Part shown: in pieces, positions 1 to 64,000 of the stretch | Layout: each line of letters opens with the position of its first letter | How positions within the stretch are numbered: position 1 is the stretch's first letter | DNA from: Agromyces soli | GTDB lineage: Bacteria; Actinomycetota; Actinomycetes; Actinomycetales; Microbacteriaceae | NCBI RefSeq assembly: GCF_022811605.1 | Contig: NZ_CP094533.1 | Span: forward strand, 2,852,001-2,916,000 | DNA length: 64,000 nt | Reading direction: 5' to 3' | Position numbers and translations under genes: made by a program | Notes under the pieces: generated by a model | Seen by the model: the letters and a program-made list of their open reading frames with translations, nothing else | Told to the model about the DNA's origin: nothing | Databases searched by the model: none

Positions 1-1
1 G

Positions 2-409
2 CTCGAGCGCGTGCCCCCGCTCGGCACGAAGCCGCGCACCCAGTCCGGCGCCATCACGGCGGCCGCGGTCGAGGTGGCCGACTTCGTCGACGCGAAGTAC
101 CTGTGCGTCTTCACCGAGTCGGGCGATTCCGCGCGCCGCATGGCGCGCCTGCGCAGCGACATCCCGATCCTCGCGTTCACGCCGGATCAGGCCATCCGCC
201 GTCGCATGGCGCTCTACTGGGGCGTCGACACCTTCGTCGTCGAGCGCGTCACCCACACCGACCAGATGGTCGAGCAGGTCGACGAGGCGCTCGCGAAGTC
301 GGGTCGGGCCGAGGAGGGCGAGACGGTCGTCATCGTCTCCGGTTCCCCTCCCGGCATCCCCGGCACCACGAACGACGTGCGCGTGCACAAGGTCGGCGAG
401 GTCCTCTAA
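2..409 (+). CDS. pyk: Pyruvate kinase, C-terminal part (gene starts upstream of the window)
   Basis: About 135 residues of the C-terminal domain of pyruvate kinase, the enzyme that makes pyruvate and ATP from phosphoenolpyruvate and ADP. The reading frame is open from the first bases of the window, so the start and the catalytic barrel lie outside. Visible family features are the segment GAITAAAVEVADFVDAKYLC, the allosteric-domain run LRSDIPILAFTPDQAIRRRM, and the typical end ETVVIVSGSPPGIPGTTNDV followed by a short tail. Stop TAA at 407-409, followed closely by a strong hairpin terminator. Identification is firm; only the completeness is unknown. Confidence 0.93.
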   Translation, partial: LERVPPLGTKPRTQSGAITAAAVEVADFVDAKYLCVFTESGDSARRMARLRSDIPILAFTPDQAIRRRMALYWGVDTFVVERVTHTDQMVEQVDEALAKSGRAEEGETVVIVSGSPPGIPGTTNDVRVHKVGEVL

Positions 410-422
410 CCCCGACGGCGCT

Positions 423-455
423 GCGGCGGCCCGATCCCTCGGATCGGGCCGCCGC
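423..455 (+). terminator. Rho-independent-like terminator of pyk
   Basis: Perfect 15-bp stem: GCGGCGGCCCGATCC (423-437) pairs with GGATCGGGCCGCCGC (441-455) around a 3-base loop, 14 bases after the pyk stop. There is no U-tract, as usual for very GC-rich actinobacterial terminators. Confidence 0.75.
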
Positions 456-503
456 TGCACGCGCTGGACGCGATCGGCCCGCGGGCCATGCGAGGATGGC
501 GCC

Positions 504-971
504 GTGACCGTCGAGTTCGAGTGCGCCACCCGCATCGCGGCCCCGCCCGCGGCGGCGTTCGACGCCTCGTGCGACATCGACCTCCATCTCGAGTCGATGC
601 GCTCGAGCGGCGAGCGAGCGATCGCCGGCGTCACCTCAGGGCGCATCGGGCCGGGGGAGCAGGTCACCTGGCGCGCACGGCACTTCGGCGTCCGCTTCCG
701 GATGACGAGCCGGATCACGGCGTACGAGCGGCCGAGCCGATTCGTCGACGAGCAGCTTCGCGGACCGTTCGCGCTCTTCCGCCACGAGCACCGCTTCGAG
801 TCGCTCGAGGGCGGCACGCTGATGCGCGACCACGTGGTGTTCCGGGCGCCGTTCGGGCCGCTCGGGCGCCTCGTCGAGCCCGTGCTCCGCCGGCATCTGC
901 TGCGGCTCTTCGACGAGCGCAACCGGCACGTCGCCGCCGCCGCGGAACGCGCCGCCGCCGACCTCGACTGA
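504..971 (+). CDS. SRPBCC-fold (START/polyketide-cyclase-like) protein
   Basis: A 155-residue soluble protein. The N-terminus VEFECATRIAAPPAAAFDAS, then a strand-rich middle (VTWRARHFGVRFRMTSRITA) and a C-terminal amphipathic helix (RRHLLRLFDERNRHVAAAAE), match the SRPBCC helix-grip fold, which encloses a hydrophobic ligand cavity. Members next to or fused with TIGR01777 epimerases are annotated as cell-division-inhibitor-like, but no ligand or reaction can be read from the sequence. The GTG start at 504 is chosen because GAGGAT (492-497) lies six bases upstream, the same spacing as the other apparently leaderless genes here. It stands alone between the pyk terminator and an oppositely oriented tRNA. 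Confidence 0.75.
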   Translation: MTVEFECATRIAAPPAAAFDASCDIDLHLESMRSSGERAIAGVTSGRIGPGEQVTWRARHFGVRFRMTSRITAYERPSRFVDEQLRGPFALFRHEHRFESLEGGTLMRDHVVFRAPFGPLGRLVEPVLRRHLLRLFDERNRHVAAAAERAAADLD

Positions 972-1008
972 GCCGCGCGACGCGCCCGGCGGGCGGGCGG
1001 TCGCACAC

Positions 1009-1094
1009 TGGTGCCGGTGGTGGGGGTCGAACCCACACGCCCTTTCGGGCAAAGCATTTTGAGTGCTCCGCGTCTGCCATTCCGCCACACCGGC
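1009..1094 (-). tRNA. tRNA-Leu, anticodon CAA
   Basis: On the minus strand the 7-bp acceptor stem is GCCGGTG (1094-1088) paired with CACCGGC (1019-1013), followed by discriminator A and an encoded CCA (1011-1009). The anticodon stem GAGCA/TGCTT encloses the loop CTCAAAA, giving anticodon CAA, which reads TTG. A long variable arm (TGCCCGAAAGGGCG) is the class II mark of tRNA-Leu, and the T arm carries GGTTCGACC. Length is 86 bases with CCA. Confidence 0.97.
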
Positions 1095-1117
1095 CAGAGG
1101 CCTCGCTCAGAATACCG

Positions 1118-1123
1118 TAGGCT
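1118..1123 (+). promoter_or_regulatory. -10 element of pdtaR (leaderless)
   Basis: TAGGCT ends seven bases before the GTG start at 1131, so transcription should begin at or next to the start codon. No clear -35 hexamer. Confidence 0.55.
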
Positions 1124-1130
1124 TTCTGGC

Positions 1131-1736
1131 GTGACTGACACCGAATCAACCCAGCCCGCACCGCGTCGCGTGGTCGTGGCCGAAGACGAGTCGCTCATCC
1201 GCCTCGACATCGTCGAGATCCTGCGGGACAACGGCTACGAGGTCGTCGGCGAGGCGGGTGACGGCGAGACCGCCGTGCAGCTCGCCACGGAGCTGCGGCC
1301 CGACCTGGTCATCATGGACGTGAAGATGCCGCAGCTGGACGGCATCTCGGCCGCCGAGCGGCTCTCGAAGGGGCACATCGCCCCGGTCGTGCTGCTCACC
1401 GCGTTCAGCCAGAAGGAGCTCGTCGAGCGCGCCAGCGAGGCCGGTGCCCTCGCCTACGTCGTGAAGCCGTTCACCCCGAACGACCTGCTGCCCGCGATCG
1501 AGATCGCCCTGGCCCGCCACGCGCAGATCATCGCGCTCGAGGCTGAGGTCGGCGACCTCGTCGAGCGCTTCGAGACCCGCAAGCTCGTCGACCGCGCGAA
1601 GGGCCTGCTGAACGAGAAGATGGGCCTCACCGAGCCCGAGGCGTTCCGCTGGATCCAGAAGGCCTCGATGGACCGCCGCCTCACCATGCGCGATGTCTCG
1701 CAGGCGATCATCGAGCAGCTCTCCGCCAAGAAGTGA
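1131..1736 (+). CDS. pdtaR: ANTAR-domain response regulator (PdtaR-like transcription antiterminator)
   Basis: A 201-residue response regulator with an N-terminal receiver domain (about residues 14-130) and a C-terminal RNA-binding ANTAR domain. Receiver signatures are VVVAEDESLIR (acidic pocket), LVIMDVKMPQLDG (phosphoacceptor Asp) and YVVKPF (conserved Lys). The ANTAR helices include RKLVDRAKGLLNEKMGLTE and AFRWIQKASM. In Mycobacterium the orthologue Rv1626 is phosphorylated by the kinase PdtaS and acts on nascent transcripts; no histidine kinase lies nearby here, so the partner must be encoded elsewhere. The GTG start is set by the -10 seven bases upstream; an in-frame extension to 1011 would run through the tRNA and is rejected. 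The position upstream of polA matches mycobacterial order. Confidence 0.9.
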   Translation: MTDTESTQPAPRRVVVAEDESLIRLDIVEILRDNGYEVVGEAGDGETAVQLATELRPDLVIMDVKMPQLDGISAAERLSKGHIAPVVLLTAFSQKELVERASEAGALAYVVKPFTPNDLLPAIEIALARHAQIIALEAEVGDLVERFETRKLVDRAKGLLNEKMGLTEPEAFRWIQKASMDRRLTMRDVSQAIIEQLSAKK

Positions 1737-1779
1737 CGCCCGAACGCCCGGCCGACGGCCCGGCGTTCCCTCCGACTCA

Positions 1780-1814
1780 GGATGCCCCGCCGGCCGTGCG
1801 CCGACGGGGCATCC
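1780..1814 (+). terminator. Terminator after pdtaR
   Basis: Arms GGATGCCCCG (1780-1789) and CGGGGCATCC (1805-1814) pair perfectly; further C/G pairing inside extends the stem. It lies 43 bases after the pdtaR stop. Confidence 0.65.
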
Positions 1815-1879
1815 GCCGTTTCCCGGTGCACGCCGCTGCGCCGCGCGGACGACGGACGTCGGGTGTCGGCGGCCGCTTG

Positions 1880-1885
1880 TAGGCT
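1880..1885 (+). promoter_or_regulatory. -10 element of polA (leaderless)
   Basis: TAGGCT ends six bases before the GTG start at 1892. Confidence 0.55.
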
Positions 1886-1891
1886 GTCCGA

Positions 1892-4570
1892 GTGACGGAC
1901 GCAGCAAAGCCCACCCTCCTCGTCGTCGACGGCCACTCGCTGGCCTTCCGAGCCTTCTACGCCCTGCCGGTCGACAGCTTCCAGACCCGTGACGGGCAGC
2001 ACACGAACGCCATCCACGGCTTCCTCTCGATGCTGCTCCTGCTGCTGCAGAACGAGAAGCCGACGCACCTGGCCGTCGCCTTCGACAAGTCGCGGGTCTC
2101 GTTCCGCACCCGCGAGTACGAGGAGTACAAGGGCAACCGCGGCGAGACGCCGATCGAGTTCAAGGGGCAGGTGCCGATCCTGCAGGAGGCGCTGAAGGCC
2201 CTCAGCATCACGACGCTCGAGAAGGACGACTTCGAGGCCGACGACATCCTCGCGACGCTCGCCGCCCGGGGCCAGGCCGAGGGCTACCGCGTGCTGCTCG
2301 TCTCCGGCGACCGCGACACCATCCAGCTCGTGAACGACGACGTCACGCTGCTGTACCCGAACACCCAGGGCGTGTCGCAGCTGAAGCGCTACGACCCCGA
2401 GGCGGTCGTCGAGCGCTACGGCGTGCCGCCCCACCAGTACCCCGAGATCGCCGCGCTCGTCGGGGAGACGAGCGACAACCTGCCCGGCATCACGAAAGTC
2501 GGCGAGAAGACCGCGGTCAAGTGGCTGAAGCTCTACGGCGACCTGCAGGGCATCCTCGACCACATCGACGAGATCAAGGGCGTCGTCGGCGACAATCTGC
2601 GCCGCGAGCGCGAGAACGCGATCCGCAACCGCAAACTCAATCGGCTCGTCACCGACGTCGAGCTCGAGCTCGAGCTGGCCGATCTCGAGGCCCGACCGAT
2701 CGACGAAGACGCGGTGCACGAGCTCTTCGGCCGGCTCGAGTTCAAGACCCTGCTCGACCGCGTCATGAAGATCGCCCGCGGCGAGACGAACGGGGGCCCG
2801 CGCGCGGCCGCCGCACCGGTCGAGCGCGAGCCCGCCGTCGCGGCACCGACACCCGCGCGGCCCGTGGGCGAGGAGTTGGCGGCCTGGCTGCAGCAGGCGC
2901 AGCAGGCGGCGCCCGCGGGGCTCGGGCTGCACGTCGAGACCGCCGGCGGCGAGGTGGCGACGATCGGCATCGCCACGGCCGACTCGTCGATCGAGCTGCC
3001 GTGGCAGGCGGGGCGTGCCGAGTTCGGCCCCTTCGAGGCCTGGCTCGCGAGCGACGCGCCCAAGATCATGACCGACGCGAAGGCGCAGCTGAAGGCGCTC
3101 ATCCGCGGCGGGCTCTCCATCGACGGACTCGTCGTCGATCCGCTGCTCGCGGCCTGGCTCGTGCGACCGAACCTCACCGAGAAGAACCTGATCGAGCTCG
3201 TCGACCGGTACCTCGGCGAGACCGTGCCCGTCGGCGACCCCTCCCAGCTCGTCCCCGAAGAGGGCAGCGACTCCGGTGCGCCCGAGTTCGCCTGGTACAC
3301 GGTGCGGCTCGCCCCGCTCGTGCTCGCCGCGCTCGACGAAGGCCCGCGCCGCGTGCTGGCCGAGATCGAGATGCCGCTCGTCCCGGTGCTCGCCGCGATG
3401 GAGCTGCGCGGCGTCGCGGTCGATCACGACGCCCTCGCCGCGCTGTCGGCCGAACTGGGGGAGCGGGCCGCGGGGCTCGCCGCAGCGGCCTACGCCGAGA
3501 TCGGCCGCGAGGTGAACCTCGGCTCGCCGAAGCAGCTGCAGGAGGTGCTCTTCGACCAGCTGGGCATGCCGAAGACCCGTGCCACGAAGACGGGCTACAC
3601 GACCGACGCGGGAGCCCTCGCCGACCTCCAGGAGTCCAACCCGCATCCGTTCCTCGGTCTGCTCCTCGAGCACCGCGACGCCACGAAGCTCCGGCAGATC
3701 GTCGAGTCGCTCGACAAGTCCATCGCCGCCGACGCGCGCATCCACACCACGTACGGCCAGATCGGCGCGGCCACGGGCCGCATGTCGTCGAACGACCCGA
3801 ACCTGCAGAACATCCCGATCCGCACCGAAGACGGCCGCCGCATCCGCGTCGCGTTCCGTCACGGCGCCAAGTACACCGAGCTGCTGACGGCCGACTACTC
3901 GCAGATCGAGATGCGCATCATGGCGCACCTCTCCGGCGACGCCGGACTGATCGAGGCGTTCAACGCGGGCGAAGACCTGCACCGCTTCGTCGGCGCGCGC
4001 ATCTTCTCGGTCGACCCGGCCGACGTGACCCCGCTCATGCGCACCAAGGTCAAGGCGATGTCCTACGGTCTCGCGTACGGTCTCAGCGCCTTCGGCCTGT
4101 CCAAGCAGCTGCGCATCGACCGTTCCGAGGCGACGCAGCTGATGAAGGACTACTTCGAGCGTTTCGGCGCCGTGCGCGACTACCTCCGCGGCGTCGTCGA
4201 GCAGGCGAAGATCGACGGCTACACCGAGACGATCTTCGGTCGCCGCCGCCCGTTCCCCGATCTGAACAGCCCGAACCGGGTGCTGCGCGAGAACGCCGAG
4301 CGGGCCGCGCTCAACTCGCCGATCCAGGGCTCGGCCGCCGACATCATCAAGGTCGCCATGACCGGCATCGAACGCGACGCGCGCGAGCGCAGGCTCGCCT
4401 CGCGCATGCTGCTGCAGGTGCACGACGAGCTCATCTTCGAGGTCGCCGCCGGCGAGAGCGACGAGCTCGAGGGCATCGTGCGCACCCGCATGGCGAACGC
4501 GGCCGAGCTGCTCGTCCCCCTCGACGTGCAGGTCGGGCGCGGCGCGAACTGGGACGACGCCGCGCACTGA
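1892..4570 (+). CDS. polA: DNA polymerase I
   Basis: An 892-residue family A DNA polymerase that fills gaps in excision repair and removes RNA primers. The N-terminal 5'-3' exonuclease/flap nuclease (about 1-300) begins LLVVDGHSLAFRAFYAL and carries FEADDILATLA and GDRDTIQLV. The middle domain (about 310-480) is a proofreading-exonuclease fold in which the catalytic acidic residues appear lost, as in other actinobacterial Pol I. The polymerase domain has motif A (TADYSQIEMRIMAHLSGD, about residue 666), the finger-helix RTKVKAMSYGLAYG and motif C (LQVHDELIFE, about 843). The GTG start follows a -10 by six bases. Downstream uvrBAC makes this a DNA-repair neighbourhood. Confidence 0.97.
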   Translation: MTDAAKPTLLVVDGHSLAFRAFYALPVDSFQTRDGQHTNAIHGFLSMLLLLLQNEKPTHLAVAFDKSRVSFRTREYEEYKGNRGETPIEFKGQVPILQEALKALSITTLEKDDFEADDILATLAARGQAEGYRVLLVSGDRDTIQLVNDDVTLLYPNTQGVSQLKRYDPEAVVERYGVPPHQYPEIAALVGETSDNLPGITKVGEKTAVKWLKLYGDLQGILDHIDEIKGVVGDNLRRERENAIRNRKLNRLVTDVELELELADLEARPIDEDAVHELFGRLEFKTLLDRVMKIARGETNGGPRAAAAPVEREPAVAAPTPARPVGEELAAWLQQAQQAAPAGLGLHVETAGGEVATIGIATADSSIELPWQAGRAEFGPFEAWLASDAPKIMTDAKAQLKALIRGGLSIDGLVVDPLLAAWLVRPNLTEKNLIELVDRYLGETVPVGDPSQLVPEEGSDSGAPEFAWYTVRLAPLVLAALDEGPRRVLAEIEMPLVPVLAAMELRGVAVDHDALAALSAELGERAAGLAAAAYAEIGREVNLGSPKQLQEVLFDQLGMPKTRATKTGYTTDAGALADLQESNPHPFLGLLLEHRDATKLRQIVESLDKSIAADARIHTTYGQIGAATGRMSSNDPNLQNIPIRTEDGRRIRVAFRHGAKYTELLTADYSQIEMRIMAHLSGDAGLIEAFNAGEDLHRFVGARIFSVDPADVTPLMRTKVKAMSYGLAYGLSAFGLSKQLRIDRSEATQLMKDYFERFGAVRDYLRGVVEQAKIDGYTETIFGRRRPFPDLNSPNRVLRENAERAALNSPIQGSAADIIKVAMTGIERDARERRLASRMLLQVHDELIFEVAAGESDELEGIVRTRMANAAELLVPLDVQVGRGANWDDAAH

Positions 4571-4580
4571 GCCGCGCACG

Positions 4581-4610
4581 GCGACGCCCGGGCGCCCGTC
4601 CGGGTGTCGC
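4581..4610 (+). terminator. Terminator after polA
   Basis: GCGACGCCCGG (4581-4591) pairs with CCGGGTGTCGC (4600-4610), with one G-T pair, beginning 11 bases after the polA stop. Confidence 0.6.
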
Positions 4611-4637
4611 TGCCTGCGCGGTCGGCCGGGCGGCGGC

Positions 4638-4643
4638 TAGGCT
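4638..4643 (+). promoter_or_regulatory. -10 element of the DUF885 gene (leaderless)
   Basis: TAGGCT ends six bases before the ATG at 4650. Confidence 0.55.
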
Positions 4644-4649
4644 CGGCCC

Positions 4650-6317
4650 ATGGCAGAACGCGCGCAGACCGAGATCGATCGCCTCGCGGAGGGCTGGGTC
4701 GACACGCTCGTCGACCTCGACCCGACCGTCGGCACCTACATCGGCCGCACGGAGGCCGACGACCGGCTGCCCGACTACTCGCCGGCGGGCCACGAACGGG
4801 CGAGCGAGGCGACGCGGGCTGCGCTGTCCGCACTGCGGGCCGCGCCGGTCGCCGACGAGGTGGACCGGGTCACCCGCGACGACCTGGGCAGCGAGCTGGA
4901 GCTCGCGCTCGCGCGCGACGCCGCCGAGCTGCACCTTCGCGACCTGAACGTCATCGCGAGCCCGGCGCAGGAGATCCGCGAGGTGTTCGACCTGATGCCG
5001 ACCGCATCCGTCGACGACTGGTCACGGATCGCGACCCGCCTCGCCGCGGTGCCCGAGGCGATCGCCGGCTACGCCGAGACCCTGCGCGAGGGCATCCGCC
5101 GCGGGGTGGTGCCCGCCGTCCGCCAGGTGCGGGAGGTCGCCGCGCAGGCGCGCCGCACCGCGGCCAGCGACGGCTTCTTCGCGGACTTCGCGTCCTCGGC
5201 GAACGCCGACGGAGCCGCGTTGCCGGCTTCCCTGCAGCAGGACCTCGGGCGCGCGGCGGGCGCCGCGGCCGAGGCGTACCGCGGGCTCGCTGAGTTCCTC
5301 GAGGGCGAGCTTGCGCCGGCCGCTGGCCAGGCCGACGGGGTGGGCCGCGAGATCTACGCGCTGCAGTCCCGGCAGTTCCTCGGCGCGGTCGTCGACCTCG
5401 ACGAGACGTACGAGTGGGGCATCGAGGAGCTCGCCCGGATGGTCGCCGAGCAGGAGTCGATCGCGCGCGAGATCGTACCGGGCGGCGGGGTCCGCGAGGC
5501 GATCGCCGCGCTCGAGGCCGACCCGAGCCGCAAGCTCGTCGGCACCGAGGCGCTGCAGCGCTGGATGCAGGAGACGAGCGACCGCGCGGTGGCGGAGCTC
5601 GGCGCGAGCCAGTTCGACATCCCCGAGGAGATCCGCACCCTCGAGTGCATGATCGCGCCGACCCAGGAGGGCGGCATCTACTACACCGGTCCCACCGACG
5701 ACTTCTCCAGGCCCGGGCGGATGTGGTGGTCGGTGCCCGAGGGCGTCACCGAGTTCGACACCTGGCGCGAACTCACGACCGTCTACCACGAGGGCGTCCC
5801 GGGACACCACCTGCAGATCGGCCAGGCGGTCGTGAACCGCGGCACGCTGAACCTCTGGCGCCGGCAGCTGGCCGGCACCTCCGGGCACGCCGAGGGCTGG
5901 GCGCTCTACGCTGAGCGCCTCATGGAGGAGCTCGGCTACCTCGACGACCCGGCCGACCGGCTGGGCATGCTCGACGGGCAGCGGATGCGCGCGGCCCGGG
6001 TCGTGCTCGACATCGGCGTGCACCTCGGCAAGCAGCGCCTGGACGGCCAGGGCGTGTGGACCGGCGAGTACGCCTTCGAATTCATGGGGCGCAACGTCGC
6101 GATGAACGACGGCTTCGTCACCTTCGAGGTCAATCGGTACCTCGGCTGGCCGGGGCAGGCGCCGTCCTACAAGGTGGGGCAGCGCATCTGGGAGCAGCTG
6201 CGCGACGAGCTCCGCCGCCGCGAGGGCGCCGACTTCGACATCCGTCGCTTCCACAGTCGGGCGCTCGCGCTCGGCGGCGTCGGGCTCGACACCCTGCGTT
6301 CGGCACTGCTCGGGTGA
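4650..6317 (+). CDS. DUF885-family metallopeptidase-like protein
   Basis: A 555-residue soluble protein of the DUF885 family, which is distantly related to zinc metallopeptidases. The hallmark HEGVPGHHLQIG (about residues 380-391) supplies a His-Glu pair and further histidines for metal binding, and the downstream segment GHAEGWALYAERLMEELGYL contains the Glu that such families use as a further metal ligand. No signal peptide is seen, so it should act in the cytoplasm. Substrate is unknown. Its TGA overlaps the GTG start of the following epimerase, so the two are translationally coupled and may work together, although no shared pathway is known to me. Family assignment is confident, function is not. 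Confidence 0.85.
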   Translation: MAERAQTEIDRLAEGWVDTLVDLDPTVGTYIGRTEADDRLPDYSPAGHERASEATRAALSALRAAPVADEVDRVTRDDLGSELELALARDAAELHLRDLNVIASPAQEIREVFDLMPTASVDDWSRIATRLAAVPEAIAGYAETLREGIRRGVVPAVRQVREVAAQARRTAASDGFFADFASSANADGAALPASLQQDLGRAAGAAAEAYRGLAEFLEGELAPAAGQADGVGREIYALQSRQFLGAVVDLDETYEWGIEELARMVAEQESIAREIVPGGGVREAIAALEADPSRKLVGTEALQRWMQETSDRAVAELGASQFDIPEEIRTLECMIAPTQEGGIYYTGPTDDFSRPGRMWWSVPEGVTEFDTWRELTTVYHEGVPGHHLQIGQAVVNRGTLNLWRRQLAGTSGHAEGWALYAERLMEELGYLDDPADRLGMLDGQRMRAARVVLDIGVHLGKQRLDGQGVWTGEYAFEFMGRNVAMNDGFVTFEVNRYLGWPGQAPSYKVGQRIWEQLRDELRRREGADFDIRRFHSRALALGGVGLDTLRSALLG

Positions 6318-7345
6318 CGGCCGAGCCCGGCCGCGGCGGCCGCGTCGTGATCGGGGGAGCGTCCGGCTTCCTCGGCCGGGCGCTCGTCGCGCGTGCGCGT
6401 CGCGCGGGCCGCGAGCTCCTGACCATCGGCCGGGGCGACGCCGACGTGGCGTGGCACGATGCCGACGGCATCGCGAGAGCGGTCGACGGCGCGGCGCTCG
6501 TGATCGGCCTCTCCGGCAGGAGCGTCGACTGCCGGTACACCGCGGCGAACCGCGCAGAGATCGTGCGCTCCCGGCTGGAGACCACCGCTGCGCTGCGCGC
6601 GGCGATCGGGCGGGCGGAGCACCCGCCCGCCGTCTGGGCGAACTCCTCGACCGCGACGATCTACCGGCACGCCGACGGTCGAGCCATGACCGAGGCGACG
6701 GGCGAGCACGGCGAGGGCTTCTCGGTCGCGGTCGCCGAGGCCTGGGAAGCCGAGCTCTTCGCCGGAGCGCTTCCCGGCACCCGACGGATCGCCCTGCGCA
6801 CGGCGATCGTGCTCGGTCGCGGCGGGGCGCTGGCACCGCTGGTCCGGCTGACCCGGCTCGGTCTGGGCGGGCCGCAGTACGACGGCCGCTGGCCGGTGTC
6901 GGCGGCGCGTCGAGCGGCCGGCACGGCCCATCGCTTCCGCCGGACGAGCGGGCGCCAGTGGTTCAGCTGGATCCACCTCGACGACGTGGTCCGGGCGATC
7001 GACTTCCTCGAGCTGCACCCGCTCGATGGCCCGGTGAACCTGAGCTCGCCGAACCCGGTGCAGAACCGGGAGCTGATGGCGACCCTTCGCCGCGTCGTCG
7101 GCATCCCCTTCGGCGCCCCGCAGCCGCGCTGGCTGCTCGAGCTCGGTGCCGCGATGATCGGCACCGAGACCGAGCTGGTCCTGAAGAGCCGGCGGGTGCT
7201 GCCCGAGCGGCTCGAGGCATCCGGCTTCCGATTCGCGTTTCCCGAGCTCGAGCCGGCGCTGCGCTCGATCGTGCGGGGCCCGGTGCGCCGGTCGCGCTGG
7301 GGGAGCGAGGCGCTCGCATTGCCCCGCTCATCCGAAATCGGTTAG
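6314..7345 (+). CDS. TIGR01777/YfcH-type NAD(P)-binding epimerase-like protein with C-terminal DUF1731
   Basis: A 343-residue short-chain dehydrogenase/reductase-like protein. The Rossmann loop is VVIGGASGFLGRAL near the N-terminus; ANSSTATIYRHAD corresponds to the Ser/Tyr region of the extended SDR fold, and WFSWIHLDDVVRAIDF and GPVNLSSPNPVQNREL are typical of TIGR01777. The end (GAAMIGTETELVLKSRRVLP) is DUF1731. The physiological substrate of this family is unknown; some members are called cell-division inhibitors by weak similarity. The GTG start at 6314 overlaps the DUF885 stop (GTGA). A low-similarity insert around residues 195-215 is rich in Arg and Ala. Its TAG stop doubles as part of the rpsA promoter. 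Confidence 0.82.
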   Translation: MTAEPGRGGRVVIGGASGFLGRALVARARRAGRELLTIGRGDADVAWHDADGIARAVDGAALVIGLSGRSVDCRYTAANRAEIVRSRLETTAALRAAIGRAEHPPAVWANSSTATIYRHADGRAMTEATGEHGEGFSVAVAEAWEAELFAGALPGTRRIALRTAIVLGRGGALAPLVRLTRLGLGGPQYDGRWPVSAARRAAGTAHRFRRTSGRQWFSWIHLDDVVRAIDFLELHPLDGPVNLSSPNPVQNRELMATLRRVVGIPFGAPQPRWLLELGAAMIGTETELVLKSRRVLPERLEASGFRFAFPELEPALRSIVRGPVRRSRWGSEALALPRSSEIG

Positions 7346-7348
7346 GAT
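7319..7348 (+). promoter_or_regulatory. rpsA promoter
   Basis: TTGCCC (7319-7324) and TAGGAT (7343-7348) are separated by 18 bases. The first three bases of the -10 are the TAG stop of the upstream epimerase. The start of transcription would be near 7355, inside the palindrome described next. Confidence 0.6.
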
Positions 7349-7351
7349 GGG

Positions 7352-7369
7352 ATGTCACTCGTGTGACAT
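7352..7369. promoter_or_regulatory. Perfect inverted repeat at the predicted rpsA transcription start
   Basis: ATGTCAC (7352-7358) and GTGACAT (7363-7369) are perfect inverted repeats around TCGT. The position, about 4-21 bases after the -10, suits an operator that blocks initiation or a hairpin at the 5' end of the rpsA mRNA. The regulator is not identifiable from sequence. Confidence 0.5.
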
Positions 7370-7453
7370 TCCTGTCCGCATGCCCATCGCGGAACACACA
7401 CACGCTCTACCTTCGCGACGGGCCCGATATTGTCCATTCGGAGCATTTACTTC

Positions 7454-8905
7454 ATGACAACCGCAACGACCAAGGCGCCCAAGCAGGTCGCGATCAACGA
7501 CATCGGATCTGCTGACGATTTCCTCGCCGCGGTCGAGAAGACGCTCAAGTTCTTCAACGACGGCGACCTCATCGAGGGCACTGTCGTCAAGATCGACCGC
7601 GACGAGGTCCTCCTCGACGTCGGGTACAAGACCGAGGGTGTCATCCCCTCGCGTGAACTTTCCATCAAGCACGACGTCGACCCCAGCGAGGTCGTCGAGG
7701 TCGGCGACACCGTCGAGGCCCTCGTTCTCCAGAAGGAGGACAAGGAAGGCCGCCTGATCCTGTCGAAGAAGCGTGCGCAGTACGAGCGCGCGTGGGGCGA
7801 CGTGGAGAAGATCAAGGAGTCCGACGGCGTGGTGACCGGTTCGGTCATCGAGGTCGTCAAGGGCGGCCTGATCGTCGACATCGGCCTCCGCGGCTTCCTC
7901 CCGGCGTCGCTCATCGAGCTCCGCCGCGTGCGCGACCTCACCCCGTACCTCGGCCAGGAGCTCGAGGCGAAGATCCTCGAGCTCGACAAGAACCGCAACA
8001 ACGTGGTCCTGTCGCGCCGGGCGCTGCTCGAGCAGACCCAGTCGGAGTCGCGCTCGACCTTCCTCGCCAACCTGCACCCGGGCCAGATTCGCAAGGGTGT
8101 CATCTCGTCGATCGTCAACTTCGGTGCGTTCGTCGACCTGGGCGGCGTGGACGGCCTCGTGCACGTCTCCGAGCTCTCGTGGAAGCACATCGAGCACGCC
8201 AGCGAGGTCGTCGAGGTCGGCCAGGAGGTCACCGTCGAGGTGCTCTCCGTCGAGCTCGACCGCGAGCGCGTCTCGCTCTCGCTCAAGGCGACGCAGGAAG
8301 ACCCCTGGCAGGTCTTCGCCCGCACGCACGCGATCGGTCAGGTCGCACCGGGCAAGGTCACGAAGCTGGTTCCGTTCGGTGCGTTCGTCCGCGTCGCCGA
8401 CGGCATCGAGGGCCTCGTGCACATCTCGGAGCTGTCGGGCAAGCACGTCGAGCTGGCCGAGCAGGTCGTCTCGGTGGGCGAAGAGGTCTTCGTCAAGGTC
8501 ATCGACATCGACCTCGAGCGTCGCCGCATCTCGCTCTCGCTGAAGCAGGCGAACGAGGGCGTCGACCCCGAGGGCACCGAGTTCGACCCGGCGCTCTACG
8601 GCATGCTCACCGAGTACGACGAGCAGGGCAACTACAAGTTCCCGGAGGGCTTCGACCCCGAGACGAACGAGTGGAAGGAAGGCTTCGAGGCCCAGCGCGA
8701 GAAGTGGGAGCAGGACTACGCTGCCGCCCAGGCTCGCTGGGAGGCGCACAAGAAGCAGGTTGCTGCTTCGCTCGCCGCTCAGGCCGCCGACGACTCGTTC
8801 TCGGCCGGTGGCGCGTCCTACTCGAGCGAGACCGCCGGCGCGGGCACCCTCGCCGACGACGCTTCGCTCGCGGCGCTCCGCGAGAAGCTCTCGAGCAACA
8901 ACTGA
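7454..8905 (+). CDS. rpsA: 30S ribosomal protein S1
   Basis: A 483-residue S1 protein, which binds mRNA on the 30S subunit. Four S1 (OB-fold) repeats can be followed: GDLIEGTVVKIDRDEVLLDV, GVVTGSVIEVVKGGLIVDIG, GVISSIVNFGAFVDLGGVDG and GKVTKLVPFGAFVRVADGIE; the last two are the most similar to each other, with the pattern HVSELSWKHIEHASEVVEVG / HISELSGKHVELAEQVVSVG. The C-terminal tail after about residue 380 is acidic and then Ala/Ser-rich. ATG 7454 is preferred to the in-frame TTG 7430 because MTTATTKAP is the family N-terminus. An approximately 100-base leader precedes it. A strong terminator follows. Confidence 0.96.
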   Translation: MTTATTKAPKQVAINDIGSADDFLAAVEKTLKFFNDGDLIEGTVVKIDRDEVLLDVGYKTEGVIPSRELSIKHDVDPSEVVEVGDTVEALVLQKEDKEGRLILSKKRAQYERAWGDVEKIKESDGVVTGSVIEVVKGGLIVDIGLRGFLPASLIELRRVRDLTPYLGQELEAKILELDKNRNNVVLSRRALLEQTQSESRSTFLANLHPGQIRKGVISSIVNFGAFVDLGGVDGLVHVSELSWKHIEHASEVVEVGQEVTVEVLSVELDRERVSLSLKATQEDPWQVFARTHAIGQVAPGKVTKLVPFGAFVRVADGIEGLVHISELSGKHVELAEQVVSVGEEVFVKVIDIDLERRRISLSLKQANEGVDPEGTEFDPALYGMLTEYDEQGNYKFPEGFDPETNEWKEGFEAQREKWEQDYAAAQARWEAHKKQVAASLAAQAADDSFSAGGASYSSETAGAGTLADDASLAALREKLSSNN

Positions 8906-8922
8906 TCGCTCCTGCGATCACC

Positions 8923-8954
8923 GGAAGGCCGGCTCCCTCGGGAGTCGGCCTTCC
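8923..8954 (+). terminator. Terminator after rpsA
   Basis: GGAAGGCCGGCTCC (8923-8936) pairs with GGAGTCGGCCTTCC (8941-8954), 14 bp with one G-T pair and a 4-base loop, followed by GCCGTTT. Also serves the convergent DUF4126 gene. Confidence 0.78.
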
Positions 8955-9005
8955 GCCGTTTCCGGGCCGGTCGTGGTTCGGGCCGGGCCGGTTCCCGGGT
9001 CCGGT

Positions 9006-9611
9006 TCAGACGGATGCGTCGGGCGCCGCCGCCGTGCGTCGACGACGCCGACGACGGACGAGCCAGACCGTCGCGGCGACCGCGGCGGCGATCGCCAGCA
9101 GCACGAGGATCGGCGCCAGCACGGCCGCGACGACGATGAGCACGCTGCCGGCATCCTCGGCCGTGCTCGCGATCGGCGCGGCGAGGCCTGCGGTCGCCGC
9201 ATTCAGCATCGGGCGGGCGCCGGCCTTCAGCAGATGCACGAGCAGCGCGAGCGCGACGCCCACGGCGATCGGCACCCACTGCTGCGAGGCGAAAAAGGTC
9301 TCGGGGTCGGTGACGGCGACGGTGGTCGCGCCGAGGCCCGACCCGAAGGCGATCCCGCCCGCGGTCGGGCGCACGACCGTCTGCACGACGTCGTTGACGG
9401 TGTCCAGCCCCGGCACCTTGTCGGCCAGGAACTCCACGACGAGCAGCACCGCGAGGACGAGCAGCACCCACTCGTTCGCCAGCCAGGACCAGGCGGGCGG
9501 GAGCTCGACGAGGCCCGTGAACCGGTCGAGGGCGCCGAGGAGCACGAGCGGGATCCACGCGTTGAGGCCGGCCGCGAGCGCCAGCCCCGTCGCCGTCAGC
9601 AGTTCCAGCAT
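9006..9611 (-). CDS. DUF4126-family membrane protein
   Basis: A 201-residue integral membrane protein. Hydrophobic segments can be seen at LLTATGLALAAGLNAWIPLV, WVLLVLAVLLVVEFLADKVP, WVPIAVGVALALLVHLLKAG and VLIVVAAVLAPILVLLAIAA, followed by a very basic tail (RRRRRRR) that should be cytoplasmic. The family signature GLNAWIPLVLLG and DKVPGLDTVNDVVQTVVRP identify DUF4126; function is unknown. ATG 9611 is chosen over an upstream in-frame start because GGAAGGAG sits five bases before it. It is a single-gene unit between rpsA (convergent) and coaE (divergent). Confidence 0.82.
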   Translation of the reverse strand: MLELLTATGLALAAGLNAWIPLVLLGALDRFTGLVELPPAWSWLANEWVLLVLAVLLVVEFLADKVPGLDTVNDVVQTVVRPTAGGIAFGSGLGATTVAVTDPETFFASQQWVPIAVGVALALLVHLLKAGARPMLNAATAGLAAPIASTAEDAGSVLIVVAAVLAPILVLLAIAAAVAATVWLVRRRRRRRTAAAPDASV

Positions 9612-9646
9612 GCGGGCTCCTTCCGCCGGCACGAGTCTCGCACGGC

Positions 9647-9652
9647 TAGAGT
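9647..9652 (+). promoter_or_regulatory. -10 element of coaE (leaderless)
   Basis: TAGAGT ends six bases before the GTG at 9659. Confidence 0.5.
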
Positions 9653-9658
9653 GGGGCT

Positions 9659-10270
9659 GTGTACCTGATCGGCCTCACCGGCGGCATCGCATCCGGAAAG
9701 TCCACCGTCGCCCGGCGTCTCTACGAGCACGGCGCCGTGCATCTCGACGCCGACCAGCTCGCGCGGAAGGTCGTCGAGCCCGGCACTCCGGCGCTCGCGG
9801 CGATCGCCGAGACGTTCGGCCCCGAGGTGCTCCGCACCGACGGCTCGCTCGACCGGGAGCGCCTCGGCGGCATCGTCTTCGGCGACGACGCCGCGCGGGC
9901 GAAGCTCAACGCCATCGTGCACCCCGCGGTGCGCGAGCTCTCCGGCCGCCTCATCGCCAAGGCCGAGGCCGAGAACCCCGACGCCGTGGTCGTCTACGAC
10001 GTGCCGCTGCTCGTCGAGGCGAACGTCGATCACCCCTTCGACCTCGTCGTCGTCACCGACGCGCCGAAGCGCACGCAGGTGAAGCGACTCGTCGAGCAGC
10101 GCGGCCTCGATCCGCTCCAGGCCGAGGCGCGCGTCGACGCGCAGATCGACCGCGAGGCTCGGCTGAAGGTCGCCGACGTCGTGATCGACACGGACGGCTC
10201 GCTCGGCCACACCATGAGCCAGGCCGACGCGCTCTGGTCGCGGGTCGCCTCGGAGCTCGCGGCGCGCTGA
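9659..10270 (+). CDS. coaE: Dephospho-CoA kinase
   Basis: A 203-residue P-loop kinase that phosphorylates the 3'-hydroxyl of dephospho-CoA, the last step of coenzyme A synthesis. The Walker A motif is GLTGGIASGKST right at the N-terminus; further family motifs are HLDADQLARKVVEPG, the NAIVHPAVR segment and VYDVPLLVEAN. No actinobacterial C-terminal extension (as in the longer mycobacterial enzyme) is present, so this is the minimal form. GTG 9659 is the only start compatible with the complete P-loop and lies six bases after a -10. It precedes uvrB, as in many actinobacteria. Confidence 0.95.
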   Translation: MYLIGLTGGIASGKSTVARRLYEHGAVHLDADQLARKVVEPGTPALAAIAETFGPEVLRTDGSLDRERLGGIVFGDDAARAKLNAIVHPAVRELSGRLIAKAEAENPDAVVVYDVPLLVEANVDHPFDLVVVTDAPKRTQVKRLVEQRGLDPLQAEARVDAQIDREARLKVADVVIDTDGSLGHTMSQADALWSRVASELAAR

Positions 10271-10329
10271 CCGGGTTCGCCCTGCGCGAAGGGATGCCTC
10301 GAGCCGGCCGTCGTGTCGGTGGCCGAACC

Positions 10330-10335
10330 TAGACT
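10330..10335 (+). promoter_or_regulatory. -10 element of uvrB (leaderless)
   Basis: TAGACT ends seven bases before the ATG at 10343. Confidence 0.55.
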
Positions 10336-10342
10336 TGACGGC

Positions 10343-12409
<2,067 letters not shown>

Positions 12410-12490
12410 GCGCACGGTCCACCCGTCGTGATTCGAACGTGTGTTCGCCCACAGCGCAGCCGTCGGGGGAGGAGTGTCGGTGGTCGTCCC

Positions 12491-12496
12491 TAGACT
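12491..12496 (+). promoter_or_regulatory. -10 element of uvrA (leaderless)
   Basis: TAGACT ends six bases before the GTG at 12503. A second TAGGGT-like hexamer overlaps the start codon and is too close to be used for this start. Confidence 0.52.
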
Positions 12497-12502
12497 CGTA
12501 GG

Positions 12503-15409
<2,907 letters not shown>

Positions 15410-15412
15410 GCG

Positions 15413-17368
15413 ATGGCCGGCACCGTCCCGTACCGGCCGAAGGCCGGGGAGATCCCGACCTCGCCGGGCGTGTACCGCTTCCGCGATGCGGAGCGGCGCG
15501 TGCTCTACGTCGGCAAGGCCAAGAACCTCCGAGCCCGGCTGTCGAACTACTTCGCGCCGCTGCACACCCTGCACGAGCGCACCCGGCGCATGGTGACGAC
15601 GGCGGCCTCGGTCGAGTGGACCGTGGTCCGCAGCGACGTCGAGGCGCTGCAGCTCGAGATCACCTGGATCAACGAGTGGAAGCCGCCGTTCAACGTGCGC
15701 TTCAAGGACGACAAGTCCTACCCGTACCTCGTGGTGACGCTCGGCGACGAGGCGCCGCGGGCCATGGTCTCGCGCAAGCGCGGCATCCCCGGTGCCAGGT
15801 ACTTCGGCCCGTACCCCAAGGTCTGGGCCGTGAGCGAGACGCTCGAGATCCTCACGAAGCTGTTCCCGATCCGCACCTGCAAGGACAGCGACTACCGCCG
15901 AGCCATGGCGAGCGGCAAGCCCTGCTTCGCCGGGCAGATCGGCCGCTGCTTCGGGCCCTGCTCGGGCAAGGTCACGATCGAGGAGCACCGGCAGAACGTC
16001 GACCGCTTCGTCGCGTTCATGCAGAACCAGGACACGGCGATCCTCGGCGACCTCGAGCGGGAGATGCGCGAGGCCGCGGCCGCGCAGGACTACGAGACGG
16101 CCGCGCGTCGCCGCGATCAGCTGCAGGCGGCTCGGGAGTTCTTCGAGAAGAGCGCGATGGTGCTCGGCGAGAAGGTCGACCTCGACGTCTTCGGCATCGA
16201 TCACGACGAGCTGCAGGCGGCCGTGCAGATGTTCGCGGTGCGCGGCGGACGCGTGCGCGGTGTGCGCTCGTGGACCGTCGACAAGGAGCTCGACGTGCCG
16301 CTCGGCGAGCTCGTCGACGTCGTGCTCCAGAACGCCTACGCCGACGACCTCCGCCCGCCGGGCGAGGTCGTGGTGCCGGTGCTGCCCGACGACGCCGAGG
16401 CGGTCGAGGCGTGGCTCGCCGAACACGCCGGCCGCAAGGTGCGCCTGCGTGCCGCGCAGCGCGGCGACAAGGCCGCGCTGCTCGCGACGGCCGAGCAGAA
16501 CGCCAAGCAGAACCTCATGCTCTACAAGACGCGTCGCAGCGCCGACTTCACGACGCGCTCGCGGGCGCTGGAGGACATCCAGGAGGCGCTGGGCATGGCG
16601 GATGCCCCGCTCCGCATCGAGTGCTACGACGTCTCGCACCTGAGCGGCACGAACATCGTCGCCTCGATGGTCGTGTTCGAAGACGGCCTGCCGCGCAAGG
16701 ACCAGTACCGGCGCTTCACGATCCCGAGCTCGACCGACGACACCGACTCGATCCACCAGGTGCTCACCCGCCGCCTCGCCTACCTGCGCGACACGGGGGA
16801 GCCGACGGCGGATGCCGCAGACGATTCGTCCGTCGCTGCCGGCACCGATGTCGAGGTCGCGGCCGACCCGACGGACGCCGACGCCGTGGTCGAGCCGGCG
16901 CGGCGCAAGAAGTTCGCCTACCCGCCGAATCTGCTCGTCGTCGACGGCGGGCAGCCGCAGGTGGCCGCCGCCGAGCGGGCGCTGCGCGAGTCGGGCGTGG
17001 AGGGCATCTACCTCTGCGGCATCGCGAAGCGCCTGGAAGAGATCTGGACCCCCGAGTCCGACTTCCCGGTGATCCTGCCCCGCAACAGCGACGCGCTCTT
17101 CCTGTTCCAGCGCATCCGCGACGAGGCGCACCGTTTCGCGATCACGCACCAGCGCCAGCGCCGCAAGCGCGACATCGGCACGGTGCTCGCCGAGATCCCG
17201 GGGCTCGGGCCCGCCCGGGTGAAGGAGCTGCTGCGGCACTTCGGCTCGGTGGCGCGCCTGAAGGGCGCGGCGCCGAGCGAGATCGCCGAGGTGAAGGGCA
17301 TCGGACCGGTCCTCGCCGAGACGGTGCACAGCCATCTGCAGACCGTGCGCGCCCCCGCGCCCCGGTAG
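15413..17368 (+). CDS. uvrC: Excinuclease ABC subunit C
   Basis: A 651-residue dual nuclease that cuts the damaged strand on both sides. In order: the GIY-YIG domain ([20 protein letters not shown], about residues 16-95); a UVR motif that contacts UvrB ([19 protein letters not shown], about 224); an RNase H-like endonuclease domain with [11 protein letters not shown] and [10 protein letters not shown]; and C-terminal helix-hairpin-helices ([27 protein letters not shown]). An acidic, Ala/Asp-rich insertion of about 35 residues (roughly 461-495) interrupts the endonuclease domain. The ATG lies three bases after the uvrA stop. The TAG stop is also the start of the -10 TAGGCT in front of rapZ. 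Confidence 0.95.
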
Positions 17369-17371
17369 GCT
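17366..17371 (+). promoter_or_regulatory. -10 element upstream of rapZ, overlapping the uvrC stop
   Basis: TAGGCT begins with the uvrC stop codon TAG. The start codon is 32 bases further on, so this transcript would have a short leader containing GAAGGGGG. Confidence 0.45.
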
Positions 17372-17403
17372 GGAGCTTCAGAAACGAAGGGGGCGGCCGG
17401 CTG

Positions 17404-18279
17404 ATGGCAGACGAGACGGAGCACCAGGAGATGCTCATCGTCACCGGGATGAGCGGAGCCGGTCGATCCACCGCCGCGAACGCCCTCGAAGACCTCGGCT
17501 GGTACGTCGTCGACAACCTCCCGCCGCAGATGCTCCGGCCGCTGGTCGAGCTCGTCGAGCGGGCCGGCAACTCGCTTCCCCGCATCGCCGCGGTCGTGGA
17601 CATCCGCGGCCGCGACTTCTTCTCGGAGCTGCAGGAGATCATCCAGGCGCTCCGGACGGGCGTGAACGTGCGGGTGATGTTCCTCGACGCCACCGACGCC
17701 GCGCTCGTCCGACGCTTCGAGGCCGTCCGCCGCCCGCACCCGCTGCAGGGCGACGGCACGCTGCTCGACGGCATCGGCGCGGAGCGGGCGAGGGTCGCGG
17801 CGATCCGGGAGTCGAGCGACTTCGTCGTCGACACTTCCGACCTGAACATCCACCAGCTCGCGACGCTCGTCACCGACACCTTCGCGGAGGCCGACCGGGC
17901 GGGGCTCCGGGTCACGGTGCTGAGCTTCGGCTTCAAGTACGGCATCCCGACCGACGCCGACCACGTGGCCGACGCCCGCTTCCTGCCGAACCCGTTCTGG
18001 GAGCCCGAGCTGCGGGCGCTCACGGGGGAGGACGAGCGGGTGTCGGGGTATGTGCTCGGCCAGCCGGGGGCGATGGAGTTCATCGACGCCTATGCGGCGG
18101 CGCTCGCGCCCGTCATGGCGGGGTATCAGCGCGAGAACAAGCGACACGCGACGGTCGCGATCGGCTGCACCGGCGGCAAGCACCGCTCGGTCGCGATCGT
18201 GCGGGAGATCGCCGGGCGGCTCGGGCAATTGCCAGGGGTCGCCGTCAGTATCAAAGACCGCGACCTCGGGCGAGAATGA
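17404..18279 (+). CDS. rapZ: RapZ-family nucleotide-binding protein (YvcJ-like)
   Basis: A 291-residue P-loop protein. The Walker A-like motif is [18 protein letters not shown] and the Walker B region is [12 protein letters not shown]. The C-terminal domain carries [20 protein letters not shown] and the signature [18 protein letters not shown]. In E. coli RapZ is the adaptor that senses glucosamine-6-phosphate and directs RNase E to GlmZ; in Gram-positive bacteria YvcJ binds and hydrolyses GTP and its target is not settled. It sits between uvrC and whiA; the yvcK gene that usually separates rapZ from whiA is not here. Stop TGA at 18277-18279. Confidence 0.93.
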
Positions 18280-18321
18280 TCCTCGGGGGAGCGGCGGCAA
18301 CAACGGAAGATTGGGAACCAC

Positions 18322-19302
18322 GTGGCATTGACGGCTGATGTGAAGGAAGAGCTGGCTCGCGTCGACGTCGCGAAGACAAGCGTCAGGGCCGCTGAGCTCG
18401 CCACGATCCTGCGCTTCGCGGGCGGGCTGCACATCATCTCGGGTCGCATCGCGATCGAGGCGGAGCTCGACTCGCCGACGCTCGTGCGCCGGGTCACCCG
18501 CGACCTCGCCGAGCTCTACGGCGTGCGCCCCGACGTCTCGGTCTCGGCGGCCGGGGGCGTGCGTCGCGGCAACCAGTACCTCGTCCGCGTGCTCGAGGGC
18601 GGTGAAACGCTCGCCAGGCAGACGGGGCTCCTCGACGCCCGGCGCCGGCCGGTGCGCGGCCTGCCGAACCGGCTCACCACGGGCTCGCGCGACGAGGTCG
18701 CGGCGGTCTGGCGCGGGGCGTTCCTCGCGAGCGGGAGCCTCACCGATCCCGGCCGCTCCGCGGCCCTCGAGATCACCTGCCCGGGCAACGAGACCGCGAT
18801 GGCGCTCGTGGGCGCGGCCGGACGCCTCGGCATCGCCGCGAAGGCCCGCGAGGTGCGCGGCGTGCACCGGGTCGTGGTCCGCGACGGCGAGGCGATCAGC
18901 GCCATGCTCCAGGTGATGGGTGCGAGCGGCACCGTGCGCAACTGGGAGGAGCTCCGCCAGCGGCGCGAGGTGCGCGCCACCGCCAACCGGCTCGTGAACT
19001 TCGACGACGCGAACCTCCGCCGCTCCGCGCAGGCCGCGGTCGCTGCGTGCGCACGCGTCGAACGCGCGATGGAGCTGCTCGGCGAGGACATCCCCGACCA
19101 CCTGAAGTACGCGGGCGAGCTGCGCCTGGCGCACCGCGACGCGAGCCTCGACGAGCTCGGCCACCACGCCGATCCGCCGATGACGAAGGACGCGGTCGCC
19201 GGCCGCATCCGGCGCCTCCTGGCGATGGCCGACAAGCGCGCGGCCGACCTCGGCGTGCCCGGCACCGAGGCGAGCCTGCCCGCCGACCTCGACGAGGTGT
19301 GA
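18322..19302 (+). CDS. whiA: WhiA-type DNA-binding regulator
   Basis: A 326-residue protein of the WhiA family, with an N-terminal degenerate LAGLIDADG homing-endonuclease fold and a C-terminal helix-turn-helix. The start [16 protein letters not shown] is canonical. Central [17 protein letters not shown] and [20 protein letters not shown] belong to the endonuclease-like part; [20 protein letters not shown] precedes the DNA-binding domain, where [20 protein letters not shown] forms the recognition region. In Streptomyces WhiA co-activates sporulation-septation genes with WhiB; in non-sporulating relatives it influences division and chromosome segregation. GTG start after GGGGGAGCGGCGG; it lies 42 bases after rapZ, likely the same transcript. 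Confidence 0.95.
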
Positions 19303-19306
19303 CGTC

Positions 19307-19330
19307 AAGGCCCGGCCCCGGCCGGGCCTT
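19307..19330 (+). terminator. Terminator after whiA
   Basis: Perfect 10-bp stem AAGGCCCGGC (19307-19316) and GCCGGGCCTT (19321-19330) with loop CCCG, five bases after the whiA stop. Confidence 0.75.
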
Positions 19331-19336
19331 CGGGCA

Positions 19337-19342
19337 TAGACT
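19337..19342 (+). promoter_or_regulatory. -10 element of sodA
   Basis: TAGACT directly after the whiA terminator; start of transcription near 19349, giving a leader of about 57 bases with the strong ribosome-binding site AAGGAG (19395-19400). Confidence 0.5.
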
Positions 19343-19405
19343 CGGAAAGGCCGCGGTTGGACCAGGCAGAGGCCCGGACGACCCGGCATCTGACAAGGAG
19401 AAGCA

Positions 19406-20032
19406 ATGGCTGACTACACCCTCCCCGATCTTCCGTACGACTACGCGGCGCTCGAGCCGGCGATCAGCGGTCGCATCATGGAGCTGCACCACTCGAAGCA
19501 CCACCAGGCGTACGTGACGGGCGCGAACACGGCGCTCGCGCAGCTCGCCGAGGCGCGCGAGACGGACAACCTCGCCAACGTGAACAAGCTCGAGAAGGAC
19601 CTCGCGTTCAACCTCGGCGGTCACGTCAACCACTCGATCTTCTGGACGAACCTCTCGCCCGAGGGCGGCGACAAGCCGAGCGGCGAGCTCGCCGCCGCGA
19701 TCGACGACCACTTCGGCTCCTTCGACGGATTCCAGAAGCACTTCACCGCCACGGCACTCGGCGTCCAGGGCTCCGGCTGGGCCGTCCTCGCGTGGGACTC
19801 GATCGGGCAGCGCCTGATCATCGTGCAGTTCTTCGACCAGCAGGCGAACTTCCCGGCCGGCATCGTGCCGCTGCTCATGCTCGACGTCTGGGAGCACGCC
19901 TACTACCTCGACTACCAGAACGTGCGCGCCGACTACGTCAAGGCGTTCTGGACCATCGTGGACTGGGCGAACGTGCAGAAGCGCTGGCAGGCGGCCACCG
20001 AGAAGACCGCGGGCCTGCTGCTACTGTCGTAG
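19406..20032 (+). CDS. sodA: Superoxide dismutase, Fe/Mn family
   Basis: A 208-residue cytoplasmic superoxide dismutase that converts superoxide to hydrogen peroxide and oxygen. The four metal ligands are visible: His in [13 protein letters not shown], His in [10 protein letters not shown], and Asp and His in [17 protein letters not shown]. The metal-selectivity segment is [12 protein letters not shown]; Mn or Fe cannot be decided from sequence alone. The start follows AAGGAG by five bases. The gene has its own promoter and is closed by a strong hairpin, so it is monocistronic. Confidence 0.95.
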
Positions 20033-21136
<1,104 letters not shown>

Positions 21137-21170
21137 TCCGGCCGACCGCCGGCGACCGAAACGGAGCACA

Positions 21171-22385
21171 GTGACTCTGCGAACCATCGATTCCCTCGGT
21201 GAGCTCGCCGGCAAGCGCGTCGTCGTCCGATGCGATCTCAACGTCCCCCTGGACGGCGAGACGATCACGGACGACGGCCGCGTGCGGGCCTCGCTGCCGA
21301 CGCTGAACGCCCTGCTCGCGCAGGGCGCCCGCGTCGTCGTGATCTCCCACCTGGGCCGGCCGAAGGGCGAGCCCGAGGCGAAGTACAGTCTCGGGCCCGT
21401 CGCGGCCCGCCTGGGCGAGCTCCTCGACGCCCCGGTCGGCTTCGCCGCCGACACGGTCGGCGAGGACGCCAAGGCCAAGGTCGCCGCCCTCGGCGACGGC
21501 GAGGTGCTCGTGCTCGAGAACCTCCGCTTCAACCCGGGGGAGACGGCGAAGGACGACGCGGAGCGCCGCGCCTTCGCGGAGCAGCTCGCGGTCTTCGCCG
21601 ACGTCGTCGTCTCCGACGGCTTCGGCGTCGTGCACCGCAAGCAGGCGAGCGTCTACGAGCTCGAGCAGCTGCGGCCGAGCGCCGCCGGTCTCCTGATCGC
21701 CGCGGAGCTCGAGGTGCTCGACCGGCTCACCGAGACGCCCGAGCGCCCGTACACGGTCGTGCTCGGCGGCTCCAAGGTGTCCGACAAGCTCGGCGTGATC
21801 GCGCACCTGCTGCCGCGGGTCGACACGCTGCTCGTCGGCGGAGGAATGCTGTTCACGTTCCTCGCCGCCCAGGGGCACAAGGTCGCCTCGAGCCTGCTCG
21901 AGGCCGACCAGCTCGACACGGTCCGCGACTACCTCGCCGAGGCGGCCGAGCGCGGCGTCGAGCTCGTGCTGCCGAGCGACGTCGTGGTGGCGGCCTCCTT
22001 CTCGGCCGACGCCGAGCACGTGGTGACCCCGGCGGACGCCATCGAGCAGACGCCGTTCGGCGCCGCGGGGCTCGGCCTCGACATCGGCCCCGAGACGGCG
22101 GCCGATTTCGCAGCCCGCATCCGCGACTCGAAGACGGTCTTCTGGAACGGTCCGATGGGCGTGTTCGAACTGGCGCCCTTCGCCGCCGGCACCCGTGCCG
22201 TGGCCGAGGCGCTCACCGAGGTCGACGGCCTGAGCGTCGTCGGCGGCGGCGACTCGGCCGCCGCGGTCAGGCAGCTGGGCTTCGACGACGCCCAGTTCGG
22301 TCACATCTCCACGGGCGGGGGCGCGAGCCTCGAGTTCCTGGAAGGCAAGCAACTCCCCGGACTGGAGGTCCTCGGATGGCAGTGA
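21171..22385 (+). CDS. pgk: Phosphoglycerate kinase
   Basis: A 404-residue kinase that transfers phosphate from 1,3-bisphosphoglycerate to ADP. N-terminal substrate-binding motifs are VVVRCDLNVPLDG and VVISHLGRPKG; LENLRFNPGE and VLGGSKVSDKLGVI link the two lobes; the C-terminal nucleotide site is near VFWNGPMGVFE and VVGGGDSAAA. The GTG start lies 34 bases after gap, preceded by ACGGAG. Its last 10 bases overlap the tpiA start, indicating translational coupling. Confidence 0.96.
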   Translation: MTLRTIDSLGELAGKRVVVRCDLNVPLDGETITDDGRVRASLPTLNALLAQGARVVVISHLGRPKGEPEAKYSLGPVAARLGELLDAPVGFAADTVGEDAKAKVAALGDGEVLVLENLRFNPGETAKDDAERRAFAEQLAVFADVVVSDGFGVVHRKQASVYELEQLRPSAAGLLIAAELEVLDRLTETPERPYTVVLGGSKVSDKLGVIAHLLPRVDTLLVGGGMLFTFLAAQGHKVASSLLEADQLDTVRDYLAEAAERGVELVLPSDVVVAASFSADAEHVVTPADAIEQTPFGAAGLGLDIGPETAADFAARIRDSKTVFWNGPMGVFELAPFAAGTRAVAEALTEVDGLSVVGGGDSAAAVRQLGFDDAQFGHISTGGGASLEFLEGKQLPGLEVLGWQ

Positions 22386-23164
22386 AGCGCACCCCGTTCA
22401 TCGCGGGCAACTGGAAGATGAACCTCGATCACCTGCAGGCGATCGCGTTCGTCCAGAAGCTCGCCTGGAGCCTCGCCGACGCGAAGCACGACTACGCGGA
22501 TGCCGAGGTGGCGGTCTTCCCGCCGTTCACCGACCTCCGCTCGGTGCAGACGCTCGTCACGGCCGACTCCCTGCCGATCGGCTACGGCGCGCAGGACCTG
22601 TCGAAGCACGACTCCGGCGCCTATACCGGCGAGGTGTCGGGCGCGTTCCTCAAGCAGCTCGACTGCGGCTACGTCATCATCGGGCACTCGGAGCGTCGCA
22701 CGCTGCACGCCGAGACCGACGAGGACGTGAACGCCAAGGTGGTCGCCGCGCACCGCCACGGCCTCGTGCCGGTGCTCTGCGTCGGCGAGACGGCGGAAGA
22801 CCTGGAGGCCCACGGCGCGAGCGCCGTGCCGGTCGCGCAGCTCCGTCGTGCGCTCGAGGGCGTGGACGCCTCGAAGGGCCTCGTCGTGGCGTACGAGCCG
22901 GTCTGGGCCATCGGTTCCGGACAGGCGGCGACGCCGGCGCAGGCCGAGCAGGTGGCCGCGGCGCTCCGCTCGGTGCTGGCCGAGGTCGCCGGCGACGACG
23001 TCGCGCAGGCAACCCGCATCCTCTACGGCGGCTCCGTGAAGGCGGCGAACATCGCCGCGTTCCTGCGCGAGCCGAACGTCGATGGGGCCCTCGTCGGCGG
23101 CGCGAGCCTCGACATCGACGAGTTCTCGGCGATCGTCCGCTTCAAGAAGCACGTCGGCGCCTGA
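22376..23164 (+). CDS. tpiA: Triosephosphate isomerase
   Basis: A 262-residue TIM-barrel enzyme that interconverts dihydroxyacetone phosphate and glyceraldehyde 3-phosphate. Active-site residues are seen in FIAGNWKMN (Lys), YVIIGHSERR (His) and VVAYEPVWAIGSGQ (Glu); ILYGGSVKAANIA closes the phosphate pocket. ATG 22376 lies inside the end of pgk, which ends at 22385, giving a 10-base overlap in a different frame. Last glycolytic gene of the operon; a weak GC-rich hairpin follows. Confidence 0.96.
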   Translation: MAVKRTPFIAGNWKMNLDHLQAIAFVQKLAWSLADAKHDYADAEVAVFPPFTDLRSVQTLVTADSLPIGYGAQDLSKHDSGAYTGEVSGAFLKQLDCGYVIIGHSERRTLHAETDEDVNAKVVAAHRHGLVPVLCVGETAEDLEAHGASAVPVAQLRRALEGVDASKGLVVAYEPVWAIGSGQAATPAQAEQVAAALRSVLAEVAGDDVAQATRILYGGSVKAANIAAFLREPNVDGALVGGASLDIDEFSAIVRFKKHVGA

Positions 23165-23172
23165 TCGGGCCG

Positions 23173-23201
23173 GGCCCGGGGCGCCGACGCGCTCCCGGGC
23201 C
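23173..23201 (+). terminator. Possible terminator after tpiA
   Basis: GGCCCGGG (23173-23180) can pair with CCCGGGCC (23194-23201) across a 13-base loop. Weaker than the other terminators listed. Confidence 0.35.
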
Positions 23202-23211
23202 GCCGCCCGGC

Positions 23212-23217
23212 TATACT
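23212..23217 (+). promoter_or_regulatory. -10 element of secG-rbpA
   Basis: TATACT, the closest match to the TATAAT consensus on this strand, gives a start near 23224 and a leader of about 40 bases with GGAAAGG before secG. No good -35. Confidence 0.6.
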
Positions 23218-23263
23218 CGATTGTCGGCACCGACCAGTCCGTCGTGCCCGGAAAGGTTTCACT

Positions 23264-23515
23264 GTGGAGATTCTCCAGGTCGTCCTGCAGGTCCTGCTCG
23301 GCCTCACGAGCCTGCTGCTGACCCTGCTCATCCTGCTGCACAAGGGTCGCGGCGGCGGCCTCTCCGACATGTTCGGCGGCGGCGTGACCTCCAACCTCGG
23401 CGCCTCCGGCGTCGCGGAGCGCAACCTCAACCGGATCACGATTATCCTCGGCCTCGTCTGGGTGACCTGCATCGTGGTGCTCGGCCTCATCACCAAGTTC
23501 GAAGCGGGGATCTGA
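23264..23515 (+). CDS. secG: Preprotein translocase subunit SecG
   Basis: An 83-residue membrane subunit of the SecYEG protein-export channel. Two hydrophobic helices (VVLQVLLGLTSLLLTLLILL and ITIILGLVWVTCIVVLGLIT) flank the typical loop HKGRGGGLSDMFGGG, the family signature. The GTG start follows GGAAAGG. Its stop shares bases with the rbpA start (TGATG), so rbpA is translated by coupling from the same mRNA. Location after tpiA is common in actinobacteria. Confidence 0.94.
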   Translation: MEILQVVLQVLLGLTSLLLTLLILLHKGRGGGLSDMFGGGVTSNLGASGVAERNLNRITIILGLVWVTCIVVLGLITKFEAGI

Positions 23516-23880
23516 TGGTCTCGGGCAACAGTGCAATCCGCGGCTCGCGCGTCGGCGCCGGCCCCATGGGCGAGCAGGACCGCGGCTTCCACGCCGACCG
23601 CGTCGCCATCAGCTACTGGGACGCGCAGGGCAACGAGACGATCCGCTACTTCGCGGCGAACCTCCCCGACGAGGAGATCCCCGAGGTCATCGACAGCCCG
23701 TCGACGGGGCTCCCGGCCGGCCGCGACAAGGCGAACCCGCCGTCGCTGTCCAAGACCGAGCCCTACAAGACGCACCTCGCCTACGTGAAGGAGCGGCGCA
23801 CCGAAGAAGAGGCGGCGGCCCTTCTCGAGGAGGCGCTCCAGCAGCTCCGCGCGCGGCGCGGTACGAGCGCGCCGGAGTAA
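23515..23880 (+). CDS. rbpA: RNA polymerase-binding protein RbpA
   Basis: A 121-residue actinobacterial transcription factor that binds the sigma factor and RNA polymerase and stabilises the open promoter complex. The basic N-terminal tail SAIRGSRVGAGPMGEQDRGF and the C-terminal sigma-interaction domain KTEPYKTHLAYVKERRTEEE are highly typical. In zinc-binding relatives such as the Streptomyces protein the core domain has Cys/His ligands; here the matching places read YWDAQGNE and VIDSPSTG, with no Cys anywhere in the protein, so the core must fold without zinc. Start ATG overlaps the secG stop. A bidirectional terminator follows. Confidence 0.92.
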   Translation: MVSGNSAIRGSRVGAGPMGEQDRGFHADRVAISYWDAQGNETIRYFAANLPDEEIPEVIDSPSTGLPAGRDKANPPSLSKTEPYKTHLAYVKERRTEEEAAALLEEALQQLRARRGTSAPE

Positions 23881-23908
23881 TTCCGACCGACTCCGGCACA
23901 CGACGAGA

Positions 23909-23940
23909 CGGCGGGCGGATCCATTCGGATCCGCCCGCCG
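23909..23940. terminator. Bidirectional terminator between rbpA and pgl
   Basis: Perfect 14-bp stem CGGCGGGCGGATCC (23909-23922) and GGATCCGCCCGCCG (23927-23940) with loop ATTC, then TTCT on the plus strand. It lies between convergent transcription units. Confidence 0.78.
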
Positions 23941-23962
23941 TTCTGCGTCGCCGTGGCGCCGT

Positions 23963-24733
23963 TCAGTACTCGGGGGCGATGAGCTGCTCCGGCACCTCGG
24001 CGGCCGCGTCGCGGTCGACGAAGAACACGGTGCGGCGTCGGCCCTTGATACCCGCAACGGGCACCTCGTCGCGGCTCGCGCCGGCGAGGGCCAGGCCGAG
24101 CGCGGAGGCTTTGTCGGCCCCCGCGAGGACGAACCAGACGCGCTGCGAGGAGTTCAGCACCGGCCGGGTGAGGCTGAGCCGCTCGGGCGGGGGCTTGGGC
24201 GAGTTCCGCACCGCGATCACGGTGCGGTCGGTCACCTGGATGCCGGAGCGGTGCGGGAAGAGCGAGGCGATGTGCCCGTCCGGGCCGACGCCGAGGAACG
24301 TGATGTCGAAGATCGGGTACGGCTGCCCGTCCACGCCGTGGGCGGCGAGCTCGGCGGCGTAGACCTCGGCCGCGACGTCGAGCTCCAGCCCGGAGTCCGA
24401 GGCGGGGAAGGGGTGCGTGTTGCCCTCGGGCAGTTCGAGCGCGTCGAGGAGGGCCTCGAACGACTGCGTGTCGTTGCGCTCGGCGTCCCGCTCGGGGACC
24501 CAGCGCTCGTCGCCCCACCAGAAGTGCACGCGCGCCCAGTCGATGCTCGTCCGCGCCGGTGACGCCGCGACGGACTCGAGCACGGCGCCGCCCATGGAGC
24601 CGCCCGTGAGCACGATGTGCGCGACCGCCTGCTCGTCGAGGATGTCGAGCAGCTTCGTCATGAACCGCGCCGCGACGGCGGCCGCGAGCGCGGGCTTGTC
24701 CGGGTGCACGAGCACCCGTCGGTCGTTGGTCAT
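23963..24733 (-). CDS. pgl: 6-phosphogluconolactonase
   Basis: A 256-residue hydrolase of the oxidative pentose-phosphate pathway, DevB/SOL type. Family motifs are HIVLTGGSMGG, RVHFWWGDERWVPE, TFLGVGPDGHIASLFPH and VWFVLAGADKASAL. Start ATG 24733 overlaps the opcA stop by four bases (ATGA), so it is the last gene of the minus-strand tkt operon. The frame stays open far upstream through opcA, but the coupled ATG is the only sensible start. Confidence 0.93.
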   Translation of the reverse strand: MTNDRRVLVHPDKPALAAAVAARFMTKLLDILDEQAVAHIVLTGGSMGGAVLESVAASPARTSIDWARVHFWWGDERWVPERDAERNDTQSFEALLDALELPEGNTHPFPASDSGLELDVAAEVYAAELAAHGVDGQPYPIFDITFLGVGPDGHIASLFPHRSGIQVTDRTVIAVRNSPKPPPERLSLTRPVLNSSQRVWFVLAGADKASALGLALAGASRDEVPVAGIKGRRRTVFFVDRDAAAEVPEQLIAPEY

Positions 24734-25689
24734 CCTCGTCCACCTTCCGTTCCGTCGGCGAGCAGCGGCAGGCCGACGGTGATCACTTCGCCGTAGAGTT
24801 CGTCCGGGTCGAGCCGGCGCAGCTCGTCGGCGAGGCAGTCGCGCAGACTCCGCCGGGGGAGGGCGAGGTCGTGCACCGGCTGTCCGGGCTGGCGCAGGGT
24901 CGCGACCCCGGGGACGTCGCGGATGAGCTCGATCCCGCCGCTGGCCCGCTCGAGCTCGACGCCGTGGATGCCGTGCAGACCGCTCTCGGTACCCGCGAGA
25001 CTGCAGCTCGTCTCGGCCTGCAGCTGGAGCTTCAGCCACGCGGCGAGCAGCGTCGTCGAGGGGGAGTCCACCGCGCCGGAGACGTGCACGCGCGTCACGG
25101 ACTCGTAGGGCGGCTGGTCGAGCACCGCCGCGAGCTGCGCGCGCCACAGGGTGAGCCTGGTCCAGGCGAAGTCCGCGTCGCCCGGGCGGTAGCTGCGCTC
25201 CAGCGCGGAGAGGGCCGCCTGCGGATCGGGCTGGGCCGAGGCATCCGTGATCCGTCGGTGCGCGATGCGACCGAGCGGGGCGAGCGCCGGGACTTCCGGG
25301 GCCTTGCCGGGCCACCAGGTGACGACGGGCGCATCGGGGAGGAGCAGCGCCATCACGAGGCTCTCCTCGTCGCTCGCGACCTCGCCGAAGGCGTGCAGCA
25401 CGATGACCTCGCTCGCGCCGGCGTCGCCGCCGACGCGGATCTCGGCATCCAGTCGCGGGGCGACGCCCGCGCCATCGGCGCCGGGCTCCGAGGCGACGAC
25501 GATGACGCGCATCGGGTGCTCGCGGGAGGCGTCGTTCGCCGCCTCGATCGCTTCCTCCTCGCGCCCGGCCTGGGTCGCGATGATGAGGGTGAGCACCCGG
25601 CCGAGCGCGACGACGCCGCCCTCCTCGCGGATCTTCACGAGCGCCTTGGAGACCTGGCTGGTCGTGGTGTCGGGCAGATCGACGATCAT
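24730..25689 (-). CDS. opcA: Glucose-6-phosphate dehydrogenase assembly protein OpcA
   Basis: A 319-residue protein of the OpcA family, which promotes assembly or activation of glucose-6-phosphate dehydrogenase in cyanobacteria and actinobacteria. Typical features are the start MIVDLPDTTTSQVSKALVKI, ALGRVLTLIIAT, the central DAPVVTWWPGKAPE and DFAWTRLTLWRAQLAAVLDQ. It is soluble, without a nucleotide-binding motif. ATG overlaps the zwf stop (ATGA) and its own stop overlaps pgl, so zwf, opcA and pgl are tightly coupled, which agrees with a role as Zwf partner. Confidence 0.92.
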   Translation of the reverse strand: MIVDLPDTTTSQVSKALVKIREEGGVVALGRVLTLIIATQAGREEEAIEAANDASREHPMRVIVVASEPGADGAGVAPRLDAEIRVGGDAGASEVIVLHAFGEVASDEESLVMALLLPDAPVVTWWPGKAPEVPALAPLGRIAHRRITDASAQPDPQAALSALERSYRPGDADFAWTRLTLWRAQLAAVLDQPPYESVTRVHVSGAVDSPSTTLLAAWLKLQLQAETSCSLAGTESGLHGIHGVELERASGGIELIRDVPGVATLRQPGQPVHDLALPRRSLRDCLADELRRLDPDELYGEVITVGLPLLADGTEGGRG

Positions 25690-27227
25690 GGGCGCCTCCA
25701 GCTGCGTCCGTCGCGGGCGAGCAGCTCGTCGGCCGAGCTCGGGCCCCAGGAACCGGGTCGGTACTGCTCGGGACGGCCCTGGCCGGCCCAGAAGTGCTCG
25801 ATCGGGTCGAGGATCTTCCAGGACAGCTCGACCTCCTCCTGTCGGGGGAAGAGGGGCGGGTCGCCGAGCAGCACGTCGAGGATGAGCCGCTCGTACGCCT
25901 CGGGGCTCGCCTCGGTGAAGGCGTGACCGTAGCCGAAGTCCATCGTCACGTCGCGCACCTGCATGCCGGCGCCCGGCACCTTCGAGCCGAATCGGATCGT
26001 CACGCCCTCGTCGGGCTGCACCCGGATCACGAGCGCGTTCTGGCCGAGCTCCGAGGTCTGGCTGTCCGCGAACACCTGCTGCGGCGCGCGTTTGAAGACC
26101 ACGGCGATCTCGGTGACCCGGCGGCCGAGCCGTTTGCCGGCGCGCAGGTAGAACGGCACCCCGGCCCAGCGGCGCGTGCCGATCGTCAGCTTCATGGCCG
26201 CGTAGGTCTCGGTCGTCGACTCGGGGTTCATCCCCTCCTCGTCGAGGAAGCCGACGACCTGCTCGCCGCCCTGCCATCCGCCCGCGTACTGGCCGCGGGC
26301 GGTGCCCGTCGCCAGATCTTCGGGCAGTCGCACCGCGGCGAGGATCTTCTCCTTCTCGGCGCGGAGGTCGGCCGCCTCGAAGGAGATCGGTTCCTCCATC
26401 GCCGTCAGGGCCAGGAGCTGCAGCAGGTGGTTCTGGATGACGTCGCGGGCCGCGCCGATGCCGTCGTAGTAGCCGGCCCGGCCGCCGACGCCGATGTCCT
26501 CGGCCATCGTGATCTGCACGTGGTCGACGTAGTTCGCGTTCCAGATCGGCTCGTACAGCTGGTTCGCGAAGCGCAGCGCCAGGATGTTCTGCACCGTCTC
26601 CTTGCCCAGGTAGTGGTCGATGCGGAACACCGAGTCGGGCGGGAAGACCGACGCGACGACGTCGTTCAGCTCGCGGGCCGTCTGCAGGTCGCTGCCGAAC
26701 GGCTTCTCGATGACGACGCGCCGCCACTGGCCCTCGCGCTGCTCCGTGAGGCCCGAGCGCTTCAGCTGCTCGGTCACGAGCGGGAAGGACTTCGGCGGGA
26801 TCGACAGGTAGAAGGCGTGGTTGCCCATCGTGCCGCGCTCGCGGTCGAGCGACTCGACCGTCTCGCGGAGCCGGTCGAAGGCGTCGTCGTCGTCGAAGGT
26901 GCCGGTGACGAAGCGGATGCCTCGGGCCAGCTGCTGCCAGACGTCCTCGCGGAACTCGGTTCGCGCGTACTGCTTCACCGAGTCGTGCACGACCTGGGCG
27001 AAGTCCTCGTTCTCCCAGTCGCGCCGGGCGAAGCCGACCAGCGCGAAGCCGGGGGGCAGGAGCCCCCGGTTCGCGAGGTCGTACACCGCGGGCATCAGCT
27101 TCTTGCGGGACAGGTCGCCCGTCACGCCGAAGATGATGAGGCTCGAAGGGCCGGCGATGCGATTCAGCCGGTAGTCCTTCGGAGAACGCAGCGGGTTGTG
27201 GCCCGCCTCGATGAGTGCCGGTTGCAC
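25686..27227 (-). CDS. zwf: Glucose-6-phosphate 1-dehydrogenase
   Basis: A 513-residue enzyme that oxidises glucose 6-phosphate to the 6-phosphogluconolactone while reducing NADP. The dinucleotide fold is FGVTGDLSRKKLMPAVYDLA; the substrate and catalytic motif is FRIDHYLGKETVQN. The remaining alpha+beta domain contains GTRRWAGVPFYLRAGKRLGR and the C-terminal ILDVLLGDPPLFPRQEEVEL. The GTG start at 27227 is preceded by AGGAG at about eight bases. Seventeen bases separate it from pgi upstream; opcA follows with overlap. Confidence 0.95.
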   Translation of the reverse strand: MQPALIEAGHNPLRSPKDYRLNRIAGPSSLIIFGVTGDLSRKKLMPAVYDLANRGLLPPGFALVGFARRDWENEDFAQVVHDSVKQYARTEFREDVWQQLARGIRFVTGTFDDDDAFDRLRETVESLDRERGTMGNHAFYLSIPPKSFPLVTEQLKRSGLTEQREGQWRRVVIEKPFGSDLQTARELNDVVASVFPPDSVFRIDHYLGKETVQNILALRFANQLYEPIWNANYVDHVQITMAEDIGVGGRAGYYDGIGAARDVIQNHLLQLLALTAMEEPISFEAADLRAEKEKILAAVRLPEDLATGTARGQYAGGWQGGEQVVGFLDEEGMNPESTTETYAAMKLTIGTRRWAGVPFYLRAGKRLGRRVTEIAVVFKRAPQQVFADSQTSELGQNALVIRVQPDEGVTIRFGSKVPGAGMQVRDVTMDFGYGHAFTEASPEAYERLILDVLLGDPPLFPRQEEVELSWKILDPIEHFWAGQGRPEQYRPGSWGPSSADELLARDGRSWRRP

Positions 27228-27244
27228 TGCGGTGGCTCCTGCCG

Positions 27245-28849
27245 TCAGTCGATCGCGGCGACGAGGGACGCGAGGTTCGCCGCGGGGTCGGTGAGCGTGA
27301 GCGTCAGCACGGGCCGGCCGTGCTCGGCGAGCACGCTCGCGTCGCCGGAGGCCTGGGCCGCGATCAGCTCGCCGAAGGTGAACGGCCGCTCGGGGATCGC
27401 GAGATCCTCGGCGGGTCGCTGCGTGAGCTGCAGGAACGCGCCCACCGCGGGGCCGCCCTTGTGGAACTGCCCGGTCGAGTGCAGGAAGCGCGGACCCCAG
27501 CCGAAGGTGACGGGGCGGCCGGCGCGCGCCGCGAGCAGCTCGCGCAGCTGCGCGAGCTCCGGGTGCGCGACCCGGTCGACGTACGCCTGCACCGAGAGGT
27601 AGCCGTCGGCGGGCAGCTCCTCGAGCAGCACCTCGATCGCGGAGGCGAGATCGCTCGCCGCGCCGATCACCTCGGGCGTGCCGCGCACCTCGATGCCCTC
27701 GGCGACGAACGCCGCGGGGGCGGGCTCCGGTCGGGCGTCGAGGAGGCCGCGCGCGGCGATCTTCGCCGACTCGACGTCGGGCTGGTCGAAGGGGTTGATG
27801 CCGAGCAGGCGCCCGGCGACCGCGGTCGCGTACTCCCAGACGAGGAGCTGAGCGCCGAGGGTGCCGCTCACGCGGATCTCGTCGTGCTCGTCGTCGCGGA
27901 AGAGGTGGCTGCCCGCGTCGTCGACGAGGCGCACGAGCTGGAGGTCGGCGAGGCCGGCCGAGAGCTCCGGCGCGCCGGGCTCGAGCACGACGGGCAGCAG
28001 GCCCGTGCCCTCCTTGCCCGTGGACTCGGCGATCAACTGCTCGGCCCAGTCGGCGAAGCCGACGATGTGGGTGCCGTCGGCGACGATCGCGAGCTTGTCG
28101 CGAAGCGGCTGCGTGGCCGCGATCGCGGCGCCGAGCACGAGGCCGGGGTTCTCCTCGGTGTCGACCGCCAGGGGCAGCTCCATCGCCTCGGCCTCGTCGA
28201 GGATCTCGGCGATGTCCACGCCGGCGAGGCCGGAGGGGACGAGCCCGAACGCGGTGAGCGCGGAGTAGCGGCCGCCGACATTGGGGTCGGCGTTGAAGAC
28301 GCGGTAGCCGGCGGCGCGGGCCGACTCGTCGAGGGGCGAGCCCGGGTCGGTGACGATCACGATGCGGCCGACGGGGTCGATGCCCGCGTCGCGGAACGCC
28401 TGCTCGTACACCCGGCGCTGGCTGTCGGTTTCGACGGTCGATCCCGACTTCGACGAGACGACGAGCGCGCTCGAGGCGAGGCGGTCGGCGAGCGCCGAGC
28501 GGACCTGCCCGGGCTCGGTCGAGTCGAGCACCGTGAGCTGCACGCCCGCGGTGCGGGTGATGACCTCGGGGGCGAGCGAGGAGCCGCCCATGCCGGCGAG
28601 CACGATGTGATCGACGCCGGCGGTGCGGAGCTCGTCGCGGAGCGCGAGGATCTCGGGGACGAGCGGCCGGGAGATCGCGACGGCTTCGGTCCAGCCGAGC
28701 CGCTTCGCGGACTCCTCCTCGGCCGCAGCACCCCAGAGCTCGGGGTCCTGCGCCGTGATGCCGCTCGCCACCCGATCGGCGACGAGCTGGGGGACCACGC
28801 GGCGCACGGCCTCCGCCGCCGCGCCGCTGACGGAGATCCGGAAGCTCAT
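27245..28849 (-). CDS. pgi: Glucose-6-phosphate isomerase
   Basis: A 534-residue sugar isomerase of the actinobacterial type that is encoded beside transaldolase. SIS-domain motifs are [16 protein letters not shown] and [16 protein letters not shown] in the first half, and [15 protein letters not shown] and [14 protein letters not shown] later; the C-terminal [14 protein letters not shown] is characteristic. Start ATG overlaps the tal stop by four bases. It connects glycolysis with the zwf branch in the same operon. Confidence 0.92.
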
Positions 28850-29955
28850 CGCGCCGACTCCAGCGCCCGGCCCACGGATTCGAGCAGCTCCGACCAGGAC
28901 ACGACGAACTTCTCGACGCCCTCGCGCTCGAGCAGCGCCGTGACGTCGTCGTAGTCGACGCCGACCTTCGCGAGCGCGTCGAGGACGGCGCCAGCCTCGG
29001 CGTAGGCGCCGGTGACCGTGTCGCCGGTGACGACGCCGTGGTCGAAGGTGGCCTCGAGGGTCTTCTCCGGCATCGTGTTGACGACGCCCGGCGCGACCAG
29101 CTCGGTGACGTACAGGGTGTCGGGCAGGGCCGGGTCCTTGACGCCGGTCGAGGCCCAGAGCGGGCGCTGGCGGTTCGCGCCGGCGGCGAGGAGCGCCGCG
29201 GCGCGCTCGCTCGCGAAGGTCTCCTCGTAGAGCTCGTACGCGAGGCGCGCGTTGGCGACCCCGGCCTTGCTCTTGAGCGCCAGCGCCTCGTCCGTGCCGA
29301 TGGCGACGAGCCGCTGGTCGATCTCGGTGTCGACGCGCGACACGAAGAAGGAGGCGACCGAGTGGATCGTGCTGAGGTCGTGACCGGCGGCCTTCGCCTG
29401 CTCGAGGCCGGCGAGGTAGGCCTCCATCACCGCGCGGTAGCGGTCGAGGCTGAAGATCAGCGTCACGTTGACGCTGATGCCCGCGCCGATGGTCTCGCGG
29501 ATGGCGTCGAGGCCCTCGACGGTCGCGGGGATCTTGATCATGGCGTTCGGGCGGTCGACGCGCTCCCAGAGGGTCTTCGCCTCGGCGACGGTGCCCGCCG
29601 TGTCGTGGGCGAGCCCGGGGGCGACCTCGATCGAGACGCGGCCGTCGAAGCCGCCGGAGCGGTCGTAGACCGGGCGGAACACGTCGGCCGCGGCCCGGAC
29701 GTCGTCGGTCGTGATCTCGAAGACGGCGCGGTCGACGTCGGCGCCCGAGGCGGCGAGTGAGGCGACCTGTTCGGCGTACCGCTCGCCCTTCGAGAGCGCC
29801 CCGGCGAAGATCGTCGGGTTCGTGGTGACGCCGACGACGTCGCGCTCCTCGATCAGACGGGCGAGGTCGCCCGTCTCGATGCGCTCGCGCGAGAGGTCGT
29901 CGAGCCAGATGCTGACGCCGGCCTGGGAGAGGGCGGCGGTGGGGGTGGTGCTCAT
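28846..29955 (-). CDS. tal: Transaldolase
   Basis: A 369-residue Schiff-base aldolase that transfers dihydroxyacetone units in the non-oxidative pentose-phosphate pathway. The family start is [14 protein letters not shown] with [12 protein letters not shown]; the catalytic Lys lies in [30 protein letters not shown] and [10 protein letters not shown] mark the long actinobacterial form. It is 25 bases downstream of tkt with a GGAGCAACGA-type ribosome site, and overlaps pgi. Confidence 0.95.
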
Positions 29956-29980
29956 GGGTTCGTTGCTCCTTCGTGCCCGC

Positions 29981-32071
29981 TCAGACGGCGAGCGATTCCT
30001 TGGCGGCGGCGACGACGGCGTCCGTCGTGATGCCGAACTCGCGGAACAGGGTCTTGTAGTCGGCGGAGGCGCCGAAGTGCTCGATCGACACGGCGCGACC
30101 GCGGTCGCCGAGGTAGCGCTGCCAGCTGAGCGAGAGCCCGGCCTCGACCGAGACGCGCGCGGTCACCGCGGTGGGAAGCACCTGCTCGCGGTACGCGGCG
30201 TCCTGCTCCTCGAACCACTCGAGGCTCGGGGCGGACACGACGCGCGCCCCGATCCCCTCGGCGGCGAGCTGCTCGCGGGCCGCGACGGCCAGCTGCACCT
30301 CGGATCCCGTGGCGATGAGGATGACGTCCGGCGTGCCCGACGCGGCCTCGGCGAGCACGTAGGCGCCCTTCGAGACGTTCGCCGCGCTCGCGAAGACGTC
30401 GCCGGAGGCATCGCCGTCGCCGCGCTCGAACACCGGGATGTTCTGCCGGGTCAGGGCGATGCCGGCGGGGCCGCCGCGGCGCTTCAGGATCTCGAGCCAG
30501 GCGTACGAGACCTCGTTGGCGTCGGCGGGGCGCACGACGTCGAGGCCCGGGATGGCCCGGAGGCTCGCGAGCTGCTCGATGGGCTGGTGCGTCGGGCCGT
30601 CCTCGCCGAGGGCGACGGAGTCGTGCGTCCAGACGAAGATCGACGGCACCTGCATGAGGGCCGCGAGACGCACGGCGGGCCGCATGTAGTCGCTGAAGAT
30701 CAGGAAGGTGCCGCCGAAGGCGCGCGTCGGTCCGTGCAGCACGATGCCGTTCAGGATGGCGCCCATCGCGTGCTCGCGGATGCCGAAGTGCAGCACGCGG
30801 CCGTAGGGGTTGCCCGCCCACTCGTGCGTGGAGTGCTCGCTCGGCACGAACGAGCCGCCGCCGTTGATGGTGGTGAGGTTCGACTCCGCGAGGTCCGCGG
30901 ACCCGCCCCAGAGCTCGGGGAGCTCGGCGGCCAGCGCGTTGATGACCTTGCCGGACGCGGCACGGGTGGACACCTCGGTGCCCGCCTCGAACGCCGGCAG
31001 GACCTGCTCGAGGCCCTCCGGCAGCTCGCCGGCCTCGAGCCGGTCGAGCAGCGCCTTGCGCTCCGGGTTGGCCGCCGCCCACGCGTCGTAGGAGGCCTGC
31101 CACTCGCGGTGCAGGGCGGCGCCGCGCTCACGGGCGCCGCGGGTGCGCTCGATGACGTCCTCGGCGACGACGAAGCTCTGCTCCGGGTCGAAGCCGAGCA
31201 CCTCCTTGGTCGCGGCGAGCTCGGCGGCGCCGAGCGCCGAGCCGTGGATCTTGCCGGAGTTCTGCTTGCCGGGGGAGGGCCAGCCGATGATCGTCTTCAG
31301 GATGATGATCGAGGGCTTCGCCTGCTCGCCCTTCGCCGCCTCGATGGCGGCGTAGAGCTCGGCGACGTCCTCGACGTACTCGCCGGTCTTCTTCCAGTCG
31401 ACCGTCTGCACGTGCCAGCCGTAGGACTCGTAGCGCTTCGCGACGTCCTCGGTGAAGGCGATGTTCGTGTCGTCCTCGATCGAGATCTGGTTCGAGTCGT
31501 AGATCACGACGAGGTTGCCGAGCTGCTGGTGACCGGCGAGCGAGGAGGCCTCGCTCGTCACGCCCTCCTGCAGGTCGCCATCGCCCGCGACGACGTAGAC
31601 GAAGTGGTCGAACGGGCTCTCGCCCGCCGGCGCCTCGGGGTCGAAGAGCCCGCGCTCGTAGCGCGCCGCGTAGGCGAAGCCGACGGCGGACGCGAGGCCC
31701 TGGCCGAGGGGCCCGGTCGTGATCTCGACGCCGGCGGTGTGGCCGTACTCCGGGTGGCCCGGGGTCTTGGAGCCCCAGGTGCGGAGCGCCTTCAGGTCGT
31801 CGAGCTCGAGGCCGGAGCCCTCGAGGTAGAGCTGCACGTACTGCGTGAGCGAGGAGTGCCCCGCGGAGAGGATGAAGCGGTCGCGTCCGAGCCAGTCCAG
31901 GTCGGAGGGGTCGCGGCGCATCACCTTCTGGAAGAGGAGGTAGGCCGCCGGGGCGAGGCTCATCGCCGTGCCCGGGTGTCCGTTGCCGACCTTCTCCACG
32001 GCGTCGGCTGCGAGCACGCGAGCCGTGTCGACCGCGCGATCGTCGAGGGAGTCCCATTGCAGAGTTGCCAC
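29981..32071 (-). CDS. tkt: Transketolase
   Basis: A 696-residue thiamine-diphosphate enzyme that transfers two-carbon units between sugar phosphates. Domain marks: [35 protein letters not shown], the cofactor motif [18 protein letters not shown], then the pyrimidine domain with [20 protein letters not shown] and [17 protein letters not shown]. The GTG at 32071 is chosen because [20 protein letters not shown] is the usual N-terminus and GGAAGGAA lies about ten bases upstream; the frame is open to 32212 but that part is low-complexity. First gene of the operon tkt-tal-pgi-zwf-opcA-pgl. Confidence 0.95.
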
Positions 32072-32229
32072 GAGGTTGCTGTTCCTTCCGGTCGTGGCGG
32101 GGTCGCGGGGAGCCGACCGGCCCCCTGGCCCGCCAGGGAATCGCTGCGGCGCGGTGGAGCCCAGACCGTCGGCCCCGGCCGACGACTCGTCGGCAGCTCG
32201 GAACCTCGCCATCGGGCGCGCTCTCCCTC

Positions 32230-32235
32230 AGTATA
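32230..32235 (-). promoter_or_regulatory. -10 element of the tkt operon
   Basis: TATACT on the minus strand, one base from consensus; start near 32223 and a long leader ahead of the tkt ribosome-binding site. No clear -35. Confidence 0.55.
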
Positions 32236-32319
32236 TGGAGTGGGGGACTCGGCCGTGGCCGTTCGTGACGTCGCGGGCCGGTGCGGAGGGACGCGCCGGA
32301 GTGCCGCGCGGGGATGGCC

Positions 32320-32325
32320 TAGAAT
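32320..32325 (+). promoter_or_regulatory. -10 element of ctaB
   Basis: TAGAAT, about 55 bases before the start codon; leader contains GAGGAG close to the ATG. Confidence 0.5.
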
Positions 32326-32380
32326 CGAAGGCGGCGTGCCCGCGCGCGATCACCAGCGCGGCGTCACCGGAAGAGGAGCG

Positions 32381-33301
32381 ATGCAGGCAACAGGCGAGAC
32401 CACCGAGACCCGGGCCCCGTCGACCTTCCGCCGCAAGCTCGGCGCCTACGTGGCCCTCACGAAGCCGCGCGTGATCGAGCTGCTGCTCGTCGTCACCGCG
32501 CCGACCATGATCCTCGCGCAGGAGGGCCTGCCCGATCTCTGGCTGCTCATCGCGACGCTCATCGGCGGCGCCATGAGCGCCGGCAGCGCCGGGGCCTTCA
32601 ACTGCTACATCGACCGCGACATCGACCGGGTCATGAAGCGCACGCAGGGTCGTCCGCTCGTCACGGGCGAGCTGAGCGACCGCGAGGCGCTCGTCTTCGC
32701 CTACGGGCTCGGCGCGGCATCCATCGTCTGGCTGTGGGTCTTCACGAACTGGCTGGCCGCCCTGCTGTCGCTCGCCGCCATCCTGCTGTACGTCGTCTTC
32801 TACAGCCTCATCCTGAAGCGCCGCACCGCGCAGAACATCGTCTGGGGCGGCATCGCGGGCTGCATGCCCGTACTGATCGGCTGGGCCGCGGTCACCGAGG
32901 ACCTGAGCTGGCCGCCCGTCATCCTGTTCCTCATCATCTTCCTGTGGACCCCGCCGCACTACTGGCCGCTGTCGATGAAGTACAAGGCGGACTACGCCGC
33001 GGCGGGCGTGCCGATGCTCGCGGTGGTGCGCGGTCGCGCGCAGGTCGGCCTCCAGGTCATCCTGTACGCCTGGGCCACGGTCGCGTGCTCGCTGCTGCTG
33101 ATCCCGATCGCCGGCATGGGGCTCGTCTACTCGACCGTCGCGGTCGTGACCGGCGCCTGGTTCATCTACGAGACGCACCGCCTCTACAACCTCGCGATCC
33201 GGCACGAGCAGGTCTCGCCGATGCGCGTGTTCCACGGCTCGATCGTCTACCTGTCGCTCGTCTTCCTCGCCGTCGGCATCGACCCGCTGCTGCCCTTCTA
33301 A
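32381..33301 (+). CDS. ctaB: Protoheme IX farnesyltransferase (heme O synthase)
   Basis: A 306-residue UbiA-type membrane prenyltransferase that attaches farnesyl to heme b, the first step of heme a synthesis for cytochrome c oxidase. The two Mg-diphosphate motifs are [16 protein letters not shown] and [15 protein letters not shown]. Hydrophobic helices run through [54 protein letters not shown] and the C-terminus. The ATG at 32381 has AAGAGGAG just upstream; the very long open frame before it (from 29711) is antisense to tkt and tal. It is divergent from tkt and convergent with ctaA, a common actinobacterial arrangement. Confidence 0.95.
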
Positions 33302-33493
33302 GCGGCTGTCGCGGTCTGCTCGCGCGCTCTCGCAGTGCCACCATGTGCGGCGCGGAGGAGATCAGCAGCAGGGGAGGACTCGCTCGCCCAACCGATCCTC
33401 CCGCGACGCGAGATTCCTCCGCCCGCGCAGGCCGCGGGCGGGCGACGCCGGCGGCGTGGTGCCCCGGCTGCCCTTCCCGGCGGCGGCCGCGGC

Positions 33494-34426
33494 TCAGGCG
33501 GCGCTGACCGCCTCGGCGCGGCTCGCTTCCGCGGCGCCCTGGGCGACGGGGCGCTTCAGCCGGAGCACGACGACCGTGAAGGCGGCGGCAGAGAGCGAAG
33601 CGAGCACCATGTGCACGCCGACTGCGAGGGGCGGCAGCCCGTTGCGTGCCTGGTACAGGCCGACTGCGACCTGCACGAGCACGATCGCGAGCAGCGCCAG
33701 CAGCCAGGGCAGCGGCCGCAGGCGCTTCAGCCCGGCCCAGATCGTGAGGACCACCGTGAGCGCAGCGAGTGCGTAGCCGGGCCAGGCATGGACATGAGCG
33801 AGCAGGCTCGCGTCGACGCCCGTGCGCACCACGTCCTCGTCGCCGGAATGCGGGCCGGAACCGGTGGTGAACACCCCGACGATCACCGTGATGGCGAGCA
33901 CGAGGCTCGTGACGTGCGTGAGGATCGCGAAGCCCTTGGGGACCGCGCGTTCGCGAGCGCCCGCGGGCTCGCCCATGCGGGCGAGGAAAGCCGCTGTGAG
34001 GCACACGATGACCACCGAGACCGTGTAGTGAAAGCCGACGAGCGCAGCCGCAAGCTCCTGCCACACGACGAAGGCCCCGACCAGCGCCTGCACCACGACG
34101 AGCGCGAGGATCACCAGCGAGAGCACGAACAGGTCGCGACGGGCGGATCGGCGGCGCCAGCTCAGCAGCACCACGGCGAGCGCCGCGATGAGCAGGGGGC
34201 CACTGATCGTGCGATTCGCGAACTCGATGACGCCGTGGATGCCGAGCTCGGGCGTCGGTACGAGCGAGCCGGGCACGCAGACCGGCCAGTCGCTGCAGCC
34301 GAGCCCGGAGCCCGTGAGCCGGACCGCGCCCCCGGTGGCGATGATCACGACGTTGAAGATGAAAGACAACCAGGCGAAGATCCGCAGACTCGTGGGGATG
34401 TGCAGGCCGGTGCTCGGGCGGTTCAC
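33494..34426 (-). CDS. ctaA: Heme A synthase, COX15/CtaA family
   Basis: A 310-residue membrane protein that oxidises the heme O methyl group to a formyl group. About eight hydrophobic helices are visible. Conserved signatures include ATGGAVRLTGSGLGCSDWPV with its extracellular Cys, the second Cys in VCVPG, histidines in GIHGVIEFANRTI and LVGFHYTVSVV for one heme site, and LLAHVHAWPGYALA and AVGVHMVLASLSAA for the other. The GTG start has GAGGAA upstream. It converges with ctaB, whose product provides its substrate, and diverges from sufB. Confidence 0.93.
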   Translation of the reverse strand: MNRPSTGLHIPTSLRIFAWLSFIFNVVIIATGGAVRLTGSGLGCSDWPVCVPGSLVPTPELGIHGVIEFANRTISGPLLIAALAVVLLSWRRRSARRDLFVLSLVILALVVVQALVGAFVVWQELAAALVGFHYTVSVVIVCLTAAFLARMGEPAGARERAVPKGFAILTHVTSLVLAITVIVGVFTTGSGPHSGDEDVVRTGVDASLLAHVHAWPGYALAALTVVLTIWAGLKRLRPLPWLLALLAIVLVQVAVGLYQARNGLPPLAVGVHMVLASLSAAAFTVVVLRLKRPVAQGAAEASRAEAVSAA

Positions 34427-34480
34427 GCGGAGTTCCTCATCCGGGTCGCGTGGAACGGAGCCAGTGTCGGGGCGACCCTA

Positions 34481-34486
34481 TAGACT
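34481..34486 (+). promoter_or_regulatory. -10 element of the suf operon
   Basis: TAGACT within CTATAGACTTGAT; start near 34493. The leader to sufB is about 160 bases, with a GCCGGC/GCCGGT hairpin near 34616-34631 and a GGAAGGAGAAGAGGAG ribosome-binding stretch. Confidence 0.5.
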
Positions 34487-34652
34487 TGATCAGATGGCGG
34501 GCCCCGCGCGGTGAATCGCGCGCTCGGCCTCTCTGCCATCTTAGGTTCGCAATGGAGCCGCCCGCACATCACCAGTCGTCGCGAACACCTCGATTCACGG
34601 CGCACGGTGAGCCGGCCTGATAGCCGGTCGCAGGGAAGGAGAAGAGGAGAGC

Positions 34653-36071
34653 ATGACGGACGTACTGATCGACCGCCCAGAGCTCGAAGGACTCGGCGTG
34701 TACGAGTTCGGCTGGGCCGACTCGGATGCCGCCGGAGCTTCGGCCCGCCGCGGACTCTCGCAGGAGGTGGTCGCCGACATCTCGCGTCTGAAGGAAGAAC
34801 CGGAGTGGATGCTCCAGCGTCGCCTCCGCGCCCTCCAGCTCTTCGACCGCAAGCCGATGCCCAGCTGGGGCGCCGACCTCTCGGAGATCGACTTCGAGAA
34901 CATCAAGTACTTCGTGCGGTCCACCGAGAAGCAGGCCCAGAGCTGGGAAGACCTGCCCGAGGACATCCGCAACACCTACGAGCGGCTCGGCATCCCCGAG
35001 GCCGAGCGCCAGCGCCTCGTCGCCGGCGTCGCCGCGCAGTACGAGTCCGAGGTCGTCTACCACCAGATCCGCGAGGACCTGGAGGAGCAGGGCGTCATCT
35101 TCCTCGACACCGACACCGCGCTCAAGGAGCACCCCGAGATCTTCGAGGAGTACTTCGGCACCGTCATCCCGGCCGGCGACAACAAGTTCGCCGCGCTGAA
35201 CACGGCGGTCTGGTCGGGCGGCTCGTTCGTCTACGTGCCGAAGGGCGTGCACGTCGAGATCCCGCTGCAGGCCTACTTCCGTATCAACACGGAGAACATG
35301 GGCCAGTTCGAGCGCACGCTGATCATCGCCGACGAGGACAGCTACGTGCACTACATCGAGGGCTGCACCGCGCCGATCTACAAGAGCGACTCGCTGCACT
35401 CGGCCGTGGTCGAGATCATCGTGAAGAAGAACGCCCGCGTTCGGTACACGACGATCCAGAACTGGTCGAACAACGTCTACAACCTCGTCACGAAGCGCGC
35501 CGTCGCCCACGAGGGCGCCACCATGGAGTGGATCGACGGCAACATCGGCTCCAAGGTGACGATGAAGTACCCGTCGATCTTCCTGATGGGCGAGCACGCG
35601 AAGGGCGAGACGCTCTCCGTCGCCTTCGCCGGCCCCGGCCAGCACCAGGACGCGGGCGCCAAGATGATCCACATGGCGCCGTACACGCAGTCGTCGATCG
35701 TCTCCAAGTCGATCGCCCGCGGCGGCGGCCGCGCCGGCTACCGCGGCGAGGTCCGCGTCGACGCGAACGCGCACCACGCGGCCAACACCGTGCGCTGCGA
35801 CGCGCTGCTCGTCGACACCATCTCGCGCAGCGACACCTACCCGGCGATCGACATCCGCGTCGACGACGTCCAGCTCGGCCACGAGGCCACGGTGTCGAAG
35901 GTCAGCGAGGAGCAGCTCTTCTACCTGATGGCGCGAGGCATCCCCGAGGACGAGGCGATGGCCATGATCGTGCGCGGCTTCATCGAGCCGATCGCGCGCG
36001 AGCTGCCGATGGAGTACGCGATGGAACTCAACAAGCTCATCGAGATGGGCATGGAAGGATCGGTCGGCTAA
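34653..36071 (+). CDS. sufB: Fe-S cluster assembly scaffold SufB
   Basis: A 472-residue beta-helix scaffold of the SUF system. Family segments: [71 protein letters not shown], then [15 protein letters not shown] and the C-terminal [20 protein letters not shown]. It should complex with SufD and the ATPase SufC. First gene of the operon; only three bases separate it from sufD. No sufR-type regulator gene precedes it, unlike in mycobacteria. Confidence 0.96.
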
Positions 36072-36074
36072 GCA

Positions 36075-37256
36075 ATGACCGTCGCAACGCAGAGCACCGC
36101 CATGCCCACCGCCGGCCAGCACGGCCTCGTCGCGCACTCGGACGGCCCCGTCGTCCCGGTGCAGACCCGCTCCGAGCGCTTCCGCTCGGTGGAGGTGGCC
36201 GACTTCGCCCCCGTCACGGGCCGCGAGCACGAATGGAAGCTGTCCCCGGTCGCCGCCTTCGCCGACCTCACCTCGGGTGAGCTCGACGGCGCGCGCCTCG
36301 GCCTCGAGACCTCGGGCGCCGAGGGCGTCGCGGTCGAGTGGATCGCCCGCGACGATGCCCGCATCGGCACCGCCGGCACCCCCGAGGAGCGCGCCTCGGC
36401 CAACGCCTGGACCAACTTCGGCGAGGCCCTCCTCGTCCGCGTGACCGGCGAGGACGACAAGATCGCCACGGTCACCCGCACGGGTCTCGGCGCCACGCCG
36501 CGCGCCGCGCACACCGTGATCGAGGCGGCGCCCAACAGCCGCGGCCTCGTAGTGCTTGGCGGCACCGGTTCCGCCCGGCTCTCCGAGAACGTCGAGGTGA
36601 TCGTCGGCGAGGGCGCGAACCTCACGGTCGTCTCGGTGCAGGAGTGGGACGACGACGCCGTGCACCTCGCGAGCCACTTCGCGCGCATCGGCCGCGACGC
36701 CAAGCTCAAGCACATCGTCGTCTCGCTCGGCGGCAAGGTCGTGCGGGTGAACCCGTCGACGCACCTCGCCGAACAGGGCGGCGACGTCGAGGCCCTCGGT
36801 CTGTACTTCTCCGACGCGGGCCAGCACCTCGAGCAGCAGGTGTACGTGCACCACGACGCCCCGAACACCCGCAGCCGTGTCACCTACAAGGGCGCGCTGC
36901 AGGGCGAGGGCGCGCGCAGCGTGTGGATCGGCGACGTCCTGATCGGCAACGCGGCGGTCGGCACCGACAGCTACGAGCAGAACCGCAACCTCGTGCTGAG
37001 CGACGGCACCCGCGCCGACTCGATCCCGAACCTCGAGATCGAGACGGGCGACATCGCGGGGGCCGGGCACGCCTCGGCCACCGGTCGCTTCGACGACGAG
37101 CAGCTGTTCTACCTCATGGCCCGCGGCATCACGGAGGAGGAGGCGCGCCGCCTCGTCGTGCGCGGCTTCCTAACCGAGATCGTGCAGCAGATCGGCGTGG
37201 CGGAGCTCGAAGAGCGCCTCACCGCCGCCCTCGAAGCCGAACTGCAGGGCGCCTGA
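36075..37256 (+). CDS. sufD: Fe-S cluster assembly protein SufD
   Basis: A 393-residue paralogue of SufB that pairs with it around SufC. After a variable N-terminal part come VEVIVGEGANLTVVSVQEWD, LKHIVVSLGGKVVRVNPSTH, LEQQVYVHHDAPNTRSRVTY, SVWIGDVLIGNAAVGTDSYE and the end [20 protein letters not shown], matching the C-terminal helix shared with SufB. The start lies three bases after sufB; its stop and the next ATG are separated by one base. Confidence 0.94.
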   Translation: MTVATQSTAMPTAGQHGLVAHSDGPVVPVQTRSERFRSVEVADFAPVTGREHEWKLSPVAAFADLTSGELDGARLGLETSGAEGVAVEWIARDDARIGTAGTPEERASANAWTNFGEALLVRVTGEDDKIATVTRTGLGATPRAAHTVIEAAPNSRGLVVLGGTGSARLSENVEVIVGEGANLTVVSVQEWDDDAVHLASHFARIGRDAKLKHIVVSLGGKVVRVNPSTHLAEQGGDVEALGLYFSDAGQHLEQQVYVHHDAPNTRSRVTYKGALQGEGARSVWIGDVLIGNAAVGTDSYEQNRNLVLSDGTRADSIPNLEIETGDIAGAGHASATGRFDDEQLFYLMARGITEEEARRLVVRGFLTEIVQQIGVAELEERLTAALEAELQGA

Positions 37257-37257
37257 G

Positions 37258-37584
37258 ATGGCCGCCGTCCGAGTCTGCGGGATCGACGAGCTCGTCGAGA
37301 ACCAGGCGTCGCGCTTCGTCCTCGATGGCGTGCCGATCGCCGTGGTGAAGGACGCCGCCGGTGACGTGTTCGCCATCGGCGACACCTGCACCCACGGCGA
37401 CATCTCGCTGGCCGAGGGCTTCGTGGAGGACGACACGCTCGAGTGCTGGGCCCACGGCTCGAAGTTCTCGCTGCGCACCGGCAAGCCGCTCACCCTCCCG
37501 GCCTACGAGCCGGTCCCCGTCTACCAGGTCGAGATCTCGGGCGGCGACGTCCTGATCGACCCCGCGGTCACCGTGACCGTCTGA
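37258..37584 (+). CDS. Rieske-type [2Fe-2S] ferredoxin
   Basis: A 108-residue small Rieske protein. The two cluster-binding boxes are CTHGD (Cys and His, about residues 43-45) and CWAHGSKF (Cys and His, about 63-66), followed by the expected GKPLTLPAYEPVPVY. Relatives are annotated as NirD-like or dioxygenase ferredoxin subunits. Embedded between sufD and sufC it probably donates electrons or receives a cluster in the SUF pathway, but that role is inferred from position. It starts one base after the sufD stop. Confidence 0.9.
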   Translation: MAAVRVCGIDELVENQASRFVLDGVPIAVVKDAAGDVFAIGDTCTHGDISLAEGFVEDDTLECWAHGSKFSLRTGKPLTLPAYEPVPVYQVEISGGDVLIDPAVTVTV

Positions 37585-37652
37585 GCGACCCGCTCAGCCC
37601 AAGCATCCAGTCGGCCGAGCGCCGAACGACGAAAGAGACCAGAAACCAGATC

Positions 37653-38423
<771 letters not shown>

Positions 38424-38431
38424 CCCGGGCG

Positions 38432-38437
38432 TAGGAT
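38432..38437 (+). promoter_or_regulatory. -10 element of the SufT-like gene (leaderless)
   Basis: TAGGAT ends six bases before the ATG at 38444, suggesting an internal promoter within the suf cluster. Confidence 0.5.
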
Positions 38438-38443
38438 CTGACC

Positions 38444-38773
38444 ATGGTCACCTCACTCGCGCCGGAGCGCTACGACGAGGTCGAAGAGGCGCTGAAGGAC
38501 GTCGTCGACCCCGAGCTCGGGGTCAACATCGTCGACCTCGGCCTCATCTACGATCTCGGCTGGGACGACGAGAACGACGCGCTCGTCATCCACATGACGC
38601 TCACGAGCGCCGGCTGCCCGCTCACCGACGTGATCGAGGAGCAGACCGCGCAGGCCCTCGACGGCGTCGTCGACGCCTTCCGCATCAACTGGGTGTGGAT
38701 GCCGCCGTGGGGCCCCGAGCGGATCACCGACGACGGCCGCGACATGATGCGCGCGCTCGGCTTCGCGATCTGA
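38444..38773 (+). CDS. sufT: MIP18/DUF59-family Fe-S assembly factor, SufT-like
   Basis: A 109-residue DUF59 protein. Signatures are ALKDVVDPELGVNIVDLGLI, the conserved Cys in MTLTSAGCPLTDVIEEQ and the end WVWMPPWGPERITDDGRDMM. Homologues help transfer or maturation of Fe-S clusters; SufT in other bacteria is needed for Fe-S proteins under high demand. It is 20 bases after sufC but also has its own -10, so it may be expressed independently. A strong terminator follows, closing the SUF locus without sufS or sufU. Confidence 0.92.
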   Translation: MVTSLAPERYDEVEEALKDVVDPELGVNIVDLGLIYDLGWDDENDALVIHMTLTSAGCPLTDVIEEQTAQALDGVVDAFRINWVWMPPWGPERITDDGRDMMRALGFAI

Positions 38774-38784
38774 CATCACGCCAC

Positions 38785-38822
38785 CGGATGCCCCCGACTG
38801 CAGCTGCGGTCGGGGGCATCCG
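38785..38822 (+). terminator. Terminator of the suf operon
   Basis: CGGATGCCCCCGAC (38785-38798) pairs perfectly with GTCGGGGGCATCCG (38809-38822) over a 10-base loop, 11 bases after the stop. Confidence 0.78.
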
Positions 38823-38853
38823 TCGTCCGGCGTCACAGTGGGTCCGGCGCGCG

Positions 38854-38859
38854 TAATGT
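38854..38859 (+). promoter_or_regulatory. -10 element of the methyltransferase gene (leaderless)
   Basis: TAATGT ends seven bases before the ATG at 38867. Confidence 0.5.
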
Positions 38860-38866
38860 TGCCGAT

Positions 38867-39679
38867 ATGACGACCACGCCCCGCGACGCATACACCCACG
38901 GACACCACGAGAGCGTGCTGCGCATCCACTCCTGGCGCACGGTGGAGAACTCGGCCGCGTACCTCGTGCCGCACCTCCGCCCCGGCCTCGAGGTGCTCGA
39001 CGTGGGCAGCGGTCCCGGCACCATCTCGATCGACCTCGCCCGTCGCGTCGGCCCCGGCCGGGTCACCGGGGTGGATGCCTCGGCCGAGGTCGTCGCCCAG
39101 GCCGCGGGACTCGCCGAGAGCGAGGGCGTCTCGAACGTCTCATTCGCCGTCGGCGACGCGTACGCCCTCGACTTCCCCGACGACAGCTTCGACGTCGTCC
39201 ACGCGCACCAGGTGCTGCAGCACCTCGGCCGGCCGGTCGACGCGCTGCGGGAGTTCCGCCGAGTGCTCCGCCCGGGCGGCGTGCTGGCCGCGCGCGACGT
39301 CGACTACGGCGGGCTGATCTGGAGTCCCGACTCGGCCGGCCTCGACCGCTGGCTGGAGCTCTACGACGCGGTGCACCGCTGGAACGGCGGCGAGCCGAAC
39401 GCCGGTCGCCGGCTCACCGCCTGGGCCCGCGAGGCCGGGTTCTCCGGGGTCACCGGCAGCGGCGCGGTGTGGGTCTTCGCCTCGGAGCTCGACCGCGAGT
39501 GGTGGGGCGGCTCGTGGGCCGTCCGCGCGACGGAGTCGAACTTCGCGGCGCACGCCATCGAGTCGGGGCACTCCCACCCGGAGGAGCTGGCGCGCATCGC
39601 GCAGGCGTGGCGCGACTGGGCGGCCGACCCCGACGGCTGGCTGCTGATGCCGCACGGCGAGATCATCGCCACGAAGTAG
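38867..39679 (+). CDS. Class I SAM-dependent methyltransferase
   Basis: A 270-residue cytoplasmic methyltransferase of the UbiE/Methyltransf_11 type. Motif I is LEVLDVGSGPGTISIDLARR; GVDASAEVVAQA is motif II; DFPDDSFDVVHAHQVLQHLG is motif IV; FRRVLRPGGVLAARDVD is the post-IV segment. The substrate cannot be told; the C-terminal half has no quinone-specific marks. Single-gene unit between the suf terminator and a convergent small gene. Confidence 0.85.
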   Translation: MTTTPRDAYTHGHHESVLRIHSWRTVENSAAYLVPHLRPGLEVLDVGSGPGTISIDLARRVGPGRVTGVDASAEVVAQAAGLAESEGVSNVSFAVGDAYALDFPDDSFDVVHAHQVLQHLGRPVDALREFRRVLRPGGVLAARDVDYGGLIWSPDSAGLDRWLELYDAVHRWNGGEPNAGRRLTAWAREAGFSGVTGSGAVWVFASELDREWWGGSWAVRATESNFAAHAIESGHSHPEELARIAQAWRDWAADPDGWLLMPHGEIIATK

Positions 39680-39704
39680 TGCTTCCGGGCGGCGGGGCGA
39701 CCGA

Positions 39705-39944
39705 CTACCAGTCGTCCTCGTCGTCCGGCGAACCGAATGCGGCGGCGTCGCGCAGGGTGTCGCCGTCGATCACGGTGCCGTCGTCGAGCTCGGCGATCGC
39801 GCGCCCCTCGAGCCAGGTGAGCGTCCAGGTGCGACCGGCGCCGTCGGAACGGGTCGCCTCGAGCGCGGCGACCTTGGCCCGGGTGTCGGCCGGCACCGAG
39901 GCCGGCGGCGTGCTGCCGAACGGCCAGCGGGTGCCGAGCTGCAT
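39705..39944 (-). CDS. Small acidic conserved-type hypothetical protein
   Basis: A 79-residue soluble protein, starting MQLGTRWPFG and ending GSPDDEDDW. The middle GRTWTLTWLEGRAIAELDDG with TVIDGDTLRDAA looks like a small beta-sheet domain. I do not recognise a family. The ATG overlaps the stop of the GNAT gene (ATGA), so it is translated from the valS-GNAT transcript. Coding is supported by that overlap and by a typical GC3 pattern. Confidence 0.65.
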   Translation of the reverse strand: MQLGTRWPFGSTPPASVPADTRAKVAALEATRSDGAGRTWTLTWLEGRAIAELDDGTVIDGDTLRDAAAFGSPDDEDDW

Positions 39945-40393
39945 CAGGCGTCCATCTCGTAGGTGACCCAGCTGGTGCGGCGGGCGATCCGGTCGTAGAG
40001 CGCCTGAGCGGGCTCGTTGTCGGCCGCCGTGATCCAGCTGACCCCGCCCTGGCCGAGCTCCGCGGACCGCGCGTGGACGAACTCGATGAGGGCGCGGCCG
40101 GCGCCGCTGCCGCGCACCTCCTCGGTGACGTACAGGTCGTCGAGGTACACGCCGGTGGTCGCGCTCAGCGTGTCGGGCACCGCGCGGAAGTGCGCGAGGC
40201 CGACGGGCGTGCCCTCGGCGTCGACGGCGAGCGCCGCACGCAGCGGGTGCTGCTCGTCCTGGAGCCAGGTCCAGACGGTGAGCGCCTTGCGGTCGTCGAG
40301 CTCGGTCTCGTAGAAGCGGCAATACGCTTCGAAGAGCGGGAGCCAGCCGAAGAAATCGCCCTCTTCGGCCAGGCGGATGTCGATCGTGGTCAT
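39944..40393 (-). CDS. GNAT-family N-acetyltransferase
   Basis: A 149-residue acetyl-CoA-dependent acetyltransferase. Motif A, which binds the coenzyme A pyrophosphate, is LYVTEEVRGSGAGRALIEFV; the N-terminal TTIDIRLAEEGDFFGWLPLF and the end WITAADNEPAQALYDRIARR are usual for the fold. The acceptor substrate is unknown. Start ATG 40393 is 20 bases after valS with a GGGGGAAG stretch upstream; an in-frame start eight codons earlier (MTWNHGGS) is possible. It overlaps the 79-residue gene. Confidence 0.83.
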   Translation of the reverse strand: MTTIDIRLAEEGDFFGWLPLFEAYCRFYETELDDRKALTVWTWLQDEQHPLRAALAVDAEGTPVGLAHFRAVPDTLSATTGVYLDDLYVTEEVRGSGAGRALIEFVHARSAELGQGGVSWITAADNEPAQALYDRIARRTSWVTYEMDA

Positions 40394-40413
40394 GCTTCCC
40401 CCATGGTTCCAGG

Positions 40414-42996
40414 TCATTCGGCCGGCGTCGCCAGCTCCACGTCGCGCACCTCGAGCGCCTCGGCGGAGGCGAACTCGAGCGTGTCGATGCGTCCCACCGC
40501 GCGCAGGTCGCCCGCGGCGGCCTCGAGCAGCGCGACGGCGTCGGCGGGCGCGGCGATCACGGCGCGCGACACCGGCGTCTTCTGCGAGGCCTTCGCATCG
40601 GTCTTCGCCCGGCGGATGCCGGTGAGCGCGAGGCTCGCGAGCTCGAGGAGCTCCACACCGGCCTCGCCGCGCGCGGCGAGCTCCTCGGCGGCGGGCCAGT
40701 TCGCGGTGTGCACCGATCCCTCGTTCGACCAGCTCCACGCCTCCTCGGTGGCGAAGGGGATGACCGGCGCGAACAGGCGCAAAAGCACCGAGAGCGCGGT
40801 CTTCAGGGCGGCGACGGCGGACGCCTGCTCGGCGCTCTGCTCGCCGTAAGCGCGTTCCTTGACGAGCTCGAGGTAGTCGTCGCAGAAGGTCCAGAAGAAG
40901 GTCTCGCTGAGCTCGAGCGCCCGGGCGTGGTCGTAGCCCTCGAGCGCCTTCGTGGCCTGCTGCACGACGGTCTCGAGCGCGGCGAGCATGCTGCGGTCGA
41001 CCGGCTCGGTCACCGGGGCGTCCGCGTCGCCCTCGAAGGTGAGGATGAACTTCGCGGCGTTCAGCACCTTGATCGCGAGCCGTCGGCCGATCTTCACCTG
41101 CGTCGGGTTCTGCGGGTCGAAGGCCGCGTCGGTGCCGAGGCGCGAGGAGGCGGCCCAGTAGCGCACCGCGTCGGAGCCGTGCTGCTCGAGGAGGCCGGCC
41201 GGGGTGACGACGTTGCCCTTGGACTTCGACATCTTCTTGCGGTCGGGGTCGACGATGAAGCCGGAGATCGAGGCGTTCGACCAGGGGGCCGCGCCGTGCT
41301 CGAGCTCGGCCCGGAGTGCGGTCGAGAACAGCCAGGTGCGGATGATGTCCTGGCCCTGCGGGCGCAGCGAGTACGGGAACACGAGCTCGAACAGCTCTGG
41401 GTCGCGCTCCCAGCCGCCCGCCAGCTGCGGGGTCAGCGAGGAGGTCGCCCAGGTGTCCATGACGTCGTGCTCGCCGATGAAGCCGGCGGGCGCGCCGCGC
41501 TGCGCCTCGTCGAAGCCGGGCGCCGGCGTCGAGGACGGGTCGACGGGCAACTGCTCGCGGCTCGCGACGATGGGCTCGTCGAAGCGCGGGTTCCCGTCGG
41601 CGTCGAGCGGGTACCAGACCGGGATCGGCACGCCGAAGAAGCGCTGGCGGGAGACGAGCCAGTCGCCCGAGAGACCGCCGACCCAGTTCTCGTATCGCAC
41701 CCGCATGAAGTCCGGGTGCCAGTCGATCTCGCGGCCGCGGCCGAGCAGGCGCTCCTTGAGGTCCTCGTCGCGGGCGCCGTTCACGATGTACCACTGCCGG
41801 GTCGAGACGATCTCGAGGGGGCGGTCGCCCTTCTCGAAGAACTTCACCGGGTGGGTGATGGCCTTGGGCTCGCCGAGCAGTTCGCCCGAGGCGCGGAGGA
41901 GCTCCACCACGGCCTGCTTGGCCGAGAAGGTCGTCTTGCCGGCGAGCTGCGCGTACGCCTCACGGCCCGCCTCGCTCGTGATCGCCTCGGGGGCCTCGGC
42001 GATGATGCGGCCGTCGAAGCCGATGATCGCGCGGTTCGGCAGCTGCAGCTCGCGCCACCAGACGACGTCGGTGACGTCGCCGAAGGTGCAGATCATCGCG
42101 ATGCCGGTGCCCTTGTCCTTCTGGGCGAGGTGGTGCGCCACGACGGGCACCTCGACACCGAACACGGGGGTCGTGACGGTGGTGCCGAAGAGGGGCTGGT
42201 AGCGCTCGTCGTCGGGGTGGGCGACGAGGGCGACGCAGGCGGGGAGCAGCTCGGGACGGCTCGTCTCGATCTCGACGGTGCCGCCGTCCGGGCGCTGGAA
42301 GGCCACGCGATGGTAGTGGCCGGGCTGCTCGCGGTCCTCGAGCTCGGCCTGCGCGACGGCCGTGCGGAACGTGACGTCCCACAGGGTCGGCGCGAGCGCC
42401 TGGTAGGCCTCGCCGCGCTCCACGTTGCGGATGAACGCGAGCTGCGAGGTGAACAGCGCCTCGTCGGCGATGGTGCGGTAGGACTGGGTCCAGTCGACGG
42501 AGAGGCCGAGACTGCGCCAGAGCGCCTCGAACTGCTGCTCGTCCTCGACCGTGAGGCGCTCGCAGAGCTCGATGAAGTTGCGGCGCGAGATCGGCACCTG
42601 ATCGGCGGCCTTGACGCTCTTGCCCTCGCCGCCCTCGAACGGCGGCGTGAAGCCGGCCTCGTAGGGGAGCGTCGGGTCGCAGCGCACGCCGTAGTAGTTC
42701 TGCACCCGGCGCTCGGTCGGCAGCCCGTTGTCGTCCCAGCCCATCGGGTAGAACACGTGCTTGCCGCGCATGCGCTGGAAGCGGGCGACGACGTCGGTGT
42801 GCGTGTAGGAGAACACGTGGCCGATGTGCAGCGAACCGGACGCGGTCGGCGGGGGCGTGTCGATCGAGTAGATGCACTCGCGGGTCGCCGAGTCGCGGTC
42901 GAAGCGGTAGGTGCCCCGGTCTTCCCAGACGCCGCCCCACTTCGTCTCGAGGCCTTCGAGGGCGGGCTTCTCGGGGATTCGCGCGGTGTCGGTCAT
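40414..42996 (-). CDS. valS: Valyl-tRNA synthetase
   Basis: An 860-residue class I aminoacyl-tRNA synthetase. The HIGH motif is in PPTASGSLHIGHVF (about residue 55) and KMSKS in DRKKMSKSKGNVVTP (about residue 588); WDDNGLPTERRVQNYYGVRC is the ValRS-type zinc-less segment after the first motif, and the editing domain and anticodon helices follow. ATG 42996 is used (MTDTARIPEKP); an in-frame start 12 codons upstream exists. Own promoter TAGGCT at 43064-43059 overlaps the stop of the upstream ABC transporter. No T-box is seen in the short leader. Confidence 0.95.
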   Translation of the reverse strand: MTDTARIPEKPALEGLETKWGGVWEDRGTYRFDRDSATRECIYSIDTPPPTASGSLHIGHVFSYTHTDVVARFQRMRGKHVFYPMGWDDNGLPTERRVQNYYGVRCDPTLPYEAGFTPPFEGGEGKSVKAADQVPISRRNFIELCERLTVEDEQQFEALWRSLGLSVDWTQSYRTIADEALFTSQLAFIRNVERGEAYQALAPTLWDVTFRTAVAQAELEDREQPGHYHRVAFQRPDGGTVEIETSRPELLPACVALVAHPDDERYQPLFGTTVTTPVFGVEVPVVAHHLAQKDKGTGIAMICTFGDVTDVVWWRELQLPNRAIIGFDGRIIAEAPEAITSEAGREAYAQLAGKTTFSAKQAVVELLRASGELLGEPKAITHPVKFFEKGDRPLEIVSTRQWYIVNGARDEDLKERLLGRGREIDWHPDFMRVRYENWVGGLSGDWLVSRQRFFGVPIPVWYPLDADGNPRFDEPIVASREQLPVDPSSTPAPGFDEAQRGAPAGFIGEHDVMDTWATSSLTPQLAGGWERDPELFELVFPYSLRPQGQDIIRTWLFSTALRAELEHGAAPWSNASISGFIVDPDRKKMSKSKGNVVTPAGLLEQHGSDAVRYWAASSRLGTDAAFDPQNPTQVKIGRRLAIKVLNAAKFILTFEGDADAPVTEPVDRSMLAALETVVQQATKALEGYDHARALELSETFFWTFCDDYLELVKERAYGEQSAEQASAVAALKTALSVLLRLFAPVIPFATEEAWSWSNEGSVHTANWPAAEELAARGEAGVELLELASLALTGIRRAKTDAKASQKTPVSRAVIAAPADAVALLEAAAGDLRAVGRIDTLEFASAEALEVRDVELATPAE

Positions 42997-43061
42997 GGTG
43001 CTCCGGTTCGGTATGTGCGGCACCGAGTCCATGGGGGTGCCTGAATATGCGACGCTCCAGC

Positions 43062-44728
<1,667 letters not shown>

Positions 44729-44732
<4 letters not shown>

Positions 44733-45619
44733 CGTCGGGCTCCGTCCCGCGCGGTGAGCGCCCGGCCCAGCACGGTCGTCGCGAGGGTGGTGGCGACGAT
44801 CATGAGCCCGGGGAACACGGTCAGCCACCACGCCGTGCCGAGGTACGTGCGACCGGCGGAGAGCATCGCGCCCCACTCCGCGGCCGGCGGCTGCGCGCCG
44901 AGGCCGAGGAAGCTGAGCGAGGAGGCCCAGACGACGGCCTGCCCGATGCCGAGCGTCGCGAGCGCCGCGATCGGCACGAGGGCGTTCGGCAGGATGTGCG
45001 CCGCGAGGATGCGTGCTCGGCCGTGGCCGAGCACGCGGGCGGCCTCCACGTACCCGGAGCCGCGGATGGCGAGCAGTTGGCCGCGGATGATCCGGGCGTA
45101 GCCCGGCGCGGTCGACAGGCCGACGGCGACGGTCGCGGTCACCGGTCCCGGGCCCCAGAGGACGATCACGAGCAGGGCGAGCAGGATGCCGGGGAAGGCG
45201 AAGAGCACCTCGTTCACCCGGCCGATGACGAAGTCGAGGACGCGCCCGCCGAGGGCAGCGATCCCGCCGAGCAGCAGGCCGAGCGCCAGTCCGATCGCGG
45301 TCGCGAGCACCCCGATCAGCAGCGACGGGGCGGTGCCGGCGACGACGCGGCTGTAGACGTCCCGCCCCGATTCGTCGGTGCCGAACCAGTGCGACGCCGA
45401 CGGCGGCTGGAACGCCTCGGCGGGGGAGATGGCGTCGGGTGGCGCTGTTTGGAGGAGGCCCGGCCAGACGACGGCGAGCAGCAGGAAGCCGACGAAGGCC
45501 GCGGCGAGCACGACGCTCGGCCGAGGCATCCTCCGACGGCGGGGCCGGTCCTCGCGGGTGCGTGCCGAGCGTGGCGCGTCGGCGGGCGAGGCGCCCGCGC
45601 GGAGCTCGAGGTCGCTCAT
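44729..45619 (-). CDS. Peptide-type ABC transporter permease, DppC-like
   Basis: A 296-residue inner-membrane permease. After a charged N-terminus, the first helix is VVLAAAFVGFLLLAVVW, followed by the typical HWFGTDESGRDVYSRVVAG that marks DppC/OppC proteins. The ATPase-contact EAA loop is YVEAARVLGHGRARILAAHI. Four further helices follow. ATG overlaps the upstream permease stop (four bases) and its stop overlaps the ATPase start, so the whole transporter is translationally coupled. Confidence 0.91.
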
Positions 45620-46560
45620 GCCGCCGCCGTCCGGATCCGCGGGTCGGCGAGGGTCGCGACGAGGTCGGTGAGCACGGTCATGAGCACGTAGACGAGCGCC
45701 ACCACGAGCACGACGCCGGTGACGAGCGGCACGTCGCGCAGCTCGGTGGCGCGGAGCAGGGTGCGGCCGAGTCCGGGCCGCGCGAAGATCGTCTCGACGA
45801 CGACGGCCCCCGAGATGAGATAGCCGATCGCCCAGCCGGAGAGCTGCACCGCGGGCAGCGCCGCGTGCCGGAGTGCGTGCCGCAGGCGGATGCCGCTCGC
45901 CGTCTCGCCGCGGGCGAGCGCGGACACGGTGAACGGCCGCTCCAGGGCGTCGAGCAGGTGCTCACGCATCAGTTGGGCGAGGAATCCCGCGAGCGGAACC
46001 GCCAGGGTGACGACCGGCAGCACCAGGCCGCTCGCGCTGCCGTTCGCGACCGGCGGCAGCCAGCCCAGTCCGGTCGCGAACACCGCGATGAGCACCGTGG
46101 CGAGCCAGAAGTGGGGGAGCGCCGCCGCGGTCAGCTCGATGGCGCCGGCCACACCGCGGGCGACGCGGCCGGGGGCGCTCGACCAGAGCGCGAGCCCGAT
46201 GGCGAGCACCCAGGCGAGCGCGAGTGCGGCGAGGGCGAGGGTCAGCGTGCCGAGCAGCTGTCCGCCGATCAGCTCGGCGACCGGCGCCTTCAGCGAGTAC
46301 GAGGTGCCGAGGTCGCCCGTGAGCAGGCGGCCGAGCATGGCCGCGTACTGCACGACGAGCGGCTGGTCGAGCCCGTACTCGGCGCGCACACGGTCGAGGG
46401 TCTCCTGCGGTGCTTGGGAGCCCGGCCCGCCGAGGATCGCCTGGGCGGGGTCGCCCGGGACCAGGTGGATCGCGAAGAAGGTCAGCGTCGCGACCGCCCA
46501 CAGCACGAACAGCGCCCCGCCGAGGCGGAGCGCGATCGCGCGGATCCGGCGAGCCCGCAT
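45616..46560 (-). CDS. Peptide-type ABC transporter permease, DppB-like
   Basis: A 314-residue permease with six hydrophobic helices. The N-terminal GGALFVLWAVATLTFFAIHL plus VPGDPAQAILGG is the DppB/OppB signature, and the C-terminal VVVETIFARPGLGRTLLRA is equally typical. The EAA loop region is SALARGETASGIRLRHALRH, with a weaker match than usual. It lies four bases after the solute-binding protein gene. Confidence 0.91.
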   Translation of the reverse strand: MRARRIRAIALRLGGALFVLWAVATLTFFAIHLVPGDPAQAILGGPGSQAPQETLDRVRAEYGLDQPLVVQYAAMLGRLLTGDLGTSYSLKAPVAELIGGQLLGTLTLALAALALAWVLAIGLALWSSAPGRVARGVAGAIELTAAALPHFWLATVLIAVFATGLGWLPPVANGSASGLVLPVVTLAVPLAGFLAQLMREHLLDALERPFTVSALARGETASGIRLRHALRHAALPAVQLSGWAIGYLISGAVVVETIFARPGLGRTLLRATELRDVPLVTGVVLVVALVYVLMTVLTDLVATLADPRIRTAAA

Positions 46561-46564
46561 CGGG

Positions 46565-48232
46565 TCAGTCGGCGAGCCAGGCGTCGGCGAACCAGGGCGT
46601 CGACACCGTGGGCAGCGCCCGGGCGCCCTGCACGGCGTCCCGGTGCAGGTAGTGGTTCTGCTGGTCGTAGAGCGGCAGCGCGTAGTAGCCCTCGAGGATG
46701 ATCCGCTGCGCGGCCTCGTAGTCCGCGGCGCGCTCGGCCGGGTCCGACGCGGAGGCGGCTTCGGTCAGGAGGGCGTCGAGCTCGGGGTTCGAGAGCTGGG
46801 CGAGGTTCGCGAAGTAGCCGCTCGGCGCCGGCACGATGCTGTCGCTGTGGTACAGGATGCGCAGCACGTCGGGGCCGATCTTCGTGTACGGCGCGCTCAC
46901 GAGCTCGTACTCGTGGGTGAACAGTGCCCCGTACCAGCTGGACAGGTCGAGGGGCTCGAGCTGCACCTCGAACCCGGCCTCCTTCGCGGTCGCCTGGATC
47001 TGCTCGAACAGCGACTGCTCGGCCGGGATCGACTGGTTGGTCGAGACGGGGAAGCGCAGCACGAGTCGGGCGCCGTCCTTGGTGCGGATGCCGTCGGCGT
47101 CCTTGGCCGACCAGCCGGCCTCGTCGAGGAGCGCGTTCGCGGCGTCGAGGTCGGGCTCGAAGAGGCTCGCGTCGGCGTAGGCGAGCGGCTCGACGCTGGA
47201 GAGCACCGAGTGGCTCCGCTCGGCGGTGCCGAAGAAGAGGCTCTCGATGCCGTCGTCGAGCTGCACGGCGCGGATGAACGCCTCGCGCACGCGCTCGTCG
47301 TCGAAGGGGGCCTGGCCGGAGTTCAACTCGATCCGGTTCGACGCGCCGGGGCGGGGGGCGTCGATCTCGACGAGCCCGTCAGCGCCCTCGCGCGCCTGGC
47401 GCAGGGCGTCCGGCTGCGCGTTGTCGATCACGTCGACCTGGCCGGCCTGGAGCGCCGCGTACCGGGAGGCGGCGTCGGGCAGGAAGCGCCACTCGATTGC
47501 TTCGAGGTACGCCGCTCCGTCGCGACCGCGATCGGCGGGGCCGCCGTGGTAGCCGTCGTTGCGGACAAGGGAGACGTGGTCCTGGGGCACCCAGGCGTCG
47601 ACGACGAAGGGGCCGGAGCCGATCGGCGCCTGGCAGTTCTCGTCCATGCCGCGCGCGATGCCGGCGGGCGACTCCATCGCGGTCCACGGCTGGGCGAGCG
47701 ACTCGAGCAGCGCGCTGTCGGGCGCCGTCAGGTGGAAGCGCGCGGTGGTGTCGTCGACGACCTCGACCGAGGCGATCTTGCCGACCGCGAGGTAGCCGGT
47801 CGAGGACTGGGTCGCCGGGTCCTGCAGGTGCTCGATGTTGGCCTTCACCGCCGCGGCGTCGAACGCCGTGCCGTCGGTGAACTCGACGTCGTCGCGGAGG
47901 GTGAAGTCCCAGCTCAGGCCGTCGTCGCTCGTGGTCCAGGACTCGGCGAGCCACGGGATGACCTGACGGTCGTCGTCGAGCGAGACCAGTGACTCGAGCA
48001 CCTGGCCGGCGAGGAGGGCCTGCGGGTAGTTGCCGCCGACGTGCGGGTCGAGGCAGTCGGGTTCCGCGTCGCCGGTGGCGTAGACGAGCGTGCCGCCCGG
48101 CTTCGGGGTCGACGGCGCGGCGCCCGGCTCGGCCGCGGTGCACCCCGCGAGGGCGAGGGCCGCGACGACGGCGAGCGGCAGGGCGAGGCGGGCGGCGGCG
48201 CGGGCGCCTGGGCGACGGCTGGTGGCGGGCAT
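46565..48232 (-). CDS. Extracellular solute-binding lipoprotein, family 5
   Basis: A 555-residue peptide-type solute-binding protein. The basic N-terminus, hydrophobic core LALPLAVVAALALAGC and the lipobox LAGC give a lipoprotein anchored on the outside of the membrane. Mature-domain marks: GGTLVYATGDAEPDCLDPHV, WDFTLRDDVEFTDGTAFDAA (SBP_bac_5 signature) and the end SNPELDALLTEAA. ATG 48232 is chosen because AGGAG lies eight bases upstream; an extended frame to 48313 would cross the TetR operator. First gene of the transporter operon. Confidence 0.92.
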   Translation of the reverse strand: MPATSRRPGARAAARLALPLAVVAALALAGCTAAEPGAAPSTPKPGGTLVYATGDAEPDCLDPHVGGNYPQALLAGQVLESLVSLDDDRQVIPWLAESWTTSDDGLSWDFTLRDDVEFTDGTAFDAAAVKANIEHLQDPATQSSTGYLAVGKIASVEVVDDTTARFHLTAPDSALLESLAQPWTAMESPAGIARGMDENCQAPIGSGPFVVDAWVPQDHVSLVRNDGYHGGPADRGRDGAAYLEAIEWRFLPDAASRYAALQAGQVDVIDNAQPDALRQAREGADGLVEIDAPRPGASNRIELNSGQAPFDDERVREAFIRAVQLDDGIESLFFGTAERSHSVLSSVEPLAYADASLFEPDLDAANALLDEAGWSAKDADGIRTKDGARLVLRFPVSTNQSIPAEQSLFEQIQATAKEAGFEVQLEPLDLSSWYGALFTHEYELVSAPYTKIGPDVLRILYHSDSIVPAPSGYFANLAQLSNPELDALLTEAASASDPAERAADYEAAQRIILEGYYALPLYDQQNHYLHRDAVQGARALPTVSTPWFADAWLAD

Positions 48233-48285
48233 GCGCGAGTGGGCTCCTGAACGACGGGCGAGGGGATGATCGGACGAGTTTCGGT

Positions 48286-48303
48286 ACTCAGTCCATAATG
48301 AGT
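48286..48303. promoter_or_regulatory. Candidate TetR operator and overlapping -10
   Basis: ACTCA (48286-48290) and TGAGT (48299-48303) form an inverted repeat with an 8-base spacer in the 73-base gap between the divergent transporter and tetR genes. CATAAT (48294-48299), six bases before the tetR ATG, is the likely -10, so a bound repressor would block it. Confidence 0.45.
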
Positions 48304-48305
48304 CT

Positions 48306-48935
48306 ATGACCAAATCGAGCGGCCGCGGCGGGCGACCCCGTGCATCGTCCCGGCGGACGCTCGAGGATGCCGCGGGGGAGCTGTTCCTCGAACAGGGCTA
48401 CGCCCGCACCACGATCGACCAGATCGCCCAGCGCGCGGGCGTCGGTCGCAACACCTTCTTCAACTACTTCGCCACGAAGTCGGACCTGCTCTGGCTCGAC
48501 GTCGACGACACCCTGCGCGCGCTGCCGGAGGTGCTCGCTGCGGTCCCGGCCGGCCTCGCCCCGAGCGCCGCACTCCGCGAGGCGCTGCTCGAGCTGGCCG
48601 CGCGGCACCCGCACCGGGGCATCCCGCTCGCCCTGAGTCAGCGCGAGACGATCGGCGCGGAGGCGGAGTTCCGGGCCTCGGGCCTCGAGCGCTTCCTCGG
48701 CGTCGCAGCCGAGCTCGGGGAATTCCTCGCCGCCCGTTCCGGGAGGTCTCCGGGCGACCGGCTCGTGCACGCCGCGTCGAGCGCCGCCGTCGCCGCGCTC
48801 GTGAGCGGGGCCGCAGGCTGGGCGCTCGCGGGCGTGGAGCGCGGTGCGCTCGTCGAGGCCGTGCGCGAGGCCGTCGACCCCGTCTGCCTCGGCTACGCGC
48901 CCCTCCTCGACGCGGGGCCGGCTGTGACCCGGTAG
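48306..48935 (+). CDS. TetR/AcrR-family transcriptional regulator
   Basis: A 209-residue repressor-type regulator. The N-terminal helix-turn-helix is GELFLEQGYARTTIDQIAQR with AGVGRNTFFNYFATKSDLLW, the canonical TetR recognition helix. The ligand domain is Ala- and Arg-rich and not assignable to a ligand. Divergent from the ABC transporter, with an inverted repeat in the shared region, so it probably controls the transporter and itself. Its TAG stop is the first half of the ileS -10. Confidence 0.88.
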   Translation: MTKSSGRGGRPRASSRRTLEDAAGELFLEQGYARTTIDQIAQRAGVGRNTFFNYFATKSDLLWLDVDDTLRALPEVLAAVPAGLAPSAALREALLELAARHPHRGIPLALSQRETIGAEAEFRASGLERFLGVAAELGEFLAARSGRSPGDRLVHAASSAAVAALVSGAAGWALAGVERGALVEAVREAVDPVCLGYAPLLDAGPAVTR

Positions 48936-48938
48936 ACT
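48933..48938 (+). promoter_or_regulatory. -10 element of the ileS T-box transcript, overlapping the tetR stop
   Basis: TAGACT begins with the tetR stop codon; start of transcription near 48945. Confidence 0.52.
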
Positions 48939-48944
48939 CGACGC

Positions 48945-49145
48945 AGCGACTGCGATCCGGCCATCACCGGGGAGTCTCCGGAAGAACGCCACGGGTCCGC
49001 CCGCGGCCAGTAGAACCGGACGGGACCAGCCCGTCACAGCTGAAGAGCGAGCGGTCGCATCCACGGCGGGTGCGGCAAGCGGGGTGGTACCGCGGTGGCG
49101 TTCGAGGAACGCGCCGTCCTCGTGACCAGGAGATCACTGCAGGAG
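48945..49145 (+). ncRNA. T-box leader of ileS (translational type)
   Basis: The conserved T-box GGGTGGTACCGCGG is at 49082-49095, with TGGT available to pair with the uncharged tRNA end; its last base suits discriminator A of tRNA-Ile. Upstream, a very short stem I (CCGG 48957-48960 / CCGG 48967-48970) presents ATC (48963-48965), an Ile codon, as specifier. There is no terminator; instead TCCT (49117-49120) can pair with AGGA (49128-49131) near the ribosome-binding region, as in actinobacterial ileS T-boxes that act on translation. Confidence 0.88.
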
Positions 49146-49151
49146 CGAGCG

Positions 49152-52100
49152 TTGTACCCCAAGGGTCAGGACCCCGAGTCATCCGTCACGCCGTCGCCGT
49201 CGTTCCCGGCGGTCGAGCAGGAGGTGCTCGCCTTCTGGAAGGCCGACCGCACCTTCCAGGCCTCGATCGACGAGCGCGAGGGCGCCCCCGAGTGGGTCTT
49301 CTACGACGGCCCGCCGTTCGCGAACGGCCTGCCGCACTACGGACACCTGCTCACCGGCTACGCGAAGGACGTGTTCCCGCGGTTCCAGACGATGCGCGGC
49401 AAGCAGGTGCACCGCCGCTTCGGCTGGGACACGCACGGCCTGCCCGCCGAGCTCGAGGCCGAGCGCCAGCTCGGCATCACCGACAAGAGCCAGATCGAGG
49501 AGATGGGCATCGCGGCCTTCAACGAGGCCGCGCGCACCTCCGTGCTCCGCTACACGAAGGAGTGGGAGGAGTACGTCACCCGGCAGGCGCGCTGGGTCGA
49601 CTTCGAGCACGACTACAAGACCCTCGACACCGGCTTCATGGAGTCCGTCGTCTGGGCGTTCAAGACGCTGCACGACAAGGGCCTCGCCTACGAGGGCTAC
49701 CGCGTGCTGCCGTACTGCTGGCGCGACCAGACCCCGCTCTCCAACCACGAGCTGCGCATGGACGACGACGTCTACAAGATGCGCCAGGACCAGACCGTGA
49801 CCGTCACCTTCCCCCTCACTGGGGCGAAGGCCGAGGCGCTCGGCCTCACCGCGGTGCGCGCCCTCGCCTGGACGACGACGCCGTGGACGCTGCCGACGAA
49901 CTTCGCGCTCGCGGTCGGGCCCGACATCGAGTACGCCGTGGTGCCGGCCGGCCCCGCGGGCACGCCCGACGCCACCGTGCTGCGCGAGGCCGCCGAGGGG
50001 TCGGCCCCGGCGCCCGAGGTGCTGGGCGCCGAGTACCTCATCGCGGTCGACCTCGTCGGCAACTACGCGAAGGAGCTCGGCTACGCGAGCGCCGAGGAGG
50101 CGCGGGCGGCGGTCACCCGCACGGTGCGCGGCGCCGAGCTCGAGGGCGTCAGCTACGACCGGCTCTTCGACTACTACGCCGATGTCGAGGCGTGGGGGCT
50201 CGAGCACGCCTGGCGGATCCTCGTCGCCGACTACGTCACGACCGAGGACGGCACGGGCATCGTGCACCAGGCGCCCGCCTACGGCGAGGAGGACCAGAAG
50301 GTCTGCGAAGCCGCCGGCATCCCCGTGATCATCTCGCTCGACGACGCCGGCCGCTTCCTGCCCGAGGTGGGCGACGTCGCCGGGCAGCTCTGGAGCGACG
50401 CGAACAAGCCGCTCACGCAGCTGCTGAAGGCCGAGGGCCGGCTGCTCCGCCAGGCGAGCTACGAGCACTCGTACCCGCACTGCTGGCGCTGCCGGAACCC
50501 CCTCATCTACAAGGCCGTGTCGAGCTGGTTCATCCGCGTGCCCGAGTTCCGCGACCGGATGGGCGAACTCAACCAGGAGATCACCTGGGTGCCCGAGAAC
50601 GTCAAGGACGGCCAGTTCGGCAAGTGGGTCGCCGGCGCGCGCGACTGGTCGGTGAGCCGCAACCGCTACTTCGGCTCACCCATCCCGGTGTGGAAGAGCG
50701 ACGACCCCGCCTACCCGCGCACCGACGTGTACGGCTCGCTGGCCGAGCTCGAGCGCGACTTCGGCCGCCTCCCCGTGAACGGCGCGGGCGAGCCCGATCT
50801 GCACCGCCCGTACATCGACGAACTCACCCGGCCGAACCCCGACGACCCGACGGGCAAGAGCACGATGCGGCGCATCCCCGACGTGCTCGACGTCTGGTTC
50901 GACTCCGGCTCGATGCCGTTCGCCCAGGTGCACTACCCGTTCGAGAACCGCGAGTGGTTCGACACGCACCACCCCGCCGACTTCATCGTCGAGTACATCG
51001 GTCAGACCCGCGGCTGGTTCTACGTCATGCACGTGCTCTCGACCGCGCTGTTCGACCGCCCCGCGTACCGCAACGTCGTGAGCCACGGCATCGTGCTCGG
51101 CAGCGACGGGCAGAAGATGTCGAAATCGCTGCGCAACTACCCCGACGTCAACGAGGTCTTCGACCGCGACGGCTCCGACGCGATGCGCTGGTTCCTGATG
51201 TCGAGCTCCGTGCTGCGCGGCGGCAACCTCGTCGTCACCGAGGAGGGCATCCGCGAGGGCGTCCGTCAGCTGATGCTGCCGCTGTGGAGCACCTGGTACT
51301 TCTTCTCCCTCTACGCCAACACGGCCCGCGAGGGCGGCTACGACGCGTCCCGCTCGACGTCGTCGACCGATGTGCTCGACCGGTACCTGCTCGCGAAGCT
51401 GCGCGACCTGGTGGAGGCCGTGACCGCCGACCTCGACGCGTTCGACTCGCCGCTCGCCGCGCAGAAGCTGCGCGACTTCGGCGACGTGCTCACGAACTGG
51501 TACGTGCGTCGCTCGCGCGACCGCTTCTGGTCCGGCGTCGACGCCGACGGCCGGGGCGCCGAGGCGTTCGACACGCTCTACACCGTGCTCGAGACCCTGA
51601 CCCGGCTCACCGCCCCGCTCCTCCCGCTCGTCAGCGAGCGGGTCTGGAAGGACCTCACCGGCGGCCGCAGCGTGCACCTCGCCGACTGGCCCGAGGCCGA
51701 GGAGTTCCCGGCGGACCCCGAGCTCGTCACCGCCATGGACGCGGTCCGCGAGATCACGGGCGTCGCGCTGGCGCTGCGCAAGCAGGCCGGCCGCCGGGTG
51801 CGGCTCCCGTTGGCGAAGCTCACCGTCGTCACGGCGGATGCCGCGGCGCTCGCGCCGTTCGAGGGCATCCTCCGCGACGAGCTGAACGTCAAGGCGGTCG
51901 AGATCGTCGCCCTCGCGCCAGACAGTGCCGAGGCCTTCGGGATCGAGAAGCGGCTGACCGTGAACGCCCGCGCCGCGGGCCCGCGCCTCGGCAAGCAGGT
52001 GCAGCAGGCGATCCAGGCCGCCCGCGGCGGCGACTGGTCGGTCACGGCCGACGGGGTGGTCGCCGGCGGCATCGCCCTCGAGCCGGGCGAGTACGAGCTC

Positions 52101-52457
52101 GTGCTCGAAGCCGGTGGCAGCGCCGACGGTGAGACCGCACTCGGACTCGTCGGCGACGGCGGCTTCGTGATGCTCGACACCGCGGTCACGCCCGAGCTCG
52201 AGGCTGAGGGCGTCGCCCGCGACCTCGTCCGCGCCGTGCAGGACGCCCGCAAGGCCGCCGGCCTCGAGGTCGGCGACCGCATCCGGCTCGAGCTCCGCCT
52301 CGACGAGGCCGGCACCGCCGCGGCCGAGCGGCACCGCGAGCTCATCGCCGGCGAGACGCTCGCGACGGTGGTCGAGCTCCGCCCGCTGCCCGCCGGCAGC
52401 GAGGCGAAGCCGCTCGCGGGCGGCACCGTGGTCGAGATCGAAGTGGAGCGCGCATGA
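49152..52457 (+). CDS. ileS: Isoleucyl-tRNA synthetase
   Basis: An 1101-residue class I synthetase, the long (eukaryote-like, IleS2) size. The HIGH-type motif is [20 protein letters not shown] (about residue 60) and KMSKS is [16 protein letters not shown] (about 654); the editing domain includes [19 protein letters not shown]. The long type is often associated with mupirocin tolerance, which is family knowledge, not tested here. TTG 49152 is chosen because AGGAG lies six bases upstream and follows the T-box; the frame open to 49095 would start inside the T-box. The stop overlaps folC. Confidence 0.93.
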
Positions 52458-53830
52458 GCGACGGATACGAGGGCGACTTCGACGAGGAGGCGCGCGACGC
52501 GGCCGACGCCGTGTACGCCGCGCTCCTCGAGCGGGTCGGCGAGGCGGCGCCCGAGCGCCGGCTCGGCGCCACCCGCCGCGCCGTGGAGCTCCTGGGCGAC
52601 CCGCACCGCGCGGCGCCCGTCATCCACCTGACCGGCACGAACGGCAAGACCTCCACGAGCCGCATGATCGCGAGCGTCCTGGGCGCCTACGGGCTCCGCA
52701 CCGGCATGCTCACGAGTCCGCACCTGGAGCGCTTCACCGAACGCATCCTGATCGACGGCGAACCGATCGCCGACGAGGCGATCGCGCGCAACTGGAGCGA
52801 GATCGAGCCCTACCTCGCGATCGTCGACGCCGAGCTCGAGGGCTCCGGCGAGCCGCCGCTGACCTTCTTCGAGACGATGACGGTGCTCGCGTTCGCCTGC
52901 TTCGCCGATGCCCCGGTCGACGTCGTCGTCCTCGAGGTCGGCATGGGCGGCGAGTGGGACTCCACGAACGTCGCCGACGGGCAGGTCGCCGTGATCACGC
53001 CGATCGACCTCGACCACCAGTCGAAGCTCGGCTCCACCGTCGCCGAGATCGCCCGCACGAAGGCCGGCATCATCAAGCCCGCCTCCTCGGTCGTCACCGC
53101 GGCCCAGCAGCCCGAGGCGCTCGCCGAGCTCCGCCGAGCCGCGGAGCTCACCGAGTCGAGCCTCGCGGTCGAGGGCGAGGGCTTCGCCGTGCTCGAGCGC
53201 CGTCCGGCGGTCGGCGGTCAGCTCGTGTCCGTCCGCGGACTCGCGGGGGAGTACCACGACCTCGTGCTGCCGCTCTTCGGCGCGCACCAGGCCCAGAACG
53301 CCGCAGTCGCGATCGCCGCGGTCGAGGCGTTCCTCGGCGGCGGCTCGACCGCGCTCTCCGAGGACGCCCTGCGCGACGGGCTCGCCGCGGCGAGCTCGCC
53401 GGGGCGGCTGCAGCGCATCGGTCAGCAGCCGACGATCCTCGTCGACGCGGCGCACAACCCGCACGGCGCCAGGGCGCTCGTCGCGGCCCTGGGCGAGTCG
53501 TTCGACTTCGACGAGCTCGTCGTGGTCTTCGGGGTCCTCGGCGACAAGGACGCCGCGGGCATCGCCCGCGAGCTCGCCGCGACCGGCGCGGGCTTCATCG
53601 TGACCCGGCCGGACTCCGATCGCGCCCAGCCCGCCGAGACCCTCGCGGCGGTCGTCGCGGGCGCGGTCGGCCCCGAGCGGGTGCAGCTGGCCGAACGGCT
53701 CGACGACGCGCTCGAGCTGGCGCGCGAGTGGGCCGGCGAGGACGAGCGCCGCGCGGTGCTCGTGGCCGGTTCGATCGTGCTCGTCGGCGAGGCCATGGCG
53801 ATCGCCGACGACCGGGGGTGGCTCGCATGA
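52454..53830 (+). CDS. folC: Folylpolyglutamate synthase / dihydrofolate synthase
   Basis: A 458-residue Mur-ligase-like enzyme that adds glutamate to folates. ATP-binding motif [20 protein letters not shown], then [16 protein letters not shown] and the substrate Lys region [18 protein letters not shown]; the C-terminal domain has [14 protein letters not shown] and [13 protein letters not shown]. The ATG overlaps the ileS stop (ATGA), so it is translated with ileS and should share its T-box control. It overlaps the next gene in the same way. Confidence 0.94.
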
Positions 53831-54201
53831 GCTCCGTCCGCAGAAGCCTCGCGTCGATCGTCCTCGGCTTCGAGACGATCGTCGTCTTCCTCGCCGCGCT
53901 CGTGCTCTGGGGGCTGACGCCCCCCGAGGGCGGGCCGTTCGGCCTGCCCGCCTGGGCGGCCCTCGTCACCGGCGGCGTCATCCTCGTCGGGCTCGTCGCC
54001 GCGATCGGCGGCCTGCGCTCCGGCTGGGGCTACGGCGTCGGCTGGGCCATCCAGGCCCTCATCATCCTCGCCGGGCTCGTGAACCCGGCGATGTACTTCG
54101 TCGGGGCGCTCTTCGGCGGCATGTGGTGGTACTGCATGGTCACCGGCGCGCGCATCGACCGGGAACGTGCGGCCTACGCCGCCGGGAAGGAACAGGAATG
54201 A
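53827..54201 (+). CDS. DUF4233-family membrane protein
   Basis: A 124-residue membrane protein with four predicted helices, among them IVLGFETIVVFLAALVLWGL, AALVTGGVILVGLVAAIGGL and IQALIILAGLVNPAMYFVGA, and a charged tail RIDRERAAYAAGKEQE. It matches DUF4233, a family found between folC and ndk in many actinobacteria; function unknown. ATG overlaps the folC stop (ATGA), and its own stop overlaps the ndk start in the same manner. Confidence 0.88.
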   Translation: MSSVRRSLASIVLGFETIVVFLAALVLWGLTPPEGGPFGLPAWAALVTGGVILVGLVAAIGGLRSGWGYGVGWAIQALIILAGLVNPAMYFVGALFGGMWWYCMVTGARIDRERAAYAAGKEQE

Positions 54202-54620
54202 CCACCGTCATCGAAGAGACCCTCGTGCTCGTGAAGCCGGACGGCGTCGCACGCAACCTCACGGGCGAGATCCTCCGCCGCATCGAGGCGAAGGGCTACT
54301 CGCTCGTCGACCTCCGCCTCGTCCAGGCCGACCGCGAGCTCCTCGCGAAGCACTACGAGGAGCACGAGGGCAAGCCCTTCTACGAGCCGCTCATCGAGTT
54401 CATGCAGTCGGGCCCGACGGTCGCCATCCGCGTGGCCGGCAACCGCGTGATCGAGGGGTTCCGCTCCCTCGCCGGCACCACCGACCCGACGACCGCCGCC
54501 CCCGGCACCATCCGCGGCGACTTCGGCCGCGACTGGGGCCTCAAGGTGCAGCAGAACCTCGTGCACGGCTCCGACTCGGTCGAGTCGGCCGAGCGCGAGC
54601 TCGCGCTCTGGTTCGGCTGA
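54198..54620 (+). CDS. ndk: Nucleoside diphosphate kinase
   Basis: A 140-residue enzyme that balances nucleoside triphosphates by a phospho-His intermediate. The start ETLVLVKPDGVARNLTGEIL is canonical and the active-site His lies in QQNLVHGSDSVESAERELAL. ATG 54198 has AGGA directly upstream and overlaps the DUF4233 stop; a frame open further upstream is inside the DUF4233 gene. Last gene of the ileS operon; a strong terminator follows. Confidence 0.96.
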   Translation: MTTVIEETLVLVKPDGVARNLTGEILRRIEAKGYSLVDLRLVQADRELLAKHYEEHEGKPFYEPLIEFMQSGPTVAIRVAGNRVIEGFRSLAGTTDPTTAAPGTIRGDFGRDWGLKVQQNLVHGSDSVESAERELALWFG

Positions 54621-54637
54621 GCGTTCCGATCGACACG

Positions 54638-54672
54638 GACGGCGGGGCGACGATCATCGTCGCCCCGCCGTC
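54638..54672. terminator. Bidirectional terminator between ndk and VKOR
   Basis: GACGGCGGGGCGACGA (54638-54653) pairs with TCGTCGCCCCGCCGTC (54657-54672), 16 bp with a 3-base loop, between convergent genes. Confidence 0.78.
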
Positions 54673-54701
54673 GCGCGTCTCGGCCGCGATCCGCTGCTGG
54701 C

Positions 54702-55328
54702 TCAGCGGAAGAGGTTCTGCAGGTCGAGCAGCACCCGCGGGATGGCGTCCATCTGCACCTGCGCGAGGAAGATGACGATCGCGTAGCAGACGACCGTGAT
54801 GAGCGGGATCCAGCCGAACCACGACGCGGCGAGGCGCTTGATCCGCGCGGAGGCCGGCAGATTGCCCTCGCGCAGGTTGTACAGCGTGACGACCCAGAAC
54901 GTCGGGATCGTGACCGCCCAGGTGAGCATGCACCAGGGGCACAGCACGTCGAGCACGTAGATGCTCTGGTAGATCAGCCATCCCACGAAGACCAGGGCGC
55001 CGGCGACGCCGACGTTCAGCCCGACCCAGAACCACCGCGCGAAGCGGGCGCCGGCGAGGATGCCGATCGCGATCGTGATGACGACGGGCCACGCCGCCAC
55101 GCCGATGAACGGGTTCGGGAAGCCGAACACGGAGCCCTGCCAGGACTCCAGGTTCGTCGCACAGCCCACGAGGACGCCGACGTTGCAGTTCGGCACGTGC
55201 GTCGGATCGATGAGCGTGAGCACCTTCTCGACCGAGAGCTCCCATGCGGCCAGCAGCCCGAGGGCGCCGGCGATGAGCAGGAAGACGGCGAGGCCGATCG
55301 GGCGTGTGCGGCGAGCGGAGTCGGGCAT
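54702..55328 (-). CDS. Vitamin K epoxide reductase (VKOR) family protein
   Basis: A 208-residue membrane protein with four to five helices. The loop cysteines lie in PNCNVGVLVGCATNLESW and the active-site pair in YVLDVLCPWCMLTWAVT, the VKOR arrangement that passes electrons from thiol-disulfide exchange to quinone. In actinobacteria VKOR reoxidises a DsbA-like protein; no such partner is in this window. ATG 55328 is chosen because the minus-strand hexamer CAGAAT ends six bases upstream; the frame open to 55439 precedes this. Confidence 0.88.
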   Translation of the reverse strand: MPDSARRTRPIGLAVFLLIAGALGLLAAWELSVEKVLTLIDPTHVPNCNVGVLVGCATNLESWQGSVFGFPNPFIGVAAWPVVITIAIGILAGARFARWFWVGLNVGVAGALVFVGWLIYQSIYVLDVLCPWCMLTWAVTIPTFWVVTLYNLREGNLPASARIKRLAASWFGWIPLITVVCYAIVIFLAQVQMDAIPRVLLDLQNLFR

Positions 55329-55396
55329 GGTCGTATTCTGACACGCCCGCGGGGCGGGCAGCTGCGGGGATTCCACCTCGGCGGCGGCGGGCGTGC

Positions 55397-55402
55397 GATA
55401 AT
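55397..55402 (+). promoter_or_regulatory. -10 element of rne
   Basis: GATAAT, one base from consensus; start near 55409, giving a leader of about 217 bases. Confidence 0.5.
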
Positions 55403-55408
55403 CGGAGG

Positions 55409-55625
55409 GAAGTCGGTTCGGACCAGCCTGGTCCGGCACCGGCGAAGGCTTTGAGGATGCCCAGGCATCCGAGACGCGGCGAACCCGCCGCGGAGATGTC
55501 GCGACCGAGGCACCACCCGCCCGGTTGCAGAGAAGAGTTGGCGGTCACCCGCACGCGGGGGCCGCTCCGAGGAGTACGGAGGCCGGCCGACGAGGTCGAG
55601 CCACCGGTGTAGGAGTGCACCAGAG
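55409..55625 (+). ncRNA. Long structured leader of the RNase E/G gene
   Basis: Contains three successive hairpins: CGGACCA/TGGTCCG (55419-55435), GGATGC/GCATCC (55455-55470) and CGCGGC/GCCGCG (55475-55492), followed by a purine- and G-rich part up to GTAGGAG before the ATG. In E. coli RNase E controls its own mRNA through a folded 5' UTR; the same may hold here but the sequence is unrelated. I cannot assign it to a named RNA family. Confidence 0.5.
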
Positions 55626-58220
55626 ATGGTGGAAGGCAACAACGAGAACCCCACGAACGATTCGACCCGAGGGGCCAAGCGGCTCGGCGGGCTGTTCGGC
55701 TCCCGACGCGGCGGTCGGCGCGCGACGCTCGTGCCCCGCGCCGACGACGTCGCAGACGCGCCGACGGTCGACGCCCCTGCGGACGAGGTCGAGGCCCCGG
55801 CGGCCGCAGTGACGGACGCCGTCGCCGAGATCCCCGCCGCGGACCCGGCCGAGACGCCGGCGGCGACCGCGGGCGAAGCGCCCGCCGCGGCGGAGGCCCC
55901 GGCGGCCGACGCCGAGACTGCGGCGACGAGCGACGCGTCCGCCGACGCCGCGAGCGCCGAGGCGGAGCCGGCGGAGGAGCTGCGCCCGATCACCGGGCCG
56001 ATCTCGACGACGTCGCTGATCTTCCGTGCTCCGCCCGTCCTCGTCGTGCCGGAGCGCGCCGAGTCCGACGACGAGCGCGACGAGTCCTCGAGCGTGCGCC
56101 GGCGCACGCGTCGCCGCAGCGGCGAAGAGGCCCGTTCGAACGGCGACGCCCCGGCGAACAACGTCGTCAAGGTGCGCAAGCCCCGCGAGCCCGAGCTCAT
56201 CACCGAGCCCCAGAAGGTCAAGGGCTCGACCCGCCTCGAGGCGAAGAAGCAGCGCCGCCGCGACGGTCGCGACGCCGGCCGTCGTCGTGCGGTGATCACC
56301 GAGTCGGAGTTCCTCGCCCGCCGCGAGGCCGTCGACCGGCAGATGATCGTGCGGCAGAAGGGCGGCCGCATCCAGATCGGCGTGCTCGAGGACAACGTGC
56401 TCGTCGAGCACTACGTCGCGCGCAACCAGGACGCCTCGCTCATCGGCAACGTCTACCTCGGCCGGGTGCAGAACGTGCTGCCCAGCATGGAGGCCGCGTT
56501 CGTCGACATCGGCCGCGGCCGCAACGCCGTGCTCTACTCGGGCGAGGTCGACTGGGAGGCCGCCGCCGAGAACGGCGAGAAGAACCAGCCCCGCCGCATC
56601 GAGCTCGCCCTGAAGCCCGGCGACCGGGTGCTCGTGCAGGTCACGAAGGACCCGGTCGGCCACAAGGGCGCGCGCCTCACGAGCCAGATCTCGCTGCCGG
56701 GCCGCTACCTCGTCTACGTGCCGAACGGCTCCATGAACGGCATCAGCCGCAAGCTCCCCGACACCGAGCGGGCCCGGCTGAAGAAGATCCTCAAGGAGGT
56801 GCTGCCCGAGAACCAGGGCGTGATCGTGCGCACCGCCGCCGAGGGCGCCACCGAGGAGCAGCTGACCCTCGACGTGAACCGGCTGATCTCGCAGTGGTCC
56901 GACATCTCGGCGACCCTCGAGAAGGTGCAGGCGCCCGCGCTCCTGCACTCCGAGCCCGACCTGCTGATCAAGATCGTCCGCGACGTCTTCAACGAGGACT
57001 TCCAGAAGATGATCATCTCGGGCGACGAGGCCCGCGAGACGATCGAGCGCTACCTGCGGCAGGTCGCGCCCGACCTGCTCGAGCGCGTCGAGGCCTACCG
57101 CGGCGACACGGACGCCTTCGACGAGTACCGCGTCTCGGAGCAGATCGAGAAGGCGCTCGACCGCAAGGTGTGGCTGCCCTCCGGCGGATCGCTCGTCATC
57201 GACCGCACCGAGGCGATGACGGTCGTCGACGTCAACACGGGCAAGTTCGTCGGGTCCGGCGGCAACCTCGAGGAGACGGTCACGAAGAACAACCTCGAGG
57301 CGGCCGAGGAGATCGTCCGGCAGCTGCGGCTGCGCGACATCGGCGGCATCATCGTGGTCGACTTCATCGACATGGTGCTCGAGTCGAACCGCGACCTCGT
57401 GCTGCGCCGGCTCATCGAGTGCCTCTCCCGCGACCGCACCAAGCACCAGGTCGCCGAGGTGACCTCGCTCGGGCTCGTGCAGATGACGCGCAAGAAGCTC
57501 GGTCTGGGCCTGCTCGAGTCGTTCTCGGAGCCCTGCGAGACCTGCGCCGGCCGAGGCATCATCGTGCACCACGAGCCCGTCTTCCGGCACCGCGCCCCGC
57601 AGCAGCAGCCGGAGCGCCGCCGCGGACGCGGCGGCAACGGCAACGGCGGGGGCAACGGCGGGGGTCGTGACCGCGAGCCGCAGCAGCCGCAGGCGCCGCA
57701 GCCGGACAAGTCGGCGTCCGCCGGCACCCACGGCATCACCGAGGACGCGAAGCACGCCCTGGCCCAGATCGCCGCCTCGACCATCGCGGGCGGCGAGCCG
57801 CGCGAGTCGGAGCAGGCTGCAGCCGAGGCCGCGCCCGCCGAGTCGCGCTCCTCGCGCCGCCGCGGCCGTCGCCGGGCGAGCAGTGCCCAGCAGGCCGGCG
57901 AGCAGCAGGCCGACGCGACGAACGCCGACGGCGCGGATGCACCGCCGGAGCGCCCCGCGCGCGAGCGCGAAGCCGAGCCGACCGCGCCCGCCGCGGAGTC
58001 CGCCGCCGCACCGATCGTCCCGGTGATCGAGCTCCCCGAGGCTCCCGTGCGCAGCCGGCCGAACCCGCCCGCCGACACCGAGCACCTGCTCGACTCCGTG
58101 CTCGACGCGCTGCCGGCGCCGAAGAAGGCGGGGGAGGGCCGCGCCCGCAGCCGCCGCGTCAGCACGGCGTCGAGCGCCGGTGGCGAGGCCCCGGTGATCA
58201 CCCGGCCGCAGGAGGACTGA
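55626..58220 (+). CDS. rne: Ribonuclease E/G
   Basis: An 864-residue endoribonuclease, the main mRNA-decay and rRNA-processing enzyme. The N-terminal about 250 residues are low-complexity, Ala/Glu/Asp-rich, then Arg-rich. The S1 domain covers about 258-320 (IGNVYLGRVQNVLPSMEAAF); catalytic Asp residues lie in MTVVDVNTGKFVG (about 534) and IIVVDFIDMVLESNRD (about 578); the zinc-link Cys pair is CETCAGRG (about 637). The C-terminal tail is disordered, with a Gly/Asn-rich run (about 668-680) and Arg-Gly patches. The catalytic core is central, the typical actinobacterial layout. ATG follows GTAGGAG. Confidence 0.94.
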   Translation: MVEGNNENPTNDSTRGAKRLGGLFGSRRGGRRATLVPRADDVADAPTVDAPADEVEAPAAAVTDAVAEIPAADPAETPAATAGEAPAAAEAPAADAETAATSDASADAASAEAEPAEELRPITGPISTTSLIFRAPPVLVVPERAESDDERDESSSVRRRTRRRSGEEARSNGDAPANNVVKVRKPREPELITEPQKVKGSTRLEAKKQRRRDGRDAGRRRAVITESEFLARREAVDRQMIVRQKGGRIQIGVLEDNVLVEHYVARNQDASLIGNVYLGRVQNVLPSMEAAFVDIGRGRNAVLYSGEVDWEAAAENGEKNQPRRIELALKPGDRVLVQVTKDPVGHKGARLTSQISLPGRYLVYVPNGSMNGISRKLPDTERARLKKILKEVLPENQGVIVRTAAEGATEEQLTLDVNRLISQWSDISATLEKVQAPALLHSEPDLLIKIVRDVFNEDFQKMIISGDEARETIERYLRQVAPDLLERVEAYRGDTDAFDEYRVSEQIEKALDRKVWLPSGGSLVIDRTEAMTVVDVNTGKFVGSGGNLEETVTKNNLEAAEEIVRQLRLRDIGGIIVVDFIDMVLESNRDLVLRRLIECLSRDRTKHQVAEVTSLGLVQMTRKKLGLGLLESFSEPCETCAGRGIIVHHEPVFRHRAPQQQPERRRGRGGNGNGGGNGGGRDREPQQPQAPQPDKSASAGTHGITEDAKHALAQIAASTIAGGEPRESEQAAAEAAPAESRSSRRRGRRRASSAQQAGEQQADATNADGADAPPERPAREREAEPTAPAAESAAAPIVPVIELPEAPVRSRPNPPADTEHLLDSVLDALPAPKKAGEGRARSRRVSTASSAGGEAPVITRPQED

Positions 58221-58226
58221 GCACCG

Positions 58227-58511
58227 TCACGCCGAGGCGCGGCGCTCCCGGCGCTCCCTCGGCGTGACCCGCAGTCCGCTCGCCCGCAGTCGCCGGACGA
58301 GCTCGCGCGGCTCCACGGGCACCGCGCCGGCGGCGACGAGGTCCTCGTAGCGCTCGACCGGCACGTCGTAGTGATCGAGGTCGAAGCTCCGCGGCGGCAG
58401 ACCCGCCCGCTCGGCGAATGCCTGCAGTTCGGCGATCGAGGCGTCGCTCACGAGGTGCGCCCACACCGTGCCGTGCTTCGGCCAGAGCGGCGTGTCGATG
58501 AGGACGGTCAT
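58227..58511 (-). CDS. DUF4031-family small protein
   Basis: A 94-residue soluble protein with the family start VLIDTPLWPKHGTVWAHLVS, then DASIAELQAFAERAGLPPRS and FDLDHYDVPVERYEDLVAAG, all typical of DUF4031. His and Asp residues in these segments recall a metal site, but no activity is known. ATG 58511 is preferred to the in-frame start at 58601, which lies in the rplU promoter area. Convergent with rne, with only six bases between the stops. Confidence 0.82.
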   Translation of the reverse strand: MTVLIDTPLWPKHGTVWAHLVSDASIAELQAFAERAGLPPRSFDLDHYDVPVERYEDLVAAGAVPVEPRELVRRLRASGLRVTPRERRERRASA

Positions 58512-58582
58512 GCGGCCGATCCTATGCCCGCACGGGCGCGGGGCATCCGCTCGGACGGGCGAGACGCGCCGGGGCAGCCTGT

Positions 58583-58611
58583 TTGCGAGGCTCTCCGGCA
58601 TCCGGTAAACT
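58583..58611 (+). promoter_or_regulatory. Promoter of rplU-rpmA
   Basis: TTGCGA (58583-58588) and TAAACT (58606-58611) with a 17-base spacer, the best two-part promoter in the window. Confidence 0.68.
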
Positions 58612-58617
58612 CGACCG

Positions 58618-58755
58618 TTGGTGCCGCCGCTTATCCCGGTGTGCCCGACAGTTTTCTGGCAGTCATCACCCTTCTTTTCCCGCTGGGGCGACCGCGCAGT
58701 GACATCCCATGAGACAGACGGAGCCCCCGAGGCTCCCCGGAGTTAGGTACGAGTA
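58618..58755 (+). promoter_or_regulatory. Leader of the rplU operon (about 138 bases)
   Basis: Includes a pyrimidine-rich stretch (CACCCTTCTTTTCCC near 58669-58683) and a hairpin GGAGCC/GGCTCC (58720-58736) close to the start codon, followed by GGAGTTAGG. A binding site for L21 or another autoregulatory protein is possible, not shown. Confidence 0.4.
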
Positions 58756-59064
58756 GTGGTTTACGCAGTAGTGCGCGCCGGCGGTCGGCAGGAGAAGGTC
58801 GAAGTCGGCACCATCGTGACGATGGACCGCGTCAAGGCGGGCGAGGACGGCAAGGTCCAGCTCGTCCCGGTCCTCCTCGTCGACGGCGACAAGATCACCT
58901 CCGACGCCAAGTCGCTCGCGAAGGTCACGGTCACCGCCGAGGTCCTCGAGGACCTGCGCGGCCCGAAGATCGTGATCCAGAAGTTCAAGAACAAGACCGG
59001 CTACAAGAAGCGCCAGGGCCACCGTCAGGAGCTCACGCGCGTCAAGGTCACCGGCATCAAGTAA
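58756..59064 (+). CDS. rplU: 50S ribosomal protein L21
   Basis: A 102-residue large-subunit protein. Family marks: [20 protein letters not shown] at the start and the C-terminal [20 protein letters not shown], the L21 signature, ending in VKVTGIK. GTG start with GGAG-containing leader. It forms an operon with rpmA 27 bases downstream. Confidence 0.97.
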
Positions 59065-59091
59065 CGACCAGGCTCGCAAGGAGAGACTGAC

Positions 59092-59349
59092 ATGGCACAC
59101 AAAAAGGGAGCGAGCTCCACTCGCAACGGTCGTGACTCGAACGCCCAGCGCCTCGGCGTGAAGCGCTTCGGCGGCCAGGTCGTGAAGGCCGGCGAGATCA
59201 TCGTCCGCCAGCGCGGCACCCACTTCCACCCCGGCGCGAACGTCGGTCGTGGCGGCGACGACACCCTGTTCGCCCTCGAGGCGGGTGCGGTCGAGTTCGG
59301 CGCGAAGGGCGGCCGCAAGGTCGTCAACATCGTGGCGGTCGGCGAATAG
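59092..59349 (+). CDS. rpmA: 50S ribosomal protein L27
   Basis: An 85-residue protein whose N-terminus reaches the peptidyl-transferase centre. It starts directly with [20 protein letters not shown], the mature form, without the cleavable N-terminal peptide found in some Firmicutes. [20 protein letters not shown] is the L27 signature. AAGGAGAG lies six bases or so before the ATG. Confidence 0.97.
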
Positions 59350-59365
59350 TCGAGCGAACTGTTTC

Positions 59366-59393
59366 GTGAGGGCGGGCTTCGGCTCGCCCTCAC
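59366..59393 (+). terminator. Terminator after rpmA
   Basis: GTGAGGGCGGGC (59366-59377) pairs with GCTCGCCCTCAC (59382-59393) around a TTCG tetraloop, followed by GTGTTTC. One G-T pair. Confidence 0.8.
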
Positions 59394-59432
59394 GTGTTTC
59401 CGAGCGAGAGCTCGGAGAGAGGATGGCGCAGC

Positions 59433-60941
59433 ATGGTCAGCTTCGTCGATGAGGTGCGCCTGTTCGTGCGCGCCGGCCACGGCGGCAACGGCTGCGTCTC
59501 CGTCCGTCGGGAGAAGTTCAAGCCCCTCGCGGGCCCCGACGGCGGCAACGGCGGCGACGGCGGCGACATCGTGCTGGTCGCCGACCCGCAGGTCACCACC
59601 CTGCTCACGTACCACGGGCGCCCGCACCGCACCTCGCCGAACGGCCAGCCCGGCATGGGCGACAACCGTTCGGGCGTGACCGGCGAGGACGTCATCCTCC
59701 CGGTGCCCGTCGGCACCGTCGTGAAGGACGAGTCGGGCGAGGAGCTCGCCGACCTCGCCGAGCCCGGCATGCGCTTCGTCGCGGCCCAGGGCGGTCAGGG
59801 CGGGCTCGGCAACGCCTCGCTCGCGACGACGAAGCGCAAGGCGCCCGGCTTCGCGCTGCTCGGCACGCCAGGCTTCGAGGGCGAGATCGTCCTCGAGCTG
59901 AAGACGATCGCCGACGTCGCGCTCGTGGGCTACCCGTCCGCCGGCAAGTCGAGCCTCATCGCCGCGATGTCGGCCGCGCGCCCGAAGATCGCGGACTACC
60001 CCTTCACGACGCTGCACCCGAACCTCGGCGTCGTCGAGGCCGGCGACCACCGCTTCACCGTCGCCGACGTGCCCGGCCTCATCGAGGGCGCCAGCGAGGG
60101 CAAGGGCCTCGGGCTCGAGTTCCTCCGCCACGTCGAGCGCTGCTCGGCCCTGCTGCACGTGCTCGACTGCGCCACGCTCGAGCCGGGTCGCGACCCGATC
60201 AGCGACCTCGACGTCATTCTCGCCGAGCTCGCCGCCTACCCGGTGCCCGAGGGGCAGGTGCCCCTCCTCGAGCGCCCGCAGCTCATCGCGCTCAACAAGG
60301 TCGACGTGCCCGAGGCGAAGGAGCTCGCCGAGTTCGTGAAGCCCGAGCTCGAGGCTCGCGGCTACCGGGTCTTCGAGATCTCGACCGTGAGCCACGAGGG
60401 CCTGCGCACGCTCGGCTTCGCGCTCGGCGCAGTGGTCGACGAGGAGCGCGCCCGCCGGGCCGAGAAGCCGGAGCCCGAGCGCATCGTCCTGCGCCCGAAG
60501 GCCGTGAACGCGCCCGAGTTCGTGGTCCGCCCGGAGGGCGGCAGCTACGGCACCATCTACCGGGTGCTCGGCACGAAGCCGGAGCGCTGGGTGCACCAGA
60601 CCGACTTCGCGAACGACGAGGCCGTCGGCTACCTCGCAGACCGGCTCGCCCGCCTCGGCGTGGAGGACGAGCTCGTCCGCGCGGGCGCCACCGCCGGCTC
60701 GACCGTGGTCATCGGCCCCGGCTCGGGCATCGTCTTCGACTGGGAGCCGACGCTCACCTCGACCGCCGAGCTGATCACCTCGCCGCGCGGCACCGACACG
60801 CGCTTCGACGACAACCGGCGCGCGACCCGGGCGGAGCGCCGCAGCGACTACCACGACCGCATGGACGCGAAGGCCGAGGCCCGCGCCGAGCTCGAGCGCG
60901 AGCGGGAGGCGGGCATCTGGTCCGACGAGGAGCAGGGATGA
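59433..60941 (+). CDS. obgE: Obg GTPase (CgtA)
   Basis: A 502-residue ribosome-assembly and stress GTPase. The Gly-rich Obg fold (1-158) begins [20 protein letters not shown] and includes [17 protein letters not shown]; the GTPase domain has G1 [10 protein letters not shown] (about 166), G3 [18 protein letters not shown] and G4 [11 protein letters not shown]; the OCT domain is about 363-432; a charged tail of about 70 residues follows. ATG 59433 is chosen after GAGAGAGGA; it follows the rpmA terminator, so its own promoter is likely but I cannot place it. Stop overlaps proB. Confidence 0.95.
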
Positions 60942-61756
60942 CGCCCGTCGAGCGGGCGGACGTGCCCGCCGCGACGCGCATCGTCGTCAAGGTCGGCTCC
61001 TCCTCGATCAGCGGCGAGAACGCCGGACAGATCGCCCCGCTCGTCGACGCGCTCGCGGCCGCTCACGGCCGAGGCGCCGAGGTCGTCCTGGTCTCCTCGG
61101 GCGCGATCGCGACCGGGATGCCGTACCTCAAGCTCGACGCGCGGCCCGACGACCTCGCCACCCAGCAGGCCGCGGCCTCCGTGGGGCAGAACCTGCTCGT
61201 CTTCCGGTACCAGCAGTCGCTCGACCGCTTCGGCATCATCGCGGGGCAGGTGCTGCTCACCGCGGGCGACCTGGAGAACGCGACGCATCGCTCGAACGCC
61301 CAGCGCGCCATGGAGCGGTTGCTCGGCCTGCGCATCCTGCCGATCGTGAACGAGAACGACACCGTGGCGACGCACGAGATCCGCTTCGGCGACAACGATC
61401 GGCTCGCCGCCCTCGTCGCTCAGCTGATCGGCGCCGAGCTGCTCGTGCTGCTCTCCGACGTGGACGCGCTCTACACGAAGCCCCCGCACCTTCCGGGCGC
61501 CGAGCGCATCGCGCGGGTGCCGTTCGGCGACCCGCTCGCCGGCATCGAGATCGGCTCCGTCGGTCGTGCGGGCGTGGGCACCGGCGGCGCCGAGACGAAG
61601 GTCTCGGCCGCGCGCATCGCCGCCGAGGGCGGCACCTCGGTGCTGATCACCGCGACGCCGCTCGTCGACCGGGCGCTCGCGGGCGACGACGTCGGCACCT
61701 GGTTCGACCCCGCCCCGGCCCGTCACACGGCCGACGAAGGGGCCGCCCTCGCCTAG
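60938..61756 (+). CDS. proB: Glutamate 5-kinase
   Basis: A 272-residue amino-acid kinase that starts proline synthesis by phosphorylating glutamate. Motifs are [47 protein letters not shown] and [15 protein letters not shown]. It lacks the C-terminal PUA domain found in many homologues, as in short actinobacterial forms. ATG overlaps the obgE stop (ATGA). Its TAG stop forms part of the proA -10. Confidence 0.94.
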
Positions 61757-61759
61757 GCT
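61754..61759 (+). promoter_or_regulatory. -10 element of proA (leaderless), overlapping the proB stop
   Basis: TAGGCT begins with the proB stop codon and ends six bases before the ATG at 61766. Confidence 0.52.
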
Positions 61760-61765
61760 TGGGGC

Positions 61766-63028
61766 ATGTCGGATCTCGATCTCCAGGTGCTCGACCGTCG
61801 CTTCGCTGCGGCGAAGGAGGCCTCGCGCGCCCTCGGCCGCGCCACCACCAGCACGAAGGACGGGGCGCTCGAGCAGGTCTCGCGCCTGCTCCGCGAGCGG
61901 GTGGGCGAGATCGTGGCGGCGAACGGGGGCGACCTCGACGCCGGGCGCGAGCAGGGCCTCTCGACGGGCCTCCTCGATCGGCTGACCCTCGACGAGCGGC
62001 GCATCGGCGCGATCGCCGACGCGGTGCTCGAGGTCATCGGCCTCGACGATCCGGTGGGGGAGTCCGTGAGCGGCCGCTCCCTGCCGAACGGCGTGCGCAT
62101 CGATCAGGTGCGGGTGCCGCTCGGCGTGGTCGGCGCGATCTACGAGGCTCGCCCGAACGTGACCATCGACATCGCGGTGCTCGCGCTGAAGAGCGGCAAC
62201 GCCGTCGTGCTGCGCGGGGGCAGCGCCGCGGAGCGCACCAACGCCGTGCTCGTGCAGCTGCTCCGCGACGCGCTCGACGCAGCCGGGCTGCCGGGCGACG
62301 CGGTGCAGACCGTCGACGACTTCGGCCGCGCGGGCGCCACCCGCCTCATGCAAGCGCGCGACTTCGTGGACGTGCTCATCCCGCGGGGCAGCGCCGGGCT
62401 CATCCGCGCCGTCGTCGAGCAGGCGAAGGTGCCCGTCATCGAGACCGGAGCCGGGGTCGTCCACATGTATCTCGACGAGAGCGCGCGCGAGGACTGGTCG
62501 GTCGAGCTCGTGCACAACGCGAAGGTGCAGCGTCCGAGCGTCTGCAACGCCCTCGAGACGCTGCTCGTGCACCGCGCCGCCGCCGAGCGGCTGCTGCCGC
62601 CCGTGCTCGCCAGGCTCGAGGCCGCCGGCGTGACGATCCATGCCGACGAGGCGGTGCGCGCACTGCGCCCGGACCTCGCGCCGGTCACCGAGGAGGACTG
62701 GGCGACGGAGCACATGAGCCTCGAGATCTCGGTCGGGGTCGTCGACTCGCTCGACGACGCGCTCGCCCACATCCGGCGCTACTCGACGAAGCACACCGAG
62801 TCGATCGTGACGAACGACCTCGCGAACGCCGAGCGCTTCCTCGACGAGGTCGACGCGGCGGCCGTGATGGTCAACGCGTCCACCCGCTTCACGGACGGCG
62901 CCGAGTTCGGCTTCGGCGCCGAGGTCGGCATCTCGACGCAGAAGCTGCACGCGCGCGGGCCGATGGGCCTGCCGCAGCTCACGAGCACGAAATGGCTGGT
63001 CCGGGGTGCGGGGCACGTGCGCGGCTGA
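61766..63028 (+). CDS. proA: Glutamate-5-semialdehyde dehydrogenase
   Basis: A 420-residue NADPH-dependent reductase, the second step of proline synthesis. Cofactor and family motifs: VPLGVVGAIYEARPNVTIDI, LKSGNAVVLRGGSAAERTN and LIPRGSAGLIRAVVEQAKVP; the catalytic Cys is in KVQRPSVCNALETLLVH; the end is EVGISTQKLHARGPMGLPQL. It follows proB by nine bases yet has its own leaderless promoter. Confidence 0.95.
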   Translation: MSDLDLQVLDRRFAAAKEASRALGRATTSTKDGALEQVSRLLRERVGEIVAANGGDLDAGREQGLSTGLLDRLTLDERRIGAIADAVLEVIGLDDPVGESVSGRSLPNGVRIDQVRVPLGVVGAIYEARPNVTIDIAVLALKSGNAVVLRGGSAAERTNAVLVQLLRDALDAAGLPGDAVQTVDDFGRAGATRLMQARDFVDVLIPRGSAGLIRAVVEQAKVPVIETGAGVVHMYLDESAREDWSVELVHNAKVQRPSVCNALETLLVHRAAAERLLPPVLARLEAAGVTIHADEAVRALRPDLAPVTEEDWATEHMSLEISVGVVDSLDDALAHIRRYSTKHTESIVTNDLANAERFLDEVDAAAVMVNASTRFTDGAEFGFGAEVGISTQKLHARGPMGLPQLTSTKWLVRGAGHVRG

Positions 63029-63053
63029 TCCGTCGAACCCTCTCCGTACTCGG

Positions 63054-63059
63054 TAGACT
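63054..63059 (+). promoter_or_regulatory. -10 element of the small membrane protein / nadD unit
   Basis: TAGACT; start near 63066, leader about 45 bases with AAAGGAA before the ATG at 63111. Confidence 0.5.
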
Positions 63060-63110
63060 GGCCGGAGCGTTCCGCGCGATTCCCGCGCGGGCTACGAAAG
63101 GAATCCACGA

Positions 63111-63317
63111 ATGAGCCTGATGGCCGTTGTTTTCGCCGAGACGGTGCACGCGCGGGAGCTCCCCGTCGAGACCTACGTGTACGGGCTCATCGCGCTCATC
63201 GTCTTCTTCGCGCTCGGCATCGTGACCTACTCGTACCGCGACGTCGCCAACCGGCACCGCGCGAAGTCCGAGGCGTATGCGAAGCGCCACGGCGGGAGCG
63301 AGCACGGCGGCCACTGA
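63111..63317 (+). CDS. Small single-span membrane protein
   Basis: A 68-residue protein with one hydrophobic helix ([20 protein letters not shown], about residues 23-42) and a basic, His/Gly-rich cytoplasmic tail ([20 protein letters not shown]). The N-terminal part [13 protein letters not shown] should lie outside. I do not recognise a named family. It is directly upstream of nadD, 10 bases apart, under a shared promoter. AAAGGAATCC upstream of the ATG supports translation. Confidence 0.75.
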
Positions 63318-63327
63318 GGGTCCTCGA

Positions 63328-63924
63328 ATGAGCGGTGATCGCCGCCCCAGAGTGGGGGTCATGGGCGGAACCTTCGACCCGATCCACCACGGTCACCTGG
63401 TGGCGGCGAGCGAGGTCGCCCAGTCGTTCGACCTCGACGAGGTCGTGTTCGTCCCGACCGGCGAGCCGACCTACAAGACCGTCGTCACGCCGGCCGAGCA
63501 CCGCTACCTCATGACGGTGGTCGCGACCGCCTCGAATCCGCGGTTCACCGTGAGCCGCGTCGACCTCGACCGCGGCAAGCCGACCTACACGATCGACACC
63601 CTGCGCGACATCCGGGCGCAGCGTCCCGACGCCGATCTCTTCTTCATCTCGGGCGCCGACGCGATCGCGCAGATCCTCTCGTGGAAGGACGTCTCGGAGC
63701 TCTGGGAACTCGCCCACTTCGTGGCAGTCACCCGCCCCGGCCACGTGCTTTCCGTGACCGGTCTACCGGAGCAGGACGTAAGCTTGTTGGAGGTCCCGGC
63801 CCTGTCGATCTCCTCGACCGACTGCCGTGACCGCGTGAACCGGGGATTCCCGGTGTGGTATCTGGTGCCCGACGGGGTCGTGCAGTACATCTCGAAGCAC
63901 CATCTGTATCGGAGTGTCGAATGA
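63328..63924 (+). CDS. nadD: Nicotinate-nucleotide adenylyltransferase
   Basis: A 198-residue nucleotidyltransferase that converts nicotinate mononucleotide to deamido-NAD. The substrate loop is [20 protein letters not shown] with the HxGH motif (HHGH), and [13 protein letters not shown] is the C-terminal ISSTxxR motif. ATG 63328 matches the family start; the frame is open to 63277 but that part overlaps the upstream small gene. The stop overlaps the next ATG (ATGA). Confidence 0.95.
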
Positions 63925-64000
63925 CGTCGCAGGAACCGCCGCTGACCCGGCGCGAGGCGCGCGAGCGCGAGCGACGGCTGCAGGAGCAGGCCGCCGGCGG
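63921..64000 (+). CDS. Hypothetical protein, N-terminal fragment (continues beyond the window)
   Basis: ATG at 63921 overlaps the nadD stop, and the frame stays open to the end, giving about 26 residues that begin [20 protein letters not shown]. The stretch is strongly charged and probably helical. Too little is present to assign a family. Confidence 0.55.

Follow-up and report, generated by a model that had tools for sequence, protein, structure and literature searches.

The pace of mRNA decay is determined by RNase E, which in Escherichia coli reportedly exerts feedback on its own mRNA, a stem-loop of the rne leader being reported to serve as the sensor; this 5' UTR element is Rfam family RF00040 (rne5). 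A further element, rne-II (RF01756), is likewise located in front of rne. In Weinberg 2010 (PMC2864571), rne-II, a candidate from Pseudomonadales, is marked 'Y' as an RNA and 'y' as a cis-regulatory one. In the accessible part of a review on Streptomyces RNases (PMC10126417), PNPase and RNase III are described as autoregulated, with no such mention of RNase E. For M. smegmatis, a further study (PMC10641625) reports that the rne mRNA had a longer half-life, without repression, once the native promoter and 5' UTR of rne were replaced, a result obtained with a leader different from that of Microbacteriaceae and with the promoter changed too. No title among the literature matches listed concerned an actinobacterial rne leader, subscription papers being mostly outside that search.

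Here we describe the rne leader of Agromyces soli, contained in a window of 64,000 nt (the whole stretch of DNA analysed; contig NZ_CP094533.1). This leader was conserved, was found once per genome and before rne, displayed covariation in hairpins H1, H5 and H6 and carried a conserved hairpin at the start codon (Table 1). It is almost certainly a real conserved structured cis-element and apparently represents an undescribed class of cis-regulatory RNA of rne in Microbacteriaceae. When the whole window was compared with Rfam 15 (cmscan, gathering level), the leader was without match and only a tRNA elsewhere was reported; between 55300 and 55800, a search up to E 10 gave hya as its sole row (E 8.4, 55748-55800), inside the rne coding region. 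Neither RF00040 nor RF01756 thus matched the window at gathering level or the interval 55300-55800 up to E 10. Thirteen rne upstream loci from other actinomycetes, searched at gathering level, yielded nothing relevant.

Table 1. Features of the rne locus of Agromyces soli (positions are those of the window)
Feature	Position	Strand	Basis or remark
Extended -10 element TGCGATAAT	55394..55402	+	predicted transcription start about 55408-55410
H1, two stacked helices	55412..55443	+	minimum-energy fold, set A3, tree-aware test
AAGGCUU, single-stranded, with a putative RNase E cut at G55448/C55449 (RR/CNU)	55445..55451	+	sequence motif
H2, GGATGC-CCAG-GCATCC	55455..55470	+	minimum-energy fold
H3	55475..55492	+	minimum-energy fold
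H4, GCGACC ... GGTTGC	55500..55528	+	minimum-energy fold; consensus fold of 148 leaders
R1 match (3' module H5-H7)	55533..55635	+	76.0 bits, E 2.6e-15
H5	55540..55566	+	pairing in set A2, tree-aware test
H6, directly 5' of the Shine-Dalgarno sequence	55576..55606 (about)	+	set A2, tree-aware test, alignment of the window to the model
Shine-Dalgarno sequence AGGAG	55611..55615	+	invariant in the 44 sequences of set A1
H7, CACCA-GAGA-UGGUG	55618..55631	+	model alignment, GNRA loop counts
rne (RNase E/G, 864 aa)	55626..58220	+	TIGR00757

The product of the gene behind the leader matched TIGR00757 in a profile search (506 bits, 6.5e-152), which agreed with its earlier identification as RNase E/G; with NF052588 it reached 768 bits, below the cut-off of 1400 for that family. 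The GATAAT proposed as -10 in a first-pass annotation of this DNA was recovered at 55397-55402 within the extended -10 element, and the leader had the size given there, 217 nt (55409-55625) from the expected start to the rne ATG at 55626. The promoter itself was conserved: among 71 loci found with the covariance model, 66 had the pattern TGnGATAnT at 150 to 360 nt 5' of the ATG, whereas the opposite strand of the same interval had it in nine. The neighbouring gene on the upstream side runs divergently (54702-55439 in its longest reading, minus strand), the gap being common to this gene and rne. Its product resembled the VKOR family (E 1.6e-8), yet remained under the curated cut-off.

Among same-genus relatives, a DNA search covering 60 genomes uncovered the leader at nearly full length in 33 of 36 cases, partially in two and not at all in one; in one relative it was 98 % identical. 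DNA-level matches were present in 98 of 299 family genomes and, among the matches listed, mostly comprised the 3' end only. R1, a covariance model built from 44 sequences to represent the 3' module with 105 positions and 28 pairs, matched 199 of the 299 Microbacteriaceae genomes, representing 62 of 85 genera, with one match per genome at E <= 0.001 among the rows listed, and gave no match in the remaining 100; in the source genome, the match in the window was the sole one at E <= 0.001. Conservation in relatives, which the first-pass annotation had proposed to look for, was thus borne out. Over 248 genomes of the order, R1 found ten matches, all in Microbacteriaceae, and missed eight of the nine genomes of genus g106 among those listed, a genus in which the leader has diverged. 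Both scans (the family, then the order) were run with strict filters, by which weak matches are lost.

When a collection with a single genome per species (84,980 species) was scanned for exact copies of GGAGTGCACCAGNRATGGTGGA, at least 119 stretches were located. The 80 titles among the matches listed were those of Microbacteriaceae genera, of MAGs so labelled or of a few unresolved MAGs (among the matches listed, one 'Actinomycetales' and one 'Micrococcales'); the genera included Agromyces, Leifsonia, Clavibacter, Rathayibacter, Herbiconiux and Subtercola. The earlier suggestion of an undescribed actinobacterial cis-element therefore holds for 'undescribed', considering the lack of an Rfam match together with strong conservation and covariation, while 'actinobacterial' is too wide for this structure, since the matches of R1 in the order (strict filters) were in Microbacteriaceae only and the GGAGTGCACCAGNRATGGTGGA titles listed pointed to the same family or to a few unresolved MAGs. 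As an interpretation, the earlier reading is partly supported.

The element displayed a fixed place before one gene, rne, as expected of a structured cis-regulatory RNA. Behind the element, an RNase E frame continuous with the start (identity of 45 % or more over 60 aa) was recovered for 32 of 34 loci found with the model and for 105 of 119 found with the motif, loci of the same genomes recurring in these sets. Of the 16 exceptions, 12 had too short a downstream sequence (86 to 718 nt) and four displayed RNase E solely in a frame other than that of the conserved start (L294 from Pseudolysinimonas kribbensis, L068, L332 and L338), which could reflect a sequencing error, a real frameshift or the use of another start.

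The leader folded with a minimum energy of -112.1 kcal/mol against -92.6 kcal/mol for shuffled sequences (z -4.05, none of 200 shuffles folding as well). Of 28 family leaders, each folded against 40 shuffles, 20 had z < -2 (mean -2.43). The three consecutive hairpins noticed in the first-pass annotation reappeared in the minimum-energy fold as H1, H2 and H3, the first of them (55419-55435) being the inner part of the longer H1. The remainder of the leader had been described as mostly unpaired, which did not stand: it contains H4, H5, H6 and the start-codon hairpin H7. The earlier observation is thereby partly confirmed.

Pairing in the 5' module was followed in set A3, 81 sequences selected by forms of the CUU element described below. 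Here, 143 cells were changed on both sides of a pair, compared with 53.2. All 11 pairs of H1 displayed such double changes, and 80.8 % of cells were paired. Significance was assessed with a tree-aware test distinct from R-scape, which combined a G statistic with the average-product correction and reshuffled substitutions on a FastTree tree; three of the 11 H1 pairs were significant when tested alone and two of 16 when tested together with H2, while slid controls of these 16 gave none. The loop of H1 was AGCCU in the window and CCGCG in most relatives. Support was weaker for H2 and H4. H2 had 69.8 % of its cells paired in A3 and double changes in four of five pairs, none of which was significant in the tree-aware test, in an alignment that was poor at H2; two pairs of H4 ranked 13 and 18 of 27495 by covariation, without significance. 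H3 as such displayed no conservation outside the genus when leader sequences were inspected by eye.

The strongest covariation of the leader was encountered in H5 and H6. It was measured on set A2, composed of 99 model-aligned matches (92 distinct), of which 90 entered the tree-aware test after removal of near-duplicates. H5 comprised 12 pairs, all changed on both sides, with 86.5 % of cells paired and ten pairs significant. In H6, five of 11 pairs were significant, four in the inner and one in the outer helix, with 86.6 % and 72.9 % of cells paired, respectively; the window itself, aligned to R1, displayed several non-standard pairs in H6 and a CGAGG loop, which is CGCGG in most relatives. 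Overall, 86.5 % of A2 cells were standard pairs, cells with double changes numbered 397 where shuffles had 131.7, and pairing fell to 31-45 % when partner columns were slid by one to three positions. The tree-aware null left 15 of 28 pairs at E <= 0.05 and none in six slid controls, and the top 19 scores among all column pairs of A2 were pairs of the structure.

As A2 was fitted to R1 and part of its rows had served to build this model, an alignment made from sequence only is of importance. In a MAFFT alignment of 107 sequences, no pair reached E 0.05 when every column pair was considered (lowest E 0.067). With the test confined to the pairs of a named structure, three of 48 passed (two in H1, one in H6), while the slid controls from -3 to +3 had 0, 0, 0, 0, 1 and 0 significant pairs, the single one lying two columns off a true H5 pair. 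On this same alignment, the window's own minimum-energy fold (L001, 68 pairs) had no significant pair, and those of L005 and L033 had three each, the mean being 1.4 over the 107 members. Covariation beyond phylogeny, the other property that had been proposed for examination in relatives, was hence found in the model-fitted alignment and, for three of 48 named pairs, in the one made from sequence only. The structure before rne and around its start codon is kept by selection, behind a conserved promoter.

The changes also bear on the idea that the inverted repeats act as DNA, namely as regulator sites for rne and for the divergent upstream gene that shares the gap with it. This is hardly credible: every repeat lies 3' of the promoter, the loop of H7 prefers GNRA sequences (see below), and G-U pairs are kept on one strand (in A2, GU 19 at 14-73 and GU 17 at 111-149), so that RNA explains the changes and DNA symmetry does not.

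Hairpin H7 encloses the start codon in such a way that the A of AUG is the last base of the loop, with UG being paired. Its loop was GNRA in 54 of 56 A2 rows, all eight GNRA sequences being represented (GAGA 17, GCGA 17, GGAA 6, GCAA 5, GUGA 4, GAAA 2, GUAA 2, GGGA 1); the two exceptions were L104 (CCGA) and L126 (CUCA). This count was restricted to the A2 rows up to L128, which were not picked by the start motif, because leaders gathered with the start pattern are GNRA by construction (164 of 164); the 56 rows had been collected either with R1 or through their DNA similarity to the window, and each of these routes is biased towards the start region. The stem was CACCA/UGGUG in 53 rows, CCCCA/UGGUG in two and CGCCA/UGGCU in one. 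The latter, L090 from genus g106, displayed an A-U to G-C change in codon 2 and had lost the outermost pair. Four further g106 loci found by protein (L132-L135) displayed, by eye, a diverged relative of the H7 layout, with CCAGAGATGG at the start in three of them and GCAGTGATGG in L132. In other actinomycetes (for example L162, L172, L204 and L221), inspection by eye often placed the Shine-Dalgarno sequence GGGAG within a small hairpin that CCC(G) closes immediately 5' of the start codon, which suggests that folding of the ribosome site may be a general trait of rne.

GNRA loops are typical docking sites. That the terminal A of such a loop is the A of AUG would fit a leader that regulates rne through some other effector acting on the start-codon hairpin, be it an RNA-binding protein, a metabolite, temperature or a small RNA, and the most conserved parts, the Shine-Dalgarno sequence and H7, form the ribosome site, as expected for any translational control. 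A ligand-sensing RNA should however be encountered on other genes too, whereas R1 gave one match per genome among the rows listed, before rne wherever the sequence sufficed, and the RRCUU element fits the site of RNase E itself. We regard another effector as possible though somewhat unlikely.

Most of the leaders inspected displayed a purine-rich strand between H1 and H2 that ends with CUU. In 164 unique Microbacteriaceae leaders (loci L001-L128 and L238-L356, retained if they had both the promoter and the start pattern), RRCUU occurred at offset 15-140 in 120, against 29.5 in shuffles, and 88 of these 120 had it at offset 40-44. The other 44 included GUCUU (Clavibacter type), GCUU and forms without C, such as AAGGUUU or AAGAUUU in L112, L254 and L304. 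According to PMC10641625, RNase E sites of M. smegmatis and M. tuberculosis prefer RR/CNU in vivo (the slash marks the cut), and the four that were mapped using the purified enzyme agree with RN/CNU. RRCUU fits this preference and is a candidate site; its second-position U was nearly fixed (80 of 81 rows of A3, a set selected through forms of the element), and the preference does not require this U.

Beyond the family, 79 rne upstream loci were considered: 40 belonged to the order (18 families besides Microbacteriaceae) and 39 to the remaining orders sampled within the class. GCGATAC was present in 45 of them, against one on the opposite strand. Forty-seven of the 79 loci had the promoter pattern, and in 45 of these RRCUU was located 100 to 360 nt behind it; controls gave 15.0 in shuffles, five on the opposite strand and one in rne coding sequence. 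Judged from these motifs, the promoter and the short RRCUU element are shared more widely in actinomycetes than the folded structure.

The GCUU of this element could also be an anti-Shine-Dalgarno sequence, which pairs with GAGU to close a multibranched fold and is no cleavage site. The RNAalifold consensus of 148 leaders indeed closes its multiloop by GCUU/GAGU at the Shine-Dalgarno sequence, and 95-99 % of 107 sequences are able to form this pairing, but both sides hardly vary. In 44 leaders of other actinomycetes, pairing of the element with the ribosome site of its own leader was no stronger than with the sites of other leaders (means of -11.3 and -11.5 kcal/mol, 3264 of 5000 permutations being as good) and the element ranked 0.58 among windows of its own leader, where 0.5 is random. 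As this pairing also leaves the conserved purines before CUU without explanation, we consider it improbable and retain RRCUU as a putative cleavage site.

Small ORFs were a distinct feature of the loci outside Microbacteriaceae, where 43 of 79 had one before rne (for example L159, L172, L217, L221 and L237), about 55-75 codons long in most readable cases. Their products followed the pattern ..VVRHxTPAVRPDDVLxALRxVADLAPP..TRLAQGPLDE.., with differences of 0.27, 0.22 and 0.54 by codon position. In the 29 of these 43 loci that had the promoter pattern, the RPDD codon was located exactly 39 nt behind it, which indicates that the ORF begins right behind the -10, like leaderless mRNAs. No NCBIfam family was found for two members and no Pfam family above cut-off for three. 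The ORF possibly encodes an undescribed small protein or a leader peptide of the rne mRNA.

These ORFs, and an open frame of 102 codons running through the leader in the window, could suggest that Microbacteriaceae regulate rne through an upstream ORF or leader peptide, which we find very unlikely. The lengths of 30 Agromyces leaders modulo 3 were mixed (remainder 2 in 14, 0 in ten, 1 in six), the commonest ORF start column was occupied in 44 of 148 family leaders only, and the protein of the small ORF was not found in the source genome in a search run without positive control. A conserved translated upstream ORF, as expected of a leader-peptide attenuator, was thus not seen.

The loops of H1 and H6 are complementary in most relatives. 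Among the 164 unique leaders, 118 had both CCGCG in H1 and CGCGG in H6, 29 had neither, 13 had the H6 loop only and four the H1 loop only; as the leaders are related, a Fisher value for this co-occurrence means little. Of five loop pairs tested as a set, the central one, G20-C192, reached E 0.0064 and the remaining four gave no signal. Over 36 distinct loop combinations (129 of 164 leaders having assignable loops; a wrong H6 loop was used for the window in this set, the model alignment giving CGAGG), pairing was better than in permuted combinations (three of 2000 as good), but this was not so for the 21 combinations without the usual loops (161 of 2000 as good). The window's own group displayed unusual loops at 55425-55429 (H1 AGCCU, or AGCCC in L002) and 55591-55595 (H6 CGAGG); in the window, AGCCU and CGAGG could form three pairs, CCU-AGG. 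L028 and L258 had the H1 loop alone changed. Kissing of the two loops is suggestive, given mostly joint loop loss with little compensation; if the loops do make contact, the ribosome site would lie inside a closed fold.

A wider scenario may be put forward tentatively, although we hold it to be rather unlikely. The rne leaders of actinomycetes would be one ancient self-control device, with a common promoter, a ribosome site held in a fold and, ahead of a hairpin, an RRCUU at which the mRNA is self-cleaved. In many lineages, the 5' end would be occupied by a small leaderless ORF; in Microbacteriaceae, this ORF would have been replaced by a hairpin whose CCGCG loop kisses the CGCGG of H6 beside the ribosome site, and one cut by RNase E between the two would undo the closed fold around the start codon.

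For the Microbacteriaceae leader itself, autoregulation by RNase E cleavage is plausible from the motifs and folds described, and negative feedback of RNase E through the leader is the mechanism towards which we lean. The leader, a non-coding RNA encountered so far in Microbacteriaceae, would be transcribed from the TGCGATAAT promoter and would fold into H1, a single-stranded RRCUU, H2, H4, H5, H6 and then the GNRA-capped start-codon hairpin, H6 and H7 keeping the ribosome site weakly accessible. RNase E would recognise this folded leader and, when in excess, might cut the single-stranded RR/CUU between H1 and H2. The 5'-monophosphate end thereby exposed would reduce the life or the translation of the rne mRNA, and RNase E would in this way limit its own production. 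The leader constitutes an RNA family missing from Rfam 15 and, with H1, RRCUU and the start-codon hairpin, would offer a short, sharply defined RNA for tests of how actinobacterial RNase E finds its targets.

The leader is probably like the rne leaders of E. coli and Pseudomonas in function and a member of neither family. Like RF00040, it is a structured 5' leader of an RNase E gene; feedback by RNase E was reportedly demonstrated for the E. coli leader, whereas it is inferred for that of Microbacteriaceae. Compared with the known architecture of the E. coli rne leader, it differs in sequence and architecture, having a start-codon hairpin. To rne-II, it is similar as a candidate structured cis-regulatory RNA of rne, but it belongs to a different taxon, its occurrences among the matches listed being in Microbacteriaceae or unresolved actinobacterial MAGs and not in Pseudomonadales. 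The mycobacterial RNase E is of the same branch as the Agromyces enzyme (NF052588, with the score below cut-off given above), but RR/CNU cleavage was, according to PMC10641625, measured in M. smegmatis and M. tuberculosis, whereas the site in the Microbacteriaceae leader is a candidate. If it constitutes an independent third class, in actinobacteria, leaders of rne would have arisen repeatedly.
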